Of a stretch of 64,000 nt of DNA, positions 1 to 64,000 are shown piece after piece. The stretch is from Clostridia bacterium (GTDB lineage Bacteria; Bacillota; Clostridia; Christensenellales; Borkfalkiaceae). Position numbers and translations under genes: made by a program. The notes below the pieces were generated by a model. That model was given only the letters and a program-made list of their open reading frames with translations. It had not been told where the DNA came from and made no database searches. The DNA is taken from contig JAFUJR010000018.1 of NCBI GenBank assembly GCA_017468085.1, positions 1 through 64,000 on the forward strand. Reading direction: 5' to 3'. Numbering within the stretch: position 1 is the stretch's first letter; each line of letters opens with the position of its first letter.

Positions 1-391
1 CATACCGAGCGGAGCAATTTATTGCGTAGTCGAGTGTATCTCTTTATAAACCTTTACCGCACTTATTCACTTTTCGCCCTTACTTCTTACTTTTTTGAGA
101 TACACTCCACTCGCTTCGCTCAGTCGGTATGACGTTTCTACTCATCGGTAAACCTCCACCGAACCACGCGACTATCGCGTGTTTTTCTGCGAAATTAACC
201 CCTGTCATACCGAGCGGAGCAATTTATTGCGTAGTCGAGTGTATCTCTTTTACCTCACTTATTCACTTTTCGCCCTTACTTCTTACTTTTTTGAGATACG
301 CTCCACTCGCTTCGCTCAGTCGGTATGACGTTTCTACCCGTCGGTAAACCTCCACCGAACCACGCGACTATCGCGTAGTTTTCTGCGAAAT
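1..391. repeat. Two tandem copies of a ~200-bp inverted-repeat element
   Basis: Unit 1 (1-205) and unit 2 (206-about 391) are nearly identical, with a 10-bp deletion in unit 2 and a few substitutions. Each unit begins CATACCGAGCGGAGC and contains, about 90-100 bp later, a segment ending GCTCAGTCGGTATG. The two segments are partly complementary (CATACCGA with TCGGTATG, GTGTATCTC with GAGATACAC), so each unit can fold into a long imperfect hairpin. Unit 1 may continue left of the window. It resembles non-autonomous palindromic intergenic repeats. Any short open frames across it are incidental. Confidence 0.8.
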
Positions 392-414
392 ACCGCTTCG
401 CGTTATTTCGTATA

Positions 415-445
415 CAAAAAGAACCGCCCCAAAACGGAGCGGTTC
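415..445 (-). terminator. Rho-independent terminator of the transporter/lipoprotein operon
   Basis: On the minus strand a 10-bp stem GAACCGCTCC / GGGGCGGTTC with a short GTTTT loop is followed by TTTTTG. It lies about 30 bp past the stop of the last gene in the operon. Confidence 0.85.
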
Positions 446-476
446 AGTTTTAATAATTTGCGTTATAGATTAACAA

Positions 477-2777
477 TTATTCAGCGTAAACGATTTCAAT
501 GCTCGTGATTTGAATATTGCCGTTTGTTGCACCAGTGCTGCTACCAACGCCAATCGTAAGAGAATTTGCGTTTACCGTCATAACGGTAGCAGAAGTAACT
601 TGCGTTTCATTGAAAAGGATAACGCCGCCGTTCTTATTGTTGTACGTAATTTTTACGGAAGCAATCGTTTTGCCTTCTTGTGCCGTGATGGTAAGCGTAC
701 CGCTTTCGCTTTGGTAAACTCTCCAATCCTTGTTCGAGTCGTAGTATTTACCGGTGTTTAAACCCCAACTACCAACGGCAGTACCAGCCGTCGTCAAGGT
801 AACACCATTGTAAGTAACAGATGCATAGCAGGTGCCGTTAGCCCAGCTGTTTGCAGCTGCAACGTCAGCAATAGAAATAGTAACAGCGCCTTCTACAGGG
901 GTTTCAACGGGGGTGTCCGTGCTGCCGCTGTCTTCGGTAACCAACGTACAATCCATGAATTCGTAAGTACCGCCATAGTTCTTCATGCTGCCAGCCGTTA
1001 CGGTGATGGTATCGCCAACTACGTTGGTAACCTTCAATTTGTAGCAGTATACGGGCTTATCTTCAAAGCCTTCTACAACGATGGTAGGGTTGTTGTAGCT
1101 GTCAAGCGCGGTAATTTTACCCGTCAAGGTGAAAGGACCAGTGAGGGATTCGCCGTCTGCCAAAGCGTAAAGCGCATTAAGGATTTCTTCGGGGGTCGTC
1201 AAGGTAGGCGTTTCGGGGGTTTCCGTGCCGCTGCCTTCGCCTGCGGTGTAAGCCGTCATCCAACTATTCTTCATTTGAGGGGAACCGTTGTAGTTACCGA
1301 TAACGCCGTAAACGGTGATGGTATCGCCAACAACGGGAGCAGTTTCCATTGCGTCGTAACGGGTTTGACCGTCTGCGCTGTAAACGCCGTAAACGTAGAA
1401 TTCGTTGCCGTCTGCGTCCTTAATGTAAAGGTTGCCGTATTTTGCGTTATCAACGTTGGAAACAACGCCGCTTACGTAATATTTGCCTTCGGTGTATACG
1501 TTGTCGCCAACAGCAACGCCGAGTTCGTTTGCCTGAGGGATAGTAAGCGTGCTATCTGCCGCGGGAATGCTTACTGCGGGCTTCAAGGTGAGCGTGAATT
1601 CCTTCGTGTCGGAAACTTCGCCGCAGGTGAGAGTTGCCGTAAGGGTAACCGTCGTTTCTTCCGTGGGAGCGGTGATAGTAAGTACGCCGTCTGCGATGGA
1701 AACGAGTTCGCTTTCGCATGCCCATTCAACCGTTACGTCTGCGTGGCGAGCAATGGGAAGCTCAGCGGTTGCATTGCCTATGTATTCGGTCTTACTGAGG
1801 TTAAGACCTTCTTTACTTTCCGCAATCTTCTTTTCGGGGGTGATGGAGTTTTTGTCTACCATCGTTACGAGATGACCGACGTTGTTGCCTTCGCCGCCTG
1901 CATAAGAGGTATAGGAGCAGCTGATCGTCGTCTTGTCGCTGTAGTTACCGAAGTAGAAGTCGTTAGGGCCGCCGCCGTTCTTCGTTGCTTCAAGGTGCGT
2001 GGTAACGGTGCCGAGGTCTGCATTCCAAACGAAGGTAGAAATCTTTTCGGTGCCGTAAACGATGTTGTCGTGTGCGCCGTCTGCGCTTACCTTAACGCCG
2101 AGGTATTGGTTAACGCCGTCCAATACGAAGTAGAGGTAGAAGTCCGTCGTGCTGTCCGTTACGTATTCTGCATAAACGTCAACTGCTTGCGTGTAATCTT
2201 CCGTGGTGGAGAAGTAGTAGGTAGCAGCCATACCGCCAGCAAAGTACAAATCGGTTGCCAAAGTGGACTGATATACGTGATACTTGTAAGCTACGCCTTC
2301 AACGGGAGCTTCCGTGATTGCCTCGGGGATGATGGAAGGCGCTGCAAGTACGGTACGGGTGAAGGAAACGGAAACCGTTCTGTCGCCGTCCGCTACGGTT
2401 GCGGTAAGTACGTAGGTGAGGTTTTCGTCCAAAAGTTCGTCAACGTCAACCATAACTTTGCCGCTGTCGGTAACGGTTACGGTTACGCCCGTCTCTACGT
2501 CAACCGTCCAAGTGATAGGGAAGCCCATAATTGCAGGGAAAACTTCGTAATCTTGGCGCGTTTCTACGTTTTGATCTTTGTAGAGCGCTTCAAGATAGTC
2601 AACTGCGTCCTGAAGTTCGTCTTCCCCGTCGGGAGTGCTACCCGTGTCGGAGCCCGTGTTGCTGCTGCCCGTGTTGCTACCCGAACCGCTGTTGTTGCCT
2701 TCTTCGCCGCAAGCGACTGCCGTAGCGCAAGCGAAACAGGTGAGCAAAGCAAGTAAGCTTGTCAAGAGTTTTTTCAT
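477..2777 (-). CDS. Large surface lipoprotein with Ig-like and OB-fold-like domains
   Basis: This is a 766-residue exported protein. The N-terminus is a signal peptide followed by a probable lipobox (AVAC, Cys23) and a Gly/Ser/Asn/Asp-rich linker to about residue 50. Then come Ig-like beta-rich stretches (about 65-145 and 335-410), two OB-fold-like segments (about 405-515 and 525-635) containing YYVSGVV and VGDTITVYGVI strands, and a C-terminal beta domain (640-766). No catalytic motif is visible. OB-like modules of this sort accompany extracellular nucleases and glycan-binding proteins in Clostridia and Bacteroidota. It is the last gene of the operon, 38 bp after a nuclease-like lipoprotein, with AAGGAG before the ATG. 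A binding or adhesion role in surface capture of a polymer is inference. Confidence 0.7.
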   Translation of the reverse strand: MKKLLTSLLALLTCFACATAVACGEEGNNSGSGSNTGSSNTGSDTGSTPDGEDELQDAVDYLEALYKDQNVETRQDYEVFPAIMGFPITWTVDVETGVTVTVTDSGKVMVDVDELLDENLTYVLTATVADGDRTVSVSFTRTVLAAPSIIPEAITEAPVEGVAYKYHVYQSTLATDLYFAGGMAATYYFSTTEDYTQAVDVYAEYVTDSTTDFYLYFVLDGVNQYLGVKVSADGAHDNIVYGTEKISTFVWNADLGTVTTHLEATKNGGGPNDFYFGNYSDKTTISCSYTSYAGGEGNNVGHLVTMVDKNSITPEKKIAESKEGLNLSKTEYIGNATAELPIARHADVTVEWACESELVSIADGVLTITAPTEETTVTLTATLTCGEVSDTKEFTLTLKPAVSIPAADSTLTIPQANELGVAVGDNVYTEGKYYVSGVVSNVDNAKYGNLYIKDADGNEFYVYGVYSADGQTRYDAMETAPVVGDTITVYGVIGNYNGSPQMKNSWMTAYTAGEGSGTETPETPTLTTPEEILNALYALADGESLTGPFTLTGKITALDSYNNPTIVVEGFEDKPVYCYKLKVTNVVGDTITVTAGSMKNYGGTYEFMDCTLVTEDSGSTDTPVETPVEGAVTISIADVAAANSWANGTCYASVTYNGVTLTTAGTAVGSWGLNTGKYYDSNKDWRVYQSESGTLTITAQEGKTIASVKITYNNKNGGVILFNETQVTSATVMTVNANSLTIGVGSSTGATNGNIQITSIEIVYAE

Positions 2778-2815
2778 GATTTATCTCCTTATAAAAAATA
2801 TTTTTTGTTTTTCAA

Positions 2816-4225
2816 TTAGTGAACGGTAATACCGCTGAGCCAGAATACTTTGATTTGGTATGCGCCGCTGTAATAATCCACGATACCTTTTACGTCGATG
2901 GTTTTACCCATGAAACGGTCTTGGGTAACCAAATTGCCGTCCGAATCCTTCAACACTACGGTGCGGACAACAATTTCGTTGCCGTTTTCGTCCTCGCAGG
3001 TCAAGGAAATCGCGCCGGTGTTACTGCCGCCGTTGTTGGTGGTGTATGCGTCGACGACTTTCAAGTTCTTCATTGAAAGGGAGGTGGACATCGCCAATTC
3101 CGCTACTTTAAAATCTTTGGGTACGACTACCGTTTCGCCCGTGACGATATCCAATTCTTCGCGTTCTACCGTAACGGTGCTGTTGAACTCGGGAAGGGTC
3201 ATTTCCGTATACGCCGCCTTTTCACCGTCGTTTAATTTGATGGTGTTGTTGGGGTTGTTGGGTTCCATTAAATCGAACTGTAAGTCGGAAATTTGGTACG
3301 TACCGCCCGCCTCGTAATAAGAAACCTTGCCGACGATACGGGCGCGGTTGCCGGGAGCGAGAATGTCGTGGAAGGTGGCATTATAGCCGTAGAATACGGA
3401 AATGCCGTAATATCTTTGCGTTTCTTCGTCGAATGCTTCTACGTATACGTTCCAATCGTTGTAAACGGTGGAAACAGCTTCAAACGCAACGCGTTTACCG
3501 TTATAATTTTCGATATTCGTGCGAAGCTCTTTCAACGTCAGCTCGATGGCGTCGCCGTAGTAGAAGTCGGGGTCCTTTTCCTTGGAATGGCAATGCAGTT
3601 TCATCGCCTTTGCTTGGCTGATGGCGTCGGTACAGAAAGAACCGTAGCGGGATTGACCCGCTTTGTTACCTACTGCCAAGCCTTCCTGTAAAATTTCAAG
3701 GTTGAGGTTGCGGTAAGTATCCGAGCCTTGGGGTTTATACCATACCCAAACGAGGTATCTTTCGCCTGTGGAGTCCGTTTCCCACGCTTCGCCGTCCGTT
3801 TCTATAATAATAGAGGAAGCGGATTGAAGTTTTTCTTTGGTGAAGGTGGAAGCCTTTTTGCCCCAGGGCTCAATCGTACCCGTCGATTCGGGGGTGTTGA
3901 TTGCAATATATCTTGCTTTTAAGAGGTTGCCGGTAAGTTTGTCTTGCAGCTCGGGAATGTTGACGTTAAAGTGGGAGGTATCGCCGTCGATGTGCTGTTT
4001 GAGCGTTACTTCCGCGTGCTTTGCGCCGTTGTTCATGTCGAGAGGAACTTGCGCAACGTAGTCCACCGGATCGATAGGTTCGTCCGAGCCCGTATCCGAA
4101 GCCGTGTCGGATACGGAGGGGGAAGAACCCGTGTCGTTGGAGCTACCCTGGTCGCCTACTCCGCAACCGGCAAACATACCGAGCGCGAGGCAAGCAAGCA
4201 ATAATAAGGATAATAATTTTTTCAT
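2816..4225 (-). CDS. Thermonuclease (SNase-like) lipoprotein with OB-type C-terminal domains
   Basis: This is a 469-residue lipoprotein with a clear lipobox (MFAGC, Cys21). Residues about 68-190 match the staphylococcal nuclease fold: the DGDT loop (Asp80, Asp82), the strand ARYIAINTPE (Arg105, Glu113) and ERYLVWVW (Arg156). These align with the catalytic Arg35, Glu43 and Arg87 of micrococcal nuclease. The calcium ligand Asp40 is replaced by Asn110, so activity is uncertain. The rest (about 215-469) looks like two OB-fold-like domains. Family members cut DNA and RNA outside the cell. Its place between a lipoprotein and an ABC importer, across from the deo operon, fits nucleic-acid scavenging. 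Confidence 0.8.
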   Translation of the reverse strand: MKKLLSLLLLACLALGMFAGCGVGDQGSSNDTGSSPSVSDTASDTGSDEPIDPVDYVAQVPLDMNNGAKHAEVTLKQHIDGDTSHFNVNIPELQDKLTGNLLKARYIAINTPESTGTIEPWGKKASTFTKEKLQSASSIIIETDGEAWETDSTGERYLVWVWYKPQGSDTYRNLNLEILQEGLAVGNKAGQSRYGSFCTDAISQAKAMKLHCHSKEKDPDFYYGDAIELTLKELRTNIENYNGKRVAFEAVSTVYNDWNVYVEAFDEETQRYYGISVFYGYNATFHDILAPGNRARIVGKVSYYEAGGTYQISDLQFDLMEPNNPNNTIKLNDGEKAAYTEMTLPEFNSTVTVEREELDIVTGETVVVPKDFKVAELAMSTSLSMKNLKVVDAYTTNNGGSNTGAISLTCEDENGNEIVVRTVVLKDSDGNLVTQDRFMGKTIDVKGIVDYYSGAYQIKVFWLSGITVH

Positions 4226-4271
4226 CGTTTTTTATTTCCTTTGGATAGGTTTGTTAAAGATTAGCTGAATA

Positions 4272-5828
4272 TTAACTGAAGTCGAATTCCAATTCGTCGA
4301 TGGCTTCTTCAAATGCGTTTTCAATAAATTTTTCGACGCTTTGGTTGCCGATGTCGTTTTTAACGAAGCAGGTTTGGATGAGCAAGCCTACCGCGTCGCG
4401 CGCTTGGGAAGAACCGACGAACGCGGGAGATACGAAGAACGCGTTTTGTTGCGCAATCGTCTGCTTAACGCAGGAAGCCTGCAATCTTGCGTTGCCGTCA
4501 GCGTTTGCAAGGAAGTCTGCATAAACGGAATTGGTCGTAACCGAGTTGATAACGGGAGCGTAACCGGAGGTCATCGAGAATTCCGCCTGCAAATTGACCG
4601 TCGTGGTCAAGAATTTTGCCCAAAGCCAAGCCGCAGCTTGTTCTTGTTCGGATTTCTGGAAGAGAACGAGGGAAGGACCTTGGGAAATTACCTTCGGTTT
4701 TTCGGGGTTCGCTTGGGGAATCATCGCGATACCTACTTCGAAGGGGTATACGGTTTCCATTACGGGGTCGCCGTTTTCGTCTACCATGGGGTCGCCGTTT
4801 TCGTCTACCTTTTGTTTGGTAACGAGGTCGGGGCATTGATAGCTTGCGCCTGCGGACGAACCGATACACATATAGCTGATTGCCTTATCGGGGCTCTTTT
4901 GCGCGAAGAGGTCGGAGGTGTAACCGCCGTTCAATTCCTCGGTGATAACGTAGCCTTTATCGTACCAATCGGAGTATCTCTTTACGAACTCTCTGTTTTC
5001 TTCGGTGTTGAAGAGGAAGTGGTTGCCTTTCTTTGCAGAGGTGTAGGGCGTGCCCATCTGCTCGGTCATCGTGATGAACCAGTTTGCTTCGGAGTCGTAG
5101 CCCAAGGGGATAACTTTGTCGGTTTTTTCCTTAATCGTTTTGCAAAGCGCTTCCATTTCGTCCCAAGTCTTGGGTACTTCATAGCCGTTTGCTTCAAAAT
5201 ACGTCTTGTTGTAATACAAAACTTCCGTGGATTTAGAGAAAGGAAGGGTGTACATCTTGTCGTCGCCGTAAGCGCGGCCTTCTACGTAGTAGCCGAGCGC
5301 GAAATCTTCTCTCTGTTCTTTGGTAAGACCCATAATTTCCGTCGAGCCGTCCGCCTTGGTTACCGTCGCCGTGCTTTCGATATAGCTGTCGAGGGTAAGA
5401 ACCGCTTTCGCCTTGTTGTAAAGGGCTACGTGGTCGGGATAGCAATACGCGATGCTGGGGGAGTTCTTTGCCGTAAGCTCTTTGGAGATTTGGTCGCGAA
5501 CGCCGTTGTAGTCGCCCATCTGTTGATGGTCAATGGTAATGTTGGGGTACATCTCGTTGAATTGAGGGATATACTTGTCGATTACGCCGCGGAGGTTAGC
5601 GCCCATCGTATGATAGAAGGTAACCGTAACTTCACTGCCGTCGTAGGGAACGACGTCCGTAATTTCTACGGTGTCGGGCGTTTCGTAGGTGTACTGAGTG
5701 GTATCCACCTCGCCGCCGCCGTTGTCGCCGGTGCCGCTACCTATGCCGCAGGAGGCGAACGCAGCAAGGTTTGCGGCAACCAAAACCGCAGAAACGAGTG
5801 TAAACAAAGATTTCTTGATTTTTTTCAT
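4272..5828 (-). CDS. ABC transporter substrate-binding lipoprotein (UgpB-like, CUT1)
   Basis: This is a 518-residue extracellular solute-binding protein, family 1. The signal peptide ends at a lipobox (FASC, Cys27). VTVTFYHTMG near residue 68 and the segment PFSKSTEVLYYNKTYFEANG near 190 are the most telling parts. They resemble UgpB and related glycerol-3-phosphate or oligosaccharide binding proteins. AAGGAAG precedes the ATG. It is followed by the nuclease lipoprotein and preceded by the two permeases, so it is the receptor for this importer. The ligand cannot be read from sequence. A sugar, a phosphorylated sugar or a nucleic-acid breakdown product are all possible. Confidence 0.88.
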   Translation of the reverse strand: MKKIKKSLFTLVSAVLVAANLAAFASCGIGSGTGDNGGGEVDTTQYTYETPDTVEITDVVPYDGSEVTVTFYHTMGANLRGVIDKYIPQFNEMYPNITIDHQQMGDYNGVRDQISKELTAKNSPSIAYCYPDHVALYNKAKAVLTLDSYIESTATVTKADGSTEIMGLTKEQREDFALGYYVEGRAYGDDKMYTLPFSKSTEVLYYNKTYFEANGYEVPKTWDEMEALCKTIKEKTDKVIPLGYDSEANWFITMTEQMGTPYTSAKKGNHFLFNTEENREFVKRYSDWYDKGYVITEELNGGYTSDLFAQKSPDKAISYMCIGSSAGASYQCPDLVTKQKVDENGDPMVDENGDPVMETVYPFEVGIAMIPQANPEKPKVISQGPSLVLFQKSEQEQAAAWLWAKFLTTTVNLQAEFSMTSGYAPVINSVTTNSVYADFLANADGNARLQASCVKQTIAQQNAFFVSPAFVGSSQARDAVGLLIQTCFVKNDIGNQSVEKFIENAFEEAIDELEFDFS

Positions 5829-5885
5829 TGCTTTACTTCCTTGTATATTTTTATATATTTTTATTTTTTAATTTGTCCGAGTAAA

Positions 5886-7031
5886 TTAGCCCTTGATACC
5901 GCTTCTGGATACGCCCTTCATAATATATTTACGCAAGAAGAGGAATACCATGAACAAAGGAGCGGAAACCATAGCAACCGCCGCCATTTGAACGGGGATG
6001 TTGGGTCTGTCCGTTTCTTCGTCAACGAAAGCGAGCGCGCGCAAACCGTTGGTGATAAGCCGCATTTCTTCTTTGTTGGCAACCAAGCGAGGCCAAATGT
6101 AGGAGTTCCACGCGCCCATCATCTTCAAAATCGTAATAGAGATAAGGGTGGGGAGCGCCAAGGGGATCATAACCTTAAGAAGATACATAAAGTCCGTCGT
6201 GCCGTCTACCTTTGCCGCCAAATACAGCTCGTTGGGGATCTGCATGAAGTTCTGCTTCAATAAATAAATATAGAAGACGCTGACGAGGAAAGGCACGATG
6301 AGAACGGTGTACGTATTCATCCAACCGAAGGTGTTGATCGTTTGGTAGTTGGTGATGGTGAACAATTCGCCGGGGATCATCATCGTCGCCAAAAGGAATG
6401 CGAACAATACGTTTTTGCCTTTGAATTCAAGGCGGGCAAACGCGAATGCCGACAAGATGGTGATGATAAGGGACAAAATCGTGGATACGATACCGACGAA
6501 AATGGTGTTCAAGAACAGTCTGCCAAGCCCGCCCGTGGTGAACGCTTCGGAGTAGTTCGACCACATAATTTGTTGGGGAAACAGGGTGGGGGTGGAGAGC
6601 TCGTATTCTTTTACCGTCTTCAAGGACGAGATAAGCATCCAATAGAAGGGGAAGATGACGACGATTGCCATAAAGCCCAAGAATAAATAAAGTCCGATTT
6701 GTACGAAAACCTTACCTACCGTTTGCTTTCTTGCAACCGCTTGAATGTTTCTTTCGTGCATGACCCCTTGTGCCAAAGTGGATTTGTTTTCTGCGGGCGT
6801 AGGCGCTACCGGGGCTTCAGGTGCTACGGGAGCTTCAGGTGCCGCAGGTGCTACGGGAGCTTCAGGTGCCGCAGGTGCTACGGGAGCCTCAGGTGCCGCA
6901 GGTGCTTCTGCATTTTGCACTTCGGGGGTAGGTTGCGCAGGAGCTTCAGGAGCTTCCGCGTTTTGCGTTTCGGGAACGGGCGTTTCGGGAACGTTCGTTT
7001 CTTCCGCGTTATTTACGGTGTTGTTTTCCAT
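5886..7031 (-). CDS. CUT1 ABC transporter permease (MalG/UgpE type) with Pro/Ala-rich N-terminus
   Basis: This is a 381-residue inner-membrane permease. Residues from about 105 onward are a standard MalG-type domain with six predicted membrane segments and the EAA loop AAKVDGTTDF that docks the ATPase. The first roughly 90 residues are unusual: a cytoplasmic Pro/Ala/Glu/Val-rich tail made of repeats such as APEAPVAPA, encoded by a 27-bp minisatellite. The start ATG has AAGGAGG at good spacing. It lies 14 bp downstream of the partner permease gene. Confidence 0.9.
   Translation of the reverse strand: MENNTVNNAEETNVPETPVPETQNAEAPEAPAQPTPEVQNAEAPAAPEAPVAPAAPEAPVAPAAPEAPVAPEAPVAPTPAENKSTLAQGVMHERNIQAVARKQTVGKVFVQIGLYLFLGFMAIVVIFPFYWMLISSLKTVKEYELSTPTLFPQQIMWSNYSEAFTTGGLGRLFLNTIFVGIVSTILSLIITILSAFAFARLEFKGKNVLFAFLLATMMIPGELFTITNYQTINTFGWMNTYTVLIVPFLVSVFYIYLLKQNFMQIPNELYLAAKVDGTTDFMYLLKVMIPLALPTLISITILKMMGAWNSYIWPRLVANKEEMRLITNGLRALAFVDEETDRPNIPVQMAAVAMVSAPLFMVFLFLRKYIMKGVSRSGIKG
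6820..6900. repeat. 27-bp minisatellite inside the permease gene
   Basis: Three perfect or near-perfect copies of a 27-bp unit (6820-6846, 6847-6873, 6874-6900) differ by one base. Each encodes nine residues of the Pro/Ala-rich tail. Partial copies flank both sides. The repeat is in frame, so copy-number change alters only tail length. Confidence 0.95.
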
Positions 7032-7045
7032 GCGTTTTTACCTCC

Positions 7046-8176
7046 TTAATAGTGCGTCTTCTTTTTGCTGACGTAAAGGTTGATCATCGTTACGACGAAG
7101 ATGATTGCAAAAAGGATAAGCGCCGCCGCGCTGGCAACGCCGTCGCGGTCTCTGCCAAGACAGTCGTAAATGAACCCGACCATTGTGTTCAAGCTGCCCT
7201 TTGCGCCGGGCGCGCCCATAGATTCGCCGAAGATACCGACGATACTCGAATATTCCTTAAATCCGCCGATGAAGCCCGTGATAACGACGTATGCGAGCAT
7301 GGGGGAAAGAAGGGGAACGGTAATTCTCGTAAACACTCTCCAACGGGGGGTGCTGTCGATTTGCGCCGCTTCGTAGTATTGTTTGTTTACGCTCTGTAAG
7401 CCGCCGAGCAAAATAAGGATTTTGAAGGGGAGCGCGTTCCAAACGATATACACGACGAGGACGGTGATGTTTGCCCAATAGCTTGAACCTGCGTTGATCC
7501 AGTTGATGGGCTTGATGCCGAACACGCCTAATATATTGTTCATAATACCGGCGGTGATGATGATTTCGTTGTTCGTGCCGATGAAGCTGCCTACGATGTT
7601 GAACATTGCCGCGAATACCATACCGATTGCAATCGAGTTGGTTACGTAGGGCAAGAAGAAGATGGTTTGCAAGAATTTTTGCAAAGGCTTAATGGCGTTC
7701 AAGCACACTGCGATAAGGAGCGCCAAGAAGGTGGAAATAGGTACGGTGAGCACGCACAGCAAGAGGGTGTTTTTCAAGCAAGTCAAGAACCCTTTGTATT
7801 GAATAACTTTCTCGTAGTTGCCGATGCCGAAATTAAAGGACTCGCCGCCGACTGCGCTCAACGCGCCGTAGTTTTCCAACAGGGAAATACGGATGGTGTT
7901 GATGATGGGCCAAACCGTGAAGATTGCAAGCAGGATAAGGGTAGGAAGCAAATAAATCCAACCTTTCCAGCTATCGAATTTGATTTTGGTTAAGAATTTA
8001 GAGCCAACCTCACGCAAGGATTTCTTTTCTTCCTTTCCTTGAATTTGGAAAAACTCGTTACATTTAGGACACTTATAAGCGACGTTTTTGTGCGTAACGT
8101 ACAGTTTTGCTCCGCATTTGGGGCAGGGAACGATACGTTTTTCCGGCGCTTGTAAGGTCGTTTGTTGTTCAGACAT
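7046..8176 (-). CDS. CUT1 ABC transporter permease (MalF/UgpA type) fused to a zinc ribbon
   Basis: This permease has 376 residues from the ATG at 8176, which has an ideal AAGGAGG site. A TTG 30 bp upstream is in frame but lacks a ribosome site. Residues 18-39 contain CPKC and CPKC pairs (Cys18, Cys21, Cys36, Cys39), a rubredoxin-like zinc ribbon. The membrane domain starts near residue 70 and carries the EAA loop YYEAAQIDSTPRW. Permeases of this family normally lack a metal-binding head. The ribbon would sit in the cytoplasm next to the ATPase. Its role is unknown. Confidence 0.9.
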   Translation of the reverse strand: MSEQQTTLQAPEKRIVPCPKCGAKLYVTHKNVAYKCPKCNEFFQIQGKEEKKSLREVGSKFLTKIKFDSWKGWIYLLPTLILLAIFTVWPIINTIRISLLENYGALSAVGGESFNFGIGNYEKVIQYKGFLTCLKNTLLLCVLTVPISTFLALLIAVCLNAIKPLQKFLQTIFFLPYVTNSIAIGMVFAAMFNIVGSFIGTNNEIIITAGIMNNILGVFGIKPINWINAGSSYWANITVLVVYIVWNALPFKILILLGGLQSVNKQYYEAAQIDSTPRWRVFTRITVPLLSPMLAYVVITGFIGGFKEYSSIVGIFGESMGAPGAKGSLNTMVGFIYDCLGRDRDGVASAAALILFAIIFVVTMINLYVSKKKTHY

Positions 8177-8223
8177 AATAAACCTCCTTACAAAGAATTT
8201 TTTCAAGGGATAGCGGGAGAGAA

Positions 8224-9321
8224 TTACTCGAAGTAAATTCTTTCTTCCGTTTCCGCGTTGAAGAGGAATACTTTGTGGGGCTTCAAGGTGTAGCTGACCG
8301 TCTTCGAGGTTACGTCTATTTTGTTATCCGCATTGATGATCGAGCGGATAATAGGGTTAATGGAAGCGGAGTGGCGGGATACGACGCTCACGTCTCTGCC
8401 CATAACTTCCACGTTGGAAAGCTCGCAAACCAAAGCGCCGTTTTCGTCGAGCTCGAAACCTTCGGGACGGATCGCAACCGTAACGTCTTGGTCTTCCACG
8501 CCGTTTACGTCCAAAACAGCTGCGTCGCCGATATAGAGCTTGCCGCCCTGTACGGAGCCCTTAAATACGTTGATGGGGGGCGTACCGAGGAATTTCGCAA
8601 CGAAGAGGTTGGTGGGGCTGTCGTAAATTTCTTGGGGCTTGCCCACTTGCTGTACGACGCCCAATTTCATAACGACGATGACGTCGGAGATGCTCATCGC
8701 TTCTTCTTGGTCGTGGGTAACGAATACCGTCGTGATACCCGTTTCTTTTTGAATTCTTCTGATTTCTTCACGCGTTTGCAATCTCAAACGGGCGTCGAGG
8801 TTGGAAAGAGGTTCGTCCAAAAGCAGAACGCGGGGCATTTTAACAAGTGCGCGAGCGATGGCTACGCGTTGTTGCTGACCGCCCGAAAGCTCGCTGGGCT
8901 TTCTGTCCATCAAGCCGTCGATTTGCACGAGGCGAGCCGCTTCTTGCGCGCGTTCGAGCATCTGTTCTTTCGACATTTTGTCCTTACCGCGCAAGTTCTG
9001 CAAGGGGAACAAAATGTTTTGCTTTACCGTCATGTGGGGGTAAAGGGCGTAGTTTTGGAAAACCAAGCCGATACCGCGGTTGACGGGGGAAAGATCCGTA
9101 ACGTCTTCGTCGCCGAAGAGGATTCTGCCCGAGGTGGGTTTCTGCAAACCGCTAATCATGTACAGCGTCGTGGATTTACCGCAGCCCGAAGGGCCGAGAA
9201 GACCGACCAAAGTGCCGTCGGGAATGGTGAAGGTGAAATTGTTTACCGCAACGACGTCTTCGCCCGATTTCTTGTTACGGCTGGGGAAGATTTTCGTCAG
9301 GTTTTGTAATTCTACTTTCAT
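8224..9321 (-). CDS. ABC transporter ATPase, MsmK/UgpC/MalK family
   Basis: This ATPase has 365 residues when started at the ATG at 9321, which has AGGAGG at good spacing. The longer frame from 9366 lacks one. It shows Walker A GPSGCGKST, signature LSGGQQQRVAIARAL, Walker B VLLLDEPLSNLDA and H-loop VFVTHDQEEAM. A C-terminal TOBE-like regulatory domain runs from about 240 onward. It powers import through the two CUT1 permeases encoded just downstream. ATPases of this family can serve several sugar importers. Confidence 0.93.
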   Translation of the reverse strand: MKVELQNLTKIFPSRNKKSGEDVVAVNNFTFTIPDGTLVGLLGPSGCGKSTTLYMISGLQKPTSGRILFGDEDVTDLSPVNRGIGLVFQNYALYPHMTVKQNILFPLQNLRGKDKMSKEQMLERAQEAARLVQIDGLMDRKPSELSGGQQQRVAIARALVKMPRVLLLDEPLSNLDARLRLQTREEIRRIQKETGITTVFVTHDQEEAMSISDVIVVMKLGVVQQVGKPQEIYDSPTNLFVAKFLGTPPINVFKGSVQGGKLYIGDAAVLDVNGVEDQDVTVAIRPEGFELDENGALVCELSNVEVMGRDVSVVSRHSASINPIIRSIINADNKIDVTSKTVSYTLKPHKVFLFNAETEERIYFE

Positions 9322-9396
9322 ATAACCTCCTGAAAGTGCCTTTAATTTTTTTCGTTTTATGTACAATTTTCAAATTGTCGGGATGAATAAGACCGC

Positions 9397-10377
9397 TTAA
9401 TTGGCGGAATTTTCGGCGTTTTCTTGCGTTTCCGCCGTTTGCGTTGCAACCGTTTCCGCTTGCTGTGCAGGGCTTTGCGCGGTTGACTTTTCCGCTTGTT
9501 CGGTTGCGGCGGGTTGGGGCTCGTTTTCCGTTTCTACCAGTTCTGCAACGATAGGTTGCGCGGCTTGCGTTTTGGGGGCAAACACGCCCGTTGCAACGAC
9601 GCGTTCGCCGTCTTGCTCCGCGGCTTTGCGCGCCGCTTCCGCTTTGTCGTATTCCGTGCGTTCTTCCTGTGTTTCAAAGATTTGCTGGCTTGCCATATCC
9701 ACGACGACGGTATCCGTGAGCAGGTCGTGAATGCAGGAGTTGGTTTTGGTGTAAATCAAAACGAAGATTTGCAGGATCGCAAACAAGCCTAAAGTAATTA
9801 TGCCAACGACGCTGAGTGCGCCCGTAAGTATTAAGAATACGAGCATCAAAGGGAACATCGTTTCGATGGCGTACAGACCGATGAGCGAACGGACGAATAA
9901 AATCGGGTTTGTCAGTTTGACGCCGTTTGAACGGACGACGGCAAGACCGAATATTTTTTTGCCGATAGTTCTGCCGTGTTTCATAAAAAGGGGAATGACG
10001 AAATACCAAACCGTCGTACCGATTAAAAGGCTGACCGTAACGGAGGTGGCGATGACGGTGACGATTTCCGTATTGAGAGCCATCGCCGCTTCGTCATTTC
10101 TCATTAATTCATTGAGTTCGTTAAATTTTTCTTCGCGCGCTTGTTTTTCAGCCTCGGGGAGTTTTTCGTATTCCTCGTTAGAAAGGTCGAGGTCAAGACC
10201 GATCTGCTCGGCGTACTGCGTGCGGTATCCGTTGAGTTTGTCGATTTTTGCGTCGACCTTCAATACGGCGTGAAAACCGATCATGATCGCAAGTGCGATG
10301 ACGAAAGTGAGGATTATATCGAACATAAACGCGGAGATGCGTTTCCAAAAGTTTGCTTTTTGCAGATTGAAAGACAT
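9397..10377 (-). CDS. RDD family membrane protein with acidic Ala/Gln-rich tail
   Basis: This is a 326-residue membrane protein. FWKRISAFMFDIILTF at the N-terminus and a later membrane pair with VRSLIGLYAIETM are typical of the RDD family. A charged loop (about 45-95) lies between segments 1 and 2. The last 90 residues are soluble, low-complexity and rich in Ala, Gln and Glu. RDD proteins have no firmly established general function; some have been linked to ion transport. It is first in the probable operon with the ABC importer, behind a promoter at 10477-10505. Confidence 0.8.
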   Translation of the reverse strand: MSFNLQKANFWKRISAFMFDIILTFVIALAIMIGFHAVLKVDAKIDKLNGYRTQYAEQIGLDLDLSNEEYEKLPEAEKQAREEKFNELNELMRNDEAAMALNTEIVTVIATSVTVSLLIGTTVWYFVIPLFMKHGRTIGKKIFGLAVVRSNGVKLTNPILFVRSLIGLYAIETMFPLMLVFLILTGALSVVGIITLGLFAILQIFVLIYTKTNSCIHDLLTDTVVVDMASQQIFETQEERTEYDKAEAARKAAEQDGERVVATGVFAPKTQAAQPIVAELVETENEPQPAATEQAEKSTAQSPAQQAETVATQTAETQENAENSAN

Positions 10378-10476
10378 GTAATAAATTCCTTGACGATGGG
10401 ACAGATTGCAATTAGCTTTTGCATATCGTCCGTTTTTTACCCTTCTTTCTTCTTATAAAGAAGACCCTACGAAAAT

Positions 10477-10505
10477 ATAATAACACAAAATTCGACAAAT
10501 TGCAA
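10477..10505 (-). promoter_or_regulatory. Promoter of the RDD/ABC/nuclease operon
   Basis: Minus strand TTGCAA (10500-10505), 17-bp spacer and TATTAT (10477-10482). It lies about 100 bp upstream of the RDD gene and is divergent from the deo promoter. Confidence 0.65.
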
Positions 10506-10595
10506 TACTTTAAACGCAAGACTTTTAAAAAAAGAGAGATTTTTTCTTTTGAAAAATATTCGGCGGGCGCAGGATAAGAAAAAATTAAAATATCC

Positions 10596-10624
10596 TTGAC
10601 AGAAAAAGGAAAAAGGGGTATAAT
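10596..10624 (+). promoter_or_regulatory. Promoter of the deo operon
   Basis: Perfect sigma-70 type promoter: TTGACA (10596-10601), 17-bp spacer, TATAAT (10619-10624), about 35 bp before deoC. I see no clear palindromic operator over it. Confidence 0.9.
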
Positions 10625-10658
10625 AGTAAGACGAGATTTTTATGGAGCTTAAAACACT

Positions 10659-11324
10659 ATGGACACGAAGAATATTTTATCGAAATGCGATCATACTCTG
10701 CTTTTACAGACGGCTACTTGGACGGATATCAAAAAAATCTGCGACGAGGGTATGCGATTTGGTACGGCGTCCGTATGTATTCCCCCCGCTTACGTAAAGC
10801 AAGCTAAGGAATACGTGGGCGAAAAATTGAAGATTTGCACCGTCATCGGTTTTCCCAACGGCTATAACACGACGGCTGTGAAAGTTTTTGAAACGGAGCA
10901 GGCGGTTTCAGAGGGCGCGGACGAGATCGACATGGTGGTCAATATCGGCTGGATAAAAGCAAAATGCGATACCCAGGTACGCGATGAAATCCGTTCTATC
11001 AAAGCTGCGTGCGGTAAAAAAATCTTAAAAGTTATCATTGAAACCTGCCTTTTGACGGAGGAAGAAAAAGTGCGTATGTGCCGTATCGTAACGGAGGCGG
11101 GCGCGGACTATATCAAGACGTCCACGGGCTTTTCTAAAGCGGGCGCGACGTTGGACGACGTAAAATTGATGCGCGCAAACGTCGGAGCGGAAGTCAAAGT
11201 CAAGGCGGCGGGCGGTATTTCCGGCTTAGAGGACGCCCAAGCCTTTTTGGATAACGGCGCAGACCGTTTGGGCACGAGCCGCGTTGTAAAGGCGGTGCAA
11301 GGCTTGTCCGGCAGCGGATATTAA
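10659..11324 (+). CDS. deoC: Deoxyribose-phosphate aldolase
   Basis: This is a 221-residue class I aldolase that splits 2-deoxyribose 5-phosphate into glyceraldehyde 3-phosphate and acetaldehyde. The Schiff-base lysine is Lys153 in YIKTSTGF. Lys182 in VKAAGGI and Asp91 in EIDMVVN are the other catalytic positions. Length matches the family. GGAG lies before the ATG. It heads the deo operon and consumes the product of phosphopentomutase, encoded two genes further on. Confidence 0.97.
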   Translation: MDTKNILSKCDHTLLLQTATWTDIKKICDEGMRFGTASVCIPPAYVKQAKEYVGEKLKICTVIGFPNGYNTTAVKVFETEQAVSEGADEIDMVVNIGWIKAKCDTQVRDEIRSIKAACGKKILKVIIETCLLTEEEKVRMCRIVTEAGADYIKTSTGFSKAGATLDDVKLMRANVGAEVKVKAAGGISGLEDAQAFLDNGADRLGTSRVVKAVQGLSGSGY

Positions 11325-11445
11325 AAAACGACGTATATGCGTCGCATTTCAGCGTTGCGGTGCGGTAAACCCCGGTTGCGTACTTCTTGTATGCGCCTTC
11401 GGGCTGTCCCCGCGCCTTGAACTGCTCGCATCTCCGCCGTTTTTC
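11325..11445. repeat. Palindromic intercistronic repeat, copy 1
   Basis: It begins directly after the deoC stop codon. Left arm ACGACGTATATGCGTCGC and right arm GCTCGCATCTCCGCCGT are imperfectly complementary. The core GGTTGCGTAC...GTATGCGCC is shared with the copies after fhs and in the 45.2-kb gap. A second small hairpin (CCCGTC/GACGGG) and a GCATTCCGC/GCGGAACGC hairpin follow before deoD. Confidence 0.8.
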
Positions 11446-11554
11446 CCGTCTTTGACGGGCGGCGTAAAAATTTTACCACAATTCAGCATTCCGCACTCTG
11501 CATTCCGCGCTTGCGGAACGCACTTTAATTTCAAACGAAAAGGAGAATAAAATT

Positions 11555-12262
11555 ATGTCAGTTCCTACCCCTCATATTTCGGCAAAGCTCGGTGATTTTG
11601 CAAAGACGGTGTTGATGCCCGGCGATCCTTTGCGCGCTAAATTTATTGCGGAAAACTTCCTTGAAGACGCAGTGCTTGTCAACAACGTGCGCGGCGTACA
11701 AGGCTACACGGGCTATTACAAGGGCAAGCGCGTATCCGTTATGGCTTCGGGTATGGGTCAACCCTCTATCGGTATCTATTCCTACGAGCTTTTCAATTTC
11801 TACGGAGTAGAAAACATTATCCGCGTCGGTTCTTGCGGGTCTTTCTCGCCCGAGTTGCACGTTCGCGATATCGTCGTTGCGATGGGCGCGTGCACCAACG
11901 GCAACTACGCTTCGCAATACAACCTGCCCGGTACGTTCTGCCCGATTGCCAGCTTCGACCTCGTTCGTCGCGCGGTGGAAGAGTGCGAAAAGCTGGGCGT
12001 AAACTATCGCGTAGGCAACATTTTGTCTTCGGACATGTTCTACGACGACGCGAATTCGGGTATGCAATGGGCGAAGATGGGCGTTTTAGGCGTAGAAATG
12101 GAATCTGCCGCTCTGTACTGCAACGCGGCGCGCGCGGGCAAGAATGCGCTTTGCATTTGCACCGTCAGCGATTCCTTCATTTATCCCGAAGAAAACACGA
12201 CGGCGGAAGAAAGACAAAATTCTTTCACGAAAATGATGGAAATTGCCTTAAATTTGGCGTAA
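11555..12262 (+). CDS. deoD: Purine-nucleoside phosphorylase, DeoD type
   Basis: This is a 235-residue hexameric-type phosphorylase that releases purine bases from (deoxy)ribonucleosides and makes (deoxy)ribose 1-phosphate. MPGDPLRAKFIAENFL near the N-terminus, RVGSCGSF in the phosphate site, and the VSDSF segment with its purine-site Asp near residue 204 are conserved. AAAAGGAG precedes the ATG. A palindromic repeat separates it from deoC; otherwise it is in the salvage operon. Confidence 0.97.
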   Translation: MSVPTPHISAKLGDFAKTVLMPGDPLRAKFIAENFLEDAVLVNNVRGVQGYTGYYKGKRVSVMASGMGQPSIGIYSYELFNFYGVENIIRVGSCGSFSPELHVRDIVVAMGACTNGNYASQYNLPGTFCPIASFDLVRRAVEECEKLGVNYRVGNILSSDMFYDDANSGMQWAKMGVLGVEMESAALYCNAARAGKNALCICTVSDSFIYPEENTTAEERQNSFTKMMEIALNLA

Positions 12263-12276
12263 AAACAAGGAGTAAT

Positions 12277-13443
12277 ATGGCAAAAAGAGTGTTTTTAATC
12301 GTACTCGACAGCGTAGGCATCGGTCAAATGCCCGACGCGGCGGATTGGGGGGACGAGGGGAGCGATACCCTCGCTTCTATCCGCAATCACCCTGATTTTG
12401 ACTGCCCCAACCTTACGAAAATGGGGCTTTTCAATATAGACGGCGTAGGCGGAAAAGTGGATTCGCCTCGTACCTGCTATGCCCGAATGAGAGAAGCGTC
12501 CAAAGGAAAGGATACGACGATAGGGCATTGGGAGATTGCAGGCGTATATTCGCCCAAGCCTTTGCCCACCTATCCCAACGGCTTCCCTGAAGAAGTGATT
12601 TCCGCGTTTGAAAAAGCGACGGGTAGGGGGACTTTGTGCAACAAGCCCTATTCGGGTACGGACGTCATCCGCGACTACGGAGAAGAACACCTCAAAACGG
12701 GCAAACTTATCGTTTACACCTCTGCGGACAGCGTATTTCAAATTGCGGCGCACGAGGACCTCGTGCCCGTGGAAACCCTTTATCAGTACTGCGAGCAAGC
12801 GCGCGAGCTTTTGCAAGGCGAGCACGGCGTGGGTCGGGTCATTGCGCGCCCGTTCACGGGCGAGTATCCCTTCCAACGCACGCCGAGACGGCACGACTAT
12901 TCGCTTGTTCCGCCCGCTACGACGATTGCGGACGTAATGAAAGCGGCGGGCTTGGACGTCATTTCCGTGGGAAAAATTTACGATATATTTGCTGGGAAAG
13001 GCTTTACGGAAAGCCATCCCACGACGAGTAACGAAAACGGAATGGACACGACCATGGTTATGGCAAATCGCGATTTTAACGGGCTTTGTTTTATCAATCT
13101 CGTCGATTTTGATATGGTATACGGACACAGAAACAACGTCGAGGGTTATGCGCGCGCTATGACGGCGTTCGATAAGCGTTTAGACGAGCTTTTGCCGCTT
13201 TTAAGAGAGGACGATTTGCTCATCATTACCGCTGACCACGGTTGCGACCCGGCGACTCCGTCCACCGACCACTCCCGTGAATGTACGCCTATGCTTGCCT
13301 ATGGCAAGAAAATTAAGCAAGGGGTCAACCTCGGCACGAGAGATACCTTTGCCGACATCGGCGCAACCGTTTTGGAATGGTTTGACCTGCCCACGGACGG
13401 CGTGTTCGGCACGAGCTTTTTAAAGGAGATAAAAAATGCTTGA
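12277..13443 (+). CDS. deoB: Phosphopentomutase
   Basis: This is a 388-residue alkaline-phosphatase-superfamily mutase that interconverts (deoxy)ribose 1- and 5-phosphate. The start ATG at 12277 follows AAGGAG and gives the usual N-terminus KRVFLIVLDSVGIGQMPDA; the frame is open further upstream but not coding. Metal ligands are visible in VLDSVGIG, DTTIGHWE and TADHGCDPATPSTDHSRE. The gene starts 14 bp after deoD and overlaps cdd by 8 bp, so translation is coupled. Confidence 0.97.
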   Translation: MAKRVFLIVLDSVGIGQMPDAADWGDEGSDTLASIRNHPDFDCPNLTKMGLFNIDGVGGKVDSPRTCYARMREASKGKDTTIGHWEIAGVYSPKPLPTYPNGFPEEVISAFEKATGRGTLCNKPYSGTDVIRDYGEEHLKTGKLIVYTSADSVFQIAAHEDLVPVETLYQYCEQARELLQGEHGVGRVIARPFTGEYPFQRTPRRHDYSLVPPATTIADVMKAAGLDVISVGKIYDIFAGKGFTESHPTTSNENGMDTTMVMANRDFNGLCFINLVDFDMVYGHRNNVEGYARAMTAFDKRLDELLPLLREDDLLIITADHGCDPATPSTDHSRECTPMLAYGKKIKQGVNLGTRDTFADIGATVLEWFDLPTDGVFGTSFLKEIKNA

Positions 13444-13840
13444 TAAAGAGCTTTTACAGTTTGCCGTCGAGGCGAGAAAGAAGTCGTATTCCCCTTATTC
13501 GGGTTTCCGAGTAGGCGCGGCGTTGTTGACGAAATCGGGGAAGGTATACGGCGGTTGCAACGTGGAAAACGCGGCGTATACCCCCACGAATTGCGCGGAG
13601 CGCACGGCGGTTTTTAAGGCGGTGAGCGAGGGCGAACGCGAGTTTGCGGCGATTGCCGTCGTCGGCGGAAAAGGGGAAGAACCTGCGGAATTTTGCGCGC
13701 CTTGCGGCGTGTGCAGACAGGTATTTGCGGAGTTCTGCGACCCTGATTTCCGTATTATTTTGGGCACGCCTGAAAATATCCGCGTATATACCTTGGCGGA
13801 GCTGTTGCCCTTGTCCTTTGGGAAGGCGGATTTAAACTAA
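13436..13840 (+). CDS. cdd: Cytidine deaminase
   Basis: This is a 134-residue zinc enzyme that deaminates cytidine and deoxycytidine to uridines. The zinc and proton-shuttle residues are Cys53 and Glu55 in NCAERTA and Cys90, Cys93 in PCGVCRQ. Length is typical of the small homotetrameric form. It feeds pyrimidine nucleoside phosphorylase, encoded next. Confidence 0.97.
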   Translation: MLDKELLQFAVEARKKSYSPYSGFRVGAALLTKSGKVYGGCNVENAAYTPTNCAERTAVFKAVSEGEREFAAIAVVGGKGEEPAEFCAPCGVCRQVFAEFCDPDFRIILGTPENIRVYTLAELLPLSFGKADLN

Positions 13841-13875
13841 AAACAATCTTTAAGCAATTTTGGAGTTATTGGCTT

Positions 13876-15177
13876 ATGAGAATGTACGACATTATACAAA
13901 AGAAACGGGACGGCGGCGAATTGAGCGAAGCGGAAATCCGTTGGTTCATCGAAAAATACGTGCAGGGCGAAATTCCCGATTATCAGGTGGCGGCGCTTTG
14001 TATGGCTATCTATTTCCGCGGCATGAACGTGGAAGAAACGGCGGCGCTGACCTTTGCCGTGCGCGATTCGGGCGATTGTTTGGATTTCTCTGAAATCCAC
14101 GGTCTGCGCGTGGACAAGCATTCCACGGGCGGCGTTGGGGATAAAACCAGCCTCGTCGTTACCCCTATCGTGGCGAGCCTTGGCGTTAAGGTTGCCAAAA
14201 TGAGCGGACGCGGGCTCGGTCATACGGGCGGCACGATTGACAAGTTAGAAGCAATTCCCGGTTTCCGTATCGATTTACCCGTGGACGAATTTAAAGAAAT
14301 CGTCAACCGAGTGGGGATCGCTATCGTGGGACAGAACGCGGAGCTTGCGCCTGCGGACAAACTTTTGTACGCTCTCCGCGACGTAACGGCGACGGTGGAC
14401 AGCTTGCCCCTCATCGTATCGAGTATTATGGGCAAAAAGCTCGCCGCTGACGACGATTGCATCGTTTTGGACGTAAAAACGGGGAGCGGTTCGTTTATGA
14501 AAACTCTTGAAAAGAGCCGCGAGCTTGCCGAGCGTATGGTGGCTATCGGTAAACGGGCAGGGAAGCGTATGCGCGCGCTCATCACGGACATGGATATCCC
14601 CTTGGGGTTTGCAATCGGCAATTCCTTGGAGGTTGTCGAGGCGGTGGAAACCTTAAAAGGGAACGGACCTGCCGATTTGACGGAGCTTTGTATCGCGCTT
14701 GCGGCGCACATCTTAAATCTCGCGGAAAAAGGGGATTACGAGACCTGCGAAAAATTGGCGAAACGGGCGATTGCGGACGGGTCGGGCTTGCGGACCTTTG
14801 CCGACATGGTAGAGGCGCAGGGCGGCGACAAAAATTGGATTTTGCATCCCGAAAACTTTCCGACGGCGAAGTTTTCCTATTCCGTCAAAGCCAAGGAAAG
14901 CGGTTATATCACGCACGTGGACACGGAAAGCTACGGCGTGGCGAGCCTGCTTCTCGGTGCGGGCAGAAACACGAAAGAGGACGTCATCGACCCGACGGCG
15001 GGCATATATTTGCGAGCAAAGACGGGGGATTTTGTAAACGAGGGCGACGAGATCGCCGTTCTGTATTCGGAAAAACAGAGCGGCTTTGCAGCGGCGGCAG
15101 AAAAACTGCTTGCTGCGACGGAAATTTGCAAAGAAGCGCCTGAAAAACAGCCGCTTATTTTGGATATCGTAGAATAA
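13876..15177 (+). CDS. pdp: Pyrimidine-nucleoside phosphorylase
   Basis: This is a 433-residue enzyme that phosphorolyses thymidine, deoxyuridine and uridine. The glycosyltransferase family 3 signatures DKHSTGGVGDKTSL and SGRGLGHTGGTIDKLE are intact. Length matches the Bacillota Pdp type rather than proteobacterial DeoA plus Udp. GGAG is 16 bp upstream of the ATG. With deoD, deoB and deoC it completes catabolism of deoxynucleosides to central metabolism. Confidence 0.96.
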   Translation: MRMYDIIQKKRDGGELSEAEIRWFIEKYVQGEIPDYQVAALCMAIYFRGMNVEETAALTFAVRDSGDCLDFSEIHGLRVDKHSTGGVGDKTSLVVTPIVASLGVKVAKMSGRGLGHTGGTIDKLEAIPGFRIDLPVDEFKEIVNRVGIAIVGQNAELAPADKLLYALRDVTATVDSLPLIVSSIMGKKLAADDDCIVLDVKTGSGSFMKTLEKSRELAERMVAIGKRAGKRMRALITDMDIPLGFAIGNSLEVVEAVETLKGNGPADLTELCIALAAHILNLAEKGDYETCEKLAKRAIADGSGLRTFADMVEAQGGDKNWILHPENFPTAKFSYSVKAKESGYITHVDTESYGVASLLLGAGRNTKEDVIDPTAGIYLRAKTGDFVNEGDEIAVLYSEKQSGFAAAAEKLLAATEICKEAPEKQPLILDIVE

Positions 15178-15223
15178 AATGGTCGATTTTCCGCGTGCTA
15201 AATAGGGTAAAAAATTAAAATCC

Positions 15224-15245
15224 CCCTACCATGTACGCGTTGAAC
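15224..15245 (+). repeat. Dispersed ~20-bp motif, variant B
   Basis: ACCATGTACGCGTTGAA lies in the gap between pdp and tdk. It is the B variant (ACCCATGTACGCGTTGAAA) of the dispersed motif. Confidence 0.6.
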
Positions 15246-15268
15246 GTAAAATTTAGGAGTTTTTACCA

Positions 15269-15850
15269 ATGGCGAAGTTATATTTTAAGTACGGCGCGAT
15301 GGGTTCGTCGAAAACGGCAAACGCACTCATCACCAAATTCAATTACGAGGAGCGCGGCATGAAGGTTTGGCTTATCAAGCCTGCCTTGGACGATAGGGAC
15401 GGCGTTGCGGCGGTTCGTTCGCGTATCGGTCTGTCGGCAAACGCGTTCGTTATGCAAGCGGACGCGAATATTTTTGAGGAATATAAAAAGCATAGCGATT
15501 GCGACGTCATCATCGCGGACGAATGCCAATTTCTTACGCCCGCGCAGATTGACGATTTGCGCAAAATCGTGGACGAATTGGATATTCCCGTACTCTGTTA
15601 CGGTTTACGCACCGATTTTTTGACCCAACTTTTCCCCGGGAGTTTGCGCCTTTTTGAGGTGGCGGATTCGATTACCGAAATTAAAACGATTTGCGGGTGC
15701 GGTAAAAAGGCGATTGTCAACGCGCGTATTGACGGCGATGGGAAAATCGTTACCGAGGGCGGTCAAATTTTGATCGGCGGCAACGATTCTTACGTTGCGA
15801 TGTGTCATAGCTGTTGGAAACAAGCGATTGCCAAGCAGAAAAGAGAGTAA
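15269..15850 (+). CDS. tdk: Thymidine kinase
   Basis: This is a 193-residue type II thymidine kinase making dTMP. It has the P-loop GAMGSSKT (9-16), IADECQFLT with the Walker B Asp-Glu, and the zinc-binding Cys pairs CGCG and CHSCW near the C-terminus. AGGAG precedes the start. It is the last gene of the salvage operon and gives the cell a choice between burning and reusing thymidine. Confidence 0.96.
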   Translation: MAKLYFKYGAMGSSKTANALITKFNYEERGMKVWLIKPALDDRDGVAAVRSRIGLSANAFVMQADANIFEEYKKHSDCDVIIADECQFLTPAQIDDLRKIVDELDIPVLCYGLRTDFLTQLFPGSLRLFEVADSITEIKTICGCGKKAIVNARIDGDGKIVTEGGQILIGGNDSYVAMCHSCWKQAIAKQKRE

Positions 15851-15852
15851 AC

Positions 15853-15886
15853 AAAACCCCGTTGCGTAAAAACGCGACGGGGTTTT
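15853..15886 (+). terminator. Terminator of the deo operon
   Basis: Stem AAAACCCCGTTGCGT / ACGCGACGGGGTTTT with one wobble pair and a short loop, ending in TTTT, just after tdk. Confidence 0.88.
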
Positions 15887-15912
15887 AGTAAAAGAAGTAA
15901 GTATGCAAAAAG

Positions 15913-15938
15913 AAAAAACGCGGGAAACCGCGTTTTTC
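15913..15938 (-). terminator. Terminator of rhaM
   Basis: AAAAACGCGG / CCGCGTTTTT with a four-base loop. On the minus strand the T run follows the stem, immediately past the rhaM stop. Confidence 0.85.
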
Positions 15939-15940
15939 GT

Positions 15941-16258
15941 TTAGTCAAGCGTGAATACGTTGACGAGCTTGGGTTGCGCGCCCGTAACGGGGTCGAGGGG
16001 CATTTCCATAACGTCCTTCATGTATTCGTTCCATTTATCTACGACGGGGCTGTTTGCCTGCGTTTTTGCGGCGAAATCGACGCCTTTTTCGCATTCATAG
16101 TAGCCAAACAACGTGCTGCCGTCCGTCCAAATGGTGTAATTTGAGACGCCTGCGTCCTTCAACACCCTGACAAGTTCGGGCCAGATTTCGTCGTGGCGAC
16201 GGATATATTCTTCCTTTTTGCCCTCTTTTATTTTTGCGCTCCAAGCGTATTTTTCCAT
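15941..16258 (-). CDS. rhaM: L-rhamnose mutarotase family protein
   Basis: This protein has 105 residues from the ATG at 16258, which has GAGGTGGG upstream; the longer frame to 16312 is not needed. EKYAWSAKIKEGKKEEYIRRH places Tyr18 and His22 exactly where the catalytic residues of RhaM lie. The family interconverts alpha and beta L-rhamnose. No other rhamnose genes are nearby, so the natural sugar is uncertain. It is transcribed alone from the promoter at 16284-16312. Confidence 0.88.
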   Translation of the reverse strand: MEKYAWSAKIKEGKKEEYIRRHDEIWPELVRVLKDAGVSNYTIWTDGSTLFGYYECEKGVDFAAKTQANSPVVDKWNEYMKDVMEMPLDPVTGAQPKLVNVFTLD

Positions 16259-16283
16259 AACCCACCTCGCGTAGTTTTTCTTT

Positions 16284-16312
16284 ATTTTATCACCGTTTTT
16301 GGGAAAAGTCAA
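16284..16312 (-). promoter_or_regulatory. Promoter of rhaM
   Basis: Minus strand TTGACT (16307-16312), 17-bp spacer, TAAAAT (16284-16289), about 25 bp before the start codon. Confidence 0.8.
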
Positions 16313-16401
16313 CGCCTGCCCGAAAATTACGTGGAATTTGGCAATAAAAAAGGAAAAAATGCCGCAAACTGCCTATAATACTACTTATTTAGGAGTGAAA
16401 A

Positions 16402-17823
16402 ATGGAGCGAACGGCAGGTCGGCGCGCGAGTGGGGCGCGCGGTGAAATACAAAACGGAGAGGCGCTTGGGGACTTTCCGCAAGGCGGAAACGGCAAACAC
16501 GAGGGGAAAGGCGGTTTTTTAAAGGGGGCGGCGTGGATTGCATTGGGCGGCTTTGTCGCCAAATTGATCGGCGGTTTATACCGCATTCCGCTCACAAACA
16601 TCATCGGTGGGCGAGGCTTGGGTCTTTATCAGCTCGTTTATCCCGTCTACTGTCTTTTTTTGACGGCGTCGACGGGCGTTCCGTCCACCGTTGCCAAGTT
16701 GACCGCCGAGCAGTTGGGGCAAAATAAGAGCGCAGAGCCCCTTTTTAGGACGGCGATGAAATTGTTTTTTGCGGTGGGGCTGGTTGCGACGGCGTTGATG
16801 GCAATCGTCGCGCCGTTTATCGCCAAAGCACAGGGCGCGGAGGAGGTTTTGGGCGGGTATTACGCGTTAGCTCCCTCCGTCGTGCTCGTTTCGGTGATTT
16901 CCGTTTTTCGGGGGTATTTTCAAGGCGCAAACGATATGCTGCCCACCGCCCTTTCCGAGGTGGTGGAACAAATCGTCAAGGTGGGGCTGGGCTTGCTGTT
17001 CGCCTACTTTTTCCGTGGGGATATTGCGCAGACGGTGGTGTGGCTGTTGGTTGCGGTATCCTTGTCGGAGGTGCTTGCTCTTTTGATGCTCTTCGGCGTT
17101 TACAGGCGGGGGAAAAGTGGAATAAAAAGAAAAAACGAGTATACCGTGTACGCGTTGAAGCCTATTTTACGGCTTGTTATTCCCGTAACGGTAAGCGGAG
17201 TTTTGCTTCCTGCCTCCGCGCTTTTAGACAGCGTACTCGTGCCGCGTTTGCTCTCTCGATATGCCGACGACGCCGTTACCTTGTTCGGTTTATTTTCGGG
17301 CGGGGCGGCGACGCTTATCAACCTGCCCGTTTCTATCTGCTACGGAATCGCGGCGGCGAGCGTGCCCATCGTGGCGAAGGCGGCTGTCAAGGGCGGGAAA
17401 GAGGTGTGGAAACGGGTGCGGTTTGCGCTGTTTACGACGGCGGCGGTGGCGCTTCCGTGCGCGTTGGGACTGTATCTGTTTGCGGATATTGCGGTAAAAA
17501 TCGTGTTCCGCAATCTTTCTGCGACGGAAGCGCAAACGTTGATTCGGCTGACCAAGGCGTTGGCGGTGAGTACCCTCACCTTATCCTGTGCGCAGACCCT
17601 TTCGGCGTGCTTGACGGCGCAGGGGAAACCGAAATACGCGGCGTTTTCGTGGTTTATCGCCCTTTCGGTTAAGACGGCGGCGTATCTGTTTTGGCTGAAA
17701 GACCCGTCAATTTCTGTTTTGGGTTTGGCGTATGCAACAAATCTCGCGTATTTGGTTGCGTTTTTGCTTGATTTGTTGTATAATTTTTACGTCAGTAAAA
17801 AACGGAAGGTGAAAAGGGAATGA
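16402..17823 (+). CDS. SpoVB/MurJ-like polysaccharide flippase (MOP superfamily)
   Basis: This is a 473-residue membrane protein with about 12-14 hydrophobic segments. FLKGAAWIALGGFVAKLIGGLYRIPLTNIIG is the characteristic start of SpoVB-family flippases, which move lipid-linked cell-wall or spore-cortex precursors. About 38 charged, Gly-rich residues precede it. TAGGAG lies before the ATG, and TATAAT sits at 16374-16379 without a good -35. The 3' end overlaps yabN by 4 bp. Spore cortex or general lipid II transport cannot be told apart here. Confidence 0.88.
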   Translation: MERTAGRRASGARGEIQNGEALGDFPQGGNGKHEGKGGFLKGAAWIALGGFVAKLIGGLYRIPLTNIIGGRGLGLYQLVYPVYCLFLTASTGVPSTVAKLTAEQLGQNKSAEPLFRTAMKLFFAVGLVATALMAIVAPFIAKAQGAEEVLGGYYALAPSVVLVSVISVFRGYFQGANDMLPTALSEVVEQIVKVGLGLLFAYFFRGDIAQTVVWLLVAVSLSEVLALLMLFGVYRRGKSGIKRKNEYTVYALKPILRLVIPVTVSGVLLPASALLDSVLVPRLLSRYADDAVTLFGLFSGGAATLINLPVSICYGIAAASVPIVAKAAVKGGKEVWKRVRFALFTTAAVALPCALGLYLFADIAVKIVFRNLSATEAQTLIRLTKALAVSTLTLSCAQTLSACLTAQGKPKYAAFSWFIALSVKTAAYLFWLKDPSISVLGLAYATNLAYLVAFLLDLLYNFYVSKKRKVKRE

Positions 17824-19256
17824 TTACGGTAATCGGTTTGGGCGTAGAACAGGGGGATTTGACGAAGCGCGGAGAGGAAATTATCCTTTCGGCGGCGCAA
17901 TCGGGGAGAAAAATCGTCGTGCGGACGGCAAACACCAAGTCCTATCAGACGGTGCTTGCGCTCGGCGTGCCGCATATCTGCTTGGATTACGTATACGAAA
18001 GTAGCCGTAACTTCGCGACGCTTGCCAAAAATCTTGCCAAAGCGGTGGCGGAGCAAGGGGAGGACAGCGTGTATCTTGTAGACGGCGCGTCCACCGAGGA
18101 TAATTCCGTGAAGGCGCTTCTCAAACGGACGCGCGGCAAAATAGAAATCGTTGACGGCGTTTCCAAAACGACGGCTATCGTGCGCGCGGCGAATTTTAAG
18201 GGCTGTTCGTACACCGCCGTTTCCGCTTACGAGCTTATCGAAAAAGCCAACGCGGGCGCGCTTAGTCTGCCCCTTATCGTCTACGATTTGGACGATAGCG
18301 GATTGGCGAGCGATATCAAACTTGCGCTCGGGGATTTATTCGGTGAAGAAACGCAGGTAAAGTATATCCGTGACGGCAAGTCGAAGAAAATTTCCCTTTT
18401 TGAGCTGGATAGACAAAAAGAATACGACTACACCTCCGCGGTGGCTATCGAGGGGGTGGATTTGTTGCAAAAAACCCGCTTCACCATCGACGATTTGAAA
18501 GAAATCGTCGTGCGGCTTCGCGCGCCGAACGGGTGTCCTTGGGATAAGGTACAAACACCCGATTCCGTCAAGATGTCGGCGGTGGAGGAGGCTTACGAGC
18601 TGGTGGACGCCATCGATTGCGACGACGACGAAAAAGTGTTGGAGGAAACGGGCGATTTGCTTTTGCAGGTCATTTTCCACGCCGTTATGAAAGAGGAAAC
18701 GGGCGCGTTTAATTTAAGCGACGTCTTGACGGGTATTTGTACGAAACTCATTACACGGCACACCCATGTATTCGGTGAAGACAAAGCGAGCGACGGTGAG
18801 AGCGCCCTTTCCGTATGGGAAAAGAATAAGATGGTGGAAAAGCACCAAGTTACTTACGCGGACTCCGTAAATGACGTGCCCAAGTGTTTTCCCGCTGCAA
18901 TGCGTGCCCAAAAAATAGGCAAACGCGCGGCGAAAGCGGGGCTGGATTTTCCGTCTGTAGAAAATGCGGCGGAGCATTTAAAGACGGAGCTTGCAGAGTT
19001 CTTCGCGGCGTATAAATCCGGGGATTTGGCAGAGGCGGAAAAAGAGCTTGGCGACGTGCTGTTCGCGGCGGTGAATATCGGCAGAAAAGCGGGTGCGGAT
19101 TGCGAAAAAGCCTTAAAAGAGAGCGCGGAACGGTTTGCCAAGCGGTTTACGCTGGCGGAATCGCTTGCGCTTGCGGACGGAAAGGTAGTTACCGAGCTTT
19201 CGGACGAAGAGTGGGACGAATATTATAAACGCGCGAAAAAAGATTTGGATGAATAA
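17820..19256 (+). CDS. yabN: YabN-like protein: tetrapyrrole-methylase-like domain fused to MazG
   Basis: This is a 478-residue fusion. The N-terminal about 210 residues (MITVIGLGVEQGDLTKRGEE) resemble the SAM-dependent tetrapyrrole methylase fold. Two MazG-type domains follow from about 225. LRAPNGCPWDKVQT, EEAYELVDAI and EETGDLLLQVIFHA supply the EExxE and ExxD metal sites, and ELGDVLFAAVN is in the second half. MazG hydrolyses nucleoside triphosphates to monophosphates. This architecture matches Bacillus YabN, often found near spoVB and cell-division genes, as here. Confidence 0.93.
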   Translation: MITVIGLGVEQGDLTKRGEEIILSAAQSGRKIVVRTANTKSYQTVLALGVPHICLDYVYESSRNFATLAKNLAKAVAEQGEDSVYLVDGASTEDNSVKALLKRTRGKIEIVDGVSKTTAIVRAANFKGCSYTAVSAYELIEKANAGALSLPLIVYDLDDSGLASDIKLALGDLFGEETQVKYIRDGKSKKISLFELDRQKEYDYTSAVAIEGVDLLQKTRFTIDDLKEIVVRLRAPNGCPWDKVQTPDSVKMSAVEEAYELVDAIDCDDDEKVLEETGDLLLQVIFHAVMKEETGAFNLSDVLTGICTKLITRHTHVFGEDKASDGESALSVWEKNKMVEKHQVTYADSVNDVPKCFPAAMRAQKIGKRAAKAGLDFPSVENAAEHLKTELAEFFAAYKSGDLAEAEKELGDVLFAAVNIGRKAGADCEKALKESAERFAKRFTLAESLALADGKVVTELSDEEWDEYYKRAKKDLDE

Positions 19257-19308
19257 CGCCTAAATTTCTAATTTTGCATTTAAAATTTCAAATTTTTATA
19301 AAAACGAA

Positions 19309-19329
19309 GGGGCAGGTATGCGTTTAACG
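19309..19329 (+). repeat. Dispersed ~20-bp motif overlapping the dus start codon
   Basis: GGGGCAGGTATGCGTTTAA differs from the consensus at one position. The ATG inside it is the start codon of the dus gene and the G run acts as part of its ribosome site. Confidence 0.75.
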
Positions 19330-20262
19330 TCTATTACAATAGGAAATATCACAATTGAAAACAACGTGTTTCTTGCGCCCTTGGCAGGGTATACGAATTA
19401 CCCTTTCCGTCGATTGTGTAAGGGCTACGGCGCGGGACTTTGCTATACCGAAATGGTGAGCGCAAAGGGGTTGAAATACGGCAGTGAAAACACCAAAGAG
19501 CTGTTACATATCGACGAAAGCGAGGGGATTTGCGCGGCGCAGGTATTCGGCAACGAACCCGATACGTTGCGCGCGGCGTGCGAACACGAGGCGTTTGCGC
19601 CTTTCCCCATCGTCGATATCAATATGGGCTGTCCCGTGCCGAAAATATACAAAAACGGCGAGGGGAGCGCCCTCTTGGGAAACCCTGTTTTGGCGGAAAA
19701 AATCGTGCGCGAGTGCGTGAAGAGCGGAAAAATCATTACGGTGAAATTCCGTATCGGTATCACCGACGATAAATTGATTACGGCAGAGTTTGCTAAGCGT
19801 ATGGAAGGTGCGGGCGCGAGCCTCATCACCGTGCACGGCAGGACGAAGGATAAAATCTATGCGGGCGAGGTAAATTTTGCCGAGATCGCGGCGGCGAAAA
19901 AGGCGGTGCAAATCCCCGTGATTGCCAACGGCGGCGTATTCTCGAACGCGGACGCCGAAACTCTCGTAAACGAAACGGGCGCGGACGGGATTATGGTGGC
20001 GAGAGCGGCTTTGTTCAATCCGCAAATCTTTTGTCAGTTGACGGGCGCGCCGACGGAAAGCAAATTGGAAATGTTCCGTAAACACTTAAAATGGACGGGG
20101 CAGGTATTTGATGAACGGTTTACGACGGTGTTTATGCGGAAGATGGCGGCGTTCTACGTCAAGGGCGAAAAAGGCGCGGCGGCGATTAAGGAAAAACTCT
20201 TTCAAGCCAAAACGCCCGATGAGGTTTGGGCGATTGCGCAACAAATCTGGCAACAAGGCTGA
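19318..20262 (+). CDS. dus: tRNA-dihydrouridine synthase (DusB-like)
   Basis: This is a 314-residue FMN enzyme that reduces uridines in the tRNA D-loop. APLAGYTNYPFR, the catalytic cysteine in NMGCPVPK, the phosphate/FMN site IANGGVFS and a C-terminal helical tRNA-binding domain (about 245-314) are present. The start codon lies within the dispersed motif. It stands alone between yabN and the convergent dehydrogenase. Confidence 0.95.
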   Translation: MRLTSITIGNITIENNVFLAPLAGYTNYPFRRLCKGYGAGLCYTEMVSAKGLKYGSENTKELLHIDESEGICAAQVFGNEPDTLRAACEHEAFAPFPIVDINMGCPVPKIYKNGEGSALLGNPVLAEKIVRECVKSGKIITVKFRIGITDDKLITAEFAKRMEGAGASLITVHGRTKDKIYAGEVNFAEIAAAKKAVQIPVIANGGVFSNADAETLVNETGADGIMVARAALFNPQIFCQLTGAPTESKLEMFRKHLKWTGQVFDERFTTVFMRKMAAFYVKGEKGAAAIKEKLFQAKTPDEVWAIAQQIWQQG

Positions 20263-20360
20263 GCCTTGACCGGTCTTACTACTTTGTCGTTCGTGCTTTG
20301 ATGAGGCGCGGCAAAGGTATGGGCGATTGGATTGCAAAAATGAAAAATTAATGCATATAA

Positions 20361-20396
20361 AAAGGCGTTGCGGATGATATTCCGCAACGCTTTTGT
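20361..20396. terminator. Bidirectional terminator
   Basis: GCGTTGCGGA / TCCGCAACGC stem, six-base loop, A run on the left and TTTTG on the right. It serves the convergent dus and Gfo/Idh genes. Confidence 0.85.
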
Positions 20397-20411
20397 CGTC
20401 TAAATATAAAC

Positions 20412-21686
20412 TTATTTATGTAAGTAGATAAGTTCGCCGCCGCTTAAGCGGGATTTTTCTGCGCAGATACCCATCAAATGGCTTTCGACGGACGCTTCGA
20501 GGGAGGTATCCGCTTTCGCGTTTCCGCAAAGGACTTCGTAAAGTTTTCTAATCAAGAATACGTCGCCGCCGCCGTGGCCGTAGCCGCTGTCTTCAAGCGC
20601 GTTGATTTCAGTAACCTCTTTTTCCTCGCCATACCTGTACAAGGTGATGCTGTTTTCCATTTCGTCCAAAACGAGCTCGCCATGCGTGCCGTGGAAGGTA
20701 TATCTTCTGCCGCCGGGAGCGGTGAAACCGGTCATGGTCAACGTTGCTTTTACGCCGTTTTCGAAGGTCATCGTCGTGAGTTGATGGTCAACTACGTTGT
20801 TGTCGCATTGGAATACGCATCTGCCGTAAGGGCCGTCTTTAATCGCCGCGCGCAGCTTTTCTTCGGTTACGGGCGGTTGTATAAGTACGTTGAAGGGCCA
20901 AAGATCTTCGGGGCAACCGCGGTTTTTCCAACCCTTAACGTAAACGCTTTCCGCGTTGTAAGGGCAGGTATCCTTATGCTTGCAGTCTACGCAGTATTTT
21001 GCCGCGCCTTCGGGCATATTTTCTTTCGTGAAAAATACGAGGTCGCCAACGGAGGAAATGCTCTTGCATTTGGATTTTGCATACCATTGCAAAAGGTCTA
21101 AGTCGTGGCAGCATTTTGCCAAAATCATGGGCGCGCTGCCGCAAGGCTGTTCGGTAGAACGCCAATTTCCGCGGACGTAGCTGTGCGCTTGGTGCCAATA
21201 GCCCACTCGTTCCAATGCGTCGATGGCAATCAATTTACCGATTTTTCCGCTTTCGATAGTCTGCATGGATTTTACAAAGGCGGGCGCGTAACGTAAAACG
21301 TGGCAAACGAGCGCTTGCGTGCCGGCTTTTTTCTGCGCTTCAAGCAAAGCCTTGCATTCTTCTTCGTTGTCCGTCAAAGGTTTTTCCGTCATGATATTGT
21401 AACCGAGCGCAAAACCCTTGGTGCAGTGGCGGATATGGTCTTTATCCTGCGTGGTAACGAGGAGTAAATCCGCGCGCTTTTTTTGGAAGAACTCCTCTTC
21501 CGTCGCAAATCGGTTGTCTTCGGGGACGTCGAATTTATTGCTTGCATACGCAAGGCGGACGGGATTTACGTCGCAAATGGCAACGATTTTAAATTTATCC
21601 GTCTGTTCGTAAAGCTGCCAACCGTATGCGTCAACGCCTCTTGCGCCGGCGCCGAGGATGGCAACGGTAAAAATTTTCTTGTCCAT
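20412..21686 (-). CDS. Gfo/Idh/MocA family oxidoreductase
   Basis: This oxidoreductase has 424 residues from the ATG at 21686 with GGAGGTG; a GTG 9 bp upstream is less likely. The N-terminal Rossmann fold VAILGAGARG and the EKPL segment (Glu-Lys-Pro near 100) mark an NAD(P)-dependent sugar or cyclitol dehydrogenase. CVDCKHKDTC near 240 is a Cys-rich insert seen in one subgroup of this family. It is 114 bp downstream of an AraC regulator on the same strand, which probably controls it. The substrate is unknown. Confidence 0.9.
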   Translation of the reverse strand: MDKKIFTVAILGAGARGVDAYGWQLYEQTDKFKIVAICDVNPVRLAYASNKFDVPEDNRFATEEEFFQKKRADLLLVTTQDKDHIRHCTKGFALGYNIMTEKPLTDNEEECKALLEAQKKAGTQALVCHVLRYAPAFVKSMQTIESGKIGKLIAIDALERVGYWHQAHSYVRGNWRSTEQPCGSAPMILAKCCHDLDLLQWYAKSKCKSISSVGDLVFFTKENMPEGAAKYCVDCKHKDTCPYNAESVYVKGWKNRGCPEDLWPFNVLIQPPVTEEKLRAAIKDGPYGRCVFQCDNNVVDHQLTTMTFENGVKATLTMTGFTAPGGRRYTFHGTHGELVLDEMENSITLYRYGEEKEVTEINALEDSGYGHGGGDVFLIRKLYEVLCGNAKADTSLEASVESHLMGICAEKSRLSGGELIYLHK

Positions 21687-21800
21687 AATTTTCACCTCCG
21701 TGAAAGTTCAGTTTTTATTATATAGGCATTACGCCGAATTTTCAAGCCTAAATATGAGCAAAATGTGTCAAAAATTGATATTTTTTACAAGGTTACGCGC

Positions 21801-22577
21801 TTAACGCCTTTTTGGACAAACGCCGAATTCTTTTTTGTAGGCGCGGTAAAAAGTATTTGCGCTTTCAAATCCGCAGGAAAGTGCGGCTGGAAATACGGCG
21901 GTTTTGGGGTCGTTTTCCAAAATGGACTGTGTTTTTATGACGCGCAATCTGTTAACGTGCGTCGTCCAATTTTCATGCAGATATTTGCGCAAAAGACGGG
22001 ATAAATGCTCGTAAGAATAGCCGAATTTTTTTGCGACGGTGCGCAAGGACAGGTCGTCTTGCAGGTGGGTTTCGGCATAGTGAAGGACGTCGAAAACGAG
22101 TGCGTCTTGCTTGTCGTCGATAGGGTCGATAAAGGGTGTATTTTGCGCGATTGCGCCGAGTAAAATCCCCATTGCGCCCTCAATGGTCGCGTACCTGCCC
22201 CCATCTGACGGGTGATTTTGTTCGCAAAGGTCGTGTAAAGTTTGTAAAAGTTGCATATTTTCGAAACGAAAATAGGTAGGGGGCTTTTTTCCGAGGAAGG
22301 AGGAAAATGCAGGATCGAAATAACGTTTATCCCCGACGATGACGACGGTGGACGCGTTTTTTACGTACGGATAAGAGTGGACGCAGAAGCTGTTTACGAA
22401 GCAAGCGTCGCCCGTTTCTAAAACCCGTTTTTCGCCGCCGACGACGACTTCCTGCTCTCCGTTTTCTACAAACAGAAATTCAAGTGCGCTGTGGAAGTGC
22501 GAGGTCGTGGGGATTTGTTTGCCCCGCCGAAAATAAAAATATTTTTTACTGTCTGCCTGTTGTTCGTAAAAGCTCAT
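21801..22577 (-). CDS. AraC family transcriptional regulator
   Basis: This regulator has 258 residues from the ATG at 22577. The N-terminal half is a cupin-type ligand domain (TSHFHSALEFLFVENGEQEVVVGG). The C-terminal about 100 residues hold two HTH motifs, with LRTVAKKFGYSYEHLSRLLRKY and ALSCGFESANTFYRAYKKEFG. It probably responds to a carbohydrate and regulates the adjacent dehydrogenase. It has its own consensus promoter. Confidence 0.93.
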   Translation of the reverse strand: MSFYEQQADSKKYFYFRRGKQIPTTSHFHSALEFLFVENGEQEVVVGGEKRVLETGDACFVNSFCVHSYPYVKNASTVVIVGDKRYFDPAFSSFLGKKPPTYFRFENMQLLQTLHDLCEQNHPSDGGRYATIEGAMGILLGAIAQNTPFIDPIDDKQDALVFDVLHYAETHLQDDLSLRTVAKKFGYSYEHLSRLLRKYLHENWTTHVNRLRVIKTQSILENDPKTAVFPAALSCGFESANTFYRAYKKEFGVCPKRR

Positions 22578-22595
22578 TTTAAATACCTTACCCTT

Positions 22596-22624
22596 AGTAT
22601 AGCACACTCTTTTTTAAATGTCAA
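22596..22624 (-). promoter_or_regulatory. Promoter of the AraC regulator
   Basis: Minus strand TTGACA (22619-22624), 17-bp spacer, TATACT (22596-22601), about 20 bp before the ATG. Confidence 0.88.
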
Positions 22625-22854
22625 TTTTTGCGACGAGGTCTTTTCAAATTTTAGTATTTTTTTGTTTGTAAATTTTATAAAGCGCGCCAACGCCAAAAAC
22701 GGGGGAAAAATTTACGCAGATAACGTTTGCGGTATAATTATCGTGGGGAGGATAAAAATCCTCGTTTAAGCAAAAAGACGGGCGAAAAACGGGGGAAACG
22801 TAAAAATAAACTACGTTTAAGGAAAGAAAAATTTTAAAAAGCGGGCGGAAACGC

Positions 22855-22883
22855 TGTACAATCTTTTCTTTATGTGTTATAAT
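22855..22883 (+). promoter_or_regulatory. Extended -10 promoter of gyrB
   Basis: TGTTATAAT (TG at 22875-22876, TATAAT at 22878-22883) with a weak -35 TGTACA at 22855-22860, 17 bp apart. The rest of the roughly 375-bp gap between the AraC gene and gyrB is AT-rich with no recognisable gene. Confidence 0.65.
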
Positions 22884-22939
22884 ATGTTCGTACGTTGATT
22901 TTTCCTTTTTTCGAAAAAAAGGAAAGGAACAGATGTTAA

Positions 22940-24868
<1,929 letters not shown>

Positions 24869-24986
24869 GCACGTATATACGTCGCATTTCAGCGTTGTTG
24901 CTCCGCGCGGCTTGGTCACGTACGTCCAAGTACGCTCCCTGCGCCGTACTCGCAACGCCTTGAACTGCTTGTATCTCCGCGCTTAA
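24869..24986. repeat. Palindromic intercistronic repeat, copy 2
   Basis: It begins immediately after the gyrB stop. Left arm ACGTATATACGTCGCATTTC, core GGTCACGTACGTCCAAGTAC and right end CCTTGAACTGCTTGTATCTC match copies 1 and 3. Nothing else is recognisable between gyrB and gyrA except the gyrA ribosome site. Confidence 0.8.
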
Positions 24987-25069
24987 ACCCTGTTGAGATA
25001 TAGTAGCGTAAAATTTCTATCAAAAATTCACTTTTTTATCGACAACCGATAAGGAGATTATTAAAAATC

Positions 25070-27694
25070 ATGGCTAAAAAAGAAACCAGCCCCGAATTAA
25101 CCGAGGAATTTAAGAAAACACTCGCAATGACCAAACTGCTCGACATCGAGGTAGACGACGAGTTAAAGCGTTCGTTCATTGCGTATGCAATGGCGGTAAA
25201 TAAATCCCGTGCGATCCCCGACGTTCGCGACGGTTTAAAGCCCGTGCACAGAAGAATTTTGTTCTCAATGCACGAAATGGGCTTGTATAACGATAAGGCG
25301 ACGAGAAAGTGCGCCCGTATCGTCGGCGACTGTATGGGTAAATATCACCCCCACGGCGACAGCTCCGTATACGACGCGCTCGTGCGGTTGGCGCAGGACT
25401 TCACCATCAATTTTCCCCTCGTTTACGGGCACGGTAACTTCGGTTCTATAGACGGCGACAGTGCGGCTGCAATGCGTTACACCGAAGCGAAGCTCACGAA
25501 GCTTGCGGCGGAAATGTTGAAAGACCTCGACAAGGAAACGGTTGATTTTATTCCCAACTTCGACGCGACGGAAGAAGAACCCACCGTTTTGCCTGCAAGA
25601 TATCCCAACCTGCTTGTAAACGGCGCGGACGGCATTGCGGTAGGTATGGCGACGAATATCCCTCCCCATAACCTCGCGGAAGTTATCGACGGCACGATTG
25701 CGCTTATCGACAATCCCGAAATCACCGTGGACGAGCTTATGGAATATATCCCTGCCCCCGACTTCCCTACGGGCGGTATCATCATGGGCAGAAGCGGTAT
25801 CAAAAAAGCGTACAGAACGGGTCAGGGCAACCTCGTTATCCGTTCTAAGTGCGATATTGAAGAATACGGCTCGGGCGGCAATACCCGTTCTCGTATCGTC
25901 GTAACCGAAATCCCTTACCAAGTCAATAAAGCGCAGCTCGTAAAAACGATTGCGGATATGGTAAACGAAAAGAAAATCGAGGGCATTTCGGATATCCGCG
26001 ACGAATCGGGCAGAGACGGTATGCGTATCGTCATCGAGGTCAAGAAGGACGCAAACGCGCAAGTCGTACTCAACACCCTCTATAAAAAGACGAAATTACA
26101 GACCTCAGACGGCATTATTTTGCTTGCGCTCGTCGAAAACGGCACAGAGCCCAAGACCTTGAATATCCGCGAAATTTTGTGGCATTACCTCGAACATCAA
26201 AAAGAGGTCATCACGAGAAGAACCCGCTTTGAGCTCAACAAGACGGAAGAACGCGCGCATATCATTGCGGGTTTGGTGCTTGCGCTTGCCAACGTGGATG
26301 AGGTCATCAAAATCATCAAAGCGTCCGCAGACAAAAACGCGGCGATCACGGCGCTCACCGAAACCTTCGTTTTGGACGAAAAACAGGCGAACGCTATCCT
26401 CGAAATGCGCTTGCAAAGACTTACCTCTTTGGAGGTGGAAAAGCTCAACGACGAGTTGGCGCAGCTCCGCGCGACCATCGAGGACTTGAAAGACATTTTG
26501 GCGAACGAGAGCCGTATCTTGGATATTATCCGTAACGATTTGACGGAAATCAAGACGAAGTATCCTTCTCCCAGAAAGACGGAAATTTCCGTCGATTACG
26601 GCAATATCGACGACGAAGATTTGATTGACAGAGAGGACGTCGTTATCACCATCACGCACGGCGGCTATATCAAGCGTTTGCCCGTTGACGAATACAAGGC
26701 GCAGGGCAGAGGCGGCAAGGGTATCACCGCGCACAGACCCAAGGACGAGGACTACGTGGAAAAGATGTTCGTTTGCTGCACGCACGACCCGATTTTGCTC
26801 TTCTCGTCTAAAGGCAAGGTATACTCTGTCAAGGGTTACGAAATTCCCGAAGCCAACCGCACGGCGCGCGGCAGAGCGATAGTCAACGTAATTCAGCTTG
26901 ACCAAGGCGAAAAGATCGAGGCGGTGCTTCCCGTACTTGAAAACGGCACGGGCTACCTCGTAATGGCAACCGAAAAGGGTCTTATCAAAAAGACGCATAC
27001 CGACGAATTTAAGCGTATTGCAAAGAACGGTAAGATTGCCATCAAGATTCAAGAGGACGATAGATTGATCGCCGTTCGCTTTACGACGGGCGAAGATGAA
27101 ATTCTCGTGGCTTCCCGCGGCGGTAAGTGTATCCGTTTTGCGGAAACGGACGTTCGTCCTACGGGCAGAGGCACGCAGGGCGTCCGCGCAATCAACCTTG
27201 CAAAAGACGACATCGTAGTGGATATGCTGATTATCGATCCTGCATTCGATTTGTTCACCCTCACTTCGCTTGGCTACGGTAAACGCTCTAAGATTGACGA
27301 TTACCGCTTGCAGAGCCGTGGCGGTAAGGGTATCAAGGCAGGTATCTTCAACGAAAAGACGGGCGATTTGGTCAGCTTAAAGCCCGTTACCGACGAAAAC
27401 GATATTATGATTATCACGATGGGCGGTACGATTATCCGTATGCACGCAGATACGATCAGCTGTATCGGCAGAAGCACGCGCGGCGTACGCGTTATGAACG
27501 TAAAGGATAGCACGATTGCTACCGTAGACATCACCGAACGCGACGACGAGGCGGAAACGCAAGCTCCCGAAGAAACGGCGGCGGATTTAAGCCCCGAAGA
27601 TTTGGCGGGTGAAGCTGACTCCAATGAGGGATTGGAAGAAACGGTTGTTTTGGACGACGAAGCCGTAGACGAAGCTCCCGTTGACGAAGAATAA
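25070..27694 (+). CDS. gyrA: DNA gyrase subunit A
   Basis: This is the 874-residue breakage-reunion subunit. The active tyrosine is Tyr137 in AAAMRYTEA. The quinolone region reads HPHGDSSVYD, with Ser98 and Asp102 in the Ser83 and Asp87 positions of E. coli, the unmutated state. The GyrA box appears as QGRGGKG near residue 545, so the wrapping domain is functional, and five more blades follow. The last about 50 residues are strongly acidic. AAGGAG precedes the ATG. Confidence 0.98.
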   Translation: MAKKETSPELTEEFKKTLAMTKLLDIEVDDELKRSFIAYAMAVNKSRAIPDVRDGLKPVHRRILFSMHEMGLYNDKATRKCARIVGDCMGKYHPHGDSSVYDALVRLAQDFTINFPLVYGHGNFGSIDGDSAAAMRYTEAKLTKLAAEMLKDLDKETVDFIPNFDATEEEPTVLPARYPNLLVNGADGIAVGMATNIPPHNLAEVIDGTIALIDNPEITVDELMEYIPAPDFPTGGIIMGRSGIKKAYRTGQGNLVIRSKCDIEEYGSGGNTRSRIVVTEIPYQVNKAQLVKTIADMVNEKKIEGISDIRDESGRDGMRIVIEVKKDANAQVVLNTLYKKTKLQTSDGIILLALVENGTEPKTLNIREILWHYLEHQKEVITRRTRFELNKTEERAHIIAGLVLALANVDEVIKIIKASADKNAAITALTETFVLDEKQANAILEMRLQRLTSLEVEKLNDELAQLRATIEDLKDILANESRILDIIRNDLTEIKTKYPSPRKTEISVDYGNIDDEDLIDREDVVITITHGGYIKRLPVDEYKAQGRGGKGITAHRPKDEDYVEKMFVCCTHDPILLFSSKGKVYSVKGYEIPEANRTARGRAIVNVIQLDQGEKIEAVLPVLENGTGYLVMATEKGLIKKTHTDEFKRIAKNGKIAIKIQEDDRLIAVRFTTGEDEILVASRGGKCIRFAETDVRPTGRGTQGVRAINLAKDDIVVDMLIIDPAFDLFTLTSLGYGKRSKIDDYRLQSRGGKGIKAGIFNEKTGDLVSLKPVTDENDIMIITMGGTIIRMHADTISCIGRSTRGVRVMNVKDSTIATVDITERDDEAETQAPEETAADLSPEDLAGEADSNEGLEETVVLDDEAVDEAPVDEE

Positions 27695-27708
27695 ACTTTA
27701 TAAAATGG

Positions 27709-27745
27709 CAACCGCCCTTGCGTTTCAAGGGCGGTTGTTTCTTAT
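27709..27745 (+). terminator. Terminator of gyrA
   Basis: Perfect 12-bp stem CAACCGCCCTTG / CAAGGGCGGTTG, five-base loop, then TTTCTT. Confidence 0.9.
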
Positions 27746-27780
27746 TGTGTTTCCAAGAAAATTTCAAATTTAAACGAGTG

Positions 27781-27831
27781 AGGCAGGTATGCGTTGAAAA
27801 ATAAAACACCATAGCAGGTACGCGTTGAAAA
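27781..27831 (+). repeat. Two copies of the dispersed ~20-bp motif
   Basis: AGGCAGGTATGCGTTGAAAA (27781-27800) and TAGCAGGTACGCGTTGAAAA (27812-27831). The second is flanked by CACCATA and TATGGTG and could be the loop of a hairpin. The rest of the 27746-27962 gap shows no gene. Confidence 0.85.
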
Positions 27832-27962
27832 TATGGTGAAAATGTTGGGCGTTTAAGGCTCAGCGTCATAAAAAGGCTTGGAAAAGAAATGCCGCTTATA
27901 CAAGAAGAAATATATATAAGAATGGGCGGTAAGGTAGTAAGATTGGGTTAAGGCTCAGCATT

Positions 27963-27997
27963 AAAAAACGAACGGATTTTTCTCCGTTCGTTTTTTT
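27963..27997. terminator. Terminator of the P-type ATPase gene (bidirectional)
   Basis: AAAAAACGAACGGA / TCCGTTCGTTTTTT stem with a six-base loop, flanked by A and T runs, just past the ATPase stop on the minus strand. Confidence 0.9.
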
Positions 27998-28001
27998 GCA
28001 A

Positions 28002-30956
28002 TTAAGTTGTAGCATTGCTTGCTTGTGTGGTTTCTTCCTTTTCTTCCTTTTCGTCGTTTTTCGGGTTCATCATATCGAAAACTTTGATGAGGAAGGAGGA
28101 AATAGGGAATGCGGCTTGCACGATGATAATCAGTAATAATATTTGTGGAAGGCTGAAATTCACCGCGCTCCAATTTGCGCCCGCGTCGCTCTTCATAATA
28201 AAGAGGTTGCCGAGGTGGGGTACGCAGACGACCAATACTGACAACGCCGCGCAAACAACGAACAGCGTAGCGCGTATAGGATTGAAAGGACGGCAAACCT
28301 GATAGAGCATAACCAAGCCTGCGAAGGTAAGCGCAAGAACCATAATAGCGTTATATTCCAACGTAAGCGCGCCCGTTTCGGGATTGACGAAATGGAATAC
28401 GTCGGGTACGCCGACGGTGGTAAGCTGATAAATGACAAAAATCGTCAAGATGCCCAACGCCATGGTTAGCGCGCCCGGCATAGCGCGGCTCAAAACGTAA
28501 GGGATAAATTTGCCCTTGACGCGGTTGGTGTTCGGTTGCAACGAAAGCACGAACGAGGGGATGGCGCTGACGAGGAATTCGTACATCATCATGTTCTGCG
28601 TCGTAAAGAAGTACTGACTCTTTGAAAAGATACAGATTGCCGCTAAGAACAAGGTGAGCAACGTTTTCATGATATACAGCGACGCGGAATTTTTGATATT
28701 GTTGATTACCCGTCTGCCTTCGTTTACGATTTGCGGCATAGACGCGAAGTTGTTGTCCTGTAAAACGAGGTTGGCAATATTTCTCGCCGCTTCACTACCC
28801 GAAGCAACGGAGATTGCGCAATCCGCTTCTTTCATCGCCAAAATATCGTTGACGCCGTCGCCCGTCATCGCAACGGTGTTGCCTGCATTTTTAATCGCGC
28901 GGATAAGAATAGCTTTTTGTTCGGGGGTAACGCGCCCAAATACCGTATATTGCGTTGCGGCGGTTTCTACCTCAGGCACGGAAAGCCCTTCAAGCGAGAT
29001 ATATTTCGCGGCGTTTTTGATGCCTGCGCGGCGCGCCACTTCCGAAACGGTGATGGGGTTGTCGCCCGAAATTACTTTCACGTCCACGTCGTTTTCGTGG
29101 AACCACTTTATCGTTTCAATCGCGTCGGGACGGATATTGTCGGTAAGGGTGATCAGCGCGACGGGCGTTAAACCGTCGGGTGCGCGTTCGTTGCGGATTT
29201 CATACTTGCTGTGCGCCACAAGCAAAACGCGAAGACCGAGCTGCGCGTACTGCTTCACCAGCTTATCCACGTTGATGGGCAGGGGATCGAGCACGAACTC
29301 GGGCGCGCCCAATACGTAAGTACCTTCGCCGTGGAAGTGTACTGCCGAATATTTTCGCGCGGAGGAGAAAGGCAAATGATCGAGCGGGTGAAGTTTGTTG
29401 GAATGACCGAAATGCTCGAAGAGAGCGATAGAGGTTTGGTTGTTGTCGTTGAGCGCCGCCAGCATAGAGCCGACAATCTCTTCGACGGAATGTTTAGACT
29501 TGTTTTCTAACACCTCACAGCCGTTCACCTTCATTCTGCCGTCGGTGATCGTACCCGTTTTATCCAAACAGAGTACGTTGACGCGCGCGAGCATTTCGAG
29601 AGAGTACATATCTTGTACGAGGGTTTTATATTTCGTTAAACGGATAATACCGACGGACAGCGCGACGGTGGTAAGCAAAAGCAGACCCGAGGGGATCATA
29701 CCGATAACCACGGCTACCGTCTTTTGAATAACTTGGCTCAACGTGCCGTCGGAATGCTCTGCAAACAGCGTTTTCCAAAATCCGCCCGTTTCGGCAAGGT
29801 TGCTCCATTCCCCAATGGGGGAGGCGCGGAAGTTGTTCAGGAACATCAAAATGGCGATAGGGATAATGGCGATACCGATAATTTTGATGAACAGGTTGAT
29901 AGAGTTCATGATTTCGGAGTTGGGCCGTTTGTATTTCTTCGCCTTTGCCGTCAGCTTGCTTATGTAGGTAAAATCGCCTACCTTTTCTACGCGCGCCGCG
30001 ACTTGTCCGCTCGCAACGAAAGAGCCGGCAAACAGCTCGTCCCCCTTGTGCTTCTTGATGGCGACGCTTTCACCGGTCAAGAGCGCTTCGTTAAATTCCG
30101 CGTTTCCGCTGATTACCGTACAATCGGCGGGAACTTGTTGACCCGCGGAAAGGATAAGTACGTCGTCGATAACGATTTGGTCAACGGGCAAATCAAGCGG
30201 TTCGCCGCCGCGCAAAACCTTTGCCGTGGAAGAAGAAAGGATAGACAGCTTGTCTATCATACGCTTCGCGCGGATTTCTTGAATAATACTGATCGTAATA
30301 TTACAAAGGAAAATCAATACGAAGAAATACTGCGTGTACGGAGCGTGAGCAAGCGCAAGCGCAACCGCGCAAATAATACACAAAAGGTTGAATACAGAGC
30401 AGATATTTCCGAAGAAAATACTCTTATAAGTTTTGGAGTATTTGGGGGGCGCGCTGTTAACGAGTCCTTGGGAATTTCGGGTGTTTACCTGTTCTTGCGT
30501 CAAGCCCTTGTCGGGTTTTGCTTCAAAGCGTTCTATGCCCGCAAGCGGATCGACGGGCTCTTTTTGTTTTCTTCTAAAAAAATGCCACCATTTTTTTTCA
30601 GGCTTTTCTTTTTCGTCCGCAGAGGGAGCTTTTGCCGGTTCCTCCTTTTTTTCGGGTTGAGGCGGGGGAGTGGGTTCTTCCTTTTCGATAGGAAGGTCTT
30701 CATCCTCGTCTTCCTCGGTGGGAGGACCTTGGTTATCCAACTCGGCAAGGAGTTGCTCGTCGGGGTCTGTTAAAAATTCTTCTTCCGTGGCGAGAAGGTC
30801 GTCCGTTTTGGGGATTTTCGGCTCGTTTTTTTTCTTCGCTCCCGGCTTATTTTTTTTCGGAGCGGAAGGTTTTTCGTTCGTTACTTTCGAAGGGGGGTGC
30901 GCGACGTTTTTTTTCTGGTTGCCGTCAACATCTTCCGTATTTTTTTCTTTTTTCAT
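28002..30956 (-). CDS. CtpE-like P-type cation-transporting ATPase
   Basis: This ATPase has 984 residues from the ATG at 30956 with GGAG. The first about 130 residues are a disordered Lys/Glu/Pro-rich cytoplasmic tail not usual for the family. KGLTQEQVNTRNSQGLVN starts the core. LLTGESVAI is the actuator loop, GMIPSGLLLL the M4 ion site, CLDKTGTITDG the phosphorylation site and MTGDGVNDILAM the hinge. The PSGL variant and the helix pattern resemble mycobacterial CtpE-type calcium uptake pumps, so calcium is the best guess for the ion. It is a single gene. Confidence 0.88.
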   Translation of the reverse strand: MKKEKNTEDVDGNQKKNVAHPPSKVTNEKPSAPKKNKPGAKKKNEPKIPKTDDLLATEEEFLTDPDEQLLAELDNQGPPTEEDEDEDLPIEKEEPTPPPQPEKKEEPAKAPSADEKEKPEKKWWHFFRRKQKEPVDPLAGIERFEAKPDKGLTQEQVNTRNSQGLVNSAPPKYSKTYKSIFFGNICSVFNLLCIICAVALALAHAPYTQYFFVLIFLCNITISIIQEIRAKRMIDKLSILSSSTAKVLRGGEPLDLPVDQIVIDDVLILSAGQQVPADCTVISGNAEFNEALLTGESVAIKKHKGDELFAGSFVASGQVAARVEKVGDFTYISKLTAKAKKYKRPNSEIMNSINLFIKIIGIAIIPIAILMFLNNFRASPIGEWSNLAETGGFWKTLFAEHSDGTLSQVIQKTVAVVIGMIPSGLLLLTTVALSVGIIRLTKYKTLVQDMYSLEMLARVNVLCLDKTGTITDGRMKVNGCEVLENKSKHSVEEIVGSMLAALNDNNQTSIALFEHFGHSNKLHPLDHLPFSSARKYSAVHFHGEGTYVLGAPEFVLDPLPINVDKLVKQYAQLGLRVLLVAHSKYEIRNERAPDGLTPVALITLTDNIRPDAIETIKWFHENDVDVKVISGDNPITVSEVARRAGIKNAAKYISLEGLSVPEVETAATQYTVFGRVTPEQKAILIRAIKNAGNTVAMTGDGVNDILAMKEADCAISVASGSEAARNIANLVLQDNNFASMPQIVNEGRRVINNIKNSASLYIMKTLLTLFLAAICIFSKSQYFFTTQNMMMYEFLVSAIPSFVLSLQPNTNRVKGKFIPYVLSRAMPGALTMALGILTIFVIYQLTTVGVPDVFHFVNPETGALTLEYNAIMVLALTFAGLVMLYQVCRPFNPIRATLFVVCAALSVLVVCVPHLGNLFIMKSDAGANWSAVNFSLPQILLLIIIVQAAFPISSFLIKVFDMMNPKNDEKEEKEETTQASNATT

Positions 30957-30993
30957 GACAACAAATTCTCCATAAATAGAAATGTGTGTTATT

Positions 30994-31022
30994 ATTATAA
31001 CACGCGCGCGAAGAAAATTCAA
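30994..31022 (-). promoter_or_regulatory. Promoter of the P-type ATPase gene
   Basis: Minus strand TTGAAT (31017-31022), 17-bp spacer, TATAAT (30994-30999), about 38 bp before the ATG. Confidence 0.8.
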
Positions 31023-31074
31023 GGTTTTCGAGGAAAAAATATATGAAAAACAAGTGAAAACGGATAGCTTTTAA

Positions 31075-31103
31075 TTGCGTTTTAAGGGGAAAAGTTGTAT
31101 AAT
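31075..31103 (+). promoter_or_regulatory. Promoter of serS
   Basis: TTGCGT (31075-31080), 17-bp spacer, TATAAT (31098-31103). The leader is about 60 nt, too short for a T-box. Confidence 0.75.
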
Positions 31104-31168
31104 GTAGAAGAAAAGCAGAATTTCGATTGTATCGTAACGAAAAAATTTAAGCATACAGAGGTAAAACC

Positions 31169-32458
31169 ATGATTGATATCAATCTTATCCGCAACAATCC
31201 GGAGCTTGTAAAAGAGAATATCCGCAGAAAATTCCAAGACCATAAATTGCCCCTCGTTGACGAGGCTTTGGCGTTGGACGCTAAGCGCCGCGCGCTGATT
31301 TCCGAGGGCGACGCGCTCCGTTCGGCAAGAAATACCCTTTCTAAACAAGTCGGTATGTTGATGAGAGAGGGCAAGCGCGAGGAAGCGGAAGCTATAAAAG
31401 CACAGGTAAAAGCGGACGCGGAGAGATTGCTTGCGATTGAAAAGGAAAGCGAGGAAACGGAAGCTGCCTTGAAAAAAGTGATGATGGCGATCCCCAACAT
31501 CGTGGCGGCGGACGTACCCGTGGGCAAGGACGACAGCGAAAACGTGGAATTACAACGCTTCGGCGAGGCGAAAGTGCCCGAATACGAAGTGCCTTATCAC
31601 TTGGATATTTTGGAAAAATTGGACGGTATCGACGTGGATTCCGCGCGCCGTACCTCCGGTCAGGGCTTTTATTACTTGACGGGCGACATCGCAAGATTGC
31701 ACTCCGCGGTTTTGACCTATGCGCGCGATTTTATGATCGACAAGGGCTTTACGTACGTGATTCCCCCTTATATGATCCACGGCGACGTCGTTTCCGGCGT
31801 TATGAGCTTTGACGAAATGGAAAACATGATGTACAAAATCGAGGGCGAGGATCTGTACCTTATCGGCACGTCCGAGCATTCGATGATCGGCAGATTTATG
31901 GGGCAAATCATCGACGGCAAAAAATTGCCTTTAACGATGACGAGCTACTCTCCCTGCTTCCGTAAGGAAAAGGGCGCGCACGGCATTGAAGAACGCGGCA
32001 TTTACCGTATTCACCAATTTGAAAAGCAGGAAATGATCGTCGTTTGCCGTCCCGAAGAGAGCGACGAATGGTATGAAAAACTTTGGAGCTATACGGTAGA
32101 GCTTTTCCGCTCGTTGGATATCCCCGTAAGACAGCTCGGTTGCTGTACGGGCGACTTAGCAGACTTGAAATACAAGAGCTGCGACGTAGAGGCTTGGAGT
32201 CCCCGCCAAAAGAAATACTTTGAGGTCGGCTCTTGCTCTAACTTGACGGACGCGCAAGCAAGGCGTTTGTCTATCCGTTATAAGGATGAGGACGGAAAGA
32301 CCAAGCTGGCGCACACCCTCAACAACACCGTAGTTGCGCCTCCCCGTATGTTGATTGCGTTTATTGAAAATCACTTGCAGGCAGACGGAAGCGTAACCAT
32401 CCCCGCGGCATTGCAACCCTACATGGGCGGCAAGACGGTCATCGTACCCAAAAACTAA
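31169..32458 (+). CDS. serS: Seryl-tRNA synthetase
   Basis: This is a 429-residue class II synthetase. The N-terminal coiled-coil arm spans about 25-110. Motif 2 is FRKEKGAHGIEERGIYRIHQF and motif 3 is APPRMLIAFIENH near the C-terminus. Length is standard. An AGAGG site precedes the ATG. It is transcribed on its own. Confidence 0.98.
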   Translation: MIDINLIRNNPELVKENIRRKFQDHKLPLVDEALALDAKRRALISEGDALRSARNTLSKQVGMLMREGKREEAEAIKAQVKADAERLLAIEKESEETEAALKKVMMAIPNIVAADVPVGKDDSENVELQRFGEAKVPEYEVPYHLDILEKLDGIDVDSARRTSGQGFYYLTGDIARLHSAVLTYARDFMIDKGFTYVIPPYMIHGDVVSGVMSFDEMENMMYKIEGEDLYLIGTSEHSMIGRFMGQIIDGKKLPLTMTSYSPCFRKEKGAHGIEERGIYRIHQFEKQEMIVVCRPEESDEWYEKLWSYTVELFRSLDIPVRQLGCCTGDLADLKYKSCDVEAWSPRQKKYFEVGSCSNLTDAQARRLSIRYKDEDGKTKLAHTLNNTVVAPPRMLIAFIENHLQADGSVTIPAALQPYMGGKTVIVPKN

Positions 32459-32465
32459 CGAATTG

Positions 32466-32497
32466 AAAAAGTGGATTGTTTCCAATTCACTTTTTTT
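32466..32497 (+). terminator. Terminator of serS
   Basis: AAAAAGTGGATTG / CAATTCACTTTTT with a four-base loop and a seven-T run. Confidence 0.85.
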
Positions 32498-32524
32498 ATG
32501 GGCAGAAAAAACGGCGTTGATTTT

Positions 32525-33478
32525 ATGAAATATTTATTTTTTGACATCGAATGTTCGGCGGTATCCAAAAACGCGGCGAAAATTTGCGCGTTTGGGTATT
32601 GCTTGACGGATGAAAAATTTAATATTCTCGAACGGGAAGATATTTTAATCAATCCGCAGGGCGGCTTCCACCTCACTGACCGAAAGGGTACGCAGGGGCT
32701 GGTTTTGCCATACGAATATTCCAATTTCAAAAAATATCCTACCTTCCAAGAAAAAGCGGAAAAAATTTACGCGCTGTTGGAGGACAAGGATACCTTGGCG
32801 GCGGGACACGCGACGATGAATGACGTGAAATATCTCAATTTTGAGACGCACCGCTTTAATTTGCCCTCGTTTGCGTTTGATTTTGCGGATACGCAGTTCG
32901 TGTATATGAACGTCGTGGGCGAATTTTCCCGCCAGTTCGGTTTAGGCGCGATTGCGAAGGAGCTTGGCGTAGAGTTTACGGAGCACCGCGCGGTGGACGA
33001 CGCGTACGCAACGATGAAAATCGCAGAGGCAATGTGCAAGGCGGAGGGGCTGAACTTTTTACAGCTTTTGGAGAAATACCAAATTACCGTGGGCAGGATT
33101 GAAAATTACGAAATCCGCCAAAATACGTCCGTGGGCTTTTTGGAATATAAGCAAGCGCAGGAACGCAAAAAAGAGGAACGCGAGCGCAAAAAAGCGGAGT
33201 TTCACGTCTTCGCGGACAAGGAAAAACGTCGCCGTGCTAAAGACGGCAAGCTGAAAAATAAGCGCGTTTGTTTTTCTCATCCCTTGGAAATGCAGACGGA
33301 TTTGGCAAAAGATTTATTAAAAAAAGCGTTTGCGCAGGGCGCGTTTTATTCTTTTCGCGCCGAAGAATGCGACGTATACGTTTGCTTTGAAACGGAGGGC
33401 GGACAGAGATTGAAGTCGGCGCAGGGTGCAAATGCGCGGATATTTACGCCCGACGAATTTGAAAAATATCTGCAATAA
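32525..33478 (+). CDS. DEDDh 3'-5' exonuclease with a BRCT-like tail
   Basis: This exonuclease has 317 residues from the ATG at 32525. FFDIECSAV supplies the Asp-x-Glu of ExoI. AAGHATMNDVKYL lies at ExoII and HRAVDDAYATMKIA at ExoIII, as in DnaQ-like DEDDh nucleases. A Lys/Arg/Glu-rich coiled coil covers about 205-245. The last about 70 residues (KNKRVCFSHPLEM to FTPDEFEKYL) look like a BRCT fold. No good ribosome site is visible, and an upstream in-frame ATG at 32498 is possible. The role is probably repair or RNA trimming. Confidence 0.82.
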   Translation: MKYLFFDIECSAVSKNAAKICAFGYCLTDEKFNILEREDILINPQGGFHLTDRKGTQGLVLPYEYSNFKKYPTFQEKAEKIYALLEDKDTLAAGHATMNDVKYLNFETHRFNLPSFAFDFADTQFVYMNVVGEFSRQFGLGAIAKELGVEFTEHRAVDDAYATMKIAEAMCKAEGLNFLQLLEKYQITVGRIENYEIRQNTSVGFLEYKQAQERKKEERERKKAEFHVFADKEKRRRAKDGKLKNKRVCFSHPLEMQTDLAKDLLKKAFAQGAFYSFRAEECDVYVCFETEGGQRLKSAQGANARIFTPDEFEKYLQ

Positions 33479-33538
33479 TTTTAGCGGTGATTTAGCGTTT
33501 CGTACTCAGCATGTAACGTTAAAATTTTGAGAATTTTT

Positions 33539-34843
33539 ATGGAAAAACTCCCCGAACAGTTTATTGAAAACATGAAAAAACAGCTTCCCGAAAACGAGTG
33601 GGAAGCCTTTTTCGCTTGCTATGATAAAAATCCCTTTAAAGGGGTGCGTTTAAACCCGTTGAAGGGGGGCAGGTACGCGTTGAAAGGCTTTTTGCCTTTC
33701 CTCGGCGAGCCGATTCCTTGGGAGGAAAACGGATATTACACGACGGAGGAAAAACTTGGCGCAAGTATTTTTCATTTTGCGGGCGGGTTTTATTCGCAAG
33801 AGCCGTCGGCAATGAGCGCCGCGCCGCTTTTGGCGGTGCAACCGGGAGAGAAGGTGCTGGATTTGTGTTCCGCGCCCGGCGGTAAGGGTACGCAGCTTGC
33901 TTGCGCGATGGACGGCAAAGGGATTATCGTCCTCAACGAGCCTATCGCCTCGCGCGCGAAAATTTTGTCGCAGAACGTAGAGAGGCTTGGCATCAAAAAC
34001 GCGGTAGTACTCAACGAATATCCGCAGACTTTGGCGAAGAAATTCCGTGGTTATTTTGATAAAATCTTGGTGGACGCGCCTTGCTCGGGCGAGGGGATGT
34101 TCCGAAAAAATGCGGAAGAAGCGCTTGCGGAATGGAGCGAAGAAAACGTGGCTTTATGCGCGGCGAGACAGAGCGAAATTTTGGACGCGGCAAGCGAAAT
34201 GCTGAAAGCGGGCGGACGGCTTGTGTATTCTACTTGTACCTTTGCAACGGCAGAAGACGAGGGGCAGGTATGCGATTACTTGCAAAAACATCCGGAAATG
34301 CGCCTCTTAAAACAGGAAAAACTTTATCCGCATAAGGTGGACGGAGAAGGGCACTTCGTTGCCTTGTTTGAAAAGCAAGCGCGTGTGGAGGAATGGGATA
34401 CTCGCTTAAAAGAGGGGCGCGCAAGCGTAACGCAGGACGGACAAAAGGCGTTCCGCGCATTCGAGAAGGAATTCTTTAAGGAAAAATTTGCTTTCCGCTT
34501 GCACGAGGTGAACGGGATTTTATACGAACTGCCCGAGGGGGTGTTCGATTGGAAGGGATTGCAGGTGTTGCGCGTAGGCGTGCGGCTTGGAGAAGTAAAA
34601 AACGGGCGGTTTGAGCCGTCCCATTCGCTTGCAATGTGTATAAAGGGCGAGGCGTGTAAAAACGTACTTCATTTAACGCAAACGGACGGGCGCGTGGAAA
34701 AATATTTACGCGGTGAAACGCTCGATTGCGAGGATGTACGAAACGGCTGGTGCTTGGTTTGCGTAGAGGGCTTGCCTATCGGTTGGGGAAAAGCCGTCAA
34801 CGGCGTATTAAAAAATCATTTGCCTAAGGGGCTGAGAAAATAA
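33539..34843 (+). CDS. RsmF/NOL1-NOP2-SUN family rRNA (cytosine-C5)-methyltransferase
   Basis: This methyltransferase has 434 residues from the ATG at 33539. The SAM site is LDLCSAPGGKGTQL. The two catalytic cysteines lie in DAPCSGEGMF and YSTCTF. The C-terminal about 130 residues form the RsmF-type RNA-binding tail. Residues 41-51 (LKGGRYALKGF) are encoded by a copy of the dispersed 20-bp motif, and a partial copy lies at 34259-34274. Members methylate 16S or 23S rRNA; the exact target is unknown. Confidence 0.92.
   Translation: MEKLPEQFIENMKKQLPENEWEAFFACYDKNPFKGVRLNPLKGGRYALKGFLPFLGEPIPWEENGYYTTEEKLGASIFHFAGGFYSQEPSAMSAAPLLAVQPGEKVLDLCSAPGGKGTQLACAMDGKGIIVLNEPIASRAKILSQNVERLGIKNAVVLNEYPQTLAKKFRGYFDKILVDAPCSGEGMFRKNAEEALAEWSEENVALCAARQSEILDAASEMLKAGGRLVYSTCTFATAEDEGQVCDYLQKHPEMRLLKQEKLYPHKVDGEGHFVALFEKQARVEEWDTRLKEGRASVTQDGQKAFRAFEKEFFKEKFAFRLHEVNGILYELPEGVFDWKGLQVLRVGVRLGEVKNGRFEPSHSLAMCIKGEACKNVLHLTQTDGRVEKYLRGETLDCEDVRNGWCLVCVEGLPIGWGKAVNGVLKNHLPKGLRK
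33666..33685 (+). repeat. Dispersed ~20-bp motif inside the methyltransferase gene
   Basis: GGGGCAGGTACGCGTTGAAA matches the consensus exactly, in frame within coding sequence. A 14-base partial copy, GGGGCAGGTATGCG, lies further downstream in the same gene. Confidence 0.9.
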
Positions 34844-34845
34844 GA

Positions 34846-34876
34846 AAAAAGAGCGGTGGGACATATCGCTCTTTTT
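34846..34876 (+). terminator. Terminator of the methyltransferase gene
   Basis: AAAAAGAGCG / CGCTCTTTTT with an 11-base loop right after the stop codon. Confidence 0.85.
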
Positions 34877-34895
34877 GCATATAGGAACAAAGTAT

Positions 34896-34927
34896 AACCC
34901 CTGCTGCATTCAGCGCAGCAGGGGTTT
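34896..34927 (-). terminator. Hairpin past the giant lipoprotein gene
   Basis: A 12-bp perfect stem AACCCCTGCTGC / GCAGCAGGGGTT with a seven-base loop. The T run is poor on either strand, so termination strength is uncertain. Confidence 0.55.
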
Positions 34928-34948
34928 AATTCATTCAGTTACACGAAA

Positions 34949-37900
34949 TTAGTCGTTGTAAGGGCTGTCTTCGTCGAGCGTTTCTTCGGGCTGAGCCTTA
35001 GGCGCTTCGGGTTTTGCTTCCGTTTCTTCCGTCTTTGCAGGCTTGCTCTTTTTGGGCTTGCGGGCAAAAGGATTCTTAGGAAGTTTGCCAAGCTTTTTCA
35101 AAAGTTTACGAACTGCCACTGCCGCGATAACGAATACGAGAACTGCCGCAATCGCAATCGAGCTGAACAACATGAAGAAGTTGGTTTCGTCGCCCGTAGC
35201 CGCGTCTTCTTCGGGGTCGGAGCTGTCGGTGCTGCTATCGTTACGTTCAGCAGGCGTAACCGTTACGTCTTCAAATGCGTAATCTGCAAGGATTCTAACT
35301 TCGTTGCCTTCTTTATAGGAAAGGTAAGCAATGCCCGATTCGTTTGCAGAGTAGGTGTAGCTTTCTGCATACAGATTGCCGTAACCGTTTTCGTCGAGGT
35401 TTTTGTTGTAACGGAGGTAAGAATCGCTGTCGTACCAAGAGAATACGTTCTCAAATGCAACTGCGCTCTTGTTCGTTTCGTAACCGTTTTTGTCGTCCTC
35501 GTACTGGGTCATATAGGTGGTGAACAAGTTTTCCGCGTCGTCCGTGTTGTTCATATCGAATGCAACGTAGGAGTCAACGGGGTTGCCCTTGCCGTTTCTA
35601 TCGCCGCTCCACACTTCAAGGCGATAATTCTTTGCTTCTGCGCCCGTGTGGATATAGAAGCTTACGTTTACCCATTCGCCGGCGGTGTTACCAACCGTGT
35701 AAGCGAGTTGTTTGCCTTCTTCTGCAAGATAACGGGCTTCGAGGATGGCGTCGGTGTTCGCGTCCGTCTTGGTTACGTCAAAGAGGTTGTTAACGGGAAC
35801 GGTGCAATCTCTGTCTGCGTAGTAGGTAACGACTTCCTGACCGTTTACGGTTGCTTTCTTCGCATAGAATGCAATGCCGTCCAAGCCTTCGTTGTTCCAA
35901 TAGCTGTCGTAATCGTGAGAAGCGCCGCCTTCCGCTACGATGAGGTTACCGTTCTTGTCTTTGCCGTAGGCTTCGAGGTTTGCGAAGTAGCCTTCGTATT
36001 TCGCCTTGTCTGCGTCCGAAAGTTGCTTATATGCGTTCCAATCTTTGTTGATGGTGTACAAGCCGTTGGATTGAAGATGGAATGCGATGATTTCGCAATC
36101 TTCGTCCGCGCAGACGTTGCCGTTTTCGTCATACCAATAGGTGAGGTTTCTGCCGATGGAAAGTACGTCTGCGTTGTACTTGCTGTCCATATCGATGAGG
36201 TATACGTTTGCAAAAACTTTATCCTCGTCTGCGGGGTTCAACGCGCCAACCTTTACTGCGATGGAAACTTTCGTGTAGGAGTTTGCCGAAACGGAAACGC
36301 TCTTGCCATAGAAGCCGTAGCCGTACTCAAGCGCGCCGTCTACAACCTTGTTGTCTGCCGTTTCGGTGTTCCAAATAAACAAGGGTTGCGTTCTGCTGCC
36401 AACGGACGCGCCGGCGGTGAAGTTGTAACCGAACATTGCGTTCCAAACGTCTTCGGCGGAGTCCGCAGTCGATTTGCCCGTAACCTTCATTAAGAATTCG
36501 GAAAGGGAATTCGCGGTGGTGGGAGCAAAATATTTTGCAAAGCCGTCTTTATTCAACAAGCCTGCGTTTGCATAGTTGTTTTTATTGCTGTGCGTACCTT
36601 CTTGATTGACGTATTGGCTGTTGCTGTAAGCGCCGTCGTAGTTCATAGGCTTTGCAAAGCCTTGTTCCAATGCGTTGGAGGGTACGTTTGCCGCAGAGTC
36701 AAAGCCTGCGTTGCCAGCCGCCGTTTCTTCTTCAGAACCGACAACGGAAACGACCTTTGCGTAAGTGCCTTCGGAAACTGCCTCGTATTCCGTTTTGCTC
36801 ATGGGATATACTTGGAATTTCGTGAACGCCGCAAAACCTTCGTGGTAGCTCGTGCGCGTGCTGTTTTCAATTTCGGTAGGGCCGAAGCTGAAAGAAAGGT
36901 CGAATTTACCGTTTGCCTTGTCTGCGTAGCTGTTTTCTACGAAGAAGAAGTATTGCTGCCAACCGTCGTTTACGTCCTCGTCAGCCACGCCGTCTTTGTT
37001 GAGGTCGACCTCAACGGGAACGGAGTCCGTGGTGTCGATGCCCGTGAACGAATATTTATTCACGCCGTCGTTGAGCGTAACGCCTGCGCCCGTGAAACCT
37101 GCCATATCCGACGTCTTTACGAAGAAGGAAACTGCCAAGTAGTCGTAAGGGTTGTTGTCTGCGTCGACGTAGTCGGCAAACTTAAACGTGAAATCGTCCG
37201 CGGTATCCAACGTGTACGCAACGCCGTGCGCGCTGAACAGCATTAAAATTTTGTCTTCTTGCGCAAAGTCGTAAACCTTTCTCGTGTTGTCGTCTTTGTC
37301 GAGATAGGAGAAATATTTATTGTAAGCGCCTTTCAAATAGCTGTTGCTATCGATTTCGTCTACAACGTAGTTTTTATTGCCTGCGTTGGTTGCATCTACG
37401 GGCGCAACGCCGTCGAAAATCTTATACAAGTCGCCGCCACTGCTAAAACCTTCGCCGAGGGATTCGTAAACGTTTACGTCTACAACGCCGTCGCCGTCGC
37501 TGTCGAAACCGCCCGCGATAGAGGTAACCTTCGTTCCGTCGCTAAGTTCGGAAACGGTGGGTTTTACGTTGACGTTGCCATCCGCGTCCGCCGTGATTTG
37601 GTCGAGAAGATCGGAGGGCGTCAAGTCTTTGCAAAGATCGATTGCAAAGCTGTCCAAGGACATATCGCCGTTGCTTTCAAACACTTTGTCGTCTGCTTCC
37701 GTGTTGTAATCCACCGTTTGGTCGGGCGTAGTGCTTGCTTGCGCGTCCGTGAGGTCATCGTATCTTGCGTAGGAAATCGTTTGACATTCTACGTCGTCGA
37801 AGAACGCATAGCCGTTGACGAATTCAAATTGGTCGGTGCTGCCCATACCCAAACCGAGTTCGACGGTGAAGGAGGTGTCCGTATATGCAGAGCCTTTCAA

Positions 37901-38851
37901 ATAGAAGGTATACTGTTTCCAGCCGTTGTTTTCCGTTACGCCTTCGGTGTCGATATTCTTAATTGTAAGCGCGGGGAGGGATTTGTTGCCGACAGAGTGC
38001 GTAACGCTGATAAACGCGCCTGCGTTGTCTGCGGGCTGTAAATATCCTTCGGTGTTTGCGATGTGCAAATCAGCCGTCTTTACCCAAACGGAGAAAGTAG
38101 CCGCCGTGCCCGCTTCTACGGTAATTTTGGTGGTAGAAGTGTACTTCTGCGCCGTACCCGTGCCTTTTTCGCTCTTTTCGCCGGGCTTTACTTCGGGGCG
38201 TTGGTTATGGATCATCAAGACGTTGTTGCCTTCACCGAAATCCTCGTTTCCGCTTTCGTCCTTGCTGTAATCGTGCGTAAGGGGATTTGCGAGGGGGTTG
38301 CCTTCGATGTCCATGGGCAAATCGCCGCTGTCAATATTGAAGGATTCGTAGAAATCTTTCAACTTGGTTGCGATTTTGTCTTTGTCGCTGGAATTTGCTT
38401 CTTTCCAAGCGTCGTAGTATGCGAGCTTGTCCTTAACGGTAAGCGCGCCTTCTTCTTCAAAGAGAGCTTTGGCTTGCTCAACGGTGAGGTTTTTTACGTC
38501 TGCTTTCGACGTGGTAAGCTCATCCCATTCCGATACGTTTACGATACCGCTTGCCGCAAGGGAGGGTAAACTGCTCGCCGTAGAGGTGCGATTCCAATTA
38601 GGAGCTGAAGAAGTGCTCGTACCGATAACGGTCAAGCCGTCGTTGGTATTGAAGGTTTCAAAGTCGCCGTTTGCGATTTTTAAATCGCTGTTGACGGACG
38701 TAGAGGGCGTGGTGGTGCTATCCGACGAGGAGTCGTCGCCACTATTGCCGTTGTCGCATGCTGCAAAAGCCGACGCGCCCGAAGCCACCATCATAAAAGA
38801 CAGGGCAAGGGCAAGAAGATTCTTTTTGCTTTTTCTGGAACTTGTTTTCAT
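34949..38851 (-). CDS. Giant surface lipoprotein with repeated jelly-roll-like domains and a C-terminal membrane anchor
   Basis: This protein has 1300 residues from the ATG at 38851 (GGTGG before it); the frame extends 41 codons upstream without a ribosome site. A signal peptide ends at lipobox FAAC (Cys32), followed by a Ser/Thr/Asp linker. At least three large segments share beta-sandwich strands of carbohydrate-binding-module type (SVWVKTADLHIA, AVSFFVKTSDMAGF, VSFYIHTGAEAKNY). Near the C-terminus a hydrophobic helix (FMLFSSIAIAAVLVFVIAAV) is followed by a Lys/Pro/Glu-rich cytoplasmic tail. It is therefore probably anchored at both ends. A glycan-binding role is plausible but unproven. Confidence 0.75.
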   Translation of the reverse strand: MKTSSRKSKKNLLALALSFMMVASGASAFAACDNGNSGDDSSSDSTTTPSTSVNSDLKIANGDFETFNTNDGLTVIGTSTSSAPNWNRTSTASSLPSLAASGIVNVSEWDELTTSKADVKNLTVEQAKALFEEEGALTVKDKLAYYDAWKEANSSDKDKIATKLKDFYESFNIDSGDLPMDIEGNPLANPLTHDYSKDESGNEDFGEGNNVLMIHNQRPEVKPGEKSEKGTGTAQKYTSTTKITVEAGTAATFSVWVKTADLHIANTEGYLQPADNAGAFISVTHSVGNKSLPALTIKNIDTEGVTENNGWKQYTFYLKGSAYTDTSFTVELGLGMGSTDQFEFVNGYAFFDDVECQTISYARYDDLTDAQASTTPDQTVDYNTEADDKVFESNGDMSLDSFAIDLCKDLTPSDLLDQITADADGNVNVKPTVSELSDGTKVTSIAGGFDSDGDGVVDVNVYESLGEGFSSGGDLYKIFDGVAPVDATNAGNKNYVVDEIDSNSYLKGAYNKYFSYLDKDDNTRKVYDFAQEDKILMLFSAHGVAYTLDTADDFTFKFADYVDADNNPYDYLAVSFFVKTSDMAGFTGAGVTLNDGVNKYSFTGIDTTDSVPVEVDLNKDGVADEDVNDGWQQYFFFVENSYADKANGKFDLSFSFGPTEIENSTRTSYHEGFAAFTKFQVYPMSKTEYEAVSEGTYAKVVSVVGSEEETAAGNAGFDSAANVPSNALEQGFAKPMNYDGAYSNSQYVNQEGTHSNKNNYANAGLLNKDGFAKYFAPTTANSLSEFLMKVTGKSTADSAEDVWNAMFGYNFTAGASVGSRTQPLFIWNTETADNKVVDGALEYGYGFYGKSVSVSANSYTKVSIAVKVGALNPADEDKVFANVYLIDMDSKYNADVLSIGRNLTYWYDENGNVCADEDCEIIAFHLQSNGLYTINKDWNAYKQLSDADKAKYEGYFANLEAYGKDKNGNLIVAEGGASHDYDSYWNNEGLDGIAFYAKKATVNGQEVVTYYADRDCTVPVNNLFDVTKTDANTDAILEARYLAEEGKQLAYTVGNTAGEWVNVSFYIHTGAEAKNYRLEVWSGDRNGKGNPVDSYVAFDMNNTDDAENLFTTYMTQYEDDKNGYETNKSAVAFENVFSWYDSDSYLRYNKNLDENGYGNLYAESYTYSANESGIAYLSYKEGNEVRILADYAFEDVTVTPAERNDSSTDSSDPEEDAATGDETNFFMLFSSIAIAAVLVFVIAAVAVRKLLKKLGKLPKNPFARKPKKSKPAKTEETEAKPEAPKAQPEETLDEDSPYND

Positions 38852-39052
38852 GTAACCACCTTTGGTTTTATTGTTTTTCATTGAAAGTAAAGAATCCGAA
38901 ACGCCGTTTAAACGGCAAGATGCGGATTTTAACCTATACCCTATTATTTTAATACAAAATCGTTTGCTTTGCAAGCATTTACGATAGTAAAAAGGAGAAA
39001 AAGTTTTATAAAAACAAAAAAAATTGCTTATATTATAGTGGAAGGAGAAGAT

Positions 39053-39430
39053 ATGAGCTTAAAAACGCAAAAAAACGGACGGACGGCGCAAATTTCCAGC
39101 GGCGTTTTGGTAGGGATTGCCAACGGCTTATTTGGCGGCGGAGGCGGAATGCTTGCCGTTCCGCTTCTGCAAAAGACGGGCTTAAACGAAAAGCAGGCGC
39201 ACGCCACGGCGATTTTGGTGATATTGCCCGTGTCCCTCTTATCTTTCGTGTTGTACGCAGTCCGTGGGTATTGCGATTTTTCCGTGCTGATCCCTACGGC
39301 TATCGGAGTGGTTTTCGGGGGATTTTTAGGGGCGAAATGGCTGAAGCAATTGCCGACCAAAACGGTAAATATTTTGTTTGCGGTACTGCAAGCGTTGGCG
39401 GGCTTATTTTTGTGTTTTTTTGGAAAATGA
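39053..39430 (+). CDS. Half-size TauE/SafE (DUF81) membrane protein, first copy
   Basis: This is a 125-residue protein with about four membrane segments, starting at the ATG with GGAAGGAG. ISSGVLVGIANGLFGGGGGMLAVPLL is the family signature. Full TauE/SafE anion exporters are about 250 residues with two such halves. Here each half is a separate gene, and the second follows after a copy of the dispersed motif. They probably pair in the membrane. The substrate (sulfite, sulfonate or another anion) is unknown. Confidence 0.88.
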   Translation: MSLKTQKNGRTAQISSGVLVGIANGLFGGGGGMLAVPLLQKTGLNEKQAHATAILVILPVSLLSFVLYAVRGYCDFSVLIPTAIGVVFGGFLGAKWLKQLPTKTVNILFAVLQALAGLFLCFFGK

Positions 39431-39451
39431 CCCACCCATGTACGCGTTGAA
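39431..39451 (+). repeat. Dispersed ~20-bp motif, variant B
   Basis: CCCACCCATGTACGCGTTGAA begins directly after the stop codon of the first TauE/SafE half gene. Confidence 0.75.
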
Positions 39452-39516
39452 ATTTGGAAGTATTAAAGCTTTGCTACAAATATTGTAGGATTGCTTGCTG
39501 GCTCAGTCTGCTACAT

Positions 39517-39897
39517 ATGACCTTTTATCTGTATCTATTATTAGGTTTTTTAGGCGGTATTCCTGCCGGTATGGGCATGGGCGGCGGCACGGTAACGATA
39601 CCTTTGCTTGTGCTTGTGGGCGGTGTGGAGCAGAAAATCGCGCAGTGCGCAAATCTTTTTTCTTTTCTGCCTATGAGTATCGGCGCATTGAAAACGCACG
39701 CGGAAAACAAGTTGCTTAAAACGGATGGGTTGCTGTGGGTGATTTTGCCCGCGCTTGCCATTTCCGCGCTGGGCGCAACCCTTGCCGCTGCTCTTCCGTC
39801 CGCTATACTTCGGCGCGGTTTCGGTGTGTTTTTGATCGGACTTTCCTTCGTTGGATTTTATAAGGAATTCTCGGAAAAACGAAGCGAAACGGCATGA
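39517..39897 (+). CDS. Half-size TauE/SafE (DUF81) membrane protein, second copy
   Basis: This is a 126-residue protein with about four membrane segments. LLLGFLGGIPAGMGMGGGTVTIPLLVLVGG repeats the Gly-rich signature of the first copy. The ATG at 39517 has no clear ribosome site, and a TTG further up (39454) is also in frame, so the start is less certain than for its partner. It probably forms a heterodimer with the preceding protein. Confidence 0.85.
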   Translation: MTFYLYLLLGFLGGIPAGMGMGGGTVTIPLLVLVGGVEQKIAQCANLFSFLPMSIGALKTHAENKLLKTDGLLWVILPALAISALGATLAAALPSAILRRGFGVFLIGLSFVGFYKEFSEKRSETA

Positions 39898-39909
39898 TGG
39901 CGCAAACGG

Positions 39910-39938
39910 TTGACAAGCGGGGGAATTTGTGTTAAAAT
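39910..39938 (+). promoter_or_regulatory. Promoter of the HAD phosphatase gene
   Basis: TTGACA (39910-39915), 17-bp spacer, TAAAAT (39933-39938). Confidence 0.82.
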
Positions 39939-39960
39939 CCTTGTTAAAAGGAGAGAAAAA

Positions 39961-40614
39961 ATGCGTGGATATAAGTATATTTTGTTTGATTTGGACGGCA
40001 CGCTGACCCGTTCGCATTACGGGATTTTCAACTGTTTCCGTTACGCCTTGAAAAAGATGGGCAGAACGGACGAGCCGACGGAGGAAATTTTGAAAAAATG
40101 CGTGGGCCCGTCCTTGGAATATTCCTTTGAAAATTACTTTGGAATGAGCAAGGAGGACGCCGTACTTGCCACCGCGAAATATCGCGAACGCTACAAGGAT
40201 ATCGGGCTTTGGGAAAACGAACCGATGGACGGCGCGCTGGAATGCTTACAAGCCTTAAAAAAGGCGGGGTACACGCTGGCGATGTCCACCTCCAAGCCCA
40301 AGATTTTCGCCGACCAAATCGTAGAAAAATTCGGGTTTTCCCCCTATTTTTCAGCGCAGGTCGGGTGCGGCTTGGACGGAAGTTTCCCCACGAAGGCGTC
40401 GGTGATTGCCGAGACGATGCGTCAGCTTTCCGCCAAGAATACGCAGTGTCTTATGGTCGGGGACAGATTTCACGACGCAGAGGGCGCAAAGGAAAACGGC
40501 GTGGATTGCGCTCTGCTTAGAGTGGGATATGCCGAGGAGGGGGAAATTGAGAAAGCGAAACCGAAATACGCGTTTGCGGATTTTTCGGAGTTGACGGTTT
40601 TTTTGACGGAATAA
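39961..40614 (+). CDS. HAD family hydrolase (phosphoglycolate phosphatase-like)
   Basis: This hydrolase has 217 residues from the ATG with AAGGAG. LFDLDGTLTRS is motif I, AMSTSKPK motif II and LMVGDRFHDAEGAKENG motif IV. The cap domain between 15 and 85 is helical, as in phosphoglycolate and pyrophosphate phosphatases (PgmB/Gph group). The substrate cannot be named. It is a single gene with its own promoter and terminator. Confidence 0.9.
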   Translation: MRGYKYILFDLDGTLTRSHYGIFNCFRYALKKMGRTDEPTEEILKKCVGPSLEYSFENYFGMSKEDAVLATAKYRERYKDIGLWENEPMDGALECLQALKKAGYTLAMSTSKPKIFADQIVEKFGFSPYFSAQVGCGLDGSFPTKASVIAETMRQLSAKNTQCLMVGDRFHDAEGAKENGVDCALLRVGYAEEGEIEKAKPKYAFADFSELTVFLTE

Positions 40615-40621
40615 CAATTAG

Positions 40622-40655
40622 AAACGGAGCGCAAAGCGAAAGAGCGTTCCGTTTT
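40622..40655 (+). terminator. Terminator of the HAD gene
   Basis: AAACGGAGCGC / GCGTTCCGTTT with one wobble pair, then a T run. Confidence 0.85.
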
Positions 40656-40700
40656 TTTCTTTTTCTGCGTTTACGGAGAGGGCGTTTTTGGGGGAAAATC

Positions 40701-40770
40701 TTGTCAAAATGTACGAAAAAGTTGACGAAAAATATCCAAAATAAAAAAATTTGTCAAAATGTACGAAAAA
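40701..40770 (+). promoter_or_regulatory. Two 20-bp direct repeats upstream of the Ppx/GppA gene
   Basis: TTGTCAAAATGTACGAAAAA occurs identically at 40701-40720 and 40751-40770, exactly 50 bp apart. A weaker relative (TTAACAAATTATACGAAAG) lies near 40909. The copies sit 15-100 bp upstream of a promoter and could be regulator sites. The rest of the 40656-40967 gap holds no gene. Confidence 0.6.
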
Positions 40771-40785
40771 TTTTCCAAAAGGGTA

Positions 40786-40814
40786 TTTACAAAACGCTTT
40801 TATTGTGGTAAACT
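40786..40814 (+). promoter_or_regulatory. Promoter of the Ppx/GppA gene
   Basis: TTTACA (40786-40791), 17-bp spacer, TAAACT (40809-40814). The leader of about 145 nt is AT-rich and unexplained. Confidence 0.65.
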
Positions 40815-40967
40815 ATGGGAAAAATTAAAATGGGTGCAGACGGACTAAATATAGAAACGCGTATAAGCGCGTTAGAAGCGCCCTGTAATTGACAGTTTAT
40901 CGAAAAAAATTAACAAATTATACGAAAGGCGGACAGGGATTCCGTCAAAAAAGACAGAGGTAATATT

Positions 40968-42479
40968 GTGGAAAGATTAGGTATCATTGATTTGGGTTCG
41001 AACACCGCGAGATTGGTCATCGTGGACATGTTTACCGAAAACCATTATATGGTCGTTGACGAGCTGAAGGAAAGCGTTAGACTTGGCCAGGATATGGACA
41101 GGGACGGTTTCTTGAAACCGCAGAGGATTGCGGAAACGATCAAAACCTTAAAAATGTTTAAAAAACTTTGCGATTCGTCGAACGTAGACCGCATTATCGC
41201 GGTGGGTACGGCGGCGGTTCGTCGCGCAAAAAATCAGCGTTCCTTCCTCGATGAAATTCAAGTGAGCTGCAACATCACCATTCGCGTCCTTTCCGAAGAA
41301 GAGGAGGCGCTTTTGGTGTACCGCGGAGTTATCAACTCGATGGATATTCCCAAGGGCTTGATTTTGGAGATCGGCGGCGGCAGCACGAAAATCATTTATT
41401 ACAACCGCCGTAACGTGTTGGGCTATGCGACGTTGCCTTTCGGCGCGGTAACGCTCACCGATTTGTTCGCGAGCGACGCTACGCCCGAAGAATCCGCGGC
41501 GCACGTAGAGGAATTTTTCACCGAACAGCTTAAAAAGCTGCCTTGGCTGAAGGAAGTCGACCCTGAAACGCAGATGATCGGCGTGGGCGGCTCCTTCCGT
41601 AACCTTTTTAAAATCAGCAAGCTCGTTAGAAAATATCCTTTGGATATGGCGCATAATTACAAACTCGCCACCGAAGATTTTACGGGCATTTATAATATGC
41701 TGAAGGCTTTGGACGTGGATAAACGCAAGAAGATAAAGGGGCTTTCTCCTGCCCGCGCGGACATTATGCCTGCGGCGATGGCAATCGTAAAGTCTTTCGT
41801 TTCGTATATGAACGTCGAAAGTTTCACCATCGGCGGAAGCGGTCTTCGCGAGGGCTTGATGGTCAACCAAGCGTTGCCTATCACGTTGGAAAAACCCATT
41901 TCCGACGTTTTGGGCTATTCGTTGGATAGATTGGTGAAATATTACAACTGCGACCCCAAGCATATTGAGCACGTTATGCAGCTTTCCGTGCAGCTTTTCA
42001 AACAGCTCCGCGTGTTGCATAAATTCTCCCGCCAGTACTTAAAAGTGTTAAAAATCGCGGCGAGCTTGCACGATTGCGGTAAGAGCGTGAAGTTTTACGG
42101 CCATGCGAAGCATAGCTGGTATATCATTTTAAATTCCTCCATCTGCGGCGCGACGCACAGAGAAATCGTGTTGGCGGCGTTCGTTGCAGGTTGCCACAAC
42201 CGCGAGGACGTGCCGATGATCGAATGGCAGAAATATAGGGACATCGTCTTAGAGGAAGACCTTGAAGCGGTGAAAAAATTGGGCGTGTTGCTCCGCATTG
42301 CAGAGAGCCTTGACAGAACGCACAGCGGCTTAGTTACGGGCTTGAACTGCGACGTGCTTGGCGATTCCGTCATCATGAAAACGATTGTAACGGGCGACGC
42401 GGCGCTTGAAATTTGCGACGCAGAAAAGGCGAGCACCGAATTTAAGAAGGCGTTTAAGAAAAACTTAGAAATTTTATAA
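40968..42479 (+). CDS. Ppx/GppA exopolyphosphatase family protein with HD domain
   Basis: This is a 503-residue protein using a GTG start with an AGAGG site. The N-terminal actin-like phosphatase domain shows GIIDLGSNTARLVIVD, VLSEEEEALLVYRGV and ILEIGGGSTKI. The C-terminal domain (about 310-500) contains ASLHDCGKSV, an HD-type metal site. Proteins of this build hydrolyse polyphosphate or convert pppGpp to ppGpp. The precise activity is not decided by sequence. The direct repeats upstream suggest regulated expression. Confidence 0.92.
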   Translation: MERLGIIDLGSNTARLVIVDMFTENHYMVVDELKESVRLGQDMDRDGFLKPQRIAETIKTLKMFKKLCDSSNVDRIIAVGTAAVRRAKNQRSFLDEIQVSCNITIRVLSEEEEALLVYRGVINSMDIPKGLILEIGGGSTKIIYYNRRNVLGYATLPFGAVTLTDLFASDATPEESAAHVEEFFTEQLKKLPWLKEVDPETQMIGVGGSFRNLFKISKLVRKYPLDMAHNYKLATEDFTGIYNMLKALDVDKRKKIKGLSPARADIMPAAMAIVKSFVSYMNVESFTIGGSGLREGLMVNQALPITLEKPISDVLGYSLDRLVKYYNCDPKHIEHVMQLSVQLFKQLRVLHKFSRQYLKVLKIAASLHDCGKSVKFYGHAKHSWYIILNSSICGATHREIVLAAFVAGCHNREDVPMIEWQKYRDIVLEEDLEAVKKLGVLLRIAESLDRTHSGLVTGLNCDVLGDSVIMKTIVTGDAALEICDAEKASTEFKKAFKKNLEIL

Positions 42480-42489
42480 TTTTGGGATA

Positions 42490-42545
42490 AGAAAAAAGCC
42501 GCTCTTTCACCTGCGGAAAAGGGAACGGGGCGGCTTTCTTTTACG
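42490..42545 (+). terminator. Terminator between the Ppx/GppA gene and maf
   Basis: AAAGCCGC / GCGGCTTT outer stem with a long, partly paired loop, then CTTTT. It ends 16 bp before the maf start. Confidence 0.65.
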
Positions 42546-42560
42546 ATAGGAAAGTAAGGC

Positions 42561-43178
42561 ATGGAGTGGATTTTGGCAAGCGCGTCTCCGCGGCGCAAAG
42601 AGCTTTTGGCGGAAATTTTACCCGAATTTGAAATTATCCCCTCTCAAGCGGACGAAAATATGGAGGGGACGTATTCGCCGAAAATACTTGTGAAGATGTT
42701 GGCGACGAGAAAGGCGTTCGAGGTGGCAAATCAACCTGAAAACGAGGGTAAATTCGTGTTGGGGTCGGACACCGTCGTGGCGTACCGCGGCGAGGTGTTG
42801 GGCAAGCCCAAGGACGAAGCGGACGCGTTCCGTATGTTAAAAATGCTTTCAGGTAAAAAGCACGCCGTGTACACGGGCGTTTGTATACTTGTTTGCAAGG
42901 ACGGAAAGGTGGGGCACGAAACCAAATTTGCAAAGACGGACGTGTATTTTAACGAACTTTCCGACGAGTGGATTTGGAACTATATCCGTAGCGGCTCGCC
43001 GATGGATAAGGCGGGGGCGTACGGCATTCAAGACGGCGGCTTGGTGAAAAAAATCAAGGGGAGTTATTCCAACGTCGTGGGGTTGCCCGTTGAGCTTTGT
43101 AAAAAAATGATAAAGAAGATAAACAGCAGAAAAAACGCGTTCGACGCGTACCTGCCCCTGTCCCTTTGGGGAAAATAG
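42561..43178 (+). CDS. maf: Maf family nucleotide pyrophosphatase
   Basis: This is a 205-residue Maf/HAM1-fold protein that hydrolyses non-canonical or canonical nucleoside triphosphates and is linked to septum control. ILASASPRRKELL at the N-terminus, VLGSDTVVAYRGEVLGKP and GSPMDKAGAYGIQ are the three hallmark motifs. The C-terminal FDAYLPLS is encoded by a reversed copy of the dispersed 20-bp motif and extends past the usual family end. mreB follows 9 bp later, so the pair is likely co-transcribed. Confidence 0.95.
   Translation: MEWILASASPRRKELLAEILPEFEIIPSQADENMEGTYSPKILVKMLATRKAFEVANQPENEGKFVLGSDTVVAYRGEVLGKPKDEADAFRMLKMLSGKKHAVYTGVCILVCKDGKVGHETKFAKTDVYFNELSDEWIWNYIRSGSPMDKAGAYGIQDGGLVKKIKGSYSNVVGLPVELCKKMIKKINSRKNAFDAYLPLSLWGK
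43140..43158 (-). repeat. Dispersed ~20-bp motif inside maf (reverse orientation)
   Basis: On the minus strand GGGGCAGGTACGCGTCGAA, one mismatch from consensus, in the last codons of maf. Confidence 0.8.
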
Positions 43179-43187
43179 GAGGAAATT

Positions 43188-44195
43188 ATGATAAAACTTG
43201 CGATTGATATGGGCTCGTCGATGACCAAAATTTACCGTGCGGATACGAATAGCGGCATCGTTTTGGCAGAGCCGTCCTGCGTGGCGGTTGTTACGGGCGA
43301 ACAAATCAAGGCTATCGGCAAGGAAGCCAAAAGCCTCATTGGCAAGACTGCGGAATTTACCAGCATCGTCTATCCCGTATACGAGGGCGAAATCGTCAAT
43401 ATGCGCCTTGCAGAGGCAATGTTAAAGGAATTCCTTTCCCGTATCGACGTAAAGGCGTCGGCACTTCGCAGAGCGCAGGTTCTCTTTTCCGTGCCTTGCG
43501 GAATTTCCGAAAAAGCGCTTGCCGATTACGTTGCGCTCACCGAGGAATGCGGACTTAGAAAGGTTTGGTTTGTCGAACAGCCCTACTTGACGGCGCTGGG
43601 CGCGGGCGCGATCATCAGCGACACCGACCCCGTGTTCTGTTTGGATATCGGCGGCGGCGTTTCAAATGCGGCGGTCATTTCCGAGGACGGTATTATCGCC
43701 GGTATTTCGATGAACGTCGGCGGAAATAATATGGACGCGAATATCATTTCGCGCATTGCAAGCAACTCTGAACTGCTTGTCGGTGCGTTGACGGCGGAAA
43801 AAATAAAAAACGAAATTTGCTCCCTTTCCCCCAGCGCGTTGGGGAGCGTCGTGGCGGAGGGCAGCTCCACCAAGACCTGTCAACCTGCGGCTGTGCCCGT
43901 GCAGGCGGCAGATTTGACGGAATGCTTGCGCGTGTATATCAATAAAGTAGTGGAATACGCCATCGAGGTGCTTAGGACGTTGCCTGCCGAGGTAGCGGCT
44001 ACGGTGAACAGAAACGGCGTATTGCTTTCGGGCGGCGTAATGAAAATTCCTTACGTGCCTCAATATATCGGTTCGATGTTGGGCATGCGTTACCGCATGA
44101 GCGAAGAACCGCAATTTTCTACCGTGTTGGGGGGCGGCGTGCTCCTTCGCGACAAGGTTTTGTTAAATAAGTTTGCCAAAAATCGCGCCGAATAA
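43188..44195 (+). CDS. mreB: MreB-family cell-shape actin homologue
   Basis: This is a 335-residue actin-like ATPase. AIDMGSSMTKIY is phosphate 1, CLDIGGGVSNAAVIS phosphate 2 and VLLSGGVMKIPYV the adenosine motif. GIVLAEPSCVAV and AIGKEAKSLIGKT are typical of MreB/Mbl. AGGAGG precedes the ATG. mreC and mreD are not downstream, so this may be a stand-alone paralogue guiding wall synthesis. Next to maf, a cell-division context is likely. Confidence 0.9.
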   Translation: MIKLAIDMGSSMTKIYRADTNSGIVLAEPSCVAVVTGEQIKAIGKEAKSLIGKTAEFTSIVYPVYEGEIVNMRLAEAMLKEFLSRIDVKASALRRAQVLFSVPCGISEKALADYVALTEECGLRKVWFVEQPYLTALGAGAIISDTDPVFCLDIGGGVSNAAVISEDGIIAGISMNVGGNNMDANIISRIASNSELLVGALTAEKIKNEICSLSPSALGSVVAEGSSTKTCQPAAVPVQAADLTECLRVYINKVVEYAIEVLRTLPAEVAATVNRNGVLLSGGVMKIPYVPQYIGSMLGMRYRMSEEPQFSTVLGGGVLLRDKVLLNKFAKNRAE

Positions 44196-44323
44196 GGGAT
44201 AAAATAAGAGTAAATTTAAAAAATATCCACAAAAAATACGAAGGGACGGAAGAATATATTCTTCCGTCTTTTCCATTGTCGAAAAAAATTTTGATTTTTG
44301 GCAAAAAATTTTTAAAAAACCTA

Positions 44324-44351
44324 TTGACAAACGCCGAATTTTTGGTATAAT
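44324..44351 (+). promoter_or_regulatory. Promoter of the candidate large RNA
   Basis: TTGACA (44324-44329), 16-bp spacer, TATAAT (44346-44351), both hexamers perfect. No ordinary gene follows. Between mreB and this promoter (44196-44323) I see only a weak TTCCGTC/GACGGAAG-type hairpin near 44246-44275. Confidence 0.85.
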
Positions 44352-44522
44352 AAAGGTACAAAAAGAAAGAACGAAACAAAAAATGTTAAATTCTTTCAAA
44401 AAATGGGGAAAACACCGATGAACACATAGTAAGTAGCCGAGGGGAATCGGCAAGCCGCCGTAGGGATACGGCACAAGGAAAACGCCGTAATAGGGAAGCG
44501 GCGAAAAAATGGAAAGGAGGGT

Positions 44523-44552
44523 ATGAAAAGCGATGATTCCTTCCCAGAGTGA
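44523..44552 (+). CDS. Tiny ORF with strong ribosome site (9 aa)
   Basis: MKSDDSFPE, preceded by AAAGGAGGGT. Its stop overlaps a GTG that opens another short frame. It may be a real micropeptide, or the ribosome-site-like sequence may be a structural part of the RNA. Confidence 0.25.
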   Translation: MKSDDSFPE

Positions 44553-44809
44553 GGCAAGCACTTAAAAATTGCCGAAAAAAGTGAGGGGAAACACTTAAAA
44601 AGGCGACCAAGGTAGGCATTCGTTTGCAAACCCAGAACGGGGCAAATGGAAGATTGACGAAACTTCGGTAGGCGCTCGGCTGTCGGAAAGCGACGGGGGA
44701 GGGAACGAATAAGCACGGTAGGCGTAAGAAATTTGACGAAATTTCAGCGAATGTCGGAAGAGGCGTTTTTGAAAGAAAACGGAAAAGAAGGAACAAGGAG
44801 GAACACAGT

Positions 44810-44869
44810 ATGAGATGCGTAACTCCAAAAAGCAAAACTGTTAAAAACGAGGATACTCCAACGGGCTAG
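44810..44869 (+). CDS. Tiny ORF with strong ribosome site (19 aa)
   Basis: MRCVTPKSKTVKNEDTPTG, preceded by AAGGAGG eight bases before the ATG. No similarity recognised. It lies within the candidate structured RNA. Confidence 0.3.
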   Translation: MRCVTPKSKTVKNEDTPTG

Positions 44870-44923
44870 GTATTCCCACCGACGGGAGGTCGGAGAGAGT
44901 ACTAAAAAAGGAGGTAAATTGCA

Positions 44924-44965
44924 ATGATTTATATCCTTACCGTGAGGTATTTCAACAAGAAATAA
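44924..44965 (+). CDS. Tiny ORF with strong ribosome site (13 aa)
   Basis: MIYILTVRYFNKK, preceded by AAAAAAGGAGGTAAATTGCA. The ribosome-site block recurs in diverged form 60 bp later before another tiny ORF (44984-45013, MNEMNEGVR). Confidence 0.3.
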   Translation: MIYILTVRYFNKK

Positions 44966-45128
44966 AAAAAGAGGTATAGTCCAATGAACGAAATGAACGA
45001 GGGCGTTCGTTAAATAAGAAGTAACCTGCATATATAAGCGGACGAAAGGTTCGGCAAGCGACGTATGGCTCGCACCCAACAGGTGAAAATAAAAAAGGGA
45101 ACGCCCATACAACTGAATACGAAAAAAA

Positions 45129-45161
45129 CACCCCTGCTATAAACGCAGGGGTTTAATTTTT
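45129..45161 (+). terminator. Terminator of the candidate large RNA
   Basis: ACCCCTGC / GCAGGGGT with a seven-base loop, then TTTAATTTTT. Confidence 0.8.
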
Positions 45162-45164
45162 GTT

Positions 45165-45290
45165 GCCTACGAAATGCGGCGCGATACTTCGTCGCGCTTT
45201 GACAACCTTCGGTTACGTACGTCTATGTACGCGCCCTCAGGTTTTCCTCGCGCTCCTTGTCTGGCTTGCATTTCCCTACGGCAGGGCGTT
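45165..45290. repeat. Palindromic intercistronic repeat, divergent copy 4
   Basis: The core CGGTTACGTAC...TATGTACGCGCCCTC is almost identical to copy 3. The arms differ (TGCCTACGAAATGCGGCGC at left, GGCTTGCATTTCCCTACGGC at right) yet remain complementary to each other, which suggests the fold is what is kept. Confidence 0.7.
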
Positions 45291-45319
45291 AACATTGCAG
45301 TATATTTTACTAAATACCT

Positions 45320-45340
45320 CACCCATGTACGGGTTGAAAT
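45320..45340 (+). repeat. Dispersed ~20-bp motif, variant B
   Basis: CACCCATGTACGGGTTGAAA, one mismatch from the copy at 39431. Confidence 0.7.
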
Positions 45341-45373
45341 AAAAAAGCGGCGAAAATTCGCCGCTTAATTTTT
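45341..45373. terminator. Bidirectional terminator near glyQS
   Basis: AAGCGGCG / CGCCGCTT stem with A run at left and AATTTTT at right. About 85 bp of unremarkable sequence separates it from the glyQS stop. Confidence 0.75.
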
Positions 45374-45459
45374 GTTTGAAACCGCTTACTCATACCGCCT
45401 ACACGCCCTATCAAAGAACGAACGGCTGGTGGTAAAACATAGTCAAGGCAGTGCCTTGC

Positions 45460-46860
45460 TTAGAATTCGATTTTTTCTTCGATATACTTGATCGCGTCTT
45501 CGACGGACAAGCGTACTTGCTGCATCGTATCGCGGTCTCGTACCGTTACGGTGTCGTCTTCAAGCGTATCGAAGTCTACGGTTACGCAGAAAGGCGTACC
45601 GATTTCATCTTGACGGCGGTAACGCTTACCGATAGAACCCGTTACGTCGTAGGTCGCGGGGAATTTCTTCATCATCTTCGCGTAAATCTCGTCCGCTTTT
45701 TCCGAAAGGTTTTTCTGCAAAGGCAGAACCGCGCACTTATAAGGCGCAAGGAAAGGATGCAAACGGAGTACGGTGCGCACGTCGTTCTTTTCCGCGTCCA
45801 CCACTTCTTCGTCGTATGCGTCGGTGAGGAAAGCAAGCACTACGCGGTCTGCGCCGAGCGAAGGTTCGATAACGTAAGGTACGTAGCGTTCGTTGGTTAC
45901 GGGGTCAAGATAGGTGATGGGCTTGCCGCATTCTTTGGCGTGTTGCGAAAGGTCGTAATCCGTTCTGTCCGCAATACCCCAAAGTTCGCCCCAACCGAAC
46001 GCAAATTTGTATTCGAAGTCCGTCGTCGCCTTAGAATAGAAGCAAAGCTCTTCGGGCGAGTGGTCGCGAAGGTGCAAGTTTTCTTCCTTCATGCCGAGCG
46101 ACAAAAGCCAATCGCGGCAGAAATCCTTCCAGTACGCAAACCATTCCAAATCCGTGCCGGGCTTACAGAAGAATTCAAGCTCCATTTGCTCGAATTCACG
46201 GGTACGGAAAGTGAAGTTGCCGGGCGTGATTTCGTTACGGAAGGACTTACCGATTTGACCGATACCGAAAGGCACGCGAAGGCGGGTGGAACGCTGTACG
46301 TTTTCAAAGTTCACGAAAATACCCTGCGCCGTTTCGGGACGGAGGTATACGGTGTTCGCGCTGTCCTCGGTTACGCCTTGGAAGGTCTTAAACATTAAGT
46401 TGAACTTACGGATAGAGGTGAAATCGGAGTTGCCGCAGATAGGACAAACGATTTTATGTTCGACGATGAACGCTTCTAATGCGTCGTTGTCCATGCTTTC
46501 TACCTTGACGTCCATGCCCTTTTTCGCGACGTAGTTTTCTACAAGGTTATCCGCGCGGTGGCGAGCCTTACAGCTCTTGCAGTCCATAAGGGGGTCGGAA
46601 AAGCCGCCGAGGTGGCCCGACGCCTGCCAAGTGCGCGTGTTCATCAAAATGGCGCAATCTACGCCCGTGTTGTGGGGATTTTCTTGAATAAATTTCTTCC
46701 ACCAAGCTTTCTTGACGTTGTTTTTCAGTTCCACGCCCAAAGGACCGTAGTCCCACGTGTTTGCAAGACCGCCGTAAATCTCACTGCCGGGGAATATAAA
46801 CCCTCTGTTTTTGCAAAGGGAAACGAGTTTTTCCATGGTTACCGCTCTTTTTTCAGCCAT
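45460..46860 (-). CDS. glyQS: Glycyl-tRNA synthetase, single-chain type
   Basis: This is a 466-residue class II synthetase of the alpha-dimer type. [23 protein letters not shown] opens the catalytic core. CKSC and CPICG form a zinc-binding insertion. [25 protein letters not shown] holds motif 2 and [13 protein letters not shown] motif 3, followed by the anticodon domain. AAGGAG precedes the ATG. It has its own promoter and no T-box. Confidence 0.98.
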
Positions 46861-46902
46861 AACTATATCTCCTTAACGTATCTTTTAAATTTTATCCAAA
46901 AT

Positions 46903-46932
46903 ATTATACAATATTTTCGCCCCGCAAGTCAA
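46903..46932 (-). promoter_or_regulatory. Promoter of glyQS
   Basis: Minus strand TTGACT (46927-46932), 18-bp spacer, TATAAT (46903-46908), about 43 bp before the ATG. The -35 lies in the loop of the hairpin at 46918-46945. Confidence 0.8.
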
Positions 46933-46952
46933 TCGTTGCAGGGCGTTTTTTT
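46918..46952 (+). terminator. Plus-oriented terminator between two minus-strand genes
   Basis: CGCCCCGCA / TGCAGGGCG with one wobble pair, ten-base loop, then seven T on the plus strand. It would stop transcription running antisense to glyQS. Confidence 0.65.
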
Positions 46953-46964
46953 ACAGTTTTCGAT

Positions 46965-47837
46965 TTAGAGCTTGAGTTTTTTAAACAGGAAAGGCACAAG
47001 CAAGGTCGCCGCCGACACCGTGAGGAAGTATTTGACGAACTTCCAAGGAAGTAACTCCAAGAAGTCGAAGGGCAGGAAGGAAAAGAGGCAATACACCGCG
47101 CCTACGCAGCCAAGCCCGACGAGCGCGCGTAAAATTCTGTTCTTTGCCCCTTTCGCGTCCTCGAATTTGATAAACTTGTTTTCAATGGGCAAACAGATCG
47201 CCGCCGCTACCGTACAAGCGCAAATTTCCACCATGCCTTTGTTGTTATGGAAGATGCACGTGAATACGATGGAAAGCAGGGCAAATGCGCCGAAAATATA
47301 CCATTTCTGTTTGTCGAATTTACGGTAGATAAGTTCCCATAAACAAGCAAACAAGGCACCCAGGGTCGCGCCGAGCAGTACGTCGGTGGGATAATGCACC
47401 CCAAAATACAGCCTCGACCACATCACGCCGAGGGTGAGGAGGGGAAAGAGCACCCAAGCCCACCATTTTTTGTAACGGAACGCCGCCGTGAAGAACATAC
47501 CCGCGCTCATTTGCGAGTGTCCGCTGGGGCAGGATTCAAGGGGGGCAAGCTCCGTCGTTGAAAGCAAAGGGTCGGCGTCGATCTCTACACGCGAAACTTT
47601 GCCCGTCGTGTAAGGACGGGGGCGCGCGATGACGAGCTTTAAAAAGCTGTTTACCGTCATGGACGAAAAAGCGGTGAGGACGAGCTTTTCACCGAATTTC
47701 TTTTCGTAAATCCAGTACAGTAAGCAGATCAGCACGACGAGGAAAAGCGTTTCCCCGAAGAGGGAGAATACGAACGCGCAGGCTGTACCGAAGCCCGTCC
47801 GTAGATTTTCAAAGAATTGTAAGATTTGTATTTCCAT
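46965..47837 (-). CDS. PAP2 family membrane phosphatase
   Basis: This is a 290-residue membrane protein. The acid-phosphatase motifs are intact: KLVIARPRP (C1), CPSGHSQM (C2) and SRLYFGVHYPTD (C3). It has about seven or eight membrane segments and a longer C-terminal hydrophobic region than UppP-type enzymes. It may dephosphorylate undecaprenyl pyrophosphate or other lipid phosphates. The ATG at 47837 has no ribosome site and lies only 6 bases after a -10 box, so the message may be leaderless. Confidence 0.9.
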   Translation of the reverse strand: MEIQILQFFENLRTGFGTACAFVFSLFGETLFLVVLICLLYWIYEKKFGEKLVLTAFSSMTVNSFLKLVIARPRPYTTGKVSRVEIDADPLLSTTELAPLESCPSGHSQMSAGMFFTAAFRYKKWWAWVLFPLLTLGVMWSRLYFGVHYPTDVLLGATLGALFACLWELIYRKFDKQKWYIFGAFALLSIVFTCIFHNNKGMVEICACTVAAAICLPIENKFIKFEDAKGAKNRILRALVGLGCVGAVYCLFSFLPFDFLELLPWKFVKYFLTVSAATLLVPFLFKKLKL

Positions 47838-47843
47838 ATCCCT

Positions 47844-47873
47844 ATTATAACACAATCCAAAGAAAAAGTGCAA
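47844..47873 (-). promoter_or_regulatory. Promoter adjoining the PAP2 start codon
   Basis: Minus strand TTGCAC (47868-47873), 18-bp spacer, TATAAT (47844-47849). The predicted start of transcription falls at or next to the ATG. Confidence 0.65.
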
Positions 47874-47933
47874 AAAAAATCACAAAAAAATCGAAAAAAC
47901 CGAGAAGAATTATTCCTTTTTTTTGAAATATAT

Positions 47934-47941
47934 GCTATAAT
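47934..47941 (+). promoter_or_regulatory. Extended -10 promoter of fhs
   Basis: TGCTATAAT (47933-47941) with no good -35. The leader of about 110 nt contains an imperfect GCGCAT/ATGCGC hairpin (about 47993-48024). It does not match the THF riboswitch as I know it. Confidence 0.6.
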
Positions 47942-48053
47942 AATATAACCTGTATGAAACTTGTATGACGTGCGCCGACGTGCGCGCGCCTTGCGCATGG
48001 ATAAATAATTATGCCTATGCGCCGTTCAAAAGAAAATTTTTGGAGGAAACGCT

Positions 48054-49709
48054 ATGCTTTCGGATATCGAAATTGCAGAATCTGCCAACTTAATAGACAT
48101 TCGTGAAGTGGCAAAAAAGCTCAACTTGACCGAAAACGAATTGGAACTTTACGGAAAATATAAGGCGAAAATTTCCCTGCCGAAAGACGTGGCGCGCAAA
48201 GCCAAGTTGATTTTGGTTACGGCAATCAATCCCACCTCCTCGGGCGAGGGGAAAACCACCGTTTCCATCGGGCTTGCGGACGGGCTTTCTAAAATCGGCA
48301 AGAGCGCGTGCCTTGCCTTGCGCGAGCCTTCGCTTGGACCCGTGTTCGGTATCAAAGGCGGCGCGGCGGGCGGCGGATATGCGCAGGTCGTACCCATGGC
48401 TGAGATCAATTTGCATTTCACGGGCGATTTACATGCGATTACGGCGGCGAATAATTTACTCTGCGCATTGATGGACAACCACATATTCCGCGGAAACGAA
48501 TTAAAAATCGATACGAACAACATCTATTTCCACCGTTGTATGGATATGAACGAGCGCCAGCTTATCAATATCACCATCGGCGGCAAGGGCAGAGGGGTAG
48601 AGCGCGAGGACCATTTCGACATCACCGCGGCAAGCGAGATTATGGCGGTTTTGTGCCTTGCGACGGACGTCGACGATTTAAAACGCCGTTTGGGCAATAT
48701 TATCGTCGGCTTGAACACGGACGGCGACTACGTCCGCGCAAAGGATATTCCCGGCGCGGTGGGGTCTATGGCGGTGCTTTTGAAGGAAGCGATGAAGCCC
48801 AACCTCGTCCAGACCTTAGAGCATACGCCTGCCATCATCCACGGCGGTCCGTTTGCGAATATCGCGCACGGCTGTAACAGCGTGCAGGCGACTTATGCGG
48901 CGATGAGCCTTGCCGATTACGCGGTTACGGAAGCGGGCTTCGGCGCGGATCTCGGCGCGGAAAAATTCTTGGATACCAAGTGCCGTGCGGCGGGTATCGA
49001 GCCGGATTGCGTGGTTATCGTCGCGACGGTGAAAGCGCTGAAATTACACGGCGGCGCAGACAAAGCGACCTTAGCGGAAGAGAATTTGGAAGCGCTCGCA
49101 AAGGGTATGCCCAACCTCTTAAAGCATATCGAAAATATTAAAAACGTATACAAAAAGCCCGTTGTCGTGGCGATGAACAGATTTTTCACCGACACGCAGG
49201 CAGAAACGGATCTGGTCATCGAAACCGTCCGCAAGGCAGGCTCGGTTGCGGTGTTTACCGACGTATTCTTGAAAGGCGGCGAGGGCGGTAAAGAGCTTGC
49301 GGAAGAGGTCGTTAAGGCTTGCGAAATTCCGTCCAAACTCTGCCATCCCTACGAGCTTGACGAGGGCGTTTGCGAAAAAATTGAAAACGTAGCCAAGAAA
49401 ATTTACGGTGCGGACGGGGTGGATTTTTCCCAAGAAGCGCTTGCAAAAATTAAGACGATTGAAGAAAAAGGGTGCGGAAACTTGCCCGTTATCGTGGCGA
49501 AAACACAGTATTCCCTTTCCGACAACGCCGAACTTTTGGGCAGACCCGAGGGATTCCGTATCACGGTGCGCGACGTCGTGTTGAAGGGCGGCGCAGGCTT
49601 TATCGTGGCAATCGCAGGGAAAATCATGTTGATGCCGGGCCTTGGCGCGCACCCCGCAGCGGAAAAAATTGACCTATTGTCGGATGGAACTATCGTCGGA
49701 TTGTCGTAA
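48054..49709 (+). CDS. fhs: Formate--tetrahydrofolate ligase
   Basis: This is a 551-residue enzyme that makes 10-formyl-THF from formate, THF and ATP. The P-loop-like segment [19 protein letters not shown] and [24 protein letters not shown] are family hallmarks. TGGAGG precedes the ATG. It supplies one-carbon units for purine and fMet synthesis, or for acetogenesis in lineages that have it. No other Wood-Ljungdahl genes are nearby. Confidence 0.98.
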
Positions 49710-49829
49710 AACGACGTATATACTTCGCATTTCAGCTTCGCGCTGCGGTAACCCTCGGTTACGTACTTTTATGTACACGCCCTCGGGCTGTCCTCGCGCT
49801 TCTTAAACTGCTCGTATCTACGCCGTTTA
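49710..49829. repeat. Palindromic intercistronic repeat, copy 3
   Basis: It begins at the base after the fhs stop. Left arm AACGACGTATATACTTCGCA, right arm TGCTCGTATCTACGCCGTT, core CGGTTACGTAC...ATGTACACGCCCTC. It separates fhs from glnS on the same strand. Confidence 0.82.
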
Positions 49830-49892
49830 GCGCGTTGTGATAGAGCAAGCAAAGATTGTTAATAATTTAGCATTTATATAAAGAGAGAGCTT

Positions 49893-51527
49893 ATGAAAAC
49901 GATTGAAGCAACCAATTTCATTGAACAAATCATCAACGACGACATCGAAAACGGCAAAATCACCGCCGTTCAAACTCGTTTCCCGCCCGAACCTAACGGA
50001 TATTTGCATATCGGGCACGTGAAGAGTATGCTCGTCAATTTCGGCACGGCGAAAAAGTACGGCGGCAAGTGCAACCTCTTTTTCGACGACACCAACCCCT
50101 CTAAAGAAAAAACGGAGTTTGTCGACGCAATCCGTAAGGATATCGCGTGGGTGGGTTACGATTGGGCAAAAGAGGTGTACGCGTCCGATTTCTTCGATAT
50201 CATTTACAACTATGCGGAGAAATTGATTACGGACGGAAAGGCGTTCGTTTGCGACCTCACGCCCGAGGAAATTTCCGCTACGCGCGGCACGTTGACGGAA
50301 GCAGGTAAGGAAAGCCCTTATAGAAACCGTTCCGTGGAAGAAAATTTGCAGCTTTTCCGCGAAATGAAAGAGGGGAAATATCCTGACGGAAGCAAGTGCT
50401 TGCGCGCCAAAATCGATATGGCGTCGCCGAATATGAACATGCGCGACCCCGTTATTTACCGTATTTTGCGTTGTACCCATCACCGCACGGGGGATAAGTG
50501 GTGCATCTATCCTATGTACGATTACGCGCACCCCATTTGCGACTATTTGCAAGGCGTAACGCATTCCCTTTGCACCTTGGAATTTGAGGACCACAGACCC
50601 CTTTACGATTGGGTAGGCGTCAACCTCGGTTTCGCGCCGAAACCCCGTCAAATCGAATTTGCGCGCCTTGCCATCACCAACACGGTTATGTCTAAGCGCT
50701 ATCTTAAAAAACTTGTGGAAGAAGGACACGTACACGGCTGGGACGATCCCCGTATGCCTACGGTTACCGGTCTTCGCAACCGCGGCGTACCCCCCGAAGC
50801 GCTCCTTGATTTTTGTACCAAAATCGGTATCGTAAAGGCGAATTCGGAGTGTCAGCTTTCCTATTTAGAGGCTTGCATTCGCGACAATCTCAACGAAAAT
50901 GCAGAGCGTGCGATGGCGGTACTCGACCCTTTGAAAGTTACCATCACCAACTACGAAGGAGAAGAAATGTTGGACGCGGCAATTCATCCCTTGAAGCCTG
51001 AACTCGGCACGAGAAAGGTGGCGTTCTCTTCCGTCGTTTATATCGACAGAGCGGACTTCGCACTCGTTCCTCCTCCCAAATATCAGCGCTTGAAGCCGGA
51101 CGGCTACGTGCGCTTGAAAGGCGCGTATATCATTCACTGCGACGAAGTTATTACGGATGACAACGGAAACGTAACCGAGCTGAAATGCTCGTATCTTCCT
51201 AACAGCGGTTCCGGTAACGACACGAGCGGTATCAAGGTAAAGGGTACGATTCAGTGGGTTGACGGTAAGACGGGCGTGGATGTGGAAATCCGTAAATACG
51301 GCGTGCTTTTAAAGGACGCGGAATATGCAGGGCAGGATTTTGGCGAGAGAATGAACCTCGACAGCGAGCATATTTTCTACGGCAAGGCAGAACCCTACCT
51401 TGCAGAGAGCGAGGACGGAAAAGCCTTCCAGCTTATGCGTGTAGGGTACTATAAGAAATGCGTGGACGAAAACGGAAAACTCGTATTATCCGAAATCGTT
51501 TCGTTAAAAGACAACTTCAATAAATAA
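49893..51527 (+). CDS. glnS: Glutaminyl-tRNA synthetase
   Basis: This is a 544-residue class I synthetase. RFPPEPNGYLHIGHVKS carries HIGH and NTVMSKRYL the KMSKS equivalent. Two C-terminal beta-barrel anticodon domains run from about 335. A direct GlnRS is the minority solution in Bacillota, which mostly use the GatCAB amidotransferase route, so acquisition by an ancestor is likely. AGAGAG lies before the ATG. Confidence 0.96.
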   Translation: MKTIEATNFIEQIINDDIENGKITAVQTRFPPEPNGYLHIGHVKSMLVNFGTAKKYGGKCNLFFDDTNPSKEKTEFVDAIRKDIAWVGYDWAKEVYASDFFDIIYNYAEKLITDGKAFVCDLTPEEISATRGTLTEAGKESPYRNRSVEENLQLFREMKEGKYPDGSKCLRAKIDMASPNMNMRDPVIYRILRCTHHRTGDKWCIYPMYDYAHPICDYLQGVTHSLCTLEFEDHRPLYDWVGVNLGFAPKPRQIEFARLAITNTVMSKRYLKKLVEEGHVHGWDDPRMPTVTGLRNRGVPPEALLDFCTKIGIVKANSECQLSYLEACIRDNLNENAERAMAVLDPLKVTITNYEGEEMLDAAIHPLKPELGTRKVAFSSVVYIDRADFALVPPPKYQRLKPDGYVRLKGAYIIHCDEVITDDNGNVTELKCSYLPNSGSGNDTSGIKVKGTIQWVDGKTGVDVEIRKYGVLLKDAEYAGQDFGERMNLDSEHIFYGKAEPYLAESEDGKAFQLMRVGYYKKCVDENGKLVLSEIVSLKDNFNK

Positions 51528-51533
51528 AAAACG

Positions 51534-51562
51534 GAGCGGGCTGTTTTAAGCTCGCTCTTAGT
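51534..51562 (+). terminator. Terminator of glnS
   Basis: GAGCGGGCT / AGCTCGCTC with one wobble pair, six-base loop, then TTAGTTT. It abuts the convergent gene's stop. Confidence 0.65.
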
Positions 51563-52328
51563 TTATACTCTTTCCCGTCAAAAAACTTTTATCGAAAAGG
51601 GATTTTTGTAAAGGCGACGCCATTTCCACCGTTTGCAAAAATTCACGCGTAAGTATTTTTGCGCGTAGGCAAATCGATTGCAAAATCAGGGCGGTTTTTT
51701 GTTCGTAATTTTTCCCAAAAGCGGCTTGTAAAAGTTTGGTGCGTTGGTGGGTCAAAAGAGTAAAGGAAAGGGGCAGGTATGCGTTGAACATAGTAATTGC
51801 CCGAAAAAACGAGGGTTTTACAAGGGGTGGAAAGCCGCATGTTTGGGCGATTTCCGCATATAGGACGTAGAGCTGTTGTTTCTCGTTTTTATCAAGTTTG
51901 GGACGGAAATAACGCTTATAATCTTCCCACGCAGCTTTGGCGTGCGTTTTTCCGTATTGATAATCAAGCGCGCTTTCCAAGCGGGTGTGTATCAAAATGG
52001 AACTTCCCGAGGTTGCGTAGACGTAAGGATGCAAAATGGCGTCGGCGGCGTAGTGGGTGATATATCCCGCGGCGTAGGCGAACATAGCGGGAGATTGGGC
52101 GGCGTGGGTCTGTAATGCTTGAAAGGTGTTCAGCCCGCCCCACCGATGTAAATGCGAGCCGAGATTTCCGTTTTTTCTGCGCAGAAATTTATAAAAAAAG
52201 CAGAAATCCGCCCCCTGTGCGCCAAAATAGTAAAGGTTCAGGTAGGGTGAAATTTTTGCTTGAATACGCGGCGGCAGGATGAGAAAGGACTGCCTCGCCA
52301 TTAAGAAATGTGTATAGACAGACGGCAT
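51558..52328 (-). CDS. Zinc-dependent phospholipase C family protein
   Basis: This is a 256-residue protein. YTHFLMARQS, GAQGADFCFFY, AAGYITHYAADAILHPYVYA and HTRLESALDYQYG supply the His/Asp ligands of the zinc-dependent phospholipase C fold. No signal peptide is visible, as in many cytoplasmic homologues of unknown substrate. FNAYLPLS near residue 181-188 is encoded by the dispersed 20-bp motif. The start has no ribosome site; TATACT lies only 6 bases upstream of it. Confidence 0.85.
   Translation of the reverse strand: MPSVYTHFLMARQSFLILPPRIQAKISPYLNLYYFGAQGADFCFFYKFLRRKNGNLGSHLHRWGGLNTFQALQTHAAQSPAMFAYAAGYITHYAADAILHPYVYATSGSSILIHTRLESALDYQYGKTHAKAAWEDYKRYFRPKLDKNEKQQLYVLYAEIAQTCGFPPLVKPSFFRAITMFNAYLPLSFTLLTHQRTKLLQAAFGKNYEQKTALILQSICLRAKILTREFLQTVEMASPLQKSLFDKSFLTGKSIN
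51770..51789 (+). repeat. Dispersed ~20-bp motif inside the phospholipase-like gene
   Basis: GGGGCAGGTATGCGTTGAAC on the plus strand, antisense to the gene, which reads it as FNAYLPL. Confidence 0.88.
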
Positions 52329-52469
52329 AAAATCAGTATATGCAAACGGGCAAAAAAATTGCGCTTATATAAAAATGAAAGGGACGCATAGATTAAGATA
52401 AGCAACGCTTATCCTTTTCGTTTTGACAATTATCGATAAAAAGTTCGAAAAGCAATTTTATAAAAACTA

Positions 52470-52498
52470 TTGACATTTCAATACGCGTATGGTATACT
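52470..52498 (+). promoter_or_regulatory. Promoter of the marR-acnX operon
   Basis: TTGACA (52470-52475), 17-bp spacer, TATACT (52493-52498). Confidence 0.9.
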
Positions 52499-52507
52499 GT
52501 AACGGTA

Positions 52508-52527
52508 CTTGTTGAAATTTCAACAAG
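52508..52527 (+). promoter_or_regulatory. Perfect 20-bp palindromic operator
   Basis: CTTGTTGAAATTTCAACAAG is a perfect inverted repeat beginning 10 bases past the -10 box, covering the expected transcription start. Its size and position fit autoregulation by the MarR protein encoded next. Confidence 0.8.
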
Positions 52528-52539
52528 AAAGGAGGCAAG

Positions 52540-53004
52540 ATGAAAGAACGTTTTGAAACGTTTACCGTGCTGATTGCAAAAATCAGTAGAAATATCAGAA
52601 AGATAAAGAATCAGGAAATGGCGGAATACGGGTTGCGTAGCGCGCATATCTCTTGCCTATATTATCTCTATACGGTAAAGGGGTTAACGGCAACCGATCT
52701 TTCCGAGCGATGCGAAGAGGATAAGGCGACCATTTCGCGCACCTTGGATTTTTTGGAGGAAAAAGGGTTTATTATTTGTGAATCCAAGCATACGAAAAGA
52801 TACAACAGCTCTCTTTATTTGACTGAAAAAGGAAAAGAGGTCGGGAAGAAAATCTCGGATAAGATTGAAAGCGTTCTTGATTGTATTGATTTAACAGAGG
52901 AACAGCGCGTTGAATTTTATCGCAGCCTTACCGTTATCAGCAACAGTTTGGAACTTTGCGTTAATGGAATCAACAACGCAAAGAAAATAAAACATAAAGT
53001 ATAA
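52540..53004 (+). CDS. MarR family transcriptional regulator
   Basis: This is a 154-residue winged-helix regulator. The recognition region is LTATDLSERCEEDKATISRTLDFLEEKGFI and the wing HTKRYNSSLYLTEKG. AAAGGAGG precedes the ATG. It heads the operon with the flavoenzyme and aconitase X genes and has a palindrome at its start site. It probably represses the operon until a substrate acid binds. Confidence 0.93.
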   Translation: MKERFETFTVLIAKISRNIRKIKNQEMAEYGLRSAHISCLYYLYTVKGLTATDLSERCEEDKATISRTLDFLEEKGFIICESKHTKRYNSSLYLTEKGKEVGKKISDKIESVLDCIDLTEEQRVEFYRSLTVISNSLELCVNGINNAKKIKHKV

Positions 53005-53026
53005 TTTAAAAAAAGGACGGTTTTCA

Positions 53027-55096
53027 ATGAATAATATGGACAAAAAATACGAAGCGTTATTTACCCCTTGGAAGATTGGCAACGTTGAGATCAAGAACCG
53101 AATCGTAATGTGTCCTATGGGCGGCACGTCGCTCTTCGGATGGTTTGAATTAAACGGTTGTCATTTCGATAAGGAGGCGGCAAAGCTCTTTCTTGAAAGG
53201 GCAAACAACAACGTTGGGCTTATTATCCCCGGCATTGCACCTCTGCGCGACACCTTTTGGGGAAGGTGGCTTTGGCAGAATCCAAAAATGTTTAAGGAAT
53301 TGAAAGTCTTTATGGACGAAATCCATAAGACGGGCGCTAAACTCTTTATTCAATTGACCGCGGGTATGGGACGCTCTTGGGCGATCACCGAGCTCGTTGC
53401 CCCCTTACATAAAAACAAATTTACCCGTGCGCTTATCAAACCGATTATCGACACCTCGCACGAGCTGGCTTCCCCTTCACCGCAAAAGTCCCGTTGGGCA
53501 CATGATATCGATTGTCCCGAAATGACCAAAAAACAGATACACGAGATTATCGAAGCCTTTGCCAAGACTGCAAAGCTTTGTAAGGAGGCAGGGGTTGACG
53601 GCGTGGAGGTCCACGCAGTGCACGAGGGGTATCTTCTTGACCAATTTACAATCGAATTTTTCAATAAGCGTACCGACGAATACGGCGGTAGTTTTGAGAA
53701 TCGCTACCGTTTTGCGACGGAAGTTGTTAAGGCGATCAAAGAGGCGTGCGGCGACGATTATCCCGTATCGCTTCGTTATTCCGTAGAATCCAAGATGAAG
53801 GGCTTTTGCGAGGGGGCTATGCCGGGCGAGGAATATACCGAGGTTGGCAGAAATATGGAGGAATCCGAAAGAGCCGCCAAATATTTGCAGGACGCAGGTT
53901 ACGATATGCTCAATGCCGACAACGGAACTTATGATTCTTGGTATTGGGCGCACCCGCCGATGTATATGCCCGAAAATTGCAACCTTGACGACGTTGCGCA
54001 TATAAAGAAATTTGTCGATATTCCCGTGGTTTGCGCAGGAAGAATGGATATGGAGGTCGGCGCAAAAGCGGTTGCGGAAGGCAGGATCGACGCCGTCGGC
54101 GTTGCCCGTCAGTTCCTCGTTGATCCCGAATGGATTACCAAGTTGATTGAGAATAGGCTGGAAGACATCAAGCCGTGTATTTGTTGCCATGCCGGGTGCT
54201 TTAATTTCTCGTCCTCTAAGGGCCACGCGAACACACAGGATTTGACCGACACGATGGGGCTTGCCCGTTGCGCGCTCAATCCCGAAACGATGCAATCCAA
54301 AAAATATCATATCGAGCCTGCAAAGAAACAGAAGAAGATCGCCGTTATCGGCGGGGGTATCGGCGGTATGGAAGCCGCGATCCTTCTTGCGAAACGCGGG
54401 CATAAGGTAACGCTTTACGAAAAGAGCGACAAGCTCGGCGGCGTATTCATTGCGGCGGCGGCTCCTTCATTTAAAGAAAAGGACAGAGCGCTGATCGCTT
54501 GGTATATTCGTGAGGTGCAAAAGCTCCCCATAGAAGTTCAGTTGAACACCGAAATCAAAGACGTCAAGGCTCTCGATGCCGACGAGATCATTGTGGCGAC
54601 GGGTGCGGTTGCAAAGAAGATTCCCGTTAAAGGGGCGGAAAAGGCAGTGGAGGCTGTGGATTATTTGCTTGAAAATAAGCACGTTGGCGAAAACGTCGTG
54701 GTTATCGGCGGCGGACTTACGGGATGTGAGATTGCATACGATCTTTATCTTAAAGGAAAGAAACCCACGATTGTGGAGATGCAGGACGATTTGATTACGA
54801 CCAAGGGCGTATGTCTTGCAAATACAAGCTACTTGCGCGACTTTTTTAAGACGAATCACGTTCCCGTTTATCTTGAAACCTCTCTTTTGGAAATCGGCGA
54901 CGGGTATGTTACGTTGAAAGACAAAGAGGGAAAAACCTTTAAGGCGGATACCGATTCCGTCATTCTGTCCGTTGGATACAATCCTGCGCCCGTTACGTCC
55001 AAAGGCAAGCGCGTTCACGTAATAGGCGACGCTGCCAAGGTGGGCAATTTGCGCACGGTTATCTGGGGCGTATGGAATATTTGTATGAAACTGTAA
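53027..55096 (+). CDS. Old-yellow-enzyme/enoate-reductase type Fe-S flavoprotein
   Basis: This is a 689-residue protein in three parts. A TIM barrel with FMN (residues 1-370) contains VHEGYLLDQFTIEFFNKRTDEYGGSFENR and the active-site His/Tyr region. A [4Fe-4S] cluster site has CICCHAGC plus a later Cys in ARCALNP. The FAD/NAD(P) domain shows IAVIGGGIGGMEAA and VVVIGGGLTGCE. The build is that of 2-enoate reductase, 2,4-dienoyl-CoA reductase and BaiCD/BaiH. It reduces an activated C=C bond with NAD(P)H. It lies between marR and the two aconitase X genes, which suggests it reduces the product of that dehydratase. Confidence 0.9.
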   Translation: MNNMDKKYEALFTPWKIGNVEIKNRIVMCPMGGTSLFGWFELNGCHFDKEAAKLFLERANNNVGLIIPGIAPLRDTFWGRWLWQNPKMFKELKVFMDEIHKTGAKLFIQLTAGMGRSWAITELVAPLHKNKFTRALIKPIIDTSHELASPSPQKSRWAHDIDCPEMTKKQIHEIIEAFAKTAKLCKEAGVDGVEVHAVHEGYLLDQFTIEFFNKRTDEYGGSFENRYRFATEVVKAIKEACGDDYPVSLRYSVESKMKGFCEGAMPGEEYTEVGRNMEESERAAKYLQDAGYDMLNADNGTYDSWYWAHPPMYMPENCNLDDVAHIKKFVDIPVVCAGRMDMEVGAKAVAEGRIDAVGVARQFLVDPEWITKLIENRLEDIKPCICCHAGCFNFSSSKGHANTQDLTDTMGLARCALNPETMQSKKYHIEPAKKQKKIAVIGGGIGGMEAAILLAKRGHKVTLYEKSDKLGGVFIAAAAPSFKEKDRALIAWYIREVQKLPIEVQLNTEIKDVKALDADEIIVATGAVAKKIPVKGAEKAVEAVDYLLENKHVGENVVVIGGGLTGCEIAYDLYLKGKKPTIVEMQDDLITTKGVCLANTSYLRDFFKTNHVPVYLETSLLEIGDGYVTLKDKEGKTFKADTDSVILSVGYNPAPVTSKGKRVHVIGDAAKVGNLRTVIWGVWNICMKL

Positions 55097-55119
55097 TCAA
55101 CCAATAAGGAGGAATTAAA

Positions 55120-56397
55120 ATGATATTGACAAGAGAACAGCAGGCGATCCTCGACGGGGAAAAGGGGGAAACGCTTGCAAAGGTTATGAAAACACTCGTG
55201 ATGTACGGAGATGCGTTTGAAGCGGAAAAACTTGTGCCGATTACGTCAAAATATAATCACCTCGTTACGTCTTTCGGATTGAAAGTAATGTCGCCCGTCT
55301 ACGATTTAATGCAACAGCTTCTCGACGCGGGCGTTTGTTCGGAACAGAAATTTTCAGTCGATCCCCGTCCGCTGGACAAAAACGTTCCTGCCAATGTTTT
55401 GCAAAAGCTGGTGTTCAATAAATTTATGTATACAAAGCAGGGCTTTTACGAAGAACAGCTTGAAAAGCTCGGTTTGATGGATAAAAATGCCTTTTCGTGT
55501 ACCTGTTATATGGACGAGGTGGGCAATAAGCCTAAAAAGGGAGACGTTCTTTCTTGGGCAGAGTCGAGCGCGGTAGTGTACGCGAACTCCGTGCTTGGCG
55601 CGAGATGTAACAGAAATTCGGGCATTATCGATATTATGGGCTCTATCGTAGGCTACGTTCCTTACTTTGGCCTTTTGACCGACGAGGGAAGAAAAGCCTC
55701 TTGGGTGGTAAAAGTAAGGACGACAAAGAAGCCCGAAGCGCAGCTCCTCGGTTCTGCCATCGGAATGAAGGTCATGGAGGACGTTCCTTACGTTGTAGGG
55801 CTTGACGAGTGGATCGGTAACGAGCTGAACGAAAGCGCATGTGCATACCTCAAGGATTTTGGCGCGGCAACGGCGTCTAACGGCGCGGTGGGGCTTTACC
55901 ATATTGCAAATCTTACCCCCGAAGCAGTAGAGCTCGGTGAGGCTTTGATTGCCGACGGAGCGAAGGAATATATCATTGATGACGCCGAACTTGAAAGAGT
56001 TAAGGCGAACTATCCTGTTATTTGGAAAAATCCTGATGCAAAACCCAAACTTTGCTTTGTCGGTTGTCCTCATCTTTCCTTGGCGCAACTTAAGGATTGG
56101 ACGGTAAATGTTGAGAAAGGATTAAAGGCGAACGGCAAGAAAAAGGTTGTGATTCCTACGGTTTTTACCGCTGCTCCAGCCGTTCTTGAAGCGTTTAATG
56201 GGACGGAATATGCCGCAAGATTGAAGGCAATAGGCGTTATCACGTCCTATATTTGTCCTTTAATGTACATGAACAATCCCCTTTGCAAGAAGATGCCCGT
56301 TATCACGTCGTCGAATAAGCTTCGTACTTACACGAGCGCAAGATATTATACAGACGCAGAGATATTAAAAACCATCACAGGAGGAAAGAAAGCATGA
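55120..56397 (+). CDS. Aconitase X, large (catalytic) subunit
   Basis: This is a 425-residue DUF521-type aconitase X protein. The N-terminus MILTREQQAILDGEKGETLAKVMKTLVMYGDAF and the segments VLGARCNRNSG and GLDEWIGNEL are family features. Known members are cis-3-hydroxy-L-proline dehydratases in bacteria and phosphomevalonate dehydratase in archaea. AAGGAGG precedes the ATG. The small subunit gene overlaps by 4 bp. The substrate here is unknown, but a hydroxy acid is expected. Confidence 0.9.
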   Translation: MILTREQQAILDGEKGETLAKVMKTLVMYGDAFEAEKLVPITSKYNHLVTSFGLKVMSPVYDLMQQLLDAGVCSEQKFSVDPRPLDKNVPANVLQKLVFNKFMYTKQGFYEEQLEKLGLMDKNAFSCTCYMDEVGNKPKKGDVLSWAESSAVVYANSVLGARCNRNSGIIDIMGSIVGYVPYFGLLTDEGRKASWVVKVRTTKKPEAQLLGSAIGMKVMEDVPYVVGLDEWIGNELNESACAYLKDFGAATASNGAVGLYHIANLTPEAVELGEALIADGAKEYIIDDAELERVKANYPVIWKNPDAKPKLCFVGCPHLSLAQLKDWTVNVEKGLKANGKKKVVIPTVFTAAPAVLEAFNGTEYAARLKAIGVITSYICPLMYMNNPLCKKMPVITSSNKLRTYTSARYYTDAEILKTITGGKKA

Positions 56398-56837
56398 AAA
56401 AGTTTCAAGGAAGAGTCGTAACCCCCGGTGAGGTTACCGCAGAGGCGGTTGTAACAACCGAGGGCTTTAATACGCTTGCTTCGTTTCAAATGGCATTGCA
56501 GTTTGGCGATAAAGAGGTGAAATGCGGAGATCAAAGTAACAAGCAGCTTTACGGTAAATCCTTGCTTGGGAAGGCGCTTTGCTTACCGCAGACGATTGGC
56601 TCTACCACGGGCGGTCTTGTACTTTATTGTGCGTGTTCAATGGAAAAGAACCCCGCGTGTATGCTGTTTGCGAATCATATCGACTCGCTTGCGGCGGCTG
56701 GTGCGGTCCTTGCTGACGTGTGGGTGGACGGGGTATCTATGCCGGTTGTTGATTCCCTTGGAGAGGAGTTTTTAAATTACGTAAAGGACGGCATGAAGAT
56801 TACCGTAAAAGCAAACGGCGTGGTGGAAGTAGAATAA
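56394..56837 (+). CDS. Aconitase X, small (swivel) subunit
   Basis: This is a 147-residue DUF126 protein. GKALCLPQTIGSTTGGLVLY contains the conserved Ser/Thr-rich loop of the swivel domain, followed by NPACMLFANHIDSLAAAGAVLADV. It pairs with the large subunit to complete the active site. The ATGA overlap couples translation. Confidence 0.9.
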   Translation: MKKFQGRVVTPGEVTAEAVVTTEGFNTLASFQMALQFGDKEVKCGDQSNKQLYGKSLLGKALCLPQTIGSTTGGLVLYCACSMEKNPACMLFANHIDSLAAAGAVLADVWVDGVSMPVVDSLGEEFLNYVKDGMKITVKANGVVEVE

Positions 56838-56861
56838 TAGTAGATCTTCGATAATAAGAAC

Positions 56862-56893
56862 AAAAAAGAGGGGAAACAAGCCCCTCTTTTTTA
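56862..56893. terminator. Bidirectional terminator between acnX and spoVT
   Basis: AAAAAAGAGGGG / CCCCTCTTTTTT with a seven-base loop. Confidence 0.9.
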
Positions 56894-56894
56894 T

Positions 56895-56913
56895 TTCAAC
56901 GCATACCTGCCCT
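56895..56913 (-). repeat. Dispersed ~20-bp motif (reverse orientation)
   Basis: On the minus strand AAGGGCAGGTATGCGTTGAAA, between the terminator and the spoVT stop. Confidence 0.85.
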
Positions 56914-56928
56914 TAGTCTTTTTTAAAT

Positions 56929-57474
56929 TTATTCAAATTGGTTGGCTAAAATATCGGCGGTTAAACGTGCCAAATTCATATCCGAACCGTCCATTTTTGC
57001 ACCGTCCTCTTTGGAAAGGACTGCAACCGCGCCAAGGCAATCTCCGCCCGATACGATAGGCACGATAACTTGCGCCGTGATACCTTCCTCGCGCATGGAG
57101 GTGATGGGCACGATGTCGCCGCCCTCGGACGCGTTGGCGATATAACTGCGCCGTTCCTTTAATATGCGGTCCATATCCTCGGAAAGGCTTTTGCCGTCCA
57201 AATCCTTCTTCCCTTCGCCGTAGGCGTGCAAAATACCGTCCGTGTCGCAAATCACGGCAAGTTTACCGCTCAAATCGTTGAGGGAGCGGGCAGTTGCTTT
57301 GCTGAATTTTTCAAGTGTGGCGATGGGGGAATATTTTTTGAGCATCAGCTCGTCGCGGTCAGTAAATATCTCCAAGGGATCGCCTTCCTTGATACGGAGC
57401 GTCCGCCGAATTTCTTTGGGAATAACGACTCTGCCGAGTTCGTCAATTCTTCTTACGATACCAGTTGCTTTCAT
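56929..57474 (-). CDS. spoVT: Stage V sporulation protein T
   Basis: This is a 181-residue transition-state regulator. An AbrB-type N-terminal domain (MKATGIVRRIDELGRVVIPKEIRRTLRI, about 1-50) precedes a GAF domain (60-178). The length and the two-domain build match SpoVT of spore formers, a DNA-binding modulator of forespore gene expression. AAAGGAG precedes the ATG. Upstream on the minus strand lie TATAAT and a CATAGTA box, but I cannot assign a sigma factor. Confidence 0.95.
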   Translation of the reverse strand: MKATGIVRRIDELGRVVIPKEIRRTLRIKEGDPLEIFTDRDELMLKKYSPIATLEKFSKATARSLNDLSGKLAVICDTDGILHAYGEGKKDLDGKSLSEDMDRILKERRSYIANASEGGDIVPITSMREEGITAQVIVPIVSGGDCLGAVAVLSKEDGAKMDGSDMNLARLTADILANQFE

Positions 57475-57571
57475 AGAAAAAATCTCCTTTGATTAATTTC
57501 ATGCTGTTAGTATTTGTTAAAAAAGGGGAATTATACTACTATGCATATATTTCACGAAATTACGGCGTCTA

Positions 57572-57603
57572 CAAAAATCCCCTTGGGATTATCCAAGGGG
57601 AAA
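57572..57603 (-). terminator. Terminator of the beta-mannosidase gene
   Basis: Minus strand TCCCCTTGG / CCAAGGGGA with a six-base loop, then TTTTTG. Confidence 0.88.
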
Positions 57604-57606
57604 GCG

Positions 57607-60012
57607 TTATTGAATATCGAATACCGAACGCAACAGAATTTTGTTTGCCTTGCCCGATAAAATACGGACGCGTTTTTCGCCTTTTTCCATATCGAAGAAG
57701 TTGTCGTCAAGCAATAAATCGCCGTCCACGCCTTCTATTTGCACCGATTTTGCATAGCAGTCGCTGTGAACGGTGAGTACGTCGCCCTGCAATTCATACC
57801 GTAAAGAGGGGTCTTCAAAGTTGTAATATTTAGGCGGGGTGAATAAGACGCTGCCGCTTGAAAACACCTTTCCGTCCACAACAAAGGAAAAAGTAAGGTG
57901 CTCCGTTTCGGGGTTGAGTCCGTCAAACTCCATTTTATCCAAACATTTTACGGAAAGCGCAGGAACGCGCAGGCTTTCTTCGCCTTGTCGAATAAGATTG
58001 CTTTTCGCGTCGCGCAGTTCCCATTTTACTTGCCCGTAAATTTCCTCTTTCGTGTCGTTGGTTACGAAAAATTTGGCGGATTTTTCATGGCTGAGCGTCC
58101 GTTCTTCCGTATTGATAAAGCGACGGGTTTGAAGTTCGCCCACTTCTTCACAGGAAAGCAAAATCGGGGAATAAAAACGTTTTGCCGCATATTGCAAAGC
58201 CTTATATCTACCGCAATAGTCGATACTTGCCCAAGACGTAACCGGCCAAATGTCGTTAAGTTGCCAATACAGCGTACCCATACAACGCCCACGGTTGCGG
58301 CGGAAATGCTCTACGCGGTATTTAATGCTGTCCGCTTGCAAAAGCTGCGAAGCGTAGATAAAGGTTTCAAAATCGTTGGGATATAAGTAATTGCGGGTAA
58401 GATAGGTCAAAATCAACTCGTTTCCGCCGCTGCTTCTTTGATGTCTGTCCATAATCTTGCTGTGGACGTTTCTATCCTTTTCCAGGGTGAAGCTATCCAC
58501 GGTTTTTTTGCAGGGGAAGGACTCGAAACCGAACTCGCTAACGTAACGGAAACGCTTGTTTCTGCAAAGCAAGTAATCGGGTTCCCAATCGTGGCAATCC
58601 CCGCACGCTTCGCCGTTAGGGTCAAGGAATTTCCCGCCCGAAGTCGGCGACGAGGGGATATAGGGCAGATAGGGCGCAACGTCTTTGATAATAGAAGGGA
58701 AAAGCTGCTCGAACATCGTCAAATAAATTTGCGTTAAATGCTCTAAATCCGTTCTGCCGGAAATTGCGACGTAGTCGTGGAAATGCCACTCGATTTCATT
58801 GTTGCCGCAAACGAGGCCAAGGCAAGCGTGATGACGGATACGGGCAAGGTTTTGCCGCAATTCCGTTTGAATACTTGAAAGCATCTTTTCGTCAGGCTCG
58901 TAAACGGAGCAAGCGAACATCAAATCGAAGAATACGACGAGGCCAAGTTCGTCGCAAATATCAAAGAAATAATCGTCGGGATAATACCCTCCGCCCCAAA
59001 CGCGAATAGCGTTGAAATTACAGTTTTTACAATGCGTGAGCAGTTCTCTCGTGCGTTCGGGGGTGATACGGCGGAAAATATTGTCTTCCGGGATATAATC
59101 TGCGCCCATCGCAAACATATCCAACCCGTTGATTTCGTGGTAAAAGCTTTCGCCGAACTCGTCCTTTTTTTGCACGAGCTTCATTTCGCGAAGCCCGAGA
59201 TTCAAGGTTTTCTCATCGACGGTTTCACCGTGCGCTTTTAAGCAAACGGTAAGGCGGTACAAGGGCTGTTCGCCTAAGCCGTTTGGATACCAAAGCAGGG
59301 GATCGACAATTTCCGTTTCCTGATTGGCGGGCAGTTTTTGCGTTTCGCCGTTTGGAGAAAGCAATACAATTTCAATTTCCGCTTCGCCATCCGTTTTTAC
59401 GGCGGGGGAGATAAATACTTTTCCGTTTTCATGGCGTTGGGTAACGTGAACGTCGGTAAGCTTCGCACTGTTTTGTTCCAATAAATATACGTCTCGCCAA
59501 ATACCTGCGTCGGGAAGCCGAGGACCCCAGTCCCAACCCATCATACAATGCGCTTTTCTCACGTGCGGATAGCCCTCCATGCAATCGTACGCGCCAAAGA
59601 GTTTCCTTTCCTGATTTTTCGTTTGGATATAGGGGGGTACGGGATGACACACCACGCGGAGGTTATTTTCGCCGGCGGTTAAAAGGTTCGTTACGTCAAA
59701 ATCGTAACGAACGTGCATATTGTCCGTATCGGCGATTTTTTCGCCGTTGAGGTACACACTGCAAAGAGTGTCCAAGCCCTCAAAAACGAGAAAAGTCGGG
59801 TCGCCTGTCGGGGTATGGGAAAACGTCCGCTCGAAAGCGTATTCGTGCGAGGCAAGCTCCAAATAAATTTTTTCGTTATCGCGATAGTAAGGGTCGGGGA
59901 GTAGTTTGTTGTCTAAATATAAAAAAGAATAAACAGAGCCCGGGATCGTCCCATTCACGGCGTAACCGTTGCCCGTCATCTTCCAAATTCCGTTTAAAGA
60001 GAGTTTTTTCAT
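57607..60012 (-). CDS. Beta-mannosidase (glycoside hydrolase family 2)
   Basis: This hydrolase has 801 residues from the ATG at 60012 with GGAGG. An N-terminal jelly roll (LSLNGIWKMTG) precedes Ig-like domains and the TIM barrel. The acid/base glutamate is Glu406 in CGNNEIEW and the nucleophile is probably Glu493 in VSEFGFES. CMMGWDWGPRLPDAGIW near 155-172 is typical of the mannosidase branch. No signal peptide, so it acts on imported mannosides. It has its own promoter and terminator. A short TATAC...GTATA symmetry near the start may be an operator. Confidence 0.92.
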   Translation of the reverse strand: MKKLSLNGIWKMTGNGYAVNGTIPGSVYSFLYLDNKLLPDPYYRDNEKIYLELASHEYAFERTFSHTPTGDPTFLVFEGLDTLCSVYLNGEKIADTDNMHVRYDFDVTNLLTAGENNLRVVCHPVPPYIQTKNQERKLFGAYDCMEGYPHVRKAHCMMGWDWGPRLPDAGIWRDVYLLEQNSAKLTDVHVTQRHENGKVFISPAVKTDGEAEIEIVLLSPNGETQKLPANQETEIVDPLLWYPNGLGEQPLYRLTVCLKAHGETVDEKTLNLGLREMKLVQKKDEFGESFYHEINGLDMFAMGADYIPEDNIFRRITPERTRELLTHCKNCNFNAIRVWGGGYYPDDYFFDICDELGLVVFFDLMFACSVYEPDEKMLSSIQTELRQNLARIRHHACLGLVCGNNEIEWHFHDYVAISGRTDLEHLTQIYLTMFEQLFPSIIKDVAPYLPYIPSSPTSGGKFLDPNGEACGDCHDWEPDYLLCRNKRFRYVSEFGFESFPCKKTVDSFTLEKDRNVHSKIMDRHQRSSGGNELILTYLTRNYLYPNDFETFIYASQLLQADSIKYRVEHFRRNRGRCMGTLYWQLNDIWPVTSWASIDYCGRYKALQYAAKRFYSPILLSCEEVGELQTRRFINTEERTLSHEKSAKFFVTNDTKEEIYGQVKWELRDAKSNLIRQGEESLRVPALSVKCLDKMEFDGLNPETEHLTFSFVVDGKVFSSGSVLFTPPKYYNFEDPSLRYELQGDVLTVHSDCYAKSVQIEGVDGDLLLDDNFFDMEKGEKRVRILSGKANKILLRSVFDIQ

Positions 60013-60038
60013 AGAAATCCTCCGTATACATTGGTATA

Positions 60039-60067
60039 AGTATAACATACATTTTTTGATTTTGCAA
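60039..60067 (-). promoter_or_regulatory. Promoter of the beta-mannosidase gene
   Basis: Minus strand TTGCAA (60062-60067), 17-bp spacer, TATACT (60039-60044). Confidence 0.78.
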
Positions 60068-60268
60068 GATTTTTAAGAAAGTTTTGCAATTCGTTTCATA
60101 GGCAAACGAGCATAAAGCAGAAAAGAAGTATTTTCGGCAACAAAGGGAGAGAAATCTGCTGAAACGGATTGCGGGTAAATTCAAATTTATTCGAGAGGAT
60201 AAAAAAACGTGCTTGATGAAAAGGAAGAAAATATTTTTTGATTTTTTTTAAAAACGGCGAAAAATGAG

Positions 60269-60297
60269 TTGACAAAGAAAAATCATTCATATATAAT
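60269..60297 (+). promoter_or_regulatory. Promoter of tRNA-Leu
   Basis: TTGACA (60269-60274), 17-bp spacer, TATAAT (60292-60297), 13 bases before the tRNA. Between the mannosidase promoter and this one (60068-60268) I see no gene. Confidence 0.92.
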
Positions 60298-60310
60298 ATA
60301 CTACGTTAAC

Positions 60311-60395
60311 GCGGTCGTGGCGGAACTGGCAGACGCGCAAGACTAAGGATCTTGTGGGTAACTCCATGCAGGTTCAATTCCTGTCGACCGCACCA
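60311..60395 (+). tRNA. tRNA-Leu (anticodon AAG)
   Basis: This is an 85-nt class II tRNA with encoded CCA. Acceptor GCGGTCG pairs with CGACCGC. The D stem is GCG/CGC and the anticodon stem CAAGA/TCTTG around loop CTAAGGA, giving anticodon AAG for codon CUU. A long variable arm follows, with T loop TTCAATT. A34 would need deamination to inosine. The 3' end borders the integrase gene and is the likely attachment site. Confidence 0.95.
60376..60395 (+). other. Putative attL at the 3' end of tRNA-Leu
   Basis: The T-arm and acceptor 3' strand of the tRNA sit 84 bp from an integrase gene that points toward it. This is the classic arrangement of tRNA-targeted elements. The matching copy must lie right of the window, so the exact core is not known. 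Confidence 0.5.
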
Positions 60396-60445
60396 AAATC
60401 GGGCATTTTTTAGCGAAAAATCGTTGAAAAGTGCCCGATTTTTGC
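60396..60445 (+). terminator. Terminator after tRNA-Leu
   Basis: AAAATCGGGCA / TGCCCGATTTT, extended by an A/T inner stem, then TTTTT. Confidence 0.85.
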
Positions 60446-60478
60446 TTTCAATGGTGCGCTTGTTAAAAAAAATTGGGC

Positions 60479-61498
60479 TCAAATTTGGGACTGATATTCC
60501 AGTTTTTCAATTTGTGATAAATGAAATTTATCAGTCCAGTGCGTATACACGCTGTCCGTGACGTTCTGCGCCGCGACGTGGTTCGTTACGTAGTCTATCC
60601 AGCGCTTGTCCGCGCCGCTTTCCTGCATATACGTCGTGAACGTATGCCGCAGATCATAGAAACGGTAGCCCTTGACCTTCTTGCGGAAATGCCGCGATAC
60701 CTCGTCCGTGTTGACGTGCAGCCAACGTTTCAGCTCCGCAACGTGCGGACGAAGGGCAGAGTGCAGGGGAATCCGTCGAAACGTCGGCTCGTCGTTCACG
60801 TCCGTCTTCCCGTTCTTTATCGTTACGAACTCCCCTTCGAAGACGGCGCTTTTTATCTCTACGGGGCGCATACCCGTATAGGCGACAAGCCAAATAAGGT
60901 AATCATAGCGGCACGTCGGCGCCGCCAAGAGCTCCTGCATCAGCGCCAAGGGAATACATTTTCCCACCGTTCGGCGGTGCTTCGGTATCTTTACGCTCTG
61001 CATCGGGCTCGAAGTAATTAGCTTGTCGCTGACCGCCGCGTCGAAGATCCACATTAAGAGATTCCGCACCTCTTCTGCCGTTCGCTTCTTTCCTTCTGCT
61101 CGAAGATCTCGCAGGATTGTCTGACAGTCCGAGGCGGTAACGTCGCGGATTAAAGTGTCCGCGCCCAGCTTCCCGATAATATGTATTCGATTTACGCTTT
61201 CGTAGTTCTTGAACGTTTCCGCGCCAACGTTCGGCTTTTTGAACACTTCCAGGAAGTGCTGCGAATATGCTGCAACGTCTAACGGTAGCGCCGACGTCGC
61301 GGAAGAGCTCCGCTGTAATGGTATTTCGCGCTTTAAGTCTTCCAGGAAGCGCGCCTTTGCGATTTTAAAATCTTTGGCTGCGCCGTAATACGGTATTTTG
61401 TCGATTGTGCAGCGTATCTCATATACGCCGTTGGGTTTCTTCCGATAATGCACGCGGATTCCATGCACACGGAAATAGTTTCTTTTTCCTTTTGGCAT
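60479..61498 (-). CDS. int: Tyrosine-type site-specific integrase
   Basis: This integrase has 339 residues from the ATG at 61498, which has AAGGAG nine bases upstream. The N-terminal arm-binding segment (YRKKPNGVYEIRC) is followed by a SAM-like core-binding domain (about 75-165) and the catalytic domain. Catalytic residues are Arg211 in TGMRPVEI, Arg284 and His285 in DLRHTF, His307 and Tyr318 in SVYTHW. The frame stays open upstream to an ATG at 61771 that also has an AGGAGGG site, so a 430-residue form is possible. It lies beside tRNA-Leu and probably integrates the element there. Confidence 0.92.
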   Translation of the reverse strand: MPKGKRNYFRVHGIRVHYRKKPNGVYEIRCTIDKIPYYGAAKDFKIAKARFLEDLKREIPLQRSSSATSALPLDVAAYSQHFLEVFKKPNVGAETFKNYESVNRIHIIGKLGADTLIRDVTASDCQTILRDLRAEGKKRTAEEVRNLLMWIFDAAVSDKLITSSPMQSVKIPKHRRTVGKCIPLALMQELLAAPTCRYDYLIWLVAYTGMRPVEIKSAVFEGEFVTIKNGKTDVNDEPTFRRIPLHSALRPHVAELKRWLHVNTDEVSRHFRKKVKGYRFYDLRHTFTTYMQESGADKRWIDYVTNHVAAQNVTDSVYTHWTDKFHLSQIEKLEYQSQI

Positions 61499-61889
61499 TG
61501 ATAAAATCTCCTTTTCGGTAAAATTTACAATGCCCCGATTTCTCCCGGGCGAAAGTCCCGTTTCGCCCTCGTCTAAAAAATCAGCCCCTGCCCGTTCGGG
61601 TGGGGGCGTTTTTGCGTCCGTTGGGAACGCGCGCTCGGCGCGATGCTCGCCTTCGATGCGGAACTTTCCGCGCTGAATAACGGCGAAGTCGTTGATTGCG
61701 TCGTCCAAGCCGATGACGCGGTGCAGTAGTTGAATCGCGCTTTCTAAAAGCTGTCTTTGTTGGCTGTTCATACGATACAAACCCTCCTAAATTTCGTTAG
61801 GAAAATTGTATCTTAAACGGGCCCGTTTTCAACAAAGAGAAAATCGCGGAATTTATAGGCATAAATTCTCGCGAAAATCTTTTTGTGGT

Positions 61890-62261
61890 TTAATCATTTT
61901 GATTGCTTTCTTCGTTTACGGAATGAATAGGGGGAACATCTAACCATATTTCCCCGCATTTTTTGCAAACACATTCTTCAATCGGATCATCGTTTTTAGA
62001 ATTTAACCATTTAACCAAGAAGAAAATTGAGAAAATAAGTAAAACAACCGAAACTACAAGAGAAATCCAAAAAGAAGCATTGGACGGAGTGAGAACTTTT
62101 CTTATCAATTGTACGAGGAAAATGGGGGAAGTTATAAGCATAATAGAAAGGGAAACACACAATCCAATTATATATTTTTTGGGGTTTTCTTTTTTTGGAA
62201 TAGTTATAAGAATATCGTCTTCTGAGCCACAACGCGGGCAAGTGTATTTTTTTGAATCCAT
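61890..62261 (-). CDS. Small zinc-ribbon membrane protein
   Basis: This is a 123-residue protein with AGGAG before the ATG. YTCPRCGSED at the N-terminus and CVCKKCGEIW near the C-terminus could together bind zinc on the cytoplasmic side. Two membrane helices (about 30-53 and 63-84) lie between. The family is not recognised. It follows the repressor by 11 bp and is likely co-transcribed with it. Confidence 0.7.
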   Translation of the reverse strand: MDSKKYTCPRCGSEDDILITIPKKENPKKYIIGLCVSLSIMLITSPIFLVQLIRKVLTPSNASFWISLVVSVVLLIFSIFFLVKWLNSKNDDPIEECVCKKCGEIWLDVPPIHSVNEESNQND

Positions 62262-62272
62262 AGCAGTATCTC

Positions 62273-62632
62273 CTAAAATTTATTTTTCTTTTGAAAAGTT
62301 GCCCGTTCATGGATAAAATGGGCATACTCTAAAATTTGTGACTTATATTCAACGTCGAGTGAGTTGAATATGTCCAGCAACTCTTGACCGTCGGGCGACA
62401 GCTCGGCGGTTTTTTGCGTGGGTGTAACAATAACGTTTCCGAAGTCATCGGAGCGTCCCAACAAATAATCCGTTGAGCATTGAAAAAAATCAGCTAATTG
62501 AATAATTAGGCTTGAGCTTGGTTCATTGAGACCTTTTTCCCAACGCCCAATGTTTGTGCGGCTTGTATTTATTGCCTTTGCCACGTCGTCTTGTGTAAGT
62601 TTCTTTTCTTCGCGTAATTCGAGCAATCGCAT
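62273..62632 (-). CDS. XRE family repressor of the integrated element
   Basis: This regulator has 119 residues from the ATG at 62632 with a GAGGGGG site. The HTH region is LTQDDVAKAINTSRTNIGRWEKGLNEPSSSLIIQLADFF (shown as family context, residues about 12-52). The remainder is a helical dimerisation tail. It is divergent from a promoter that contains paired operators, as in a phage cI-type switch. Confidence 0.9.
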   Translation of the reverse strand: MRLLELREEKKLTQDDVAKAINTSRTNIGRWEKGLNEPSSSLIIQLADFFQCSTDYLLGRSDDFGNVIVTPTQKTAELSPDGQELLDIFNSLDVEYKSQILEYAHFIHERATFQKKNKF

Positions 62633-62679
62633 TTTTGCACCCCCTCGAAAAAAGTTTAACACAAATTTGCACAAAATAC

Positions 62680-62708
62680 TTGACAAGTGCAAAATTGCAC
62701 GCTATAAT
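62680..62708 (+). promoter_or_regulatory. Rightward promoter of the integrated element
   Basis: TTGACA (62680-62685), 17-bp spacer, TATAAT (62703-62708), both perfect. Operator 1 fills the spacer. Confidence 0.92.
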
Positions 62709-62730
62709 ATCGGTAGGTGCAAAATTGCAC
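62687..62730 (+). promoter_or_regulatory. Paired repressor operators
   Basis: GTGCAAAATTGCAC occurs identically at 62687-62700 and 62717-62730, centres 30 bp apart, about three helical turns. The arms GTGCAA/TTGCAC are inverted repeats. A weaker third site, ACACAAATTTGCAC (62659-62672), lies toward the repressor gene. Confidence 0.85.
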
Positions 62731-62774
62731 AAAAAGTAAAATCGTCCCAAATTCGGGCGATTAAAGGGGCGGAA

Positions 62775-63062
62775 ATGGACATTAAAATGCGATACGCAAT
62801 AGTTGAAACATACAACGGACTTTTCGACCAAAGAAAAACAATAGCGTATACGGTCAGCCTATTTGAAACAATAAAGCTGATAGAAATTTTAAAGAAAATT
62901 GAAGAAGAAAATCCTTGCTACGATTACGACTTTAAAAAATTAACAGATAAAGTAGATGAAGCAGAAGACTTTTATCCAGGCGAAGGCTTTGAAGATTTCG
63001 GTAAAGTAATTGACTGCAAAAACTACAAAGAATTTTTAGAAAAAAATCGGTCTAAACGGTAG
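62775..63062 (+). CDS. Hypothetical protein, first gene of the rightward operon
   Basis: This is a 95-residue acidic protein starting MDIKMRYAIVETYNGLF, with GGGGCGG before the ATG. The composition (YDYDFKKLTDKVDEAEDFYPGEG) suggests a small alpha/beta fold. No family recognised. Its position directly after the repressed promoter suggests an early function such as excision control or an anti-repressor. Confidence 0.65.
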   Translation: MDIKMRYAIVETYNGLFDQRKTIAYTVSLFETIKLIEILKKIEEENPCYDYDFKKLTDKVDEAEDFYPGEGFEDFGKVIDCKNYKEFLEKNRSKR

Positions 63063-63214
63063 CGGTTTTCGCGCCGTGCAGATAACGAGGAGCAGTCGCG
63101 AGCTTCTCGGTTTCCCTTGAAGCCGTCCCCGTTCTTGGACGGGGCGGTGCGCGAGGGAAAAAACGAAATCAACGTCTTCGGACGTCGAAAATAAAATTCA
63201 AGGGAGTAAAAACA

Positions 63215-63592
63215 ATGGAACAAAAAAGGCAAGAAACAATTAAGGCGCTGCAAACGTTAGAATCGCAGGCAAAGAAAAACCAAGCGGAAGGCATACCGCT
63301 TGTTGCGTTGCATACGGAGTGCGCGTTGAAGCTCGCGCAGGACGCGCTGGCGGTTTTGACGGCAGAGCCGACGAGCTCCGCGCCCGTTGGAAAGATTAAC
63401 ACAAACAAGTACGCCTTGTGTACGCTTATTGGCGACGGCAAGACGGACGACGGGAAAGAGTTTGAGCTCTGCGTGCAGATAAGCCACGCACCGTTTGTGC
63501 GGTATGGGAACAAGACGTTCAATTTATCCTGGAACGACGTTGTGACTTTGGCGGAACGTGCAGGGCTGTTCAACGACGAGGTGACGGAATGA
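63215..63592 (+). CDS. Hypothetical protein of the integrated element
   Basis: This is a 125-residue protein with AAGGGAG before the ATG. The first about 50 residues form an amphipathic helix rich in Gln/Lys/Ala. The rest is beta-rich. No family recognised. It overlaps the next gene by 4 bp. The 63063-63214 gap holds a CCCCGT/ACGGGG hairpin without a T run. Confidence 0.65.
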   Translation: MEQKRQETIKALQTLESQAKKNQAEGIPLVALHTECALKLAQDALAVLTAEPTSSAPVGKINTNKYALCTLIGDGKTDDGKEFELCVQISHAPFVRYGNKTFNLSWNDVVTLAERAGLFNDEVTE

Positions 63593-64000
63593 GTATCGCA
63601 AAACTCGCAGAATGTGTTGATTATATTACAACGATTATTTTTGCCTTCGTCGCCATTTTGTTTTTCACAGCCGTATTGATTTTGGCGATTGTTTGGATTA
63701 GCTGTCTTCTAAATGAAAGATTCAATAAGGCGCGGGAAAACAAGCTTTTCCTAAAACGATTTCATAAACAACTTAAAGCGATCAATGATGAAGCTGTACA
63801 AGATACCGAAGATTTTGACGGCGAAGCGCCCGTAGAACCTTCTAAGAAGGATAATAAAAAGTGGTATGTATACGCGGAGAATCGCGCGGAAATATACGGT
63901 ATTCCCAAAGGGCGCGACGTGAAGATAGGTGCGTTTAAAACCGAAGAAGAAGCTGAACGCTTAATGGACACTTTGGCAAAAGAAGGCAAGTGGGAAAATA
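63589..64000 (+). CDS. Hypothetical membrane protein, cut by the window edge
   Basis: An open frame of at least 137 codons starting MSIAKLAECVDYITTIIF, ATGA-overlapped with the previous gene and still open at 64000. One membrane helix (about 14-40) is followed by a charged region. A stretch WYVYAENRAEIYGIPKGRDVKIGAFKTEEEAE (described, residues about 93-125) resembles a small SPOR- or viroplasmin-like alpha/beta fold. Function unknown. Confidence 0.6.
   Translation, partial: MSIAKLAECVDYITTIIFAFVAILFFTAVLILAIVWISCLLNERFNKARENKLFLKRFHKQLKAINDEAVQDTEDFDGEAPVEPSKKDNKKWYVYAENRAEIYGIPKGRDVKIGAFKTEEEAERLMDTLAKEGKWEN

Follow-up and report, generated by a model that had tools for sequence, protein, structure and literature searches.

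The sequence evidence indicates that the region between mreB and glyQS in the window (the whole stretch of 64,000 nucleotides of Clostridia DNA analysed here) encodes a real structured RNA with a promoter and a terminator of its own, that is, one freestanding unit. Our minimal claim is of a covarying RNA class of ~360-850 nt that carries micro-ORFs and appears to fit no known family, which would extend the short list of large bacterial RNAs. Beyond this, we consider the chances about evenly balanced that it is a dual-function RNA that stands alone, is probably abundant and folds in a manner coupled to translation. This translation-gated reading draws on the covarying helices, the minimal size of the first ORF (ORF1), the constraint on the fourth (ORF4), the overlap of the fifth (ORF5) with a long-range stem (P0) and the near-constant spacing from start codon to helix.

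All parts of the RNA unit given here with coordinates lie on the forward strand. The unit opens with a sigma-70 consensus promoter with an extended -10 element (44324..44351; TTGACA-16-TATAAT with TG ahead of the -10) that matches at 12 of 12 positions, is conserved through the family and forms invariant columns in alignment A1 (5' region, mixed genera, 48 rows, 44 of them from the window's genus). It closes with an intrinsic terminator hairpin (45130..45152), a stem followed by a T-rich tail; terminator-like sites number 7 in the whole stretch against 1.9 expected. Both boundaries had been named in the original prediction, and both held. The RNA of 44356-45160 folds to -221.9 kcal/mol, compared to a mean of -174.8 kcal/mol (sd 6.2) in dinucleotide shuffles, none of the 20 being as good (z = -7.56). 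Its approximate length ranges from 362 to 854 nt across 47 genus loci, which also differ, between 54 and 236 aa, in the longest frame free of stops on either strand. Three antisense ORFs in the region (122-149 aa) had no match to any Pfam family, and antisense protein genes were rejected on this ground. The earlier statement that the region holds no ordinary gene is correct for long protein genes but overlooks conserved micro-ORFs with ribosome-binding sites, which start at 44418 (a weak site), 44533, 44810, 44924 and 44984 (ORF1 to ORF5). Their Shine-Dalgarno sites lie in purine-rich linkers at ordinary spacing to the AUGs, and the most constant features through the family are the start codons with ribosome-binding sites and the stop codons a few codons on. 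The start sites were not clearly open in predicted folds, with mean unpaired probabilities of 0.43-0.61 (0.61 for ORF1, 0.57 for ORF2, 0.49 for ORF3, 0.43 for ORF4 and 0.56 for ORF5) against 0.51 overall. The middle region, absent from short versions of the RNA, holds three GGTAGGC repeats (44611..44723) at 44611, 44667 and 44717, as first noticed; none of 2000 mononucleotide shuffles had three copies.

A DNA search returned a single copy in the window's own genome and matches in 49 of the 57 genus genomes, the window's own included. The 49th genus match (G044, E 7.8e-4, 28 nt) was a chance match inside an ordinary gene (L059) and was discounted, leaving 48. A sequence model built on the first 109 positions (R1) recognised the RNA in two more genomes (G001 and G045), which brings the plan to 50 of 57; in the other 7 neither the DNA search nor R1 gave a confirmed copy. 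R1 also returned a second, weaker match in the window's own genome. At E up to 1e-3, R1 matched 210 of 301 genomes of the family carrying the RNA, which we take to be Borkfalkiaceae, with strong matches in the window's genus (g1), g43 and g45; many of the weaker matches elsewhere in the family may be of the promoter only. In the order, 21 of 297 genomes matched at E up to 1e-5, 20 of them from the family, and the only one outside it (G520) was an ordinary gene's promoter. In the class, 4 of 291 genomes matched at E up to 1e-6, and the sole match outside the family (G785) spans positions 1-42 only and was rejected as restricted to promoter positions. No full copy was found outside the family among the genomes searched. 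The 5' end is shared by named records, among them Candidatus Gallimonas and Candidatus Coproplasma, which, by our reading of the shared ORFs, would correspond to g45 and g43, respectively.

For the locus sets, we dropped from the first pass those that were unrelated, promoter-only or cut (L022, L026-L028, L053 and L058-L061) and also the other-genus loci L021 and L023-L025, so that 48 genus loci were counted. L026-L028 are short unrelated DNA matches, and L022, from another family of the same order, shares the promoter and then continues into a different purine-rich stretch that lacks these ORFs. Matches to the promoter pattern at L171, L169 and L201, and likewise in the viral contig L209, look like other strong promoters. 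A second set comprised the 44 of 81 distinct stretches that passed a filter for ORF4 and ORF5 (32 of 40 in one subset), with three (L105, L151 and L204) from the window's genus and 41 outside the genus set.

In flanks of ~1.5 kb around the 48 genus loci, mreB lay upstream on the same strand at 30 loci and downstream on the opposite strand at 3, glyQS lay downstream on the opposite strand at 8 and upstream on the same strand at 1, and neither gene was near at 11. Pfam matches confirmed MreB and a class II tRNA synthetase with an anticodon-binding domain in the window, and elsewhere identified a GerAC-type protein at a g45 locus and a sodium/hydrogen exchanger at a g43 locus. The mreB-glyQS setting first described is, hence, general only in part: mreB upstream on the same strand is the majority arrangement in the genus, but the neighbours are different in other genera. 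A series of short ORFs with a terminator hairpin after it does resemble a leader-peptide attenuator, and the next long downstream ORF is co-directional at some loci (L165, L148 and L170), as a leader or attenuator of a neighbouring gene would require. We find this explanation barely credible, because the downstream glyQS of the window is convergent, glyQS (8 of 48) and mreB (3 of 48) lie on the opposite strand wherever they are downstream, with no co-directional mreB or glyQS downstream in the 48 loci, the next long ORF is on the opposite strand at L158, L137 and L160, and the neighbours differ between genera. An attenuator of glyQS or of another gene was rejected on the orientations of the downstream genes that were typed. 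Such varied neighbours and orientations indicate a free-standing RNA that does not attenuate any fixed gene. Downstream of the terminator, the spacer of the window (45175-45330) and that of L047 have an element in common between species, GGTTACGTACGTCTAT, with the look of a dispersed intergenic repeat.

Comparison of the homologous loci supported hairpins I-III, P1 and P0 by covariation, in agreement with the large structured RNA that had been proposed. Hairpin I (44365..44397) has a GAAAG/CTTTC outer stem, an AACA/TGTT inner stem and an A-rich loop. Hairpin II (44436..44451, loop AGGGGAA) begins at +19 from the ORF1 AUG, and in hairpin III (44457..44472, loop AGGGAT) all five pairs have changed on both sides. 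P1 pairs ACCTG (45024..45028) with CAGGT (45080..45084) within the long-range stem, where the original prediction had placed it, and covaries over 38 homologues. Because alignments A2 (38 of 47 segments), A3 (34 of 47) and A4 (41 of 46 rows, with L054 and L055 set aside first) omit divergent or longer rows judged hard to align, the shares of paired cells are raised: 96.2% for hairpin I (41 chosen rows; double-sided changes in 15 cells, a number reached by 0/500 shuffles; 25-53% paired in slid versions), 95.5% for hairpins II and III together (double-sided changes in 40 cells, reached by 0/500 shuffles; no more than 42% paired in slid versions) and 95.8% for P1 (A2; double-sided changes in 38 cells, reached by 0/500 shuffles). 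The count of P1 pairs with double changes was, by itself, unexceptional (92/500). A secondary structure derived from the 48-row mixed-genus A1 contained no pairs, and the chosen genus rows do support hairpin I. The GGGA-type loops of the prediction are real and are kept in hairpin III, where the loop nearly always contains GGGA, and are looser in hairpin II, several loops of which have no GGA. These loops suggested a sponge like CsrB or CsrC, a candidate we rejected because CsrA (PF02599) was found in 0 of 37 genus genomes; the same search was positive in 3 of 14 control genomes, E. coli included. Another rejected idea was that AUUCCU at the ORF2 start pairs with AGGGAU, the loop of hairpin III; this is possible in the window, but, by eye, several loci keep the loop without the partner.

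ORF1 (44418..44429) reads M-N-T-stop behind a weak Shine-Dalgarno site in the window and consists of Met plus one or two residues and a stop in 47 of the 48 genus loci (L048 lacks it). In 46 of the 47 anchored loci, two or three codons precede the first in-frame stop; at L043, the one that differs, the AUG counted is an upstream one, and the proper ORF1 of that locus conforms. The stop codon varies (TAA in 28, TAG in 13 and TGA in 6), as does its position, and frames +1 and +2 have no early-stop peak apart from the ATGA overlap. Loci of the second set encode Met plus 1-4 aa in 39 of 44 cases. The second codon is NAC at 39 of the 47 anchored ORF1 starts (CAC 20, AAC 15, GAC 3 and TAC 1) and at all 47 ORF5 starts (AAC 42, TAC 4 and CAC 1). 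NAC codons are read by queuosine-type tRNAs.

Shielding of the RNA would be the most economical role for so small an ORF. A two-codon mini-ORF described in the leader of axe-txe acts in cis, possibly through protection of the mRNA (PMC8708949). As described there, that start-stop minigene, which ORF1 resembles, regulates a gene of its own operon (PMC8708949), whereas ORF1 sits in a freestanding RNA and, unlike the minigene, is followed by a hairpin at near-constant distance. The axe-txe precedent would also suit a stable regulatory RNA that acts in trans, with ORF1 and hairpin I as a 5' stabiliser at which a ribosome shields the transcript from nucleases and with GGG loops or the end motif, CAACTGAATA, pairing to targets. 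The conservation of the AGGGA loops and of the end motif is consistent with this explanation, as is the way the early stops largely spare hairpins II and III. It leaves ORF4, ORF5 and the placement of P0 within ORF5 unexplained, and we hold it to be unlikely.

The overlap of coding and structure is most direct at ORF5 (44984..45013; MNEMNEGVR), codons 6-9 of which form the 5' arm of P0. ORF5 was found by pattern in 47 of 48 loci, and the one that fails the pattern (L015) has it with a weaker site. It encodes 8-14 aa (9-14 aa where the pattern matches) and has a stop that differs in codon and in place; in the 35 loci matching the patterns of both ORFs, its start follows ORF4 by 58-64 nt. The P0 5' arm, GGGCGTTC (45001..45008), begins at +18 from the ORF5 AUG and pairs with GAACGCCC (45099..45106) in an exact 8-bp helix, just where the long-range stem had been reported. 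Arms from the same locus paired better than arms swapped between the 47 loci, both in energy (-11.76 versus -7.9 kcal/mol; 0/10000 permutations) and in contiguous helix length (7.30 versus 5.48 bp; 0/5000). There are 41 distinct P0 helices, of at least 6 bp in 43 of the 47 loci and of 4-5 bp in the other 4, and among those 43 the pair at nucleotide +21 is C-G in 16, G-C in 14 and A-U in 13. In the second set, a test anchored on the end motif with a pattern written after viewing the sequences, and leaving out 3 genus loci and 6 of 41 other loci in which the motif was not found, gave 6.66 bp for own arms versus 5.38 bp for swapped ones (0/10000), with at least 6 bp in 27 of 35 loci and 3-5 bp in 8. 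The unanchored energy test on the 41 second-set loci outside the genus set had 3 of 10000 permutations as good. The end motif itself (45110..45119), between P0 and the terminator, is the near-invariant end of A2 (38 rows).

A strong fold and covariation, along with ORF2, ORF3 and ORF5 peptides that look unconstrained, could also be reconciled with a purely non-coding structured RNA in which AGGAGG and AUG serve as untranslated RNA motifs such as contacts to 16S rRNA. This seems to us very improbable, because in-frame stops persist even though they differ in codon and position, normally spaced start sites recur across genera with different sequences and ORF4 is constrained in three genera. The idea that the RNA is simply non-coding also conflicts with the constancy of the micro-ORFs across the family and with a P0 helix built partly from a reading frame, and it is not supported. 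ORF1 and ORF5 both seem to be kept for the place of their start and stop; ORF5 might be kept only as RNA, although its stop shifts in codon and place.

The distance from start codon to the next helix was also near-constant for ORF1 and ORF5 in the window's genus. As loci within a genus share ancestry, the spacing regularities that follow amount to few independent observations, not dozens: the P0 5' arm starts at +18 (22 loci), +17 (18), +19 (6) or elsewhere (1) from the ORF5 AUG (n = 47), and 30 of the 35 anchored second-set loci have it at +17 to +21, including loci with a 3' domain of 248-294 nt; in 40 of 46 loci, the first base of hairpin II is +17 to +20 from the ORF1 AUG; 16 of 19 minimal ORFs of g43-type loci have their best local hairpin (CCGCGAAAGCGG, CCCCGAAAGGGG or similar) beginning at +15/+16; and 7 of 11 of the related g110 RNAs have, from +16 on, a unit of the form CCTCC...GGAGG or CATCC...GGATG. 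The g43 hairpin appears unrelated in sequence yet repeats the spacing of ORF1 and its hairpin. Tandem modules of start-stop ORF and hairpin are present in L114 (g110) and L106 (g43). In g45 there was no consistent hairpin at +16 to +20 after ORF1. Among 31 ordinary genes of the window, used as control, hairpins fell at +17 to +20 in 5, and there was no peak. For an initiating 30S complex, a toeprint at +16 is reported (PMC3858243), and the P0 start within ORF5 (+17 to +19 in 46 of 47 loci) falls just past this edge of the initiating ribosome. Two ORFs placed about one ribosome's reach before a conserved stem suggest that ribosomes are built into the working of the RNA.

The three remaining ORFs all have an AGGAGG Shine-Dalgarno site. 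ORF2 (44533..44565; MIPSQSEAST, site at 44515) and ORF3 (44810..44869; MRCVTPKSKTVKNEDTPTG) matched their peptide patterns in 32 and 29 of the 48 loci, respectively, and are additions of long RNA versions. ORF4 (44924..44965; MIYILTVRYFNKK) did so in 36 of 48, is mostly 10-19 aa long and usually ends in or beside the ORF5 Shine-Dalgarno site. Peptide constraint was assessed by a column-permutation test of codon pairs. For ORF4 this gave 58/2000 in the window's genus, 111/4000 in g45 (with one g43 row, L129, sorted into this set by spacing) and 12/4000 in g43, and a Fisher combination over the three genera, worked by hand and ignoring the relatedness of rows, came to ~2e-4. There was no constraint on ORF2 (1712/2000, window's genus) or on ORF5 (392/2000 in the window's genus, 1089/4000 in g45 and 1533/4000 in g43), and that on ORF3 was not significant (738/2000, window's genus). 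The tests provide moderate support for peptide-level constraint on ORF4 in three genera, and ORF4 may make a functional peptide. The contrast with ORF5 suggests that ORF4 may act as a peptide while ORF1 and ORF5 are kept for position.

These results raise the question of whether the RNA is a short polycistronic messenger, with micropeptides, above all that of ORF4, as its product and with helices that set ORF expression and protect the message. Consensus Shine-Dalgarno sites and starts would be expected of such a messenger, as would the ORF4 constraint in all three genera. At many g45 loci (L092, L093, L095, L096, L098, L099, L101, L102, L117, L131 and others), moreover, the ORF4 start codon lies in the 3' arm of a CATATCG/CGATATG-like hairpin with the Shine-Dalgarno site in its loop. 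Yet an ORF1 of only 2-3 residues in the genus, the lack of peptide constraint on ORF5 and ORF2, and the conservation of P0, the 3' domain and the end motif beyond the last ORF make a messenger rather unlikely. Separately, L029 and L036 have an apparent recent duplication of a MIPY ORF module in the middle of the RNA, which in L036 also includes the start-stop ORF and hairpins, and this suggests that long versions arise by module duplication.

In the translation-gated reading that we favor, a ribosome initiating at ORF1 or ORF5 would rest its leading edge against the helix ahead. At ORF1 it would end after one or two peptide bonds, occupying and protecting the 5' region, and the early stop would largely spare hairpins II and III. 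At ORF5 the stop lies just past the arm, and to get there the ribosome would have to melt P0, a helix predicted to close the 3' domain next to the terminator hairpin and CAACTGAATA. Because reading of ORF5 would melt P0, the state of this helix would follow ORF5 translation: open during reading, and closed if ribosomes were scarce or held at the start. P0 would in this way gate both the 3' domain and the end motif. The RNA could then report ribosome or initiation status to a putative partner (RNA or protein) through the 3' domain or the GGG-loop hairpins, and ORF4 would contribute a short basic peptide. More tentatively, and less likely than not, the RNA could be an abundant ribosome-docking device of a new kind made of modules (Shine-Dalgarno site, AUG, near stop and a helix at the leading edge of the initiating ribosome) that parks or counts ribosomes, with ORF5 and P0 converting occupancy into a change of fold; the tandem modules of L106 and L114 would be multi-site versions of it. 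If the coupling to translation is true, a family of gut Clostridia spends a consensus promoter on an RNA with ribosome placement as a structural part, and two- or three-codon ORFs are kept for the location of their start and stop and not for the encoded product. Such an RNA would offer a natural system to study how bacterial RNAs sense initiation or ribosome supply and would warn that annotation drops functional ORFs far under any length cut-off.

Rfam did not assign the RNA to a class. At gathering score the only match in the whole window was a tRNA elsewhere, with nothing in the region, and at E up to 10 the interval 44200-45480 yielded 24 weak hits, of which the best had E 0.17; every one fell far short of its gathering score, and none was to a large RNA class. 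ROOL, GOLLD, OLE and raiA, the known large classes to which the region had been tentatively referred, were not among the matches to E 10, and that assignment was discarded. A scan of 10 homologous loci to E 0.1 had one match at gathering score, a tRNA next to L114, and the three remaining matches were to small RNAs. We found no description of the RNA in the literature searched, a search largely outside subscription papers. The bacterial RNAs ROOL, GOLLD, OLE and the raiA motif are described as freestanding, several hundred nt long and elaborately structured with covariation, with functions that are unclear or only recently found (PMC12286853, PMC11706538), and ROOL and GOLLD are reported in phages and prophages, often near tRNAs (PMC12286853). 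The window RNA resembles the four in being freestanding, several hundred nt long and structured with covariation, but differs from ROOL and GOLLD in its varied chromosomal neighbours and conserved micro-ORFs. Dual-function RNAs such as RNAIII and SgrS are regulatory RNAs that also code for a short peptide. The window RNA would be similar to them in this combination, and it has a structure supported by covariation, as expected of the RNAIII type; unlike them, it has three to five ORFs, one of them of 2-3 codons and one overlapping a long-range stem. A short ORF in an RNA first predicted to be non-coding has also been described for the Downstream-peptide motif/yfr6, an Rfam-numbered cyanobacterial element in the 5' UTR of an ORF of 17-100 aa (PMC2864571). 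The window RNA likewise carries short ORFs in an RNA presumed non-coding, but this motif was not among its Rfam matches.

Other loci also drew our attention. The g110 loci (L110, L111, L114 and L115) hold long purine-rich RNAs with the same promoter type, a three-codon ORF and CCTCC..GGAGG units, in which, by eye, a GGAAC loop could pair with a downstream GTTCC as a pseudoknot; they have a different tail in common, ATCAAGTGTAAGTTTC or near it, close to the terminator. L022 has the same type of promoter followed by ~700 nt of purine-rich sequence and a strong terminator (~740 nt from the promoter), without these micro-ORFs, and its transcript may be another unexplained large RNA. At L171 (6406-7650), three tandem copies of a similar strong promoter with hairpins and repeated blocks behind them, unrelated to the window RNA, perhaps form a type I toxin-antitoxin array.
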